IMG/VR virus record: IMGVR_UViG_3300010158_000168
Span: 1-37,625 of that record
Origin: a virus
Length of the DNA stretch: 37,625 nucleotides
Direction: 5' to 3' (one strand)
The notes under the pieces were generated by a model. That model ran no database searches. It was not told where the DNA came from and worked only from the letters and a program-made list of their open reading frames with translations. Positions within the stretch are counted from its first letter, which is position 1; the number at the start of each line of letters is the position of its first letter. A program made the position numbers and the translations under genes. Positions 1-37,625 of the stretch are shown one piece after another.

Positions 1-133
1 AAAAAATGATGATTTGAGTATAGAAGATTATGTAGACATTATCAATAACATGCTATTGTCTATTGGGTTTCACCAAGATACAATAATAGAGGGGTTTGAA
101 GAATTTATACAAAGTAAAAAAGAGGGAATATGA
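1..133 (+). CDS. C-terminal fragment of an unknown protein (5' end outside window)
   Basis: The frame starting at base 2 is open from the window edge to a TGA at 131-133 and encodes about 43 residues, ending EEFIQSKKEGI. The fragment is acidic and probably helical, with no motif I recognise. Its stop overlaps the ATG of the next gene (ATGA at 130-133), the same junction seen throughout this block, which supports it as a real gene end. Function unknown. Confidence 0.7.
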   Translation, partial: KNDDLSIEDYVDIINNMLLSIGFHQDTIIEGFEEFIQSKKEGI

Positions 134-390
134 TACTAGTAGATAAAATACACGAGTACGATTATGAGTTAAATGATAACGTACACACACTAAGGTATTC
201 AGACAACGGAGAATGGACATATCCTAAGGATGTAGCTATGCAAATAGTAGACGATGGTAATGGGTTGGTGATTAAGTTTAATGAGAAATGCAGGATTGAC
301 TACAGTGAGGCAGAGATGTTACTCATACTATTAAAGATAATCAATAAAAAGTACAAGTACGAGATGGTAACTAAAATAGAGGAGTTATGA
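130..390 (+). CDS. Small hypothetical protein, 86 aa
   Basis: I do not recognise this protein. It is acidic and soluble-looking, with a central stretch rich in charged residues and a Leu/Ile-rich helix (EMLLILLKIINKKYKYE) near residues 63-79. No signal peptide or metal ligands are visible. It starts inside the stop of the preceding partial gene and its own TGA overlaps the ATG of the next one, so translation along the block is probably coupled. It sits with other small phage early genes; that is context and does not give a function. Confidence 0.7.
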   Translation: MILVDKIHEYDYELNDNVHTLRYSDNGEWTYPKDVAMQIVDDGNGLVIKFNEKCRIDYSEAEMLLILLKIINKKYKYEMVTKIEEL

Positions 391-479
391 GATACTTATT
401 AGCAATAGCTGCTTATGAGCTGATAAGAGGAAAGGCTGTATGGCTTTGGTATTATTTAATTAAAAAAGGAAGCGAATGA
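387..479 (+). CDS. Tiny hypothetical protein, 30 aa, possible membrane peptide
   Basis: This short frame reads MRYLLAIAAYELIRGKAVWL and continues to ...KKGSE. It fills the space between two larger genes exactly: its ATG lies in the previous stop (ATGA at 387-390) and its TGA (477-479) overlaps the next ATG at 476. The first two thirds are hydrophobic with aromatic residues and the end is basic, which would suit a short amphipathic or membrane-inserting helix. That is inference. The double coupling is the main reason to call it real. Confidence 0.55.
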   Translation: MRYLLAIAAYELIRGKAVWLWYYLIKKGSE

Positions 480-739
480 CACTAAAAGAAAAAATTACAA
501 AAGATGTACTTGATATGCCATTAATTAATAGTCCTACTAAAAAAGAAATTTCTGACTATGAAAAAGGATTATCTAATTTAGAACAATTAGCAGATGAATT
601 TGCTATTGGGTTTGCAGAGTGGTGTGTTCAAAAAAGAATAGATTTTTTTGATGATACAGAAATTGGAAAAACATATACTATTAATGGATTTGTCAGTAAA
701 TATAAAATGAAAGAACTATTAGAAATCTATAAAAAATAA
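476..739 (+). CDS. Small hypothetical protein, 87 aa
   Basis: Acidic helical protein with no domain I recognise. The middle reads EQLADEFAIGFAEWCVQKRI, and the C-terminus (MKELLEIYKK) looks like the closing helix common in small phage proteins that track helix-rich folds. Codons are strongly A-ending (AAA, GAA, ATA), more AT-rich than the helicase or phosphoesterase genes downstream. It overlaps the 30-aa gene by four bases and its TAA directly abuts the next ATG. Function unknown. Confidence 0.7.
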   Translation: MTLKEKITKDVLDMPLINSPTKKEISDYEKGLSNLEQLADEFAIGFAEWCVQKRIDFFDDTEIGKTYTINGFVSKYKMKELLEIYKK

Positions 740-1414
740 ATGGTTATGAAACAATACAAAAACAGATACAGTGATGTATTCACATTTACAAAAGATGAGA
801 ACCATGATATATTGTGGGAAGGTAACTTTGAGTGGTGTAGATTTGGTATGCCAAACGACTACTCAAGAGCTTATGGTGAATATTTAAGAGAAGGTGGAGA
901 CATGGAGCTTGAAGAGTTTAAGAAAGCTGTACATGAGTATGATGATGAAACGCACCAACATTACTATCCAAAGTATGTTAGGATGGTTGACAGCTTAAAA
1001 GATGAGATAGAGATGGTAGATCCGTCTGGAGGACCTTATATCTCAAGAGGTATGCATCTAGATTCTTTTGGATTTAAAGGATATGTAGTTAAAGACTTTA
1101 AAAGAATCGACACTGGATACAAAATCATAACTGAGAAGTGTGATAAGTGTCATCTAGCTGGTGGTATTCATAAGATGGGATGTGAAACAAGAAAGATAAC
1201 TATCATTAATATAATGGAAGAAGATGAAGAACTTGGGTTGTATGATGCTACAAGTGATGCTGTAATTGATGTTGTAAATAGACAAGGAGAAATATCTGAA
1301 GGAGATCTGCCTTCAATAATTGACTTTACAGGTCCAACAAAACATACTGAATCAGAGATTGAATATGTAGAATGGGATCACAAAAAGCAATCATTTGAAA
1401 AATCAAATAAATAA
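740..1414 (+). CDS. Hypothetical protein with Cys cluster, 224 aa
   Basis: I do not recognise the family. The N-terminal half is rich in aromatic and acidic residues. Around residues 134-149 there is a CDKCHLAGGIHKMGC cluster, a CxxC followed by His and another Cys, which could bind zinc, although only three Cys and two His are close together. The C-terminal 60 residues are acidic. Start: ATG at 740 directly follows the previous TAA; a second in-frame ATG at 746 is equally possible because no ribosome-binding site separates them. The next gene begins five bases after its stop. Confidence 0.75.
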   Translation: MVMKQYKNRYSDVFTFTKDENHDILWEGNFEWCRFGMPNDYSRAYGEYLREGGDMELEEFKKAVHEYDDETHQHYYPKYVRMVDSLKDEIEMVDPSGGPYISRGMHLDSFGFKGYVVKDFKRIDTGYKIITEKCDKCHLAGGIHKMGCETRKITIINIMEEDEELGLYDATSDAVIDVVNRQGEISEGDLPSIIDFTGPTKHTESEIEYVEWDHKKQSFEKSNK

Positions 1415-1418
1415 TATT

Positions 1419-1586
1419 ATGGGAAATAAAAAAGTATTTATAGTTTATGATTATGAATGTTATTATGGAATTAGTAAATTGCTTAAAGTTTTTTATAATG
1501 AAAAAGACGCTATTGATTATGTAGAGCAATTAAAAATTACTACAGGAGAAAATCTTATAGATTATGAAGAATGTGAAATACGATAA
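1419..1586 (+). CDS. Small hypothetical protein, 55 aa
   Basis: The frame is open from an ATG at 1395, but that start lies inside the previous gene. I prefer the ATG at 1419, five bases after that gene's stop, giving MGNKKVFIVYDYECYYGISK and onward. The N-terminal beta-like strand (KVFIVYDYE) followed by FYNEKDAIDYVEQLK resembles small phage proteins that reformat a value or count, but no family can be named. AT-rich. The gene ends just before the promoter at 1598, so it closes the first operon. Confidence 0.6.
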   Translation: MGNKKVFIVYDYECYYGISKLLKVFYNEKDAIDYVEQLKITTGENLIDYEECEIR

Positions 1587-1597
1587 ATAAATAATCG

Positions 1598-1605
1598 TAT
1601 CTTTG
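1598..1605 (+). promoter_or_regulatory. Bacteroidota-type promoter, -7 box TATCTTTG
   Basis: TATCTTTG matches the Bacteroidota -7 consensus TAnnTTTG exactly and is followed by C, as is usual. It lies in the gap after the 55-aa gene. A clear -33 TTTG is not visible upstream. The expected start of transcription is near 1611, placing a structured leader before the homing endonuclease and helicase genes. Confidence 0.65.
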
Positions 1606-1610
1606 CATTA

Positions 1611-1690
1611 GTAGAGTCGTCGCTACATTAAACATTTTATACAAATTCCACCATTGATAAAGACGACGACCTTTTGATATGGTGGTTTTT
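1611..1690 (+). ncRNA. Structured leader or small RNA candidate with terminator-like end
   Basis: Two 7-bp pairings can be read: GTCGTCG (1616-1622) with CGACGAC (1664-1670), and CCACCAT (1648-1654) with ATGGTGG (1679-1685), followed at once by TTTTT (1686-1690). The 5' arm of the second pairing lies inside the first and its 3' arm outside, which is the order of an H-type pseudoknot; the two can also be read as alternatives. GTAG/CTAC (1611-1614 with 1623-1626) could form a third small hairpin that competes with the first. The transcript could end at the U-run as an RNA of about 80 nt, or read through into the HNH gene at 1697. The structure is seen by eye only. Confidence 0.4.
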
Positions 1691-1696
1691 ACATTT

Positions 1697-2215
1697 ATGG
1701 AAATTTGGAAAGACATTAAAGGTTATGAAGGGGTTTATCAAATTAGTAATTTAGGAAGAATTAAAAGTTTGCCTAGAAAATTAAAAAATAGATATTCTTT
1801 TTTTTATTCAAAAGAAAAAATATTAAACTCTAACGTTGGGTATGGAGGTTATAGATTTCAAAAATTAAAAGACAAAATGTTTTCAGTACATAGATTGGTT
1901 GCTGAATATTTTGTTGACAAACCAGAAGGTAAAAACACAGTAAACCATAAAGATTTAAATATATTAAATAACAACGCTTCTAATTTAGAATGGATATCTC
2001 AAAGAGAAAACTCACATCATTATACGTTAACCAGAAAAAGAACTTCAAGGTATATCGGAGTTTGTTTTGATAAAAACAGAAATAAATGGAAAGCAAGAAT
2101 AAAAATTAATGATAAAACAATAAATCTAGGTCGTTTTGATTCCGAATTAGAAGCTTACAATAAATATTCAAATTATGCAAAAACTCAGGGATTATCAAGT
2201 AAATATAGCCAATAA
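1697..2215 (+). CDS. NUMOD4/HNH homing endonuclease with AP2-like DNA-binding end
   Basis: A free-standing phage homing endonuclease of 172 aa. The N-terminus MEIWKDIKGYEGVYQISNLG is a classic NUMOD4 start. The HNH core follows at about residues 64-105 (VHRLVAEYF, then VNHKDLNILNNNASNLEWIS), giving the His, Asn and His of the motif. An AP2-like segment (YIGVCFDKNRNKWKARI, then LGRFDSELEAYNKY) fills residues 118-160. The frame is open from 1679, but the ATG at 1697 begins the family's usual first residues and lies outside the upstream hairpin. Codons are A-ending and more AT-rich than the next gene, as expected for a mobile gene. Its last 41 bases overlap the helicase start in another frame. 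Confidence 0.9.
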   Translation: MEIWKDIKGYEGVYQISNLGRIKSLPRKLKNRYSFFYSKEKILNSNVGYGGYRFQKLKDKMFSVHRLVAEYFVDKPEGKNTVNHKDLNILNNNASNLEWISQRENSHHYTLTRKRTSRYIGVCFDKNRNKWKARIKINDKTINLGRFDSELEAYNKYSNYAKTQGLSSKYSQ

Positions 2216-3407
2216 AGCGTTAGAAATAATAAATGAAAAAGGAATCGTTTATCTTTCTATGCAAGTCAGAACAGGTAAAACTTTGACAGCTCTAGAAACT
2301 GCGAGGATGTATGGAGCGAAGAGGGTTTTGTTTATAACCAAGATCAAAGCCTTCTCATCCATACAAGGCGATTATAATAATTTCAAATATACATACGATA
2401 TCAATATAATCAATAAGGAGTCAGTTCATAAGCTTAATGATACCAGTTATGACTTTATTATTCTCGATGAAGCTCATCAGTATGGAGCCATGCCTAAGCC
2501 AGGTAAGTACCAGAAGATAATCCGTAAATTGTTTAGAAAGTTACCAATAATGTTTTTGTCAGGAAGTGTATCCCCAGAGACGTATTCTCAGGTATATCAC
2601 CAGTTCCAGATCTCAGACAGATCTCCGTTCTCAAAGTACACCACGTTCTATAAATGGGCTACCGATTATGTTGACGTGTTCATGAAGAACATTGGCTACT
2701 CTGTGGTCAAGGACTACACCAACGCTAAGTACGATAAGATCATCCAAGCCATCGAGCCATACATGATTACCTTCACCCAAGCCGAGGCTAACTTCACCAC
2801 ATCCGTAGAGGAGGAGATCATAGAGATCGACATGAAGCCAGTAACGTATGAGATCATCAGAAGGCTTCGTAAGGACTCAATAGTTAAGGGCAGTAGTGGA
2901 AACGTAATAATAGCCGATACAGCCGTTAAAATGCAGCAGAAGATACATCAGCTAGGATCTGGAACGATCAAGCACGAGGACGGCTCTTATCAAATAATAG
3001 ACACATCCAAGGCAGACTACATTAAGTGGAGGTTCAAGGATAATAAGATTGGGATCTTCTATAAGTACAAGGCTGAGCTTGAGATGTTGCGTCAAGTAAT
3101 CGGTGCAGAAAACTTGACACAAGATGTTGACGAGTTTAATAGTACAGACAAGTGGATCGCCCTTCAGTACATTAGTGGCAGAGAGGGAATCAACCTAAGC
3201 ATGGCAGACTATCTAGTGATGTTTAGTATTGACTTCTCAGCTACCACCTACTTCCAAGCAATCGATCGTATGACTGTAAAGGATAGAACACACAACAAGG
3301 TCTACTGGCTGTTCGCTAAGAACACATTGGATAAAAGCATTTACAAGACAGTAATCGGTAAAAAATCATTCACCCTAAATTATTTTAAGAAATGGAAGAA
3401 TACATAA
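2175..3407 (+). CDS. SNF2-type superfamily 2 helicase, 410 aa
   Basis: ATP-dependent DNA helicase or translocase, probably for phage replication or recombination. The motifs appear in order: the Q-like start LRDYQ (residues 4-8), Walker A VRTGKT (31-36), DEAH box in FIILDEAHQYG (94-104), motif III SGS (129-131), then in the C-terminal lobe a GREGINLSMADYLVMFS motif V and QAIDRM in place of the usual QxxGR of motif VI. Single-protein phage helicases of this size commonly show such a variant arm. The start overlaps the end of the homing endonuclease gene by 41 bases, so translation is probably coupled. The downstream 72-aa gene starts 16 bases before this stop. Confidence 0.88.
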   Translation: MQKLRDYQVNIANKALEIINEKGIVYLSMQVRTGKTLTALETARMYGAKRVLFITKIKAFSSIQGDYNNFKYTYDINIINKESVHKLNDTSYDFIILDEAHQYGAMPKPGKYQKIIRKLFRKLPIMFLSGSVSPETYSQVYHQFQISDRSPFSKYTTFYKWATDYVDVFMKNIGYSVVKDYTNAKYDKIIQAIEPYMITFTQAEANFTTSVEEEIIEIDMKPVTYEIIRRLRKDSIVKGSSGNVIIADTAVKMQQKIHQLGSGTIKHEDGSYQIIDTSKADYIKWRFKDNKIGIFYKYKAELEMLRQVIGAENLTQDVDEFNSTDKWIALQYISGREGINLSMADYLVMFSIDFSATTYFQAIDRMTVKDRTHNKVYWLFAKNTLDKSIYKTVIGKKSFTLNYFKKWKNT

Positions 3408-3610
3408 AAATGAGGAACAGCGGTAGATACGACATTAATTGGTTCTACAAGCACTATCTTGATAACGCAAGAAAGCATATAGATATTAATACTTTCAGTA
3501 TGATATTTAACTCTGTTGACCTTAATAATATCTTACAGCATATAGATCGTAAGTTCAAGCTTAACGTGATAACAGACTCTAACGGTAACTTTATAAAGGT
3601 TGTAGAATGA
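3392..3610 (+). CDS. Small hypothetical protein, 72 aa
   Basis: Unrecognised protein beginning MEEYIKMRNSGRYDINWFYK. A second ATG (3410) lies just after the helicase stop; I kept the earlier one because overlapping starts are the rule here. The sequence looks mostly helical up to residue 50 and ends in a likely beta hairpin (FKLNVITDSNGNFIKVVE). It lies between the helicase and a nuclease, suggesting a DNA-metabolism context but not a function. Confidence 0.65.
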   Translation: MEEYIKMRNSGRYDINWFYKHYLDNARKHIDINTFSMIFNSVDLNNILQHIDRKFKLNVITDSNGNFIKVVE

Positions 3611-3870
3611 GTAGCAAGTTTCAAACCAAGATCATTAACCAGTACAAGTCGACTGGTCATATCGTTCTAAACGTGATCAAGCTCAGTGAGAACGGATACC
3701 CAGACCTTATAGCACTTAAGGATGGTGTTGCTACGTTCATAGAGTGTAAGGAGTACAACGACAGCATAAAGCCTTTGCAAGAGCATAGGATAGACGAACT
3801 AATCAAGCAAGGGTTTAAAGCCTTCTGCATCCAAGATAAAAAAGGAATAATATATGGAGACAACGATTAG
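3607..3870 (+). CDS. VRR-NUC-like PD-(D/E)XK nuclease, 87 aa
   Basis: Compact restriction-like nuclease fold. GYPDLIALKDGVATFIECKE carries the PD...ExK signature: Asp in PDL, then Glu and Lys of IECK (around residues 32-49). The following KPLQEHRIDELIKQGFKAF matches the Q-x-x-x-I/L helix and closing strand typical of VRR-NUC domains, which cut structured DNA such as flaps or Holliday junctions. The length is normal for a stand-alone phage version. It follows the helicase, consistent with a replication or recombination role. The exact substrate is not readable. Confidence 0.8.
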   Translation: MSSKFQTKIINQYKSTGHIVLNVIKLSENGYPDLIALKDGVATFIECKEYNDSIKPLQEHRIDELIKQGFKAFCIQDKKGIIYGDND

Positions 3871-4204
3871 TTTAGCCGAGGAGTTAGGCATGACAAAGGA
3901 AGCAATAACCAACAAGGCAAGGATTCTAGGTATTAAGAAGACAAGCGGTAGGTATAGGTTTACAGAAAAACAAGCTGACATGATACGTGAACATAAACGT
4001 ATACCTTCTTTTGTGGAGAAGTACCATAAAAGAAAGATCAGTATAATAGAGTTCTTCTTATCTAACAAAAACAATACTAGGGAGGAGCTGTCCGACAGCC
4101 TAGAGCTTCCAATCTCAAGGATTGACGCTACAATCAATGAATGGTGTGAAAATAACCATTATATTGTTGTAGAAAGTAAAATAAATGTTCAATGTATTGA
4201 ATAA
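3854..4204 (+). CDS. Helix-turn-helix DNA-binding protein, 116 aa
   Basis: The N-terminus (ISLAEELGMTKEAITNKARI, then LGIKKTSGRYRFTEKQADMI) looks like a MerR- or Xis-type winged helix-turn-helix at residues 5-40. A second helix-turn-helix-like segment lies at about residues 66-100 (NTREELSDSLELPISRIDAT), with a possible wing at the end. Two tandem DNA-binding units suggest a small regulator or replication accessory protein. It overlaps the nuclease gene by 17 bases and is followed by a promoter-like box, so it may close a transcription unit. Confidence 0.6.
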   Translation: METTISLAEELGMTKEAITNKARILGIKKTSGRYRFTEKQADMIREHKRIPSFVEKYHKRKISIIEFFLSNKNNTREELSDSLELPISRIDATINEWCENNHYIVVESKINVQCIE

Positions 4205-4209
4205 TTCCA

Positions 4210-4217
4210 TACATTTG
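4210..4217 (+). promoter_or_regulatory. Possible Bacteroidota-type promoter, TACATTTG
   Basis: TACATTTG fits TAnnTTTG and lies 17 bases before the ATG at 4235, close to the spacing seen at other promoters here. The short leader between them is A/C-rich and contains CACACACA. No convincing -33 box is visible, so this is moderate evidence. Confidence 0.45.
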
Positions 4218-4234
4218 TCAAAAAAACACACACA

Positions 4235-4390
4235 ATGGAAAAATACGTAAACAACATCATGGATTCTATAAACAGATACTCAGACAATATTTACGAGAGT
4301 CTTATGGATAATGATACAGAGGAACTTAACAAGAATATATTTTTATTGATTAACCTGCTGAGAGATATTCAGCATAAAGAAGAGATCTAA
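4235..4390 (+). CDS. Small hypothetical protein, 51 aa
   Basis: Short helical protein starting MEKYVNNIMDSINRYSDNIY and ending in ...LLRDIQHKEEI. It fills the gap between the helix-turn-helix gene and the phosphoesterase, and its stop overlaps the next start by one base (TAATG at 4388-4392). It is preceded by a promoter-like box and a CACACACA leader. The sequence is acidic and likely a helical hairpin. Function unknown. Confidence 0.6.
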   Translation: MEKYVNNIMDSINRYSDNIYESLMDNDTEELNKNIFLLINLLRDIQHKEEI

Positions 4391-5967
4391 TGAAATATCC
4401 AATCGAAGAAATTATTAAACTCATGAAAGAGGGTAATAATATTACAAAAAGCACTCAGATGGCATGTGAGTCTAACGGTATACCATACTCAGACTCAGCT
4501 AGAAGGGTGGTATCTAAACAGCTAGAGCTAGAGGGTGTCACAGACAACACAAGGGATGCCGAGCTTGAAGAGACGGATGCGTTCAAGGAAGCCAAGAAAA
4601 GGGTTCTTGATAAGTCAAAACAGCGTTTCATAGTGTCATGGGCTCAGAGCGAGACAGATGTTCATGAGCAGTTCCTTGCAAATATGGAGGCTTATGCCAA
4701 ACATATCGATGCAGACATCTCAATAATTGCTGGTCGTTATAAGAACCCCACAACAGTTAATACTAACAAACGCACAAAGGATAAGGAGAGCGACCTTGCA
4801 AACACATGGCATGAAAGGGTTCTACCATACCTAGACGCTGCACGTCATAAGATACATCCTAACCTATGTATACTGTCAGACGTGAAGGTACAGCCAACGG
4901 CATCAACACCACTGTCTGGACTTAACGGACTCACTGGTCTTGAGTCATGCATCGTAGGTCACCCTAGGGTTCACCTTAAGTCACTACCAATACTTGACGG
5001 TTACCCTCACAAGCTTTTGGTCACAACTGGATCGGTAACGGTTGACAACTACACCGACACCAAGTCTGGTAAGAAGGGTGAGTTCCACCACACTCTAGGG
5101 TTTGTTATAGCAGAGCTTGACGATGATGTGTTCCATTTAAGACAGGTAACAGCTGATGATGATGGATCATTCTATGATCTTATGTATCATGTTTCTGATG
5201 GTTTGGTTGATGACCACACTGATATGGGAGCACTAGCTATCGTGTTTGGAGATCTTCACCTAGGTGAGACCAATGATGACGTGCTAAAGGTTTCTTTTGA
5301 TATGTCTGAGAGCCTTAACTGCCAGAAGATCATACTTCATGACGTTTTCAACGGGCACAGTATAAGCCACCACGAGCGTAACATGCCGTTTATTCTAATG
5401 AACAGAGAGAAGGACGGATCGGATGACTTGCTTGCCGAGCTTCATGATATGGTTGAGTTCTTTGACAAGTACAGCGAATACTATTTTGTTATGGTTAGAA
5501 GTAATCATGATGAGTTCTTGGACCGCTGGCTTAACGATGTTGACTGGAGAAAGATGAACAACAAGTACGCGTACCTTAAGCTAGCTAACAGCTTGTCTGA
5601 CGATAACTTAGGCAAGGGTATCATACCATTGTTCTTGGATGAGCAGCACGTTGAAAATGTTTATTGTTTAGGTATAGACGAGAGCTATAGGATAGCAGAT
5701 ATTGAGTGTGGCATGCACGGTCATAAGGGAGCCAACGGATCAAGAGGTGGTGTTATGCAGTTCAAGAACATGAACACCAAGAACATAACTGGTCATACTC
5801 ATACCCCTTGTAGAGAGGACGGTCACAGCTCTGTTGGTACACTTACTCATCTAAGGGTTGGGTACAATGTTGGTCCAAGCTCTTGGGTACATAGCAACAT
5901 CGTTATCTATCCAAACGGAAAGCACCAGCACGTGCACATTATTAATAATAAATATACGACATTATGA
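4390..5967 (+). CDS. Calcineurin-like metallophosphoesterase, 525 aa
   Basis: The metallophosphoesterase signature set is present in order: GDLHLG (287-292), HDVFNGH (317-323), SNHDEF (371-376, equivalent to GNHD/E), HGHKG (443-447) and GHTHTP (468-473). These supply the Asp, His, Asn and His ligands for two metal ions, so a phosphodiesterase or nuclease activity is likely. The first 150 residues are helical, begin with a possible helix-turn-helix, and are separate from the catalytic half. Large phage proteins of this kind (for example the T5 A1 class) combine a phosphoesterase domain with DNA-related roles; similarity to A1 is only suggested. The gene is GC-richer in codon choice than the next one. 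Confidence 0.8.
   Translation: MKYPIEEIIKLMKEGNNITKSTQMACESNGIPYSDSARRVVSKQLELEGVTDNTRDAELEETDAFKEAKKRVLDKSKQRFIVSWAQSETDVHEQFLANMEAYAKHIDADISIIAGRYKNPTTVNTNKRTKDKESDLANTWHERVLPYLDAARHKIHPNLCILSDVKVQPTASTPLSGLNGLTGLESCIVGHPRVHLKSLPILDGYPHKLLVTTGSVTVDNYTDTKSGKKGEFHHTLGFVIAELDDDVFHLRQVTADDDGSFYDLMYHVSDGLVDDHTDMGALAIVFGDLHLGETNDDVLKVSFDMSESLNCQKIILHDVFNGHSISHHERNMPFILMNREKDGSDDLLAELHDMVEFFDKYSEYYFVMVRSNHDEFLDRWLNDVDWRKMNNKYAYLKLANSLSDDNLGKGIIPLFLDEQHVENVYCLGIDESYRIADIECGMHGHKGANGSRGGVMQFKNMNTKNITGHTHTPCREDGHSSVGTLTHLRVGYNVGPSSWVHSNIVIYPNGKHQHVHIINNKYTTL
5945..5967 (+). repeat. Direct repeat, left copy (NKYTTL-stop-start junction)
   Basis: This 23-nt sequence, ATAATAAATATACGACATTA followed by TGA, encodes NNKYTTL and the stop of the phosphoesterase and contains the next ATG. 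It matches the right copy at 6229-6251 with three differences, all synonymous transitions. The pair flanks the AT-rich cassette gene at 5964-6251. Confidence 0.8.
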
Positions 5968-6251
5968 TTAGTTCAGAGCAGATTTTAACATCTCTAGTAA
6001 ACAAAATCAATAGAGATCCAATGAATCCTAAGAAATTTTATTTTATTTTTAAAGAAATAGTAGAGATAGACAAATCTATAATACTTGAAATAAAGTTTGG
6101 AGTTAGTGAAAATCAATCTTACACATTCAAAAAGTATGTTAAAAATGAAACAGAAAAAAATCAAGACAAAGAAGAATTATTTTACATGTCTATAACTAAA
6201 ATTTTTGATATTGTTTACGATGTTATAGATAATAAATACACAACACTATGA
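5964..6251 (+). CDS. Hypothetical AT-rich cassette protein, 95 aa
   Basis: Unrecognised protein with an alpha/beta look: a likely strand pair (FYFIFKEIVEIDKSIILEIK) at about residues 25-44 and a closing helix ending in IDNKYTTL. That ending repeats the C-terminus of the preceding phosphoesterase (INNKYTTL) almost exactly, and the DNA repeats too. Codons are A- and T-ending, clearly different from both neighbours. It overlaps both by four bases (ATGA). These points suggest a later insertion that kept the stop/start coupling intact. Function unknown. Confidence 0.7.
   Translation: MISSEQILTSLVNKINRDPMNPKKFYFIFKEIVEIDKSIILEIKFGVSENQSYTFKKYVKNETEKNQDKEELFYMSITKIFDIVYDVIDNKYTTL
6229..6251 (+). 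repeat. Direct repeat, right copy
   Basis: ATAATAAATACACAACACTA followed by TGA, 20 of 23 bases identical to 5945-5967. It encodes DNKYTTL and the stop of the cassette gene and contains the ATG of the next gene. Confidence 0.8.
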
Positions 6252-6757
6252 AAGAATATATTTGCATAAAGGATTACTTAATGACAGACGGAAGGATAGC
6301 TTATAAGGCTGGAGAGACGTACAAGGTAACAGAGAAGTTAAAGGACGAGGGTGAGGACGGATGGTTTGTACTTCCTAGCTTATTTGATGAAACCCATAAA
6401 ATGAATACAGATGATGACTTCTTTGATCACTTCATTGACATTAAGAAGGAACAAAAAAAGGTTCTTAAAAGACTTAAAAACCATAACAAACATCTACCTT
6501 GGGCTCCTTGTAGCAGCACAAAAGGAGGTATGTTCTTAGACGAGTTTATAGTTAACGATCCAGAAATAGTAACACCTAACGACTCAATTGTTGAGAGTGT
6601 TATAGAGCGATTTAGAGACCGTTCTGAGGTAGGTATTAAGAAATACAACACTACACTAGACAGAAACGATTTAAGTGCCTTAGAATGGCTACAGCATCTT
6701 CAAGAAGAAATTATGGATGCTTGTTTATATATTGAAAAATTAAAGAAAGAACTATGA
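6248..6757 (+). CDS. MazG-like (all-alpha NTP-pyrophosphatase type) protein, 169 aa
   Basis: Two parts are visible. Residues 1-60 form a small beta domain beginning MKEYICIKDYLMTDGRIAYK, of the kind fused to several phage enzymes. Residues 115-169 contain RSEVGIKKYNTTLDRNDLSA, then LEWLQHLQEEIMDACLYIEK, where the EExxD helix is the hallmark of all-alpha nucleotide pyrophosphatase folds. Phage versions are thought to adjust nucleotide pools. Only one EExxD motif is seen, so activity and substrate are uncertain. It overlaps the cassette gene and the 43-aa gene by four bases each. Confidence 0.6.
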   Translation: MKEYICIKDYLMTDGRIAYKAGETYKVTEKLKDEGEDGWFVLPSLFDETHKMNTDDDFFDHFIDIKKEQKKVLKRLKNHNKHLPWAPCSSTKGGMFLDEFIVNDPEIVTPNDSIVESVIERFRDRSEVGIKKYNTTLDRNDLSALEWLQHLQEEIMDACLYIEKLKKEL

Positions 6758-6885
6758 AAGAACATAAAATAACTCCAATGCAAAGGATAAAGATAGTGAT
6801 GAAGTATCTAATGGACCGTGGGGCAAACAAAGAATCTGTCAATAATGTTTACAGAAACATACTAAATAAGAAAGGGGCTAACTAG
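6754..6885 (+). CDS. Small basic protein, 43 aa, last gene of + block
   Basis: The frame starts in the previous stop (ATGA at 6754-6757) and runs MKEHKITPMQRIKIVMKYLM and on to ...YRNILNKKGAN, ending with TAG. It is basic and helical. The stop codon lies inside the terminator hairpin that follows, so ribosomes reaching it would cover the hairpin's left arm. Function unknown; the coupling and the position before the terminator make it a credible gene. Confidence 0.6.
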   Translation: MKEHKITPMQRIKIVMKYLMDRGANKESVNNVYRNILNKKGAN

Positions 6886-6900
6886 CCCCTATTTCTTTTT
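6871..6900. terminator. Possible bidirectional terminator between convergent blocks
   Basis: AGGGGCTA (6873-6880) and TAGCCCCT (6883-6890) form a strong hairpin, followed on the + side by ATTTCTTTTT. Read on the - strand it is followed by a T-rich stretch (TTTCTTATTT). It sits between the end of the + block (6885) and the end of the - block (6899), so it may serve both. Confidence 0.8.
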
Positions 6901-9900
6901 ATATACCTAAAGATCCACTTCCAGATGACTTAGAAGATCCACCAAGTGATCCTCCAGAGCTTGATGATGAAGGTAAACCTAAAGATCCTTGACCTTTAGA
7001 CTCCTTTTCTTTTTTAGGTTTTTCTTCCTTCTCGTCCTTCTTGAATATCTTAAGACCAAAATCTTGTACAAGTTGAGGATTTACAAATGACTCTCCTAAA
7101 TCTTCAGCATATTTCTTAGCTTGTTCAGGTCCAGTCAATGCCTTTAAAGCCTCTTCTGGAGATCTTGCAAACGGAACCTCTTCTACAAGTCCTTTGGCAA
7201 CAGCTAATCCAGATGCTAGTTTTCCCTCTTCTTTACCCTTCTCTTCGTATGTATCTTGAACTCTTTTAAGAGTGGCTCCTATCTGAAGCATCTCAAACAA
7301 AGGTGTGTGTACTAACCATCTTGGCATATCCTCACCAAACAATCTTAATCCTCCAGCCTTAACATCTTCCTCATCTCTCTTCTCACCTCTCTGATAGTAA
7401 CCACCAATAGATGCAGCGTTAAAATATCCTAACGCAATCATAGCGGCTCCTAACGAACCCTTCTTAAGGTTTCTCATTACATAGTCAGACTGTTCTGGAG
7501 TTAGACTCTTAGTTCCTTTAAATAGTGCTTTACCAATAAGTGGTAGAGCTTTAGCATAACCTCCAGCATATGATGTAACCTCACCTACATAGTTGGTAGG
7601 AACCTTTACGATAGGAAGTATAATTTTAAGTCCTGTAGCAGCTGTTTCTCCAACATTACCACCTCTCTCAAGAGATGCTATAAATGTTTTATAAGCCTTA
7701 GTTGCTATGTTGTCTTGCATAAAAATTGCTCTATTAGCATCCATATATGCTTGAGTACTAATGGTTGCTTGAACCATAGGATCCATTATATCTATACCAT
7801 TATCAGCAGCATGATTCATTCTTTTTTCGAATGATCTGAAGTACTCGTTTCTTTTTGCTGGTTGTTTTAATGCTTGGTGAAGCTGACCAAAGAAATCCAG
7901 TACTGATGGTGGTATATCCTCCTTACCATGAAGTAAGTCAAGCGTACCCTTACCAGACTTAACGATCTCCCTCATATCCTCGTATGTAGCTTTTTGCCAC
8001 CACTGAGATATAGCCTTTACTTCAGCCTTAGCATTAAACCCACCCTCTCTTGGAGCTTGTTTAGCTATCTTTGATAAGCCTGGTATCTTAGAAAGAACAC
8101 CACCTGTGATCTCCTCTATTGGAGATATTATTGTTCTACTTGCCGCAGCAGCAGAAAGTTTTCCAAGAACCTTAACACCAGTTAGAAGCATTGTTCTTCT
8201 AAGTGTAGCAACAAAATCTAAAGCTTTTTTGTATTTAGGTCTGTTGGCAAGATCTTGTTTCTTCATCTCAACATCAACCTTGTTCTTAAGTCTGTTTACG
8301 TTAGCCTTAAGTCTCATACCTTCCTCATCTGGCTGTGTTATTCTACGTTGTTTCTTTTCAAAGTTTCCAGTAGCTAGCTTCTCTTGAAGCTCAGCCTCTC
8401 TCTTTCTTAGTCTAGTCTTAAGCGTAGCAAGAGCTCTCTCTTCTGGAGTCTTCTTAGGATCCATGTCCTGCTTCATCTGCTCGTACTCAGCCTTAACATT
8501 ATCTCTTATACTCTTAAGAGTTTTAATCTCGTCAGTCTCTGGAGTCTTAGTACCCTTAGGTTTAGGAGCGGTATCTCTTTCAGAAACACGTCTCTCATAC
8601 TCAGCTATAGATTTCTCAAGAGCTGAAACAGCCATTTTTACTCTCTGCTCATCACTTATCTCTCTCTTACCTTCAACAGACTCTATTGTTGCCTTGAGTG
8701 CGTCTCTATGCTCCTTAAGAGCTTGAGCCTCTTCGTCATAAGCAACACCAGTCTTCTTAGCTGTCTTCTCTCCAGTAGCAATTTGTTTTTCAAGATCCTT
8801 GATTTGGTTTTTAAGCCTTGTCTTGATACCATCTAAAGCAGTCTTCCATGCCTTCTCTGGGTTCATAGACTCGCTACTGATTCCGTTCTGTTTCATTAGT
8901 TCTTGAACCTTTGCTTGAAGTCTTCTAACCTCATCGCTTGGTGTACCTCTTTGGAATCCAGTCTTTAATGGAGCCTTACCAGACTCAACATCTTCAAGAG
9001 CGGACACTAGTCTACCTTGTGATTTAACCTCCCTAAGAGTGGCGGCAACCTCCTCCTTGTTAGGCTCTGAGACTTTACCATATCCAGACAGCTGGTCTCT
9101 TATCTCTCTCTTGGTTATACCCTCAAATATATCCTTAACATTATCATGAATATCATCAATTACACCATCAAGTGTGGTAACACCATCCATGATAAGGTTC
9201 TTAGCAAGTTGGTTAAGTATGGATCCCATGTTATCTGGAAGCTCAGTAGGCTCTATATCTTGGAACTTACCCTTAGGAAACCTTATCTCTCTAAGCTTAG
9301 CATATAGGTTCTCTCTCTCAGTTTTAAGGTTGGTCTTCTTACCTTCCTTAGCAGCTGCATTCTTAATCTTATTAAAGACTCTATCTTCTACAGTAGATCT
9401 TATTTTATTCTCGTACTCTTCTAGCTTGGATTCAGCTTCTTTTAGTTTTTCAGATATTGCTTTAAACTCAGCTCTTTTCTCAGCAGATATCTCTCCATTA
9501 TTTTTAGCCTTGTATTTAAGAACCATTCTATCAAGACTATAGTCCTGCTTTATAATGTTCTTACGTGCAAGCAATGCAAGAGAAGGTATAGTTCCAGCCA
9601 TACTAGCAGCCTTATCGTTCTCCTCCATCTCCCTCTCTATTCTTTCAACTTCAATAGCTGCCGCTGCATCTGTAGGATCTTTTTCTAATTTACTAAGAGC
9701 TTTGTCGTACTCGTTAGATAGACGTACTCTATCATAAGCCAATGCGTTAGATACTTCATCAGTTATAGGTACACCCTTAGGATTTGCTATAATTGCCTTG
9801 GCAAGACTTCTTGGAGATATTTCTCCAGAGTTTACTTTTTCTTTAGCTCTATTAAAACTTTCTTCTTTGTTATATTTCTCAAACTTCTCTATAGGAGCTA

Positions 9901-12900
9901 GTCCTCTCTCAGCTCTTTCTGCTTCTGTTACTGCGTTCTTAATACTAGTTACCTTCTCTTTAACAGGAACTTCTGTAAGCTCATTATGAGCTCTCTCAGC
10001 CAAAGAAACTTGTTCTGGACCTAACTCACTACCAATGATTTTTTTAATGTCTGAAATAGACTTACCGTCATCCATAAGATCCTTAACGATATCCTTCATG
10101 TCAGCATAGTCTCCAGTTTCTTGGAATCTTTCTATTTGTTTTATTCCAATTCCGTAAGGAGCCACAGCTTGTTGCTGCTCTGTTATTTTTAAAGTTTTTT
10201 TGTATTTATTTTTTATCTCAGGAGTCATTATATCAAAGGCATTAACCTTTATATTCGGTACTCCTACAACTTCTCCTAAAATATCGTTTTTATACGTAGA
10301 ATGCTCTGATTTTCCTCCTATTTTAGTAGGTTTAAGAACTAACATAATATCATTCTGGTTGAAATTGTTGTCCTTGTAAAAACCATCTCTAATATCATTT
10401 ACATCAACAAAAGCATTTCTTTTTTGATAAATATTGTATAATTTTGATTTTGATTTTTCCATAGCATCTAATAATGCTATAAGAAATTTCTTTCTTCCAG
10501 TACCTATTGTTTTTGTTTTTGCATTATCAACTGATGCATCCTCTCTTAATGTCTCCCATGAATTATGTGCATTTAATACATCTCTCATAGGTTTTGTAGG
10601 CTTAGAATCTAAAACTTCTTTTTTAAATGAATCGTAATTACCTATTCTTTTTTCAAATAAATCAAATACTTTTTTATTAAATAATTTACTTTTTTGTGCA
10701 GAACCGCTAATAATAAATATATAATCTGATTTCCCTATTAATTTATTTACTTCATTCTCTTCTTTACCAGTAGCCCATATTACATTTTTATCTCTATTTA
10801 CAGGATCCAATGCAAATGAAGGACCAGCATCTAAATAGTGCTCACCATCTATTACCTTATCAAAATAATTTCCTCTACCTAATTGATCAGCAACCCAGAA
10901 CCAAACCTTTTGTTTCTTGTCTGATATTTCTTTCATTAAAGAATTAAAATCTATTAGATCAGATTTTTTGACAAACGATAAATCATGGTCTCCTACCTCT
11001 ACCTTTTCTTCTTTTACATCTTGAAATCTTTTTATTTCAGTAGGTTCAGAAATATAAGAAGAAGCTCCTTCACTTATAGCTTTAATATCTCTCTCAGTAA
11101 TCTCCTCACCAGTAGCTATTTTACCAGCTAGTGTGTTAAGCATGTCTACAACATCACCCTCTGTGAATGGTTTGCGACCAAGCAGAACAGCCACTCTGTC
11201 TAAGAATCTTTTAACAAGAGACTTGGTTGAAGCATCAAAACCTTCATAACCATCTGCAAGATGACCGAAAAGCTCAGACATCTTCTCCTCATTCTTAATA
11301 TTCTCAGAGTAGTTCTTAGCAAAGTCTTCAATCTGTGCCTTTAGTTCTGGATTTTTATCTAATGATTTAGATAACAAGTCAACCATTTTCTTGGTGATGT
11401 CCTGTATATTTGTATCTGTCTTAAGTCTATCAAACAATAATGCATGGAATACCTCATGAGCCACAGTTCTTCCGTTAGCCTTCTCAAGGTTTATATGTAT
11501 CTTACCATCAGCTGAATCATAGAATCCTCTAGCATCTTTACCAACAGCATTCTTGAATGATTCTGAGGTCTCGTGCTCAACGATCTCTACATTTGGAAGC
11601 AGTTTAGTTAATGACTTTTTAGCGTTATCAATACTTGTCTTAATTCCTTCTTTAGCCTTGTTAACTGGCTCTATATGCTTGGCTTTGAAAGCCTCTAGTT
11701 TAGATTTAACGGTTGGTTTAACTTCTATTTTTTTAAATTCGTGAGCCTCACCATTAGCTATCTTATTAGCAGCTTCTATAATCTCTGCCTGATCAGTAAT
11801 GGTAGTATCACCAGTACCTCCAGTTTTTATTTCACCTTCCTTACCATTATAAATCGATACCTGGTTATTTTCTTTTGCAAACTTAAGAGTATTCTCTCTA
11901 TGCTTAGCATCAACAACCGTGTTTAAATCTATAGAATAGTCACCATTATCAAGTCTAAAAACACCAATCTTGGCATCCTTAACCTTGTCAATAACAGCTT
12001 TAAATTTTTCTTTAAAATCAAGAATTTTATCTGTTGTAAGTTCTTCTGGCTTAACATTCTCAGAAGCAAGTGTAACGATATCATCCTTATCCTCAACATC
12101 ATATACCTTACCATCTGGTTTAAATGTTTCGCCAAACTCGTTCTCTGTGTCCGCCTTTATTTCAGAAACTCTCTTACTTACATCTCCAAAAGCTTTCTCA
12201 TTATGAAGAACCATAGCTCTCTTATCTATGTCAGCTTGTGGGATGGTAACATCCTTATCTCCGTTAGGATTATTCTCTTTTATTAGCTGAGTCTCAGCCT
12301 TAGCTCTTAATGCATCTGCAACCACTGGATCCATTCTCTCAAGCTCTGCCTTAGGACCATTTAAAAGCAGTTCCCTACGTCTGCTATTGGTAGCATCAAG
12401 CTCCTCTTTTAGTCCTTCAAATAATTGTTTCTTTATCTCTGGACTAATGCTTTGGTCCATCTTAATAGATTTAGCCTTTTCAAATATATTAGCTCTTGTA
12501 TTATTAAGTCTTATGGTCTCCTTGTACTGACTATCAGATAGGCTTGATATATCTTTAACTTGAGACTTGACAATTTTATGCATGTCATCCTTAGCCTTTT
12601 CAAGCTGTTTAGATATAATCTCTCTATGCTCATCTGATAATCCTTTCTGATCAAGTCTTAAAGTTAAATCATTAACCTTTGCAGATGCCTTTAGAGCAGA
12701 GTTATCCAAACTAAATTCAGACGCTACATGAACTGCTATTCTAGGAGCGGTATCTAACATACCAACGGTAGCTATAGACACAGCTGTAGCCTCTCCAGTA
12801 CCATCTAATAAGTTTTTATTAGGATCTACTCCAGAGAACTTATCTACTGCATTCTTAGCTATTGTAATACCATTCATTACAGCAGCACCATGCAGTTGTT

Positions 12901-14872
12901 TTTTTGTTATTTCTTTTAATACGGACTGAGCTATTAGATCCTTTTCTGCGGATGTAGCACTTTTTATAACCCTCTGAGCACCCTTTAATAAACTTGCGTC
13001 AAATGCAAATAATGCAGCATCTATAGCACCTTTAGCAGCTGGAACTCCCATTAATTGAGCCTGACTATACTGTATATTAGGATCTGCGTCCATCTGATCA
13101 AGCATACCTTCGTATGTGTTACCTACTGACTCGTTTACAAGTATACCTATACCTGGAGTACCTAAAGATACTTTACTCATAAAACCAGCTGTGGGTAATA
13201 TAACACCATTAGTAAGCCATCTTCCGAAGTCAGAAGCTGAATTAATATTTTTCGCTTCAATAGGCTTCTCAACCGCTCCCTCTATTTCTTCTAATCTTTT
13301 ATTAGTATCTTTAGCCTTACTTCGTATCCATTCATTTGTTTTTTTAAACTCTTCGTTTTCAGGCATAAATTGAGATACATACCCCATACCGCCTAAAACA
13401 CCTTTTACAGATTCCCCACCAATTTTAGCTAATGTTGCTAAAGCATTTCCTGAAAAAGAGTAATCTCTATTTAATATATCTAAGTTTTCTTTAAAATCAC
13501 CTAGTTTTTCATGTTTTTTAGTATAGTCTTCATTAGCTTTTAGGTATGCATTTCTTAAATAATTATTATTCTCAGTTTCAGTTTTTAACTGATCTGTTAA
13601 ATCTTGAGGTATTGGTTGTTTTTTAGAGTCTAAATCTTTAATTTTATTAACTATACCAATTAAGTTTTGATTACTCATTTGGTATATAGAGTTAGATAAC
13701 TTGTTTACCTCTAAAAGATTTTTATCTTCCTTGCTTATGGTTTGATAATCTCTTTCTGTATATTTTGTTAAAGTACCTAAATCAGCATCTTCTTGATGAT
13801 CTCTCATAAAATCATTAATTCTTGACTGTCTTTTACTATCAAGTTTAGACTGAACAGCTATCTCATATGCTCTTTTTTTTATTTGTTCTGGATCGTATTT
13901 AGGTAACTCTATACTCGGATCTAACTTTCTAGCTTTTTCTGTTAATATAACAGACTCCTCATACTCCTTATTAGCTTTGTCAGTATATTCCTTTGTTGGA
14001 TCAGTTTCAAATTTTAAAAACTCTGGTCCCTTATCTGTAGTACCAAATGATAATCCAGTCGCATTAACATCAACTATAGTGTTCCATGCATTCTTTCCAA
14101 AATCTTTTAAAGTATTTAAGACTCCTTGTTTCTTAAACTCATCATCTGTCTCTTGAGTAGCACCTTGTCTATCTATATCTGAGTCTTTATGAGCGTTTAA
14201 GAAGTTATCATATATTGTTTTATTATATTTTAATTGATCTAGGTTTGCTAACTGCTTATTTCTTTCTTCTTGCTCTTTTTGTTTATTTAAGATTTCAAAT
14301 TCTTTAGTATTTGCATGCGTCATTCTATCATTATTCTTATTATCATAAGCATTAATGAATTCTCTATTATAATAATCATACTGTTCTTCAAGTGGTTTCT
14401 TAGATACGGCAAGATCAGAAAGATTTCTTATCATCTGAGTTCTTGTTTTTCCAGCATTAGCTTGAACTTGTTTCTTTGTAGGAAGTGTTGTAGCAGGTTT
14501 CTGAGGAGACTGCATTCTCTGCTGTTCCTCTTGAGTAAAACCTGTAAATTCTTTCATTTTAGTCGGTGGTCCACTTAAACCATCCGAAGCCTGTACTTGT
14601 CCTGGTTCTTCTGTAGCCAATGAAGTAGCTTGCTTTGAAGTTGGAGTACTGGAAGCCACAGGTTCTTCTGTTGCAATAGGTTCTGAAACTTCTTTTTTTT
14701 TTACTTTACCTTCAAATTCTTGGTAAGAACCTAAATCAAAATCTTTAGAAACTGCTGAATATAGTTTTTTTCTAGAGTCTGCATTATTCATTTTTGAATT
14801 AAATTCTTCATAAGAACCTAAATCAAATTTACCTGAAAGTGCTTTGTATAATCTGCTTCTTGGATCTGGCAT
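6899..14872 (-). CDS. Giant polyvalent virion protein with HExxH metalloprotease motif, 2657 aa
   Basis: Probably carried in the particle and ejected with the DNA, as known for phage polyvalent proteins. Order: two tandem 26-residue repeats (3-57) sharing FDLGSY.EF; charged helical region; hydrophobic segments near 547-590; zinc-protease-like VAHEVFHALLFDRL with HEVFH at 1139-1143; an AT-rich module at about 1285-1584 containing VWFWVADQLGRGNYFD, of a type I associate with large polyvalent proteins; Lys/Glu coiled coil, about 1700-2220; hydrophobic Ala/Gly segments near 2225-2260 and 2420-2490 that could enter membranes; and a Gly/Ser tail ending SGSGSLGI. No RNA-polymerase DxDxD motif was seen. 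It is the last gene of the structural block, directly after the 568-aa gene. Roles are inferred from composition and position. Confidence 0.8.
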   Translation of the reverse strand: MPDPRSRLYKALSGKFDLGSYEEFNSKMNNADSRKKLYSAVSKDFDLGSYQEFEGKVKKKEVSEPIATEEPVASSTPTSKQATSLATEEPGQVQASDGLSGPPTKMKEFTGFTQEEQQRMQSPQKPATTLPTKKQVQANAGKTRTQMIRNLSDLAVSKKPLEEQYDYYNREFINAYDNKNNDRMTHANTKEFEILNKQKEQEERNKQLANLDQLKYNKTIYDNFLNAHKDSDIDRQGATQETDDEFKKQGVLNTLKDFGKNAWNTIVDVNATGLSFGTTDKGPEFLKFETDPTKEYTDKANKEYEESVILTEKARKLDPSIELPKYDPEQIKKRAYEIAVQSKLDSKRQSRINDFMRDHQEDADLGTLTKYTERDYQTISKEDKNLLEVNKLSNSIYQMSNQNLIGIVNKIKDLDSKKQPIPQDLTDQLKTETENNNYLRNAYLKANEDYTKKHEKLGDFKENLDILNRDYSFSGNALATLAKIGGESVKGVLGGMGYVSQFMPENEEFKKTNEWIRSKAKDTNKRLEEIEGAVEKPIEAKNINSASDFGRWLTNGVILPTAGFMSKVSLGTPGIGILVNESVGNTYEGMLDQMDADPNIQYSQAQLMGVPAAKGAIDAALFAFDASLLKGAQRVIKSATSAEKDLIAQSVLKEITKKQLHGAAVMNGITIAKNAVDKFSGVDPNKNLLDGTGEATAVSIATVGMLDTAPRIAVHVASEFSLDNSALKASAKVNDLTLRLDQKGLSDEHREIISKQLEKAKDDMHKIVKSQVKDISSLSDSQYKETIRLNNTRANIFEKAKSIKMDQSISPEIKKQLFEGLKEELDATNSRRRELLLNGPKAELERMDPVVADALRAKAETQLIKENNPNGDKDVTIPQADIDKRAMVLHNEKAFGDVSKRVSEIKADTENEFGETFKPDGKVYDVEDKDDIVTLASENVKPEELTTDKILDFKEKFKAVIDKVKDAKIGVFRLDNGDYSIDLNTVVDAKHRENTLKFAKENNQVSIYNGKEGEIKTGGTGDTTITDQAEIIEAANKIANGEAHEFKKIEVKPTVKSKLEAFKAKHIEPVNKAKEGIKTSIDNAKKSLTKLLPNVEIVEHETSESFKNAVGKDARGFYDSADGKIHINLEKANGRTVAHEVFHALLFDRLKTDTNIQDITKKMVDLLSKSLDKNPELKAQIEDFAKNYSENIKNEEKMSELFGHLADGYEGFDASTKSLVKRFLDRVAVLLGRKPFTEGDVVDMLNTLAGKIATGEEITERDIKAISEGASSYISEPTEIKRFQDVKEEKVEVGDHDLSFVKKSDLIDFNSLMKEISDKKQKVWFWVADQLGRGNYFDKVIDGEHYLDAGPSFALDPVNRDKNVIWATGKEENEVNKLIGKSDYIFIISGSAQKSKLFNKKVFDLFEKRIGNYDSFKKEVLDSKPTKPMRDVLNAHNSWETLREDASVDNAKTKTIGTGRKKFLIALLDAMEKSKSKLYNIYQKRNAFVDVNDIRDGFYKDNNFNQNDIMLVLKPTKIGGKSEHSTYKNDILGEVVGVPNIKVNAFDIMTPEIKNKYKKTLKITEQQQAVAPYGIGIKQIERFQETGDYADMKDIVKDLMDDGKSISDIKKIIGSELGPEQVSLAERAHNELTEVPVKEKVTSIKNAVTEAERAERGLAPIEKFEKYNKEESFNRAKEKVNSGEISPRSLAKAIIANPKGVPITDEVSNALAYDRVRLSNEYDKALSKLEKDPTDAAAAIEVERIEREMEENDKAASMAGTIPSLALLARKNIIKQDYSLDRMVLKYKAKNNGEISAEKRAEFKAISEKLKEAESKLEEYENKIRSTVEDRVFNKIKNAAAKEGKKTNLKTERENLYAKLREIRFPKGKFQDIEPTELPDNMGSILNQLAKNLIMDGVTTLDGVIDDIHDNVKDIFEGITKREIRDQLSGYGKVSEPNKEEVAATLREVKSQGRLVSALEDVESGKAPLKTGFQRGTPSDEVRRLQAKVQELMKQNGISSESMNPEKAWKTALDGIKTRLKNQIKDLEKQIATGEKTAKKTGVAYDEEAQALKEHRDALKATIESVEGKREISDEQRVKMAVSALEKSIAEYERRVSERDTAPKPKGTKTPETDEIKTLKSIRDNVKAEYEQMKQDMDPKKTPEERALATLKTRLRKREAELQEKLATGNFEKKQRRITQPDEEGMRLKANVNRLKNKVDVEMKKQDLANRPKYKKALDFVATLRRTMLLTGVKVLGKLSAAAASRTIISPIEEITGGVLSKIPGLSKIAKQAPREGGFNAKAEVKAISQWWQKATYEDMREIVKSGKGTLDLLHGKEDIPPSVLDFFGQLHQALKQPAKRNEYFRSFEKRMNHAADNGIDIMDPMVQATISTQAYMDANRAIFMQDNIATKAYKTFIASLERGGNVGETAATGLKIILPIVKVPTNYVGEVTSYAGGYAKALPLIGKALFKGTKSLTPEQSDYVMRNLKKGSLGAAMIALGYFNAASIGGYYQRGEKRDEEDVKAGGLRLFGEDMPRWLVHTPLFEMLQIGATLKRVQDTYEEKGKEEGKLASGLAVAKGLVEEVPFARSPEEALKALTGPEQAKKYAEDLGESFVNPQLVQDFGLKIFKKDEKEEKPKKEKESKGQGSLGLPSSSSSGGSLGGSSKSSGSGSLGI
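10119..10137 (-). repeat. 19-nt direct repeat, downstream copy, edge of inserted module
   Basis: Read on the - strand: AAATAGAAAGATTCCAAGA, encoding part of QIERFQE (residues 1579-1585). It differs from the copy at 11019-11037 by two transitions. The copies are exactly 900 bases apart. Confidence 0.75.
11019..11037 (-). repeat. 19-nt direct repeat, upstream copy, edge of inserted module
   Basis: Read on the - strand: AAATAAAAAGATTTCAAGA, encoding part of EIKRFQD (residues 1279-1285) of the giant protein. It bounds the AT-rich 300-codon module on its N-terminal side. Confidence 0.75.
14702..14866 (-). repeat. Tandem protein repeat at N-terminus of giant protein
   Basis: Residues 3-28 (SRLYKALSGKFDLGSYEEF core) and 32-57 (RKKLYSAVSKDFDLGSYQEF core) align with a period of 29 residues. 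The DNA copies share the stretch encoding FDLGSY. Such short repeats at a virion protein's start may dock it to a partner inside the capsid; that is inference. Confidence 0.75.
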
Positions 14873-14873
14873 T

Positions 14874-16580
14874 TTAGTAATCTATTTTAGTTTTTTTACT
14901 AGTTGATTTAGACTTATTTAACGCGTTCATTATAGTAGTCAACTTGGTTTGTTTAGTTGCTTCTGGATCATCCTCTTCAATCTTACCTATAAATTTACCT
15001 TTTTTATCTTTAAATACTACATAATCTTTACCAAAATAGTTAGTGGTAGAAGATATTTTATAGGAGTTAGGATCTAATCCTGAGCTTTCAAGAGCATGTC
15101 CATATATATCGACTTGATTTTCAGCCTCGTTGTTATCAGAAAGAGCCTTAGCTATTGTGGTTTTCCCTGTAGAATCAGTTGCACTCAATATATTAACTGG
15201 TGAATAATTCCTACTAATTTCTTTTTTAGTGCTTACATCACCAGCATATCCGTGCAGTCTTAAATAAGCATCCTTATCTCTTCTTATTACGTTTGTGCTA
15301 TTAGTAAGACCATAAATTTGTTCAGCTATATCGGCAGCATCTTTAGATTTACCATTAGCATCAACCAGACTAACCTCCTTGGTTGTATTACCTTTAGGAG
15401 TTCTGATTGTGAATATTTTCTTATTACCTGTTCCTTCTATCTTTAATATCTTAGTATCCTCAGGAAGTGAATTATTAATAGCTGTCTGTGCGTCATTACC
15501 TGCGGTTCCTCCCTTTACAAGGTCAACATATAACCCATAATTTAATGCATAACCTCTATCGTCTTTGTCTCCCTTGTCCTCCTTAGGAGCAGCGACTGGT
15601 CTCTGTGGAGCATACTGTTGTGTTTGCTCAAACTTAAGTTGAGATTCTAGAGTTGCTTTTATATGTTCTTGAGCTGCTTTCTTTTGAGCATCAGTTATCT
15701 GAGGAGTCATAACTCCATTAACCATCTTCATGTATACGGCATTAGGATCAGCCTTCGCTTGTTCTTCAGTCCAAGCTGTCTTATATCTCATACCATCAAC
15801 AAGAACAGATGCAGTCTTTATTGGTGTAGCTGTTATAGTATTTGCTGCTCCATTAGCAAACTCATCATATCTACCCTTCTGCATAGGATCATTTATAAAC
15901 TCTCCTAGAGATCTTGATCCTGTTTTAGTTATATAATCTTGTACTGTCTTAGCAATAGGAGCTGTCTCTTTAGCTACATCGACCTTATCAACCTTAGTAT
16001 TTGCTGGATTTAATAATGAACTTATACTAGTTGGAGGAACATCTTTGTTCACACTTCCATCTGCATTTGTATGATACATATACATCTGACCATCAGTATT
16101 TGGCATTATTCTAACATTCTGAAACTGCTCTAGTCCAGAGTCAAGCTTAGCCTTTTGTATTTCTATATCTGAGTTTACACCTTCGTTAGTTCTTTTCTCA
16201 AGATCAGCAGCTCTTTGACTCCAAGTATCACCTACTTTTTTTAAGTATCCGAAAGAATCTTGAGAATTTTTAAGTAATAATTGAAACTGTTTAGGATCTG
16301 CCTGACCTTTTTTAACAAGGTCGTATTGACTTTTTAAAAGACTAGTATACGCATCTGATCCGCTTGTTACTACAGAGTTTATGTTTGCATTGTTTCCAAC
16401 ACTATACTCTTGCATAGCTTTAAGAGCGGAAGACGTATCATCAGATATCTTCTGTCTATAGTCAGATCTAACCTTCTCTTGTGCTGCAAGCTTTTCAGTG
16501 AAGTCAGTAGTAAGCTTTCCCCAATCAACTATGGGGTTGGCAGTTACTTCGCTCCAATCCTTTCTTCCGTATTCTGACAT
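14874..16580 (-). CDS. Predicted internal or cargo virion protein, 568 aa
   Basis: I do not recognise a family. The first 180 residues are helical and Gln/Lys-rich. The middle has a Lys/Asp-rich linker (APKEDKGDKDDRGYALNYGL). The C-terminal third alternates short strands and turns and ends in a basic Ser/Lys tail. There is no signal peptide or catalytic motif; an STGKTT stretch near residue 476 is not a convincing P-loop. It lies between an internal-protein-like gene and the giant polyvalent gene, where phages encode proteins loaded into the head and ejected, so a similar role is likely. Two bases separate it from the downstream gene. Confidence 0.6.
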   Translation of the reverse strand: MSEYGRKDWSEVTANPIVDWGKLTTDFTEKLAAQEKVRSDYRQKISDDTSSALKAMQEYSVGNNANINSVVTSGSDAYTSLLKSQYDLVKKGQADPKQFQLLLKNSQDSFGYLKKVGDTWSQRAADLEKRTNEGVNSDIEIQKAKLDSGLEQFQNVRIMPNTDGQMYMYHTNADGSVNKDVPPTSISSLLNPANTKVDKVDVAKETAPIAKTVQDYITKTGSRSLGEFINDPMQKGRYDEFANGAANTITATPIKTASVLVDGMRYKTAWTEEQAKADPNAVYMKMVNGVMTPQITDAQKKAAQEHIKATLESQLKFEQTQQYAPQRPVAAPKEDKGDKDDRGYALNYGLYVDLVKGGTAGNDAQTAINNSLPEDTKILKIEGTGNKKIFTIRTPKGNTTKEVSLVDANGKSKDAADIAEQIYGLTNSTNVIRRDKDAYLRLHGYAGDVSTKKEISRNYSPVNILSATDSTGKTTIAKALSDNNEAENQVDIYGHALESSGLDPNSYKISSTTNYFGKDYVVFKDKKGKFIGKIEEDDPEATKQTKLTTIMNALNKSKSTSKKTKIDY

Positions 16581-16586
16581 ATGTTA

Positions 16587-17357
16587 TTAATTAAATAAAT
16601 TCCAGTTATAAGGCGAAGCAGTTTCAGCTTGAGCTCCAAATCCCATTCCATTATTTGTAATAGCTGGATTATCTTGTCTCATCATTGGTGCTGATCCAGG
16701 CATTGCAGTTCCACTAACAGTCTGATTAGTACCCATTGTCTGTAAACCAGATACTTGGTTAGGATTAGGCTGAGTAGGGAAAGCTTTTTTACGGTTATCC
16801 CAAAGCAAGCCAAGTTTTTCAACTCCTCCCAGAGCATTAACATTAGCTAGTGCCTTAGCCTTCTCTGCTTGTTGTTTGGCAAGACCAGCACCTGTAGCTT
16901 CTCCTAAACCTATTTCAGCCAAATTGATAGCTGATTGTTTCTGTTCTTTAGCCTGGTCCATATGTAGTTGATATAAGTCTTGAGCCATCTTGTCTCTCTG
17001 ACCAAAGTCAAAATCTGTAGCAGCCTCGTTTGTTCTTCCAACAATACCTTGTAAGTTTCTTACATCTCCCTCGGTTCCAGCTTGAAGTGCTTGCATCTGC
17101 TGTGCAGTACCTTCTCTCATAGCTGCCTGATAAGCCTCTGTTGGAGCAGATATGTTCTGCATAAAATTGGCTCCAGCCTGTCTCTTAGCCTCTTCAATAG
17201 CTTGTTGCTGTTGTCCTTGAAAGTTTCTTGCTGCTGCTGATTGCTCTGATGCTTGAAGTAAGCTAGATCCAATACCTAACCCAATACCTGCTAATTGACC
17301 ATAAGGTACTGTGCTTGTTGCACCTTCTCCTGCGGCTTCTCCTGCTTTTCCACTCAT
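16587..17357 (-). CDS. Predicted internal (ejection) virion protein, 256 aa
   Basis: The N-terminus has a Gly/Ala-rich, membrane-compatible segment (YGQLAGIGLGIGSSLLQASE, residues 19-38). A long Ala/Gln-rich helical region follows (to about residue 190), then a Pro/Gly/Asn/Met-rich disordered tail ending in YNWNLFN. This layout resembles small ejection proteins such as T7 gp14, which help build the channel for DNA entry; that is analogy, not demonstrated homology. Its ATG overlaps the stop of the upstream GNAT-like gene (ATGA), so they are co-translated, and the 568-aa gene follows six bases later. Confidence 0.6.
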   Translation of the reverse strand: MSGKAGEAAGEGATSTVPYGQLAGIGLGIGSSLLQASEQSAAARNFQGQQQQAIEEAKRQAGANFMQNISAPTEAYQAAMREGTAQQMQALQAGTEGDVRNLQGIVGRTNEAATDFDFGQRDKMAQDLYQLHMDQAKEQKQSAINLAEIGLGEATGAGLAKQQAEKAKALANVNALGGVEKLGLLWDNRKKAFPTQPNPNQVSGLQTMGTNQTVSGTAMPGSAPMMRQDNPAITNNGMGFGAQAETASPYNWNLFN

Positions 17358-17743
17358 ATTCTTTTTACGTATTCGTCTCCTAAGGAAACATTATAATTAT
17401 TATCTTTGAATAGCTTTTTTAATGATGGTGTACCACTAAATGTTATCATAACTCTGTAACCATTATACTTCATACAGGTCTCAACCTTATCCAAAAGATA
17501 ATCAAGAGCTCCTGTTCTTTGTTCTTTAGTTGTGTTCTTATTACCAGTAATGAACCCTATCAGACACATATCGCTATCACCTACCGTTACTGGTATAGCA
17601 TAAAGATCTGTATCATCATGGCTCACAACAAATATCCTCTCTGGCAATGAACTATATGCTACAATTGGAAAATTCCAGTCAGACCACCAACTTACAAGCG
17701 TGTCATAGAATGTTTTCTTATTCTCTAGTCTCCATCTTAGCAT
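17354..17743 (-). CDS. GNAT acetyltransferase-like protein in structural block, 129 aa
   Basis: The second half (ALDYLLDKVETCMKYNGYRV, then MITFSGTPSLKKLFKDNNYN) has the helix-strand-helix order of the C-terminal part of GNAT folds, in which a late helix (here PSLKKLFKDNNY) packs beside the acyl-CoA site. The earlier acetyl-CoA loop (R/QxxGxG/A) is only weakly visible as EQRTGALDYLL. Some podoviruses have GNAT-like proteins among internal virion genes, which fits the place before the ejection-like protein. A promoter box ends only four bases before the ATG, so the message may be leaderless. Family assignment is tentative. Confidence 0.45.
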   Translation of the reverse strand: MLRWRLENKKTFYDTLVSWWSDWNFPIVAYSSLPERIFVVSHDDTDLYAIPVTVGDSDMCLIGFITGNKNTTKEQRTGALDYLLDKVETCMKYNGYRVMITFSGTPSLKKLFKDNNYNVSLGDEYVKRI

Positions 17744-17747
17744 CCCA

Positions 17748-17755
17748 CAAAGATA
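17748..17755 (-). promoter_or_regulatory. Bacteroidota-type promoter, -7 box TATCTTTG
   Basis: The minus strand reads ACTATCTTTGTGGG directly before the ATG at 17743. It fits TAnnTTTG exactly. Only four bases separate the box from the start codon, against 13-16 at three other promoters here. Confidence 0.7.
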
Positions 17756-17762
17756 GTAAATT

Positions 17763-18557
17763 TTATGGATAACTTTTAAATAGACTCGCTCCTACACCAA
17801 ACAACTCAACCCTATCCTTATCTCCATTGGTCAGCTCAAAGTTCATATAGTAACCTCTTGCACCATAAGACTCAGCCGTAGCATTCTTAAGATATAGTAT
17901 AAAGTTACCATTTGATGGTACACTTCCGCCAGTGGTGTCAACAGTCATTACGTTATTAACCACGTTTGTGATTCTACCGAGCTTAACGATGGTACCAGAA
18001 TTATTCTTATATGCCGTATCTCCGATGCTTATAATAGTCCCTAAATCAAATGTAAATGTAAGAGTCACAGCTGTTGGAACTGTAGAGTTAACTGTTGTAA
18101 CGCTACCAACACCTTGGCATGATCTAAGTCTTATGCTATTATCTGTATCGTATCTTCTTATAAATGCAAAGTATAGGTTCTCCTTGTTCTGAAACCAGTC
18201 CTTATCTATAAATCCAGACGCAGTGTCTGTGTTAACTGTCAATCCCCATGGATGGTCTGTCTCCATATAGAACGTCTTGAAGTTCTTTATCATGAAAGGA
18301 TCAACATTAAACACACTCTTAACCCTTGACGGAGTGAATGCATTTGGTGAATTGTTTGGAGGTATTACGTTATCAACTTGGTTCCACCACTGCTGATAGA
18401 ACGTATTTCTATTGGTATTCTCGTTGTGTTGGTATAGGTTACCTCCCTTAAAAGAGTATAGGTGAGAGTTCATTCCTATCATCCAGTCTGGATAATAAGA
18501 ATAGAACGAGGTCCATCCTTGGACAAACTTACTATGTGATAGTGTGTAGTTACTCAT
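17763..18557 (-). CDS. Predicted tail structural protein, 264 aa
   Basis: Rich in aromatic residues and beta-strand patterns. The N-terminus (SKFVQGWTSFYSYYPDWMIG, then MNSHLYSFKGGNLYQHNEN) resembles a short domain that recurs in tail and muzzle-type proteins of crAss-like and marine Bacteroidota phages, as I recall it. The C-terminal half looks like a beta-sandwich (TAVTLTFTFDLGTIISIGDT). Its start overlaps the previous gene's stop by one base (TAATG), and it follows the large tail protein and the Cys-rich protein, so it is likely part of the short tail. No enzyme motif seen. Confidence 0.6.
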   Translation of the reverse strand: MSNYTLSHSKFVQGWTSFYSYYPDWMIGMNSHLYSFKGGNLYQHNENTNRNTFYQQWWNQVDNVIPPNNSPNAFTPSRVKSVFNVDPFMIKNFKTFYMETDHPWGLTVNTDTASGFIDKDWFQNKENLYFAFIRRYDTDNSIRLRSCQGVGSVTTVNSTVPTAVTLTFTFDLGTIISIGDTAYKNNSGTIVKLGRITNVVNNVMTVDTTGGSVPSNGNFILYLKNATAESYGARGYYMNFELTNGDKDRVELFGVGASLFKSYP

Positions 18558-19228
18558 TATGGGTTACAATATGTTAGTTCGCTAATTACTCCTATACTAC
18601 TTATTTTTACTCCGTAAAATACATTATTGTAGTTTATCTTGTAATACAAGTCACCTCCATCAAATAAATCTAAAATACTATTAGAATTACAAACTACTAG
18701 ACCATTCTCTAGATAGCTAGAGATTGATTTTTGAATAAATACATATGTAGATGAAGTACAGTCTATATCACATCCAGTTGGTGTTTCAGATGATGAACAA
18801 ATCTCAGACTGAACAAGCTCTGTTGTTATATCACAGCTTGGAGAAGATCCATATTCAGCATGAAAAAACCCAGTATTAATACCATGAACAGATCCATTTT
18901 TAACACACAGCTCTTGATCAGTTAAATCAATTATTGTTACCTGCCCTGGAGGATAACTAGGGTTTGAAGGGAAACTAAATGTATGATCATATCCCCAACA
19001 ATCTGTGTATCCTACAGTGAATGCATTACCTGTTTTTACGCTAATAGAAAGTAACTGCTTACAGTCTATACATGTTGTGCACTGTATATTATTTAATAAT
19101 AATCCGTTTAATTGCTCTCTATAACCAGTTTCAAACTTATAGAATCCGTCTGGTGCCTTAATGGTTAATAACTGATCCGTGTATACTGCCGTTGCAGTTG
19201 AAAATGAGGTTGTGTCTATATAGTACAT
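18557..19228 (-). CDS. Cys-rich predicted tail protein, 223 aa
   Basis: Unrecognised protein with about a dozen cysteines, including IQCTTCIDCKQ (residues 49-59) and TGCDIDCTSS. It is otherwise rich in Thr, Ser and aromatic strands, as in a beta-sandwich tail component. Such a count is unusual for a protein made in the bacterial cytoplasm and could serve metal binding or disulfides after release. No signal peptide. It sits between the large tail protein and the 264-aa tail protein with 1-10 base gaps. Function inferred from position only. Confidence 0.55.
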   Translation of the reverse strand: MYYIDTTSFSTATAVYTDQLLTIKAPDGFYKFETGYREQLNGLLLNNIQCTTCIDCKQLLSISVKTGNAFTVGYTDCWGYDHTFSFPSNPSYPPGQVTIIDLTDQELCVKNGSVHGINTGFFHAEYGSSPSCDITTELVQSEICSSSETPTGCDIDCTSSTYVFIQKSISSYLENGLVVCNSNSILDLFDGGDLYYKINYNNVFYGVKISSIGVISELTYCNP

Positions 19229-19238
19229 AATATTTTAT

Positions 19239-22200
19239 TTAACAGTTACAGCAAACATCAGTTCCACTTATATCGCTATAGCAAAGACTAATCTCTGTTG
19301 AGTTTCTATAATCCCATATCAGATAAACATATCGAAAATGATCTGGGTTATTATATGTAAAGTCAACAGTATATACCCCATTACTAGGATTTGTTACTGG
19401 TGTAACATTTGATGATATATTTATAATATCGTTTATCTGTGACTCTGTATATAAAGTATCTGAAACTAGGTATCTAAATTTACCATTATCGAACACGTAT
19501 GTATCTCCAGATAACTTGCTTGAGAACATGTTTATATCAGATCCTTCTAGCGGAAATGCTCCGTTTGAAGATATCCCTGTCTGTGATGCAAATAATGATA
19601 AACCGTCAGACTCCATCACAATATTGTCTGTTAGTGATCCAGATGTAAACCCTCCAGACACCCAGTTATATGAGTTGTGTATGGTCTTGTTCACATCAGT
19701 ATGGTTATTTAAAACTATTCTAGTTATAGTTACCTCAAAATTATCTGGACATGTTGAAGTGAACGAGTATGAAGCATTAGTCGGCTCTATGGTAACATGA
19801 GCGGAAGTCATATATGGAAGTTCTTTATAAAATGACTCGGTTCCAGATCCAGATATTCTTTCTTTTATAACATCAACTCCATTATAATTAACAGTTAATG
19901 CTGCTGATCCTTCAGAGAAATCATATATAAAGTCAACATTTCCAACAACCTCTCCAAAGTTAACATCATAACTTAATGTTTCATTTGAGTTTGTTTGAGA
20001 AAATATTAATCCACACGGTTGCTCTGTCTGTGTTACAACTACTGGTCTTTCATTACTAGATAGTACAAACTCATCCATGTACGGATCATAAGCCATAAGC
20101 TTCTGTGTTCCAAAGGAGTTCTTGAATAGGTCTCTGAACCAAACCTTCATGTTTATATCAGATATAACCTCCAGCTGGTCATTTGTATATGAGCTTCCAG
20201 TAAGCTTAAGAACTGATGATCTCTTGGCATCGGTCCATGTCATCTCAGATCCCCAAACAGCAAAGCTCTCTGGGTTATGACTTATTCCAAAGTTCTCGAT
20301 TCTAGCTATCTGTGTACCTAAAACCTCTGGTATAGATGTAATAGCACCTCCAGCGGCAGCGTCAGATAATAAGTTCTTTCCTTGAAGAACATAAGATATC
20401 TTATCCTCTTGAAGTGTTAATATATCGGTTGCTCTTGAATACAGCCTTTCTATCGAACCAAAAGACTTCTGAAGGTCCTTATAGTTAGCTAGACCAAGAT
20501 TAAACTCGTTAAGCTTGTTTATATTGCTCTCAGCATTGTAAACACCACTATAGGTGATTGAAGCGTATCTAAGAGTCTGCTTGTATTCTTGTTGTGAAAC
20601 AGCATTAACTCTAGTACCTAAGTATAAAGGGGCACCAGTCAATGAGTCATCTATCTTATAGCTCTCAACTCCGTTACCAAATGTAAAGCAGTTAAAGAAT
20701 CCTAGCGTACATACCGCTGGATCTGTTGCTGTTTGATTATGAGTAACTCCATCAAACGTGCTACCTTGATGTAATCCATTTATAACTTGGAAGTTCTCAC
20801 TTCCCTCATAGAACTTTTCACCATCAGCATCGTTTGGTTCTGTTTCAAAAACTATTAAGTTGTTAGGTTCTTGAATCTCTACTATAATGTCTGATCCAGA
20901 TGAGTGACCACCAGTAGAAGGTGTTCCAGATCCAATACTTAGATAAAACTCTCCGTTAGGTCCATTGAAAAATTGAATCTGATTAAGACCGTCTACAGAT
21001 TGCAAATTTAAAGCAGCTCCATAGTTAACATATGGAATATATGTAGCTATAGGATTATTGAATACAGTATTCATGTTAGGTGGGTATGCACTATCATCAG
21101 ATCCAGAATATGTTCCACTAGTTAAATCTATCTGATCTCCAATGACATATTCATGAAGATTATAATAATCATTTGACGCAGTGAATGTTTTATCATATAC
21201 ATAGTGTCTAGAACCTCCTTGACTACCTGTACCTTCTCTATCACATCTTACCACTATCCTTATTCTGCTTCCAGCTACTATAGGGATTGGCTCAAATACT
21301 CCAACAGTCGATGTATTTTTGTATATATTACAAATACTAACCCTTGGTCTTTGAGTAAAAGGATTACGGTTAGGGCTAGTATATAAAATCTGTCCAATTC
21401 TTTGAGTAAATGTTGCCTCATTATATAATGCATAAAATCCAGACGGCTTAATCTTCATGTATGATCCCTCTGGACTTACACCAGCTAATAAATCACCTCG
21501 TAACTTATATTCAAGACCTAGAACCTTAGCCTTTACTAAACTTGTTACAGGTCCATTAGTATCTGCCTTCACTATAATTAAGTCATTCTCCTTCACCTTA
21601 CTTCTATTATCTCCCTCTAGATAAAACCATGTGGCTGCATTTGAAGGATCTGGATAATAGAGATTGGTATAGACTGTTTGATAGTCTGTCTTAGAAGGCT
21701 TTATAACCCATTTATATCTTGTAGCCCAGTATGGAGGATCAGTTCCAGCTGGAATAGAAGCTCTTAAAAAGTTTTTTGAAATAGAATTTGCTTCTGGTAT
21801 AAATATAGTATTTGTACTACAGACTAATGCAGTAGTGCTTCTATTATACTCATCCATGTAAACAATACCTACCTCATAATCTCTATTGCTGTGTAGACTT
21901 CTTTTGTTTCCAGCCTTATTAAATGAAACTGAAGTATAAACATTCTCAAGATACTCATAAGCAAGTATGGTAGGATCAGCTATATTTCTATAAACAACAG
22001 CTGGTATCTGAATAGTTATAATGTTATTAGTTGTTGGATTTACTAAAAACCCTTCACCTAAATTATTAACACCACTACTGTACTTCTCCCATCCAGCTTG
22101 CACTTGCATAGCACAGTTAAAGTAGTCGGTAACAGAGAAACCATCTGCACAATTAGCCATTCCTAATGATGGGTTAGATGTAATAGCATTTTTAAACTCA

Positions 22201-23555
22201 CTACTAGCTGCTAATGCAGAAACACTAGCATAATCTTGCTGAAGATTAAACAACAAAGAATAACTGAATGTATTTAAAGGTGCCGAACTACTATCATAAC
22301 CACCACCTTGAAAGGATACGTGCTGTAGGTTAAAATTTATAAGTATAGAACTTCCTTCTCTTAATAAAGGATTAGGTCCAAAATTTATAGAATATAATGT
22401 ACGATCTATATTTATAGTTGATCCACTTATATGATATGGAGCAGTTGTTGATTCTGTTACTAAATCCTTATAATCTATATTTTCAGATATTAAGTCTAAG
22501 CTATAGTTGATAGCTATAGGCTTATCATTATCGTTATGGATGTTATAACCATCAACATAGTTACCATACATAATTCTGTTACCCATTGTTGTCTGGGCTT
22601 TAGCTATATGCGGTACATTATCATAAAGCCTTAATAGCTCACTCTCTGGTAGAGTCGTGTATATCTTTTTATTATCAAAAACAACTACTACTGGAGCATT
22701 ATTTCCCCATGATTGTTCTGACTTTACATACTTCTCTACGATGTTAACTATGTTCTCATCAGAGAACTTAAAACATAGGTCAATACCTAAAACATCAGAT
22801 CCACCAGTATTAAAAGTAACTCTAGCAGCATTAAAGATGTTCTCCATCCCAGAATTATCATATGTAGAGAAGTTTAACTTAAACTGCCCTGGCTCGAATG
22901 CTACATCTGTAAACTGAGATAGTGCACTATACTCATTATCCTTGTACTTGTATCTGTAAGCAAATGATATGAATACATTTTCTATAAAGTTCTCTCCACC
23001 AGCCACACTCGTCATTTCAACCTTAGGAGCTTCTAATGGAGGAGCTACAATAACATTAAGATCCTTTGCAGTTATAGAGTCAACACCCATAACTGGAGGA
23101 AGGTATGTCCTTGTAATATTTATCTTTCTTGGAGGGTTTAAGTTATCTGTCCAAAACAGAAACTTATCTATAAGATTAATGCCAGTTATAATGTACTGGC
23201 TGTTAAAGTTTAGCACTGTCTCAGATATAACATGGTACAGCAACACATTCGTATCTGTGTTATAAGAGACAATCATATCGACATTCCCTGGATCTGTTAC
23301 AAACCAAAATATAGTCTCCCTATCTCCAGCCTCATGTGCACCAATACATAGGGCATTAGTGCTTAGCGGAACTCCGTTATACTGTAGTGGGGCTAAGAGT
23401 ATGTTTCCTTTAGTGTTTTCAATAACTCCAACACTATTATCTTCAGTAGATCCAAGTCTTATGTTCATCGCATCGATGTACTCTCCCTCAGGGAGTAATC
23501 TTTGGTCGTAAGACTTATTCATTCTCCCCTTAACAAAACTTACTCTTGAATCCAT
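19239..23555 (-). CDS. Large tail/muzzle-type structural protein, 1438 aa
   Basis: The start (MDSRVSFVKGRMNKSYDQRL, then PEGEYIDAMNIRLGSTEDNS) is typical of the large tail or 'stabilisation' proteins of Bacteroidota and marine podoviruses: a VKGRMNKS motif, then an EYIDAMNI stretch and an NSVGVIENTKGN turn. The rest is long beta-rich sequence. In crAss-like phages a protein in this position forms the muzzle at the tail tip; equating the two is inference from size and order. It ends in the unusual sequence SGTDVCCNC. It lies directly after the two ring-like genes and before the Cys-rich gene. No enzymatic motif recognised. Confidence 0.75.
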   Translation of the reverse strand: MDSRVSFVKGRMNKSYDQRLLPEGEYIDAMNIRLGSTEDNSVGVIENTKGNILLAPLQYNGVPLSTNALCIGAHEAGDRETIFWFVTDPGNVDMIVSYNTDTNVLLYHVISETVLNFNSQYIITGINLIDKFLFWTDNLNPPRKINITRTYLPPVMGVDSITAKDLNVIVAPPLEAPKVEMTSVAGGENFIENVFISFAYRYKYKDNEYSALSQFTDVAFEPGQFKLNFSTYDNSGMENIFNAARVTFNTGGSDVLGIDLCFKFSDENIVNIVEKYVKSEQSWGNNAPVVVVFDNKKIYTTLPESELLRLYDNVPHIAKAQTTMGNRIMYGNYVDGYNIHNDNDKPIAINYSLDLISENIDYKDLVTESTTAPYHISGSTINIDRTLYSINFGPNPLLREGSSILINFNLQHVSFQGGGYDSSSAPLNTFSYSLLFNLQQDYASVSALAASSEFKNAITSNPSLGMANCADGFSVTDYFNCAMQVQAGWEKYSSGVNNLGEGFLVNPTTNNIITIQIPAVVYRNIADPTILAYEYLENVYTSVSFNKAGNKRSLHSNRDYEVGIVYMDEYNRSTTALVCSTNTIFIPEANSISKNFLRASIPAGTDPPYWATRYKWVIKPSKTDYQTVYTNLYYPDPSNAATWFYLEGDNRSKVKENDLIIVKADTNGPVTSLVKAKVLGLEYKLRGDLLAGVSPEGSYMKIKPSGFYALYNEATFTQRIGQILYTSPNRNPFTQRPRVSICNIYKNTSTVGVFEPIPIVAGSRIRIVVRCDREGTGSQGGSRHYVYDKTFTASNDYYNLHEYVIGDQIDLTSGTYSGSDDSAYPPNMNTVFNNPIATYIPYVNYGAALNLQSVDGLNQIQFFNGPNGEFYLSIGSGTPSTGGHSSGSDIIVEIQEPNNLIVFETEPNDADGEKFYEGSENFQVINGLHQGSTFDGVTHNQTATDPAVCTLGFFNCFTFGNGVESYKIDDSLTGAPLYLGTRVNAVSQQEYKQTLRYASITYSGVYNAESNINKLNEFNLGLANYKDLQKSFGSIERLYSRATDILTLQEDKISYVLQGKNLLSDAAAGGAITSIPEVLGTQIARIENFGISHNPESFAVWGSEMTWTDAKRSSVLKLTGSSYTNDQLEVISDINMKVWFRDLFKNSFGTQKLMAYDPYMDEFVLSSNERPVVVTQTEQPCGLIFSQTNSNETLSYDVNFGEVVGNVDFIYDFSEGSAALTVNYNGVDVIKERISGSGTESFYKELPYMTSAHVTIEPTNASYSFTSTCPDNFEVTITRIVLNNHTDVNKTIHNSYNWVSGGFTSGSLTDNIVMESDGLSLFASQTGISSNGAFPLEGSDINMFSSKLSGDTYVFDNGKFRYLVSDTLYTESQINDIINISSNVTPVTNPSNGVYTVDFTYNNPDHFRYVYLIWDYRNSTEISLCYSDISGTDVCCNC

Positions 23556-23558
23556 AAA

Positions 23559-24476
23559 TTACTTAATCATTTTATCTTTACCTCTCAAGTTCATCAATAA
23601 TCTTCCTGGATGTAAATTACTAAGTCTAATTTTTGCGTTTCTTAATAACGCAGTCTTTTCTTTTTTAGCTCTAGCCACAACATATTCTTGAACACCGAAC
23701 TTGTTGTTTAGTATAGCCCATTTTATATAGGAGTAAATAAAATCCTCTGCAAGCTTATTAATCTTAACCTCTGAGTCATCTCCGTTCTCCATACCATCAG
23801 ATATGTACTCTAAAATACATAACTCTCCACCCATGTTTGAACTGAAGTTTATAACTCCGTTAGCCTTGTCTATTTTATATGTAGGGTTTACATTTGCTGT
23901 CTCTGTGTTAAGACCATAACGCTTACCTATAGGGTACTGAAAATACCATATATTATCTAGATTATAACCTTCCTTTCCAGCATATAATCCAGATCCTAGA
24001 TAGATACTTGTACCCTCCTTGAATATTCTATCATAGTCAAGCAAAGACATTCCCTCTAAAACATTACCATCTTGGTCAAATAATACATTACAATCATTAT
24101 CTTGTAGATATGATGTGCTGCTCATTGCTTGAATATTTTCAGATAATGGTCTAAGAACACCATCCTTGTATAGAGACATCCTTGCATAGTTAACATAGTC
24201 TGGGGGAAGTATAAACTTAAGATCATCACAAACGCTTATCTCAAGAATCTTAATCTCCTTCAATGCATCATAGTTAATCTCTTGTATGCCACGCTTCGCA
24301 TGAAATAAGACATTATACTTCTCTACATTATTGATTAGTTTGTCATTACCAACATACATAAGTATGAAGTTGTTTACAATATCATTCAATGATACGTACT
24401 GGTATGATCCCCAGTTCTCATTATTTGGAACAGTATCGCTATTGTTGTAGTATTGGTAACCAGTTAAGTATGCCAT
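23559..24476 (-). CDS. Head-tail ring or tail tubular-like protein, 305 aa
   Basis: The segment EKYNVLFHAKRGIQEINYDA at about residues 52-71, then LKEIKILEISVCDDLKFILP and PDYVNYARMS, is the characteristic helix-strand pattern of the ring or tail-tubular proteins of crAss-like and related podoviruses. The C-terminal third is helical and basic (AKKEKTALLRNAKIRLSNLH). Such proteins form rings between portal and tail. It lies between the 230-aa ring-like gene (one base away) and the 1438-aa tail protein, as expected. I would not assign a specific ring number. Confidence 0.7.
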   Translation of the reverse strand: MAYLTGYQYYNNSDTVPNNENWGSYQYVSLNDIVNNFILMYVGNDKLINNVEKYNVLFHAKRGIQEINYDALKEIKILEISVCDDLKFILPPDYVNYARMSLYKDGVLRPLSENIQAMSSTSYLQDNDCNVLFDQDGNVLEGMSLLDYDRIFKEGTSIYLGSGLYAGKEGYNLDNIWYFQYPIGKRYGLNTETANVNPTYKIDKANGVINFSSNMGGELCILEYISDGMENGDDSEVKINKLAEDFIYSYIKWAILNNKFGVQEYVVARAKKEKTALLRNAKIRLSNLHPGRLLMNLRGKDKMIK

Positions 24477-24477
24477 A

Positions 24478-25170
24478 TTATCCTTCTAATTGTTGTTCTT
24501 TACCTTCTAATGCTGCACCAAGGTTTACAACCTCTGGCTCTCTGATTGACATTCCTGCATATTCTAATATCTTATTAACCAATGAAGGCTCATCTTGTAA
24601 TGGTAACTCAAAGTCTTGGTAGTCACCATTAGACTGATCAAAAACAGGCTCTCCAGCAACAATATTAACATAGGTCCATTTAGGATCCTTAGGTAGCCTT
24701 AGATACTGAGATGAAACACCAGTTGTAATTGTGGTAGGATAAACTGTAATAGTCTGTCCATTAAGTACATATGCTGGATTATATATGTTAGGAGCCGTTA
24801 GGTTTGAACTTAAAAGATATAGAATCTTTTCTCCAGAAACCTTTCCAACCTCCTTATTATTATATCTTATCGTGTTTAAATAGTAATAATCAGCTGGCAT
24901 TGTAAAGTCAGAGTTTGTAGTATGTGCCAAGTTAGCAATCTTAGAGAACTTATCTATTATAAGATCTAACTTCTTAACTATATCTGCATAACCGCTATTA
25001 GATGTTCTTGAGTTTTGTTTAGTAACCCATAGATTATACTTAAAAATATAATCCTCAAACAAATCAAGTTGAGCTTGCTTTGCATATAAATTAAAATCTT
25101 CGGGTGTAATATACCCAAAGTTATTTTTGTTAGCAACAGCCATTACGGTGCTTCTTACTGAATTTATCAT
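24478..25170 (-). CDS. Head-tail connector ring protein, 230 aa
   Basis: The N-terminal helical part (YITPEDFNLYAKQAQLDLFE, residues 20-39) and the following long helix, then a beta-rich middle (DFTMPADYYYLNTIRYN, YVLNGQTITVYPTTI), match the layout of connector or ring proteins near the portal in crAss-like phages. The C-terminus ends with a helix after ILEYAGMSIREPEV. The gene has its own promoter box 15 bases upstream and begins the tail operon after a strong terminator. Function inferred from sequence pattern plus gene order. Confidence 0.7.
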   Translation of the reverse strand: MINSVRSTVMAVANKNNFGYITPEDFNLYAKQAQLDLFEDYIFKYNLWVTKQNSRTSNSGYADIVKKLDLIIDKFSKIANLAHTTNSDFTMPADYYYLNTIRYNNKEVGKVSGEKILYLLSSNLTAPNIYNPAYVLNGQTITVYPTTITTGVSSQYLRLPKDPKWTYVNIVAGEPVFDQSNGDYQDFELPLQDEPSLVNKILEYAGMSIREPEVVNLGAALEGKEQQLEG

Positions 25171-25185
25171 CTATAAAACTTTTTA

Positions 25186-25193
25186 CAAAGATA
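25186..25193 (-). promoter_or_regulatory. Bacteroidota-type promoter, -7 box TATCTTTG
   Basis: The minus strand reads GCTATCTTTGTAAAAAG, with the box 15 bases before the ATG at 25170. It directly follows the T-run of the terminator at 25194-25227. Confidence 0.75.
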
Positions 25194-25227
25194 GCAAAAA
25201 AAAAGCACTCCGATTAAAGAGTGCTTT
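25194..25227 (-). terminator. Rho-independent terminator after the 248-aa gene
   Basis: On the minus strand AAAGCACTC pairs with GAGTGCTTT (9 bp, loop TTTAATCG), followed by a further run of T. It lies five bases beyond the stop of the gene at 25233-25979, and the next promoter box follows at once. Confidence 0.9.
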
Positions 25228-25232
25228 GTAGT

Positions 25233-25979
25233 TTACATCTTGTTCTCAAGTAACCTTAAGACTTCAAGACCTTCATCGCTCTGCATAAACGATGATACTA
25301 TGTATATATAATCCTCACCATAAGGAACCGTCAATAGTTTCTTTTTGTTCTGTGGAAGATTAAAATAAACGTCCTTGTTTTTGTTTCTTAATGATAACAA
25401 ACCTGATTCAAAGAATTTAACACATTTGTTCTGTAGCTCAAGCATTGGATCGTTAAGCATCTCTAAGAAGCTCTTAGGGCTATTCTTAGCATAAACCATC
25501 ACATCTCGTTTCAACTCAACGGTGGTCATCTTATCAATCTTAGCTCCAAGTAATACCCTAGCAACTGCCTCAAGCATTTCTAATGGTAAATCTCTAGCTG
25601 CAAGCTGAGCATCTAATGAATAGTTTAAAACATCCATATCGTTGAATGCATCCTTCTCTGTATTAACCTCCTCAAATGTAGATCCAAACTCTGGATGAAT
25701 CTCTAAGAATTTCTGTAATACTGGGTTTGTTCTTGGTACATGTAGTGCACCATCAATAAATGTAATTGGTTCTAAAATAGCATTACCATCCTGCTCATCC
25801 TCGAAAGGAGTCTGTTGGTTTCTTGCATATCTTAAGGCTCTGTTTTGTTTTTTATCCTCGTCAAAATAGTATAGAGGAGATCTGTTTGAATTGCGTGAAG
25901 CAATCATGTAGCTAAGTGGAGCTACTCCGTTTTTTAAAATGTAGGTCTTATCCACTAATGGAGATTCTGTTTTTTTCAT
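25233..25979 (-). CDS. Predicted virion-associated protein next to capsid gene, 248 aa
   Basis: I do not recognise a named family, but proteins starting with a Lys-rich, unstructured N-terminus and a segment like RALRYARNQQTPFEDEQDGN recur beside capsid genes of Bacteroidota phages, as I recall. The middle is helical (LEMLEAVARVLLGAKIDKMT) and the end contains a helix EGLEVLRLLENKM. It is isolated between two strong terminators, one after the capsid gene and one after its own stop, so its expression may differ from both neighbours. No TAnnTTTG box is visible in front of it. Head completion or decoration is a guess. Confidence 0.6.
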   Translation of the reverse strand: MKKTESPLVDKTYILKNGVAPLSYMIASRNSNRSPLYYFDEDKKQNRALRYARNQQTPFEDEQDGNAILEPITFIDGALHVPRTNPVLQKFLEIHPEFGSTFEEVNTEKDAFNDMDVLNYSLDAQLAARDLPLEMLEAVARVLLGAKIDKMTTVELKRDVMVYAKNSPKSFLEMLNDPMLELQNKCVKFFESGLLSLRNKNKDVYFNLPQNKKKLLTVPYGEDYIYIVSSFMQSDEGLEVLRLLENKM

Positions 25980-26002
25980 TTGATATAATTTTAATTTATT
26001 AA

Positions 26003-26032
26003 AAAATAACAGAGGGACATTGGTGTCCCCCT
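26003..26032 (-). terminator. Rho-independent terminator after the major capsid gene
   Basis: On the minus strand AGGGGGACA pairs with TGTCCCTCT (9 bp with one G-T pair, loop CCAA), followed by GTTATTTTTT. It lies 19 bases past the capsid stop. Confidence 0.88.
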
Positions 26033-26051
26033 GTCATATTATTATTAATTC

Positions 26052-27458
26052 TTATCCTTTGAATAAGAAGAAGTTGTTAGCACCTAATGTACATAACGCT
26101 CTCTCAGATAAGAAGTGAACCTCCATTGCATCTAAAGAAGATGTTACAGCACCACCAGCAGATCCAGTGATCCATGTTTTGTAACGTCTGTCTTCAGTCT
26201 CAGAAGCACGGTATCTTACGTGTAAGAATGGTCGTTTAGCATTTTTACCTAATACTTGGTCATAAACTGTAGTAGATCCAGCTGGAACTAATACTCCGTT
26301 AATGTTACCTCCAACAAGTCCACCTCTTAAGGCAGCATCGTTTAAGTATTTCCAGTCAGTTTTGTAGAAGTCATAACCTCTACGGAAACCTGTAAATCCT
26401 AAGTTCAAAGCCATTTGCTCATCGTTATCAAATAAACCATAAGATGTACCACTTGCTCCGTAAGAGTTTTGGTGAGCCAACATGTCATTGATATCGTTAG
26501 AGAACTGACGGTTCAAGAAGATAGCATTTTCTTCGATAGCTCCTTGTTTGTCTAAACGCTGGATGATAGTATCAAAGTCACCTAAAGTGCTTGGGTTACC
26601 ACCTGACCATACGTTACCTCTTTTGTTTACTACATAGAATAAACCTTCAGTACCTTTAGCAGAAGCGATAGCTCCAGATCCAGCCTCAGCAGGAACCCCT
26701 TCAACCATAGCCATCTCTAAGTAATCTTCGAATCTCAAACGAGTTTCGTGCTCAGACTTGATGTACCATAAGTAACCAGTAGCTCCGTTTTCAGTAGTAA
26801 CCTCAACCCATCCGATTTGAGCCATATCTGATCCAGATACTGCGTATTTATCTTTGATGATGATTGGAGAGTTTTCGAAGATCTCATCAGAAGCCTCTAA
26901 TGACTCAACCATACCTTCAGTTCCTTTTTTAAATTCAGAACCATAAACGAATGCTGTTACAGTAGCAGCACTACCAAACATTTGACCACCAGCTTCGTAG
27001 TAAGCTACGTGGAAAGTACCAGCAGCATAATCAACTTCAGTAATGATACCTTTGTTAGAGTTAGCAGCAGTATTGTTAGATGACAAGAAAACTGTCTGAC
27101 CTACTCTGAAAGCAATTCCAGTAGAAGATGTAAGGGCAGGATTCAATGTGTCAGATACTGTGATAATAGCAGTGTCAGCTCCAGGAGCAGCATTAGAAGC
27201 ACAGTTAACATATTTAGTGTGTAAACGTCCTTGTTCTGCCCATTTGATAAGGTCAGAGTTTGACGGCATTTCAGCTCCAACTATTCTTAAGAAAGAAGCG
27301 ATAGAACGATTTCCGTAACGCTCAAATTCTTTCTCATAAGTATCAGGAAGATACTGATTCAAGAAGTTGAAGTTAGTGATGTAATTAGATGCTAAGGTTT
27401 TTCTCTCAGCACTTGGTTGTAATTCGAACCCTGGGGTTGATAAAACTGATCCAGCCAT
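26052..27458 (-). CDS. Major capsid protein, 468 aa
   Basis: Placed downstream of the scaffold and followed by a strong terminator, as capsid genes usually are. The N-terminal region contains YEKEFERYGNRSIASFLRIV and SDLIKWAEQGRLHTKY (residues 41-83), a pattern I associate with crAss-like capsid proteins. The middle has beta-rich strands and a FENSPIIIKDKYAVSGSDMA segment, consistent with an HK97-type fold. Codon use is less AT-rich and more regular than in neighbouring genes, suggesting selection for high expression. The leader is an A/C-rich CACACACA tract two bases before the ATG. No sign of an N-terminal scaffold fusion. Confidence 0.88.
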   Translation of the reverse strand: MAGSVLSTPGFELQPSAERKTLASNYITNFNFLNQYLPDTYEKEFERYGNRSIASFLRIVGAEMPSNSDLIKWAEQGRLHTKYVNCASNAAPGADTAIITVSDTLNPALTSSTGIAFRVGQTVFLSSNNTAANSNKGIITEVDYAAGTFHVAYYEAGGQMFGSAATVTAFVYGSEFKKGTEGMVESLEASDEIFENSPIIIKDKYAVSGSDMAQIGWVEVTTENGATGYLWYIKSEHETRLRFEDYLEMAMVEGVPAEAGSGAIASAKGTEGLFYVVNKRGNVWSGGNPSTLGDFDTIIQRLDKQGAIEENAIFLNRQFSNDINDMLAHQNSYGASGTSYGLFDNDEQMALNLGFTGFRRGYDFYKTDWKYLNDAALRGGLVGGNINGVLVPAGSTTVYDQVLGKNAKRPFLHVRYRASETEDRRYKTWITGSAGGAVTSSLDAMEVHFLSERALCTLGANNFFLFKG

Positions 27459-27476
27459 TTTGTGTGTGTTTTAAAA

Positions 27477-28553
27477 TTATTTTCTACTTTTGATCCTTAG
27501 TCCTCGACCAGCATCATCGTTTAAAGACTTGACTTGGAAACCAGTGTTAGCGATAGGGGCAGGAGCATTCCTTACATCCATATCAATATTCTTAATGTTT
27601 CGTGCACTATCTAATAATGCATCAGACTTTCCTTGTTCATAGAAATGTCTAGCTAACTTGTCTGGGTTCATTGCCGCAGTCAAAGCACGATGGTAACCAA
27701 CAGCATCCTTAATCAAACCATTCTCATCTAAAAACTTAGATATGAAGTTGTTAACATTGGACTGTGCTGTTCTAGTCTCATTAATATCTCCAGCTGAAAA
27801 CTTTAATCTTTTATCTCCTAGATCGAACTCAAAACCTTTGAACTCATTAGAGAAAATTTCATCTGTTTTCTTTTGGAAGTACTCAGACTTACTGGCAGCT
27901 TCTTGTTGGTACGTTTGTGATTTTTGAACGTATTCCTTGTAGGCATTGTACATCTCTTTCTCCTCGTCTGGAACTAAACCTCCTCTTGACTCAAGGGGAG
28001 CTTTGTACTGTTCTTTCAAATCGTTGAAATATTTCTTTGCCTTAGCAAGCTCTTTTTTCTTAGCCATTTCTTTCTTTTTGACAACCTTCTCGTCATCAAA
28101 ATCTTCATCATAACCAAACTTATCCTCTAGAAGATATGCAATATCATCTTGGTCTAAGTCTTCTTCGGTCTGACTGTAATACTCAGCTAATAATTCATTA
28201 GGATCAGCATCATCATAACTTCTGTTAAGTTTAACAAAGTCATCGATACCTCTACCAGTTTCCTTCTTAAACTTGAAGAAGGCTGAGACATCCTCTGGTA
28301 ACTCCTCTTGAGCATTTCTCTCTGCCACAAGATCATCAATAGAGTTTATCTCTTTATTGTATCTATTCTTAATATATGAAAGAACATCCTCATCTTTTAG
28401 ATCAACAACTGGTTGCTCTATTATTTCTTGTTCGATCGGCTCTTGGTTTAGAGCTTGTTGTTCAGCATCGTACTTATCTAAAAGCTCTTGCTCGATCTGT
28501 TGAACTGACTTTTCCTCGCCAACTCCCAGATCTCTTACAGTAAAATTTTCCAT
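27477..28553 (-). CDS. Predicted capsid scaffolding protein, 358 aa
   Basis: Strongly acidic and helical, as scaffold proteins are: long Glu/Gln/Asp runs at the N-terminus (VQQIEQELLDKYDAEQQALN), an acidic middle (FGYDEDFDDEKVVKKKEMAK), a coiled coil near residues 160-185, and a basic C-terminus (AGRGLRIKSRK) that could touch the shell. It lies directly before the major capsid gene, the standard place. No protease motif is visible. The assignment rests on composition and position, not on a sequence signature. Confidence 0.75.
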   Translation of the reverse strand: MENFTVRDLGVGEEKSVQQIEQELLDKYDAEQQALNQEPIEQEIIEQPVVDLKDEDVLSYIKNRYNKEINSIDDLVAERNAQEELPEDVSAFFKFKKETGRGIDDFVKLNRSYDDADPNELLAEYYSQTEEDLDQDDIAYLLEDKFGYDEDFDDEKVVKKKEMAKKKELAKAKKYFNDLKEQYKAPLESRGGLVPDEEKEMYNAYKEYVQKSQTYQQEAASKSEYFQKKTDEIFSNEFKGFEFDLGDKRLKFSAGDINETRTAQSNVNNFISKFLDENGLIKDAVGYHRALTAAMNPDKLARHFYEQGKSDALLDSARNIKNIDMDVRNAPAPIANTGFQVKSLNDDAGRGLRIKSRK

Positions 28554-28563
28554 TTGATTTAAT

Positions 28564-28677
28564 TTATTTTTTAATTTTCATTCTTGTTTTAGTAGGCTTA
28601 ACCGTACCCTTACTAGGGGTATCAGTTAACTTACTAGGGGCAACAGTCCTTCTATATGTGATGGTGTTTCTACCCAT
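28564..28677 (-). CDS. Small very basic protein, 37 aa
   Basis: Frame reads MGRNTITYRRTVAPSKLTDT, then PSKGTVKPTKTRMKIKK. It contains many Lys and Arg, no acidic residue except one Asp, and repeated S/T-K steps (APSK, TPSK, KPTK). It fills the space between the Cys-tailed gene (two-base gap) and the scaffold. Such a peptide could bind DNA or the acidic scaffold; both are guesses. Confidence 0.55.
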   Translation of the reverse strand: MGRNTITYRRTVAPSKLTDTPSKGTVKPTKTRMKIKK

Positions 28678-28679
28678 AA

Positions 28680-29198
28680 TTAACAGCTATGACATCCACC
28701 GCTTCCACTTGGTCCTTTTCCAGAACCTCCAGATAAATCTCTAGACTTATCTCTATTTTTTGCTGCATTCTTTTCAGTAGCGGCTTTTATTCTTGCATCA
28801 TAATCAGAACGAGACTCACCCTCTTGTTTCCATTTATCATAAGTCTTAACTCTCATCTCCTCTCTTCTTTTTTCTATAGAAGGAGTTTCTATCCTACTAG
28901 TTAATCTACTTAAATCAAGACTTCCACCCATTTTTGTTTTCTCAACATCACTATCCATAGGAATTATAGTTGTTATCTCTCTTGAACCAGATGAGCTACT
29001 TTTTGCTATAGGTGTAGATGAAACTCTAGCTGATGTATTTCTAGCAACAGGTTTTGAGCTAGATGAAGAACCTGCATTATTCCAATTCATTTTATAAGTT
29101 GTACTCCCGTTTGGATTAGTAACTTGTGTTCTAGTTACATTTCCTTTACCAGGATCTGGTGTATTTGCTAACGGAGTATCTCTTCTATTTAATGCCAT
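28680..29198 (-). CDS. Low-complexity protein with Gly/Ser linker and CHSC tail, 172 aa
   Basis: Largely disordered: Ser/Thr/Pro-rich N-terminal half (NNAGSSSSSKPVARNTSARV), then a charged helical stretch (RREEMRVKTYDKWKQEGESR, residues 111-130), then a Gly/Ser-rich tail GGSGKGPSGSGGCHSC. The two cysteines and a histidine at the very end look like a metal-binding or crosslinking tag on a flexible arm. It has its own promoter box and lies between portal and scaffold, so it is probably a virion or assembly protein. No family recognised. Confidence 0.6.
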   Translation of the reverse strand: MALNRRDTPLANTPDPGKGNVTRTQVTNPNGSTTYKMNWNNAGSSSSSKPVARNTSARVSSTPIAKSSSSGSREITTIIPMDSDVEKTKMGGSLDLSRLTSRIETPSIEKRREEMRVKTYDKWKQEGESRSDYDARIKAATEKNAAKNRDKSRDLSGGSGKGPSGSGGCHSC

Positions 29199-29211
29199 TG
29201 TTTTATTTTTG

Positions 29212-29219
29212 CAAAGTTA
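29212..29219 (-). promoter_or_regulatory. Bacteroidota-type promoter, -7 box TAACTTTG
   Basis: The minus strand reads AATAACTTTGCAAAAAT, 13 bases before the ATG at 29198. It fits TAnnTTTG and is followed by C. Confidence 0.7.
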
Positions 29220-29236
29220 TTAATTAATTTTATGTA

Positions 29237-31672
29237 TTATCGAGGCGAAAACTCTGCCAAATCAAATCCATCAAGCGAATCTTCTTCTGATTCAAAATCT
29301 ACTGGCGGTAAGTTATTCTTACGCTGCTCTATTAGCTTTGACTGCTGTGTGTTCTGAAGTGTTACCCTTTGATCCTTAGCTTGTTCTTTAAGTGTGTCCT
29401 TCATTTGCATGTTCTTAACGTCAACACCCTTAAGCTGCATATTCATCTGGAACTCAACCTCCATTAGGTGATACTTAAGCTCCGCCTCTTGCTTCATCTT
29501 CTCAACATCAAACTGAGTCTCTGCTTGTTTGACTTGTATCTTAGCCTGTGCTTCTGCTTGTATGTTCTGCATAGCAGCTTGTGCTGCCATCTGTTGAGAC
29601 TGCATTTGAATCTGACCTTGAGCCTGTTGTTTCTGTTGCTCGTATGCTTGAGTATCGTCTTGTTTCTTTTTCTTTTTAAGCTTAAGTAACTGATTAGCTA
29701 GCTTAAGGTTCTTGATCTCTCTAATATCAATAGCATCCTCAAGACCAATAGAGTCTCTCTGAAGTGCCATCTGAATATTAGCCTCAAGCTGTGCCTTCTC
29801 AGCCTCATCTGGTGACATCTCTATAAATATACCAAAATCATAGATATATAAATCCTTAATATCATCTAGTATAGATACGTTATACTTACCTATCTGATTA
29901 GCGAACTGCTCCTTAAAGTCTGAGTACTCTAATACGTCGGCTACCCTTAATGATATAGCCTCAGATAGTGTTCTAGTTAAATATAAACTAGCATCTAGTA
30001 TGTGTCGTGTAGCTGTGTTTGAGTTAGCGGCTGCAAGTTTCTGTACCCCAACCAAACTGTTTGGATCTGGCATACTTCCATCACGAGCCTCGTTAAGACC
30101 TGTTACGTCTCTAATCATGCTCATGTATTGGTTATAAGTACCAATTAAAGCACTTATCTTTCCTTGTCCACTATTAGAGTTAAGCTCTGTAATAGGAACC
30201 CTTGCATTATTAAACTCTCCGTCTTGTGTGTATGAACGACCAATAACAGATCCAGTCTGGAAGTATAGTCTAAGTGCATCCTCTGGATTATATGCCTGAC
30301 CGTTACCTAAGTCAACCTCGTTAAGTCCATCAGCATCAATAAATACTCCATCTGGAACTAACTTAGCTAGTACCTGTTGTAGCTTTAAGTGTGTTATCTG
30401 AATCATGTCGGCAAATGTAGTCATTCTTCTTACCAAAGACTCCACCTTACCCTTATACATTCTTGGTGCTACAGCAATATAGTTAGGCATTGCATATTGC
30501 GATGCTGATTTTGGTCTAACCATATTCTTTGACATCTGCCACTGAAGTACATAGTTTGTTCCCATAACCATAACACCCTCATACCAAACATCAATCCTTT
30601 TCTCTACCATCTCAAATCTACCCTCTTCCATCATCTCAGCTGGAGGGTTGAACGTATCGTTCTTAGGTATCATCTTAACAACACCGTTATCGTTTATCTT
30701 TTTCTTGTAAACAATCTTTTTAGTTGTCTTATAGTTAGCATAAAGAAGAGTAACGGAGTCTCTGTTGAATAGACTGTTATTATAATACTGAGCTGCATTA
30801 TAAAAATTATACCATGACTGACTATGTTTTGAAATTTCTTCAAGTTGCTCTGTAGTTAATGTTGGATCTATCTTCAAAAGCTCTGTGACTGGCACAGTCC
30901 TGATCTCACCCCAATAAAAAACATCTTTAAAGTATGGATCCTCTGTGTAGGAATAAACAATATTTGCTGGATCAACATAGTCAATCTTAATTCCTTGACC
31001 TTTTAAGAACTGATGTCTAACCATACCAACACCAATGGTGGTGATATCGTAGTCAACCCTCTTTCTTATATCCATGTACTTATTAGAGTCAAGTACAGTA
31101 TTAATTGCTTCCTCCTCAGCTATCTCAATAGCTGGCTTATAGTTAAGCTGCATATAAAGGTTAAGCTCCTCGTCTGTCTCTGGAAGATCGTCTGGGTTTG
31201 TATTAAATGCATTGATACCGAACTGATCCTTGATTTGACTAAGCAATGGTTTTGCTATCATGTCGCTCTCGATCATGTCCTGGTACTTGTTTCTCTTAGC
31301 AGCAGACATAGCGTCTTGTGCATATGCCTTAACATGGAAAAGTCTGTCTGACATTCCATTAACAACAATATCAACAAACTTAGGAATAATAGGTACTGGT
31401 GTCCAGTCTAGGTTTAAGTAAGACAAGTCACCATCTACAGCAAGCTCGTTCTTGTACTTCTGTACAGACTGCTCACCCCTTGCATATAGTCTTAATCTAT
31501 GATAATCAGTCCACTGATCATAGAATCTTGAACGCTGTCCATCCTTTCTAAACCACTCGTATTGAACAGCTTGCATTATTTTTAATCCAAACTCCTTTGT
31601 ATCTTTTTCAGCGTCTGGAACATATTGTGTAGGGAACTGTACGTTCTTTATATCTATATCTACTTTTTGCAT
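29237..31672 (-). CDS. Portal protein, 811 aa
   Basis: The gene lies directly after TerL and is the right size for a large crAss-like portal. The body alternates helices and strands, with segments such as RMYKGKVESLVRRMTTFADM and SMIRDVTGLNEARDGSMPDP; the latter is a recognisable portal motif near the stem and wing (a DVTGLNEARDG loop). The C-terminal 170 residues form a Gln/Lys-rich coiled coil beginning in a KKKKKQDDTQ run and ending with an acidic tail, as portal barrels of these phages often do. The ATG directly follows the TerL stop. A promoter box 45 bases upstream sits inside TerL. Confidence 0.88.
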   Translation of the reverse strand: MQKVDIDIKNVQFPTQYVPDAEKDTKEFGLKIMQAVQYEWFRKDGQRSRFYDQWTDYHRLRLYARGEQSVQKYKNELAVDGDLSYLNLDWTPVPIIPKFVDIVVNGMSDRLFHVKAYAQDAMSAAKRNKYQDMIESDMIAKPLLSQIKDQFGINAFNTNPDDLPETDEELNLYMQLNYKPAIEIAEEEAINTVLDSNKYMDIRKRVDYDITTIGVGMVRHQFLKGQGIKIDYVDPANIVYSYTEDPYFKDVFYWGEIRTVPVTELLKIDPTLTTEQLEEISKHSQSWYNFYNAAQYYNNSLFNRDSVTLLYANYKTTKKIVYKKKINDNGVVKMIPKNDTFNPPAEMMEEGRFEMVEKRIDVWYEGVMVMGTNYVLQWQMSKNMVRPKSASQYAMPNYIAVAPRMYKGKVESLVRRMTTFADMIQITHLKLQQVLAKLVPDGVFIDADGLNEVDLGNGQAYNPEDALRLYFQTGSVIGRSYTQDGEFNNARVPITELNSNSGQGKISALIGTYNQYMSMIRDVTGLNEARDGSMPDPNSLVGVQKLAAANSNTATRHILDASLYLTRTLSEAISLRVADVLEYSDFKEQFANQIGKYNVSILDDIKDLYIYDFGIFIEMSPDEAEKAQLEANIQMALQRDSIGLEDAIDIREIKNLKLANQLLKLKKKKKQDDTQAYEQQKQQAQGQIQMQSQQMAAQAAMQNIQAEAQAKIQVKQAETQFDVEKMKQEAELKYHLMEVEFQMNMQLKGVDVKNMQMKDTLKEQAKDQRVTLQNTQQSKLIEQRKNNLPPVDFESEEDSLDGFDLAEFSPR

Positions 31673-34600
31673 CTAATTTATTATCTCGCTAAATGAACCC
31701 TTGTTATTATATCTTGCAAAGGTAATGCTTATTTTCGATTCTTTTTTAGAAGCTATATACATGTGCTTTTGATTTGCCATGATAGCTAAGCCTGAGCTGA
31801 TTGCAGCATCAAATTTTGTTCTATCATTTATATCAAACTTTGCCCAATCCTCTAATGTTCTCGAAAAATACATTGATCCCATCTCTTCTGGATCTCTGTA
31901 TGTACCCTCTAAATCTAAACCAACATGCTTCTCAATATATGTCTCGATTGCAGACGCGTGAGACTGCTTAATATCTTCAGACGAGTTAGGTATACCACCA
32001 AGCTCTCTTTCTGTCTTAGAAAGGTTCGTAAAGTGCTTGTCTGGTCTATTCATTGAAAAGCCTCTATACCCTCTATTCTTAAAATGGTATAGTAGTCTCT
32101 GCTTGTTGTTTTCTATAAGTACTGGCATCCCATAGAATATACAAGCCATAAGGACCTCCTCAAAGAATATCTCTGCCGTCTGAGGTCTTGCTATATACTC
32201 TAGAAAGAACTGATTACTTGGTGCGTCATCCATATTGAACTTTGTCATTCCATGTAGTGAACCGTTAGATCCTCTATTACCAACAGTTCCAGATATGTCA
32301 TACGGATCACATCCGAACGAACCTATATGATCGTTACCAGGGTACTTCATTCCGTTCTTCTTAATAACATTGTTAGTAATACCTCTGTTAGGTATCCATG
32401 AAACTAGGAATCTTCCCCTTATGTCTGGAGTCCATATAACCTCTGTATCTTGCTTTCCATCCTTCCAATGAAACGATCCCCTTGTAAGTACTCTATCCTT
32501 TATTAATGAGTCATTATAATCTATCTGGTGGTATATCTTTGTAAGGTTAAATAGTGATGACTTGGACTCATCTCTAAACGCGTGTCCTTCTGTTCTTGGA
32601 AACTGACGATAGAACTCGTTCAGTGCATCTGGATCGCTCTTAAGTGAACTAACCTCGTTGTTCCAGTAGTCAATGGCACCGATCTTTATTGGTCTACCAT
32701 CAACTCCAATCACTGGCTTATCTGGTGTAGTAAATACTGGATGACCGTGTCTGTCTATGTATCCCTCAAAGTTCCACTCCATAGGAATAAACAAAGAGTA
32801 CATTCCAGACTTTGTCTGTCCATTACTGTTCCTTGTTGATGGATTTGAGTCCTCATAAAGTTTTTTAAAGTTCTCTCCTCCCTTGTTAAGTGCGTTTGAT
32901 GTAGATCCCATCATACACTTACCGATGATTCTGCTACCTAAACGAAGACATGTCTTGGTTACTCGCCAGTTATTTAAGATGTTATCTGGCTTCATCCATT
33001 TGCCACTGTTTAAACTTAAAGTAAAATCTTCAAGTATTAACTTTCTTTCATTATCATTTTCTCCGTCAACCTGAATACCTACGTAATTTCCCTTTCCAAT
33101 GTATTCTATATCAACCTTATTTCTTCTTCCTGTAGTTTTAGGGACATAATTTTCAAAAGATTTTTTTTCTGTTAATATTGGGATTATAGATAGATTTCCA
33201 GATATAAAAACTCTATATGTATCTGTGTTGTAATTACTTATCTTATGCATAACTTTAGAACAAGATAATCCACAAGAAAGTGCTAAAAATCTAATTTGCT
33301 CTATTAAATTCTTTCTACTCATTCCAAATTCAATTACCCCTTTTTTCTTATCAGAATATCCATCTGTATCAACTAAACCAGCTAGTAATTGAAGTCTCGA
33401 TTCAATAGAAGATTTCATGTAAACATCAGGTATATGTTTATTATTGTAAACATTTATATCTCTAAGCTCACTATTTATTCCTTTAAAAGCAAATTCAACT
33501 ATTTTTTTACAGGTAGATTTTTTAAGTTCAAAATTTAAGTTACGCATTTCAGCTATTCTACCTAAGTAAGTTAATAATTCAGGCTCCTCTTCTTTATTAA
33601 CTAATATAGTAAACGCACTACTTCTTCCATCTCCAAGCCATAAACCTAATAAATATGGAGGTATATTTATATCTTTATCTATAGATTCTAATCCTTTAGA
33701 AGTAACCCTTGTTAAATGTTGTTTCTTGAATTTAGAAGAATCTAAGTATTCTTTAGGAGTCATTATTAATTCTTTATGACCATCTTTATAATATTGATTT
33801 AATACTAATCTATGATTTTCAGTAACAATATAATCAATCCCATAAGGTTGTTTAACTTTATAAGTATCAGTAATACCTTGTGTTTTTTTAATTATAGTTT
33901 TTTCTATACCGCCTTCAACAAGTACTTTATCTCCAACTTCAAGATCTTTTATTTTTTTGAAAGTCCAATCATTGGTAAGTATTAATGTCTCTGGATCATA
34001 ACACTCATCATGTATCAATAGCTTAAGTTTTTCACCATCATAAGAGTTATCTCCAGTGTTCTTCCAGTCAATAGACGTGTCCAAACCTTCTATCTCAGAG
34101 CTGTCAGCATCGAACATGTTCTTCTTTGTGATCTTAGATGCTGGAACTCTATAGGCAAGCTCTGTCTTAGGCTTGTCCATACCATCCATGATAGGCTTGA
34201 AAAAGAATGGATAGTTAGAGGATATAGGAACAACCTTATCGGTAAACATTGTCTTAGCATCTGATCCAGTCTTGGATAGTATCCCAATCCTTGCATCCTT
34301 TGCAAGGGTTCCCACGTTAACACCCTCGGCAGATCCCATGAATGAGAACCCAGAACGTCTGATCTTAAGGTATATCATACCGAAGCATCTGTCATCAGCT
34401 CTGCATGCCTCCCAGTATATAAAGAACAGTCTGTTTGCCTCCCTAAAGTCAGGATGTCCAACATCGATCTTAGTCCACTGAAGGTACATATAGTGAGATC
34501 CAGTGATATATGTAGGTACACCATTATTCATAAAGAACATACCCTCATCCCTTCTGTTAAACTCTCCCTCTATATAGTCAACCCATTTAGATTTAAACTC

Positions 34601-34957
34601 CTTGGTCATTCCATGCCAGGTAAAGATAGACTTTATATTATTAAGTTCTTTTGGATATGTGGCTGCCTCCCAGTACTGCTCCTCCTTCTTTTGGTCCCTT
34701 TTATAGACAATATTTGGGACGGATGGTAGTGCTATATTGATTCCATTTATATTATAAACCTCTCCAATGGTGCCATCCTTAGATATAATTATCATGTCGT
34801 ACTTGTCATCATAACCATAAGCCCATGTCTTAGCCTTGTTCTTATTGACTAATACACTTGTTGGTATATAATTTAGTACTACCGAGTGGAGTTTACTTTG
34901 ATCTTCCTTCAGCAAACCCTCGTATTGAAGGTTCTTTTGCTGCTTGTGATTCGCCAT
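31673..34957 (-). CDS. terL: Terminase large subunit (TerL) with in-frame intein, 1094 aa before splicing
   Basis: DNA-packaging motor. The ATPase half has a variant Walker A in IRRSGFSFMGSAEG (199-212), a form seen in crAss-like terminases, and Walker B LKLLIHDE (311-318). Directly after the DE an intein (319-650) is inserted; without it the protein is about 762 aa, normal for TerL. The nuclease half has Asp in FGCDPYDISG (D884), Glu in VLIENN (E949) and Asp in RTKFDAAISSG (D1050), the expected acidic triad of the RNase H-like domain. The start overlaps the upstream 111-aa gene by 65 bases. The exteins use AAG-type codons much more than the AT-rich intein. Confidence 0.93.
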   Translation of the reverse strand: MANHKQQKNLQYEGLLKEDQSKLHSVVLNYIPTSVLVNKNKAKTWAYGYDDKYDMIIISKDGTIGEVYNINGINIALPSVPNIVYKRDQKKEEQYWEAATYPKELNNIKSIFTWHGMTKEFKSKWVDYIEGEFNRRDEGMFFMNNGVPTYITGSHYMYLQWTKIDVGHPDFREANRLFFIYWEACRADDRCFGMIYLKIRRSGFSFMGSAEGVNVGTLAKDARIGILSKTGSDAKTMFTDKVVPISSNYPFFFKPIMDGMDKPKTELAYRVPASKITKKNMFDADSSEIEGLDTSIDWKNTGDNSYDGEKLKLLIHDECYDPETLILTNDWTFKKIKDLEVGDKVLVEGGIEKTIIKKTQGITDTYKVKQPYGIDYIVTENHRLVLNQYYKDGHKELIMTPKEYLDSSKFKKQHLTRVTSKGLESIDKDINIPPYLLGLWLGDGRSSAFTILVNKEEEPELLTYLGRIAEMRNLNFELKKSTCKKIVEFAFKGINSELRDINVYNNKHIPDVYMKSSIESRLQLLAGLVDTDGYSDKKKGVIEFGMSRKNLIEQIRFLALSCGLSCSKVMHKISNYNTDTYRVFISGNLSIIPILTEKKSFENYVPKTTGRRNKVDIEYIGKGNYVGIQVDGENDNERKLILEDFTLSLNSGKWMKPDNILNNWRVTKTCLRLGSRIIGKCMMGSTSNALNKGGENFKKLYEDSNPSTRNSNGQTKSGMYSLFIPMEWNFEGYIDRHGHPVFTTPDKPVIGVDGRPIKIGAIDYWNNEVSSLKSDPDALNEFYRQFPRTEGHAFRDESKSSLFNLTKIYHQIDYNDSLIKDRVLTRGSFHWKDGKQDTEVIWTPDIRGRFLVSWIPNRGITNNVIKKNGMKYPGNDHIGSFGCDPYDISGTVGNRGSNGSLHGMTKFNMDDAPSNQFFLEYIARPQTAEIFFEEVLMACIFYGMPVLIENNKQRLLYHFKNRGYRGFSMNRPDKHFTNLSKTERELGGIPNSSEDIKQSHASAIETYIEKHVGLDLEGTYRDPEEMGSMYFSRTLEDWAKFDINDRTKFDAAISSGLAIMANQKHMYIASKKESKISITFARYNNKGSFSEIIN
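31717..31724 (-). promoter_or_regulatory. Possible promoter inside the 3' end of TerL, TACCTTTG
   Basis: The minus strand reads ATTACCTTTGCAAG inside the last TerL codons, about 45 bases before the portal ATG. It fits TAnnTTTG. It would give portal a supply of transcript independent of TerL. Confidence 0.5.
33008..34003 (-). mobile_element. Intein with LAGLIDADG homing endonuclease in TerL, 332 aa
   Basis: Residues 319-650 of the precursor. Block A starts at Cys319 (CYDPETLILTNDWTFKKIKD). Block B contains VTENHRLVL with the TxxH pair. Two LAGLIDADG motifs follow, LLGLWLGDG (436-444) and LLAGLVDTDG (524-533). Block F contains YVGIQVDGENDNERK, and the end is DFTLSLN with Asn650, followed by Ser651 as the first extein residue. 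The penultimate residue is Leu, not the usual His. Splicing would rejoin HDE with SGKW, rebuilding the ATPase. The DNA is visibly more AT-rich than the exteins. Confidence 0.93.
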
Positions 34958-35228
34958 CTAGCATTGATTTTTCTTGTTCTATTCTATTAAGTATAGTGAA
35001 AGCATCTTCCACTGCCATCCTTTTTGAGGCAGCAGCATTTTTTAATTTATCTGAAGACAAATCTTCTTCTCCTCCTGTTATTATAATATCTTCTGCTACC
35101 TTTATAAGTTCTTCAATAGCCTTATATCCAGCGTTTATTATTTTATGTTTTAATTCTATAGATTTTTCCATTTTATCTAGTCTTACATGTCTATACAATA
35201 TACAATTATTCTCTTCTTTTAGTTCCAT
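34893..35228 (-). CDS. Candidate small terminase subunit or TerL-adjacent protein, 111 aa
   Basis: Helical, acidic protein directly upstream of TerL, where small terminase genes usually lie. The core reads LKHKIINAGYKAIEELIKVA and LKNAAASKRMAVEDAFTILN, two amphipathic helices suited to oligomer formation; no helix-turn-helix is clear. Its last 65 bases overlap the TerL start in another frame, giving a Gly/Ser-rich C-terminus. Small terminases are poorly conserved, so position is the main argument. It overlaps the preceding gene by 10 bases. Confidence 0.55.
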   Translation of the reverse strand: MELKEENNCILYRHVRLDKMEKSIELKHKIINAGYKAIEELIKVAEDIIITGGEEDLSSDKLKNAAASKRMAVEDAFTILNRIEQEKSMLDGESQAAKEPSIRGFAEGRSK

Positions 35229-35785
35229 TTTACTGTTATGTTATTAGTAAACATTCTGTATAGTTTCTCATCATCTACAATAAAAGGATACTCACTATCT
35301 GGCTCAAAAGACACCTCATCTCCAACCTTAAGACCTAGGTCTATAAGCTCTTGGTTGATATATTTTATTGTTCCAACTAGTGGTTCTTCAGTACCAGGCT
35401 TTATAATATAAGAATCCTTCTTTTCTGAAGGTTTTATAAAGCAGTACTTAGAGTGAGCCCTCCACTCTCCTTCATGACTGTATAGGAAGAACTGATCGTT
35501 CTCTATAAAGAACAGGTCATCCTTAAAGAACGAGAACCCACTCTTCTCTCTACCCCTCATGTCGTAGTATATCTTAAACACGTTATGGTGTACAAGCAAA
35601 ACATCTCCAGGGATTATATCCCCAGAGTATCCTAACGGAGTCTGTATTACCTCTGCAAATCTATTGGAAGCTGTATGATCTTCTTGGGATGTACTTGTTA
35701 TAAAGTCTATATCTCCAATCTTTTTAATGTTATCATATCTTCTTCCATTTACAGGTCTAACTATAAAATAGAATGGTGATCTCAT
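35219..35785 (-). CDS. Hypothetical protein with GroES-like features, 188 aa
   Basis: Beta-rich protein. The N-terminal half contains PGDVLLVHHNVFKIYYD, and the end (LGLKVGDEVSFEPDSEYPFI, then VDDEKLYRMFTNNI) has the order of the second strand pair and roof of chaperonin-10 folds: LKVGD, a turn, and a DDEKLYRM segment like GroES DNEEVLIM. This resemblance is from memory and weak. If right, it would be a phage co-chaperonin helping capsid folding. It could equally be an unrelated beta-barrel virion protein. It lies between small conserved-looking genes and the terminase pair. Confidence 0.35.
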   Translation of the reverse strand: MRSPFYFIVRPVNGRRYDNIKKIGDIDFITSTSQEDHTASNRFAEVIQTPLGYSGDIIPGDVLLVHHNVFKIYYDMRGREKSGFSFFKDDLFFIENDQFFLYSHEGEWRAHSKYCFIKPSEKKDSYIIKPGTEEPLVGTIKYINQELIDLGLKVGDEVSFEPDSEYPFIVDDEKLYRMFTNNITVKWN

Positions 35786-36013
35786 TTAAAAGTTTATGTT
35801 ATATTCAATTGATGCTGGCATGTTAGAGTTGAACTCCTTCCATAATAGGACCTCGTCATTCTTCTCTATCCATATCTTTAGACTTTGATTTTGCCCGTCA
35901 AACTGTATGAGATGTATGATATATGTCTTATCTAATACAGGCTGTCCTACAATATAATGCATGGCATCGTTCTTGTAGTCCTGACCTATAGAGATTTTTC
36001 TAATATCGATCAT
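35786..36013 (-). CDS. Small hypothetical protein, 75 aa
   Basis: Starts MIDIRKISIGQDYKNDAMHY and continues with strands (YIIHLIQFDGQNQSLKIWIE) and an end EFNSNMPASIEYNINF. The pattern is that of a compact beta protein, and I recall similar small proteins beside the following coiled-coil gene in Bacteroidota phages. No catalytic residues. Its ATG overlaps the upstream stop by four bases. Confidence 0.65.
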   Translation of the reverse strand: MIDIRKISIGQDYKNDAMHYIVGQPVLDKTYIIHLIQFDGQNQSLKIWIEKNDEVLLWKEFNSNMPASIEYNINF

Positions 36014-36246
36014 TTTATTTCTCCAGACTCTAGGTTAACAGTAACATCTCCATACTTTTCAGTCAAGGCTTTCTCTGCATCAGCAAATTCAGACGATAAC
36101 TTCTCAAGTTCAGAGAAAACAGCTGTTTTTTTGTTTTCTAGGTTTCTTATAGCGATCTCAATATCTGCTATATTGTTTTTAAGAGTATTGAAGTTCTTGT
36201 TTAATTCTCTTAAGTTTTCTAATTCTTCTGTTTCTAATACTTTCAT
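36010..36246 (-). CDS. Coiled-coil protein, 78 aa
   Basis: Nearly all one long Glu/Lys/Leu coiled coil (ELENLRELNKNFNTLKNNIA and LENKKTAVFSELEKLSSEFA), ending in a short turn KYGDVTVNLESGEIK. Small proteins of this shape, with a closing KYG...NLESGE-like tail, are common in Bacteroidota and T4-like phages; their role is unknown. It has its own promoter box 16 bases upstream and starts the terminase operon. Confidence 0.7.
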   Translation of the reverse strand: MKVLETEELENLRELNKNFNTLKNNIADIEIAIRNLENKKTAVFSELEKLSSEFADAEKALTEKYGDVTVNLESGEIK

Positions 36247-36262
36247 TTGATTAAATTTTTTA

Positions 36263-36270
36263 CAAAGATA
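36263..36270 (-). promoter_or_regulatory. Bacteroidota-type promoter, -7 box TATCTTTG
   Basis: The minus strand reads ACTATCTTTGTAAAAA, 16 bases before the ATG at 36246. It lies in the gap after the 49-aa gene and would drive the terminase operon. Confidence 0.75.
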
Positions 36271-36278
36271 GTTAATTT

Positions 36279-36428
36279 TTATTTATTATAAAATGTTTTT
36301 GTTTCAAAATCATAATGAGTAAAATCACTACTTTCTGCATCAACTATAATTTCATTTTCTTGTAATTCTATTTCTACTAATGTAGCATATAAAACTTGTT
36401 CTGTATTTTTATCAATTATTGTTTTCAT
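36279..36428 (-). CDS. Small acidic protein downstream of the tail-fibre gene, 49 aa
   Basis: Frame reads MKTIIDKNTEQVLYATLVEI, then ELQENEIIVDAESSDFTHYD and FETKTFYNK. Its ATG overlaps the fibre gene's TAA (TAATG), a typical coupling. Similar small genes follow fibre genes in some phages and may act in fibre folding, but that is a guess. Strand-rich and acidic. Confidence 0.6.
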   Translation of the reverse strand: MKTIIDKNTEQVLYATLVEIELQENEIIVDAESSDFTHYDFETKTFYNK

Positions 36429-37625
36429 TAGTTTGTTATATTACACATTACAGCAGTTGAACTATCACCAGAAACTGCTAAAGTTAATGTAAAAAATATA
36501 TATAAAGTATTTGCAGTATTAAAAGCAGTTGAACCTGTAGCTCCAGCAGTATTAGCAACATCATTTACTGCTGCAGTTGTAAAAGGAAATCCATATAAAT
36601 TTCCACCATTTAAAGCAAAACTTCTCGTTAATAAAATATTACTTTGTACAGCAGCAGATGCAAATTGACCAATTTGAACTGCTCCTGTAAGTGTATTTGA
36701 AGTATTTATTTTTAAACGCAAAGTAGTTGTTCCAGTAGTTAATGGTTTTGAAACTAAATATAAAAATTTCATTACATCAGTAGAATTAAATGTACTACCA
36801 GCAATAGTTGCAGTAGCAACAATAGTTTCAGCAGTAGTTCCAGTAAGAGCAGTTGATGAAGTTTGTACAAATTTATAAGGTGTATATCCTAAAGTTGCTT
36901 GTTTATTATTAAAAGTAGTCCAATCAGTTGATGATAATACTCCTCTATTTGTTGCACTTGCTGTTGGTACATTTAATGTTATAACTGGTGTTGTTGTTGA
37001 TGTTGCTACACTTGATGATAAATCTGTTCCTGTAGTACCTAATGTTAACGCTGCTACAGATGTTACAGTTCCATTCGTGCTTGATGTTCCTGCACCAATA
37101 GCTGTTCTAAATGTAGAAGCATCTAAAGTTGAAATTGTATTATCAGCATTTATTCTTGGGAATGTTATTGCAGAAGGGTTTGTTAAAGTAAAAAAATTAC
37201 TTCCAACTGTTGTTGCTCCTAAAGAAGTTCTACCTGTTGCAGGTGTCAATCCTGTTGCCCCTCCGTCCCACTTTAATCTATCTGAATATCCAGTATTAAA
37301 GTTTGTATAATCTGTTGTGCTTAATAAACCTCTATTGCTAGCCGATGCTGTAGGTATATTAAATGTATGTGTTGTACCTGTAGAACTAATTGCAAAGTCT
37401 GTTCCTGTTGTTCCTGTGGTTAATGTTTGAACTGCTCCTGTAAGACTATTAATTGCTGTAAGACCTGTACCAGCCATTATACCACTCTGTTGTGTAACAG
37501 TTAATATAGTAGATTGAACAGCAGGATGTGCAAATGGGCTTGTTTGAGCAGTTTCATTTATAATAGACATATTAATATCTGCACTTGCCCAATATAATTC
37601 TATTATATCACCTGCTATTAATTCT
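36428..37625 (-). CDS. Tail fibre protein, partial (5' end outside window)
   Basis: The frame stays open beyond the ATG at 37570 to the window edge; the extra codons read ELIAGDIIELYWASADIN and run into MSIINETAQTSPFAHPAVQS, a linker I associate with fibre or appendage proteins. The true start is therefore outside. Thr/Ser/Gly/Ala-rich with few charges. Two similar modules (residues 45-92 and 171-221 counted from that Met) share TLxTGTTGTD-, IPTASAxNRG- and LLSTTDxTxFN-like stretches. The end is a separate beta domain (TLRLKINTSNTLTGAVQIGQ) likely to be the tip. It probably binds the host surface. Low-complexity base use differs from neighbours. Confidence 0.75.
   Translation of the reverse strand, partial: ELIAGDIIELYWASADINMSIINETAQTSPFAHPAVQSTILTVTQQSGIMAGTGLTAINSLTGAVQTLTTGTTGTDFAISSTGTTHTFNIPTASASNRGLLSTTDYTNFNTGYSDRLKWDGGATGLTPATGRTSLGATTVGSNFFTLTNPSAITFPRINADNTISTLDASTFRTAIGAGTSSTNGTVTSVAALTLGTTGTDLSSSVATSTTTPVITLNVPTASATNRGVLSSTDWTTFNNKQATLGYTPYKFVQTSSTALTGTTAETIVATATIAGSTFNSTDVMKFLYLVSKPLTTGTTTLRLKINTSNTLTGAVQIGQFASAAVQSNILLTRSFALNGGNLYGFPFTTAAVNDVANTAGATGSTAFNTANTLYIFFTLTLAVSGDSSTAVMCNITN
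36908..37438 (-). repeat. Two diverged internal modules of the fibre gene
   Basis: Module one at 37295-37438 and module two at 36908-37060 encode related sequences (NIPTASASNRGLLSTTDYTN and NVPTASATNRGVLSSTDWTT). They are separated by about 78 residues and probably fold as repeated shaft units. Confidence 0.7.

Follow-up and report, generated by a model that had tools for sequence, protein, structure and literature searches.

In this work, the element at positions 1598–1690 of the window (the whole 37,625-nt stretch of viral DNA analysed, IMG/VR record IMGVR_UViG_3300010158_000168) was identified as a member of a phage RNA family in which a hairpin at the 5′ end and a terminator-like hairpin carry complementary loops. 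We hypothesize, with about even confidence, that it is the 5′ leader of an HNH–helicase unit and attenuates transcription close to the promoter, where the 5′ kissing hairpin would clamp the terminator. Comparative sequence support was obtained for the fold, the kiss, the fixed position of the promoter, the U-run, the closeness to a gene start and the recurrence at early genes. An attenuator is the simplest reading of a promoter, a hairpin flush with the 5′ end, a kiss to a terminator-like loop, a U-run and an adjoining gene.

The original prediction, made from this DNA alone, had described an exact TATCTTTG box, two 7-bp helices in pseudoknot order and a final TTTTT, and the sequence reads exactly so (Table 1). 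The order of pairing (A–B–A′–B′) also stands, but the form is another one: L1 and L2 each make up seven of the eight bases of a hairpin loop, so that their pairing is a loop–loop kiss of two hairpins and not a classical H-type pseudoknot. Two stems absent from that description, P1 (GTAG/CTAC) and P2b (AAAG/CUUU), close these loops. From 1648 to 1685 the window reads CCACCAT, UGAU, AAAG, A, CGACGAC, CUUU, UGAU and ATGGTGG in succession, and P1, P2 and P2b are all present in the minimum free energy fold of the single sequence, calculated without an alignment (z = −2.25). In Flavobacterium psychrophilum the TAnnTTTG box lies at −12 to −5 (PMC9723704), so the RNA is expected to begin at 1610, one base 5′ of P1, which gives a predicted transcript of about 80 nt for 1610–1690. 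The box of the window agrees exactly with the Bacteroidetes σA promoter, and its spacing to P1 is fixed in the family; the start site is a predicted one. For the open reading frame listed as starting at 1679, inside P2, the start was corrected, as relatives use the ATG at 1697, 11 nt after P2.

Table 1. Positions of the leader parts, genes and related features (window coordinates unless a phage or locus is named)
Feature	Position	Strand	Remarks
σA −7 box TATCTTTG	1598–1605	+	exact match to Bacteroidetes consensus TAnnTTTG
Predicted transcription start (+1)	1610	+	from position of box
P1 hairpin, GTAG[A GTCGTCG]CTAC	1611–1626	+	stem GTAG/CTAC, 1611–1614 with 1623–1626; 8-nt loop
Kissing loop L1, GTCGTCG	1616–1622	+	7 of 8 bases of P1 loop; exact complement of L2
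A/U-rich linker between P1 and P2	1627–1647	+	A/T columns invariant or nearly so
P2 terminator-like hairpin	1648–1685	+	stem CCACCAT/ATGGTGG, 1648–1654 exactly complementary to 1679–1685
P2 internal loop UGAU/UGAU	1655–1658/1675–1678	+	
P2b apical stem AAAG/CUUU	1659–1662/1671–1674	+	closes second 8-nt loop
L2, CGACGAC	1664–1670	+	P2b loop is A + L2; exact complement of L1
U-run TTTTT	1686–1690	+	directly 3′ of P2
HNH homing endonuclease, 172 aa	1697–2215	+	NUMOD4 + HNH_3 + AP2 (Pfam); start conserved at same spacing in relatives
Superfamily 2 helicase (ResIII/DEAD)	2175–3407	+	Pfam; overlaps 3′ end of HNH gene
Single ORF, 2657 aa	6899–14872	−	on late strand
GroES-like co-chaperonin	35219–35785	−	phrog_13932; near terminase and portal genes
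hattifnatt9-1 leader	about 9365		before helicase; loop with GCTTCG
hattifnatt9-1 leader	13306		before HNH gene; GTCGTCG
hattifnatt9-1 leader	14341		before gp044; GTGAGA
lillamy9-1 ParB-like gene	L407 457–1257		PF02195; at site of hattifnatt9-1 leader + HNH
78–79-residue protein family	L029, L031, L049, L056, L061, L069, L081, L095, L099, L261, L283		directly after type I leader

By blastn, 88.5% identity over 103 bp, from about the promoter to the gene start, was found in 34 Flavobacterium phage records, before an endonuclease gene, and dozens more copies were obtained by pattern scans of viral contigs. Strong covariation of the stems was seen on 45 sequences. Among type I leaders, 40 distinct sequences were compared: 98.7% of the cells are paired and 16 of the 22 pairs are changed on both sides. 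In the kissing helix, 100% paired in these sequences, 43 cells are double-changed and none is changed on one side only, the compensatory double changes falling at five of its seven pairs; P1 is likewise 100% paired, all four pairs having changed on both sides, and P2 covaries at six of seven pairs. The covariation score of 0.511, compared with 0.02–0.06 when the partners were slid and with 0 of 500 shuffles, is that of a structured RNA. A lack of compensatory changes in homologous regions had been named beforehand as what would count against the element; such changes were found, so the structure passed decisively, and the identity across phage records together with the covariation places it well beyond chance.

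At least ten loop codes, all exactly complementary, were collected with model R1 and the relaxed scans: GTCGTCG, GTCGTAG, GTGGTCG, GTGGACG, GTGGAAG, GTGGTAG, GTAGTCG, GTAGTGG, GGACTAG, GTCGCAG, GTCGCTG and GTCGCCG, plus others. A G–U pair occurs in the kiss of one copy, in L384. Some of the scans demanded complementary loops, but the model search and the loop-free pattern scan made no such demand; the covariation, together with the copies found by searches that did not require complementarity, therefore identifies the kiss as a real conserved RNA pairing. The codes differ within every genome carrying at least two leaders. Conceivably, though we consider it improbable, the loop pair could be a code that acts also between molecules, in which case terminated leader RNAs would pair through this kiss with further copies of themselves still being transcribed, a feedback on termination; no more probable is the corollary that each leader in one phage must differ in code so that cross-talk is avoided. 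For the eight type I–type I pairs, all-different codes have p = 0.04 with independent draws and p = 0.17 with permutation of the same copies, and differing codes are expected anyway between different leader lineages. The difference of codes within one type is thus weakly beyond chance, and a trans-acting, code-specific function is a lead rather than a result.

The position of the element is as constant as its fold. Of 110 copies, 91 have the first base of the TAnnTTTG box exactly 13 nt upstream of P1, and 106 have it at 12–14 nt; these counts measure spacing and not the share of copies with a box, as copies lacking a nearby box had mostly been removed earlier as chance matches. Directly after P2, at least four of five bases are T in 70 of the 76 type I copies, compared with a background of 7.5% in the same loci. 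Of 69 copies, 65 have the start of an open reading frame close behind, usually within about 20 nt of P2 in the family; within 90 nt no such start was found for L053, L089 and the second copy of L054. In L039, L043, L053 and L089 the type I leader is followed by ATATAACG... in place of a start codon, and the gene comes some 70–80 nt later or was not found. The fixed promoter distance, the T-run and the nearby gene start thus recur in the family, which bears out the promoter-driven RNA with a terminator-like end that had been proposed for the window.

A diverged group, type II (12 distinct sequences), has the form GCC...GCGA...CGC...GGC followed by AUUAACUUUU. It shares the kiss, the promoter spacing and a linker of a kind comparable to that of type I, and it has a long P2 with a poorer terminator tail. 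The architecture itself was then taken as the search pattern in a scan of 288 viral loci (2.14 Mb), a set enriched for phages carrying the family and hence not a census, for a TAnnTTTG box, a hairpin and a downstream hairpin with an exactly complementary loop. With 7-nt kisses, 118 matches were obtained, versus 0 and 0 in the reversed-loop and complemented-loop controls; shortening the kiss to 6 nt yielded 105 distinct matches, versus 3 and 3. Sixteen of the latter resemble neither type I nor type II; a hairpin with a direct T-run ends 15 of them, a feature which the scan did not require. Several of these 15 are mutually related and so not independent families. One of the 15, in L009, has the UGAU/UGAU internal loop as well. 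Taken together, a hairpin plus U-run stands between promoter and first gene in 70/76 type I copies, 15/15 other leaders and 0/12 type II. Three leaders, each with a loop code of its own, are present in hattifnatt9-1, a cultured phage of Flavobacterium (Table 1); at the relaxed settings, one chance match was seen on its other strand and one in the control. The diverged leader with the loop AAGTGAGACG is common to an uncultured contig (L374) and to the leader before gp044 of hattifnatt9-1 (L408 14341).

In the proposed mechanism, RNA polymerase would start at about 1610 and P1 would form at once. As L2 emerges, it would enter the 7-bp kiss with L1 and prop the weak apex P2b, which in type I consists only of AAAG/CUUU around an 8-nt loop. 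The kiss would thereby help or time the closure of P2 over UUUUU, much of the transcription would stop near 1690 as a stable RNA of about 80 nt, and the genes beyond would be reached by read-through transcripts only. Read-through would be the regulated step, set by a factor or condition acting on the P1–linker–P2 fold. That transcription terminates, that termination is regulated and in which direction the kiss works are points that we infer. No alternative antiterminator pairing was noticed in the leader, so a switch, if there is one, needs an outside factor. P2 was not listed by a simple terminator scan because its loop is too large for the rule of that scan.

The type II tail, AUUAACUUUU, is the main argument against termination as a universal function. 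It also favours the foremost alternative, which we regard as rather unlikely, namely a post-transcriptional leader of the 5′-UTR in which hairpin and kiss guard the mRNA 5′ end, P2 sets translation, or both, and the U-run is an A/U-rich entry site for ribosomes. Such a role would suit a P1 that in almost every copy follows the predicted +1 by about 1 nt, and 55 of the 76 type I copies have their start codon 9–12 nt downstream of the end of P2, so that an effect on translation is also possible. The U-run fits termination better, being selected in type I and recurring in the 15 leaders unlike types I and II.

Less probable still is a cis-acting antiterminator comparable to put of phage HK022, where a folded leader would bind RNA polymerase and carry it past the terminators of early operons. 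The put RNAs are two-hairpin RNAs of about 70 nt near the start of early transcripts, two per phage, with putL just downstream of PL (PMC9378689). The family resembles them in size (about 70–80 nt), in two interacting stem-loops near the start of an early transcript and in several copies per phage; this comparison is by description and an analogy only. Most copies here end in a terminator-like U-run of their own, and neither such an end nor a kiss of variable code is described for put, which belongs to phages of a different host phylum. The loop sequences here are free to vary, and no sequence kinship to put was shown.

We give marginally less credence again to the other role that the original prediction had considered besides an attenuator, a free small RNA of the phage; it would act in trans on RNAs of host or phage, with the downstream gene incidental. 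It would explain the element's own promoter, the compact fold closed at both ends, the terminator-like end and the few copies without a nearby open reading frame. Against it, the gene just downstream is nearly constant, which favours an attenuator or leader, and the two loops of each copy are paired to one another and vary in sequence from copy to copy, which leaves no target sequence in common.

In the window, one and the same transcript would cover the HNH and helicase genes. The original description of an element before a homing endonuclease holds there, but the element is not specific to such genes. Of 43 downstream proteins, picked to cut redundancy, 33 have HNH_3, 27 NUMOD4, two GIY-YIG and one T5orf172, and one is a helicase; others are putative nucleases with an IECK motif. 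A family of 78–79-residue proteins (MNTISVQGFKIDINHF...) matched no known family. Some type II or diverged leaders precede genes resembling a replication/primosomal protein of Polaribacter phages, and others precede genes that we read as probable VirE-like primases. Since leaders also stand before helicase, primase and replication-type genes, they are a device of early phage genes at large, which homing endonucleases carry as well. Autoregulation by the endonuclease was ruled out, the leader being common to unrelated endonucleases and to non-endonuclease genes, as was a type III toxin–antitoxin RNA, because the element is a single unit with no tandem repeats and lies before endonucleases and replication proteins, not ToxN-like ones.

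In hattifnatt9-1, leader and HNH gene occupy about 620 bp between an upstream gene and ssb, the start of which has diverged. In the phage filifjonk9-1, gp036, 97.7% identical to that upstream gene, runs straight into ssb, an empty site with sharp boundaries in a close relative, as is characteristic of a homing endonuclease cassette. The site between these two core genes is a hot spot of gene gain. In the helicase relative L002 (83% DNA identity downstream) leader and HNH are missing and three other genes take their place, the window and L008 are alike from exactly the promoter (1598) onwards, and L003–L007 have a related HNH without the leader. Leader and endonuclease are thus separable, yet have moved together in the present cases, and the homing endonuclease probably carries the promoter and leader inside its mobile cassette. 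The helicase gene, elsewhere ~83% identical to L002, departs from it over its initial ~115 bp (2175–2288); as with ssb beside the HNH of hattifnatt9-1, this looks like co-conversion of a homing flank. That the element is itself part of the mobility machinery, a recognition or insertion element and no expression leader, would agree with its place in the cassette and before several unrelated endonuclease families, but is very improbable given the same leaders before helicase, primase and other non-endonuclease genes and the leaderless homologous endonucleases of L003–L007.

The distribution points to phages. The loop-free DNA pattern found no copy in 400 Flavobacterium genomes and the model search none in 399 Flavobacteriaceae genomes, the latter a weak test without a positive control; a pattern scan of genome contigs gave chance-level matches only, among the matches listed, and plasmids contained none. 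So far, the element is thus known from phages only. Within the window, the search for further kissing leaders gave only chance-level matches inside coding regions, and nothing unusual was seen in the fold at a promoter-like box at 4210. Neither a kissing-loop attenuator nor this family was found described in the open-access literature, though an unnamed entry in a viral RNA catalogue is possible. Many related phages repeat the leader design ahead of early genes, and it has the look of an on/off switch not described before. If this is true, such leaders would make up a hitherto undescribed class of leader RNA in phages, one defined more by architecture than by sequence. The leaders sit at the start of early or replication units of Bacteroidetes phages, where little is known of early-gene control, and a mobile endonuclease would carry the same kind of regulatory leader as core genes of phages do. 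Because the loop codes are complementary and swappable, function can be approached with straightforward compensatory mutations, and a phage with three such leaders is in culture.

As predicted, the element matches no known family: Rfam cmscan gave no match at the gathering score, and chance-level snoRNA models were best at permissive thresholds. Among the Rfam families it does not match are Flavo-1, a Flavobacteriaceae motif, and HEARO, an RNA adjoining HNH proteins. HEARO serves IscB-type nucleases as their guide RNA, whereas the endonucleases here are small NUMOD4–HNH proteins. Classical attenuators and riboswitch terminators also place a terminator-like hairpin with a U-run in a promoter-proximal 5′ leader; in contrast to them, no leader peptide, ligand pocket or antiterminator stem was recognised here, and the 5′ hairpin kisses the terminator loop. 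At the λ tR′/6S RNA, a constitutive late phage promoter yields a short terminated leader and the genes beyond are reached by read-through only. The likeness lies in the promoter, the short and here putatively terminated leader and the proposed read-through; unlike it, the present leader is ~80 nt long, has a covarying kiss of the 5′ hairpin with the terminator-like hairpin and no known Q-type factor, and occurs in several copies before early genes. Plasmid antisense RNAs (ColE1 RNA I/II and pT181-type attenuation) use a loop–loop kiss with the loop sequence as a code, whereas both kissing loops here lie in one transcript and pair in cis.
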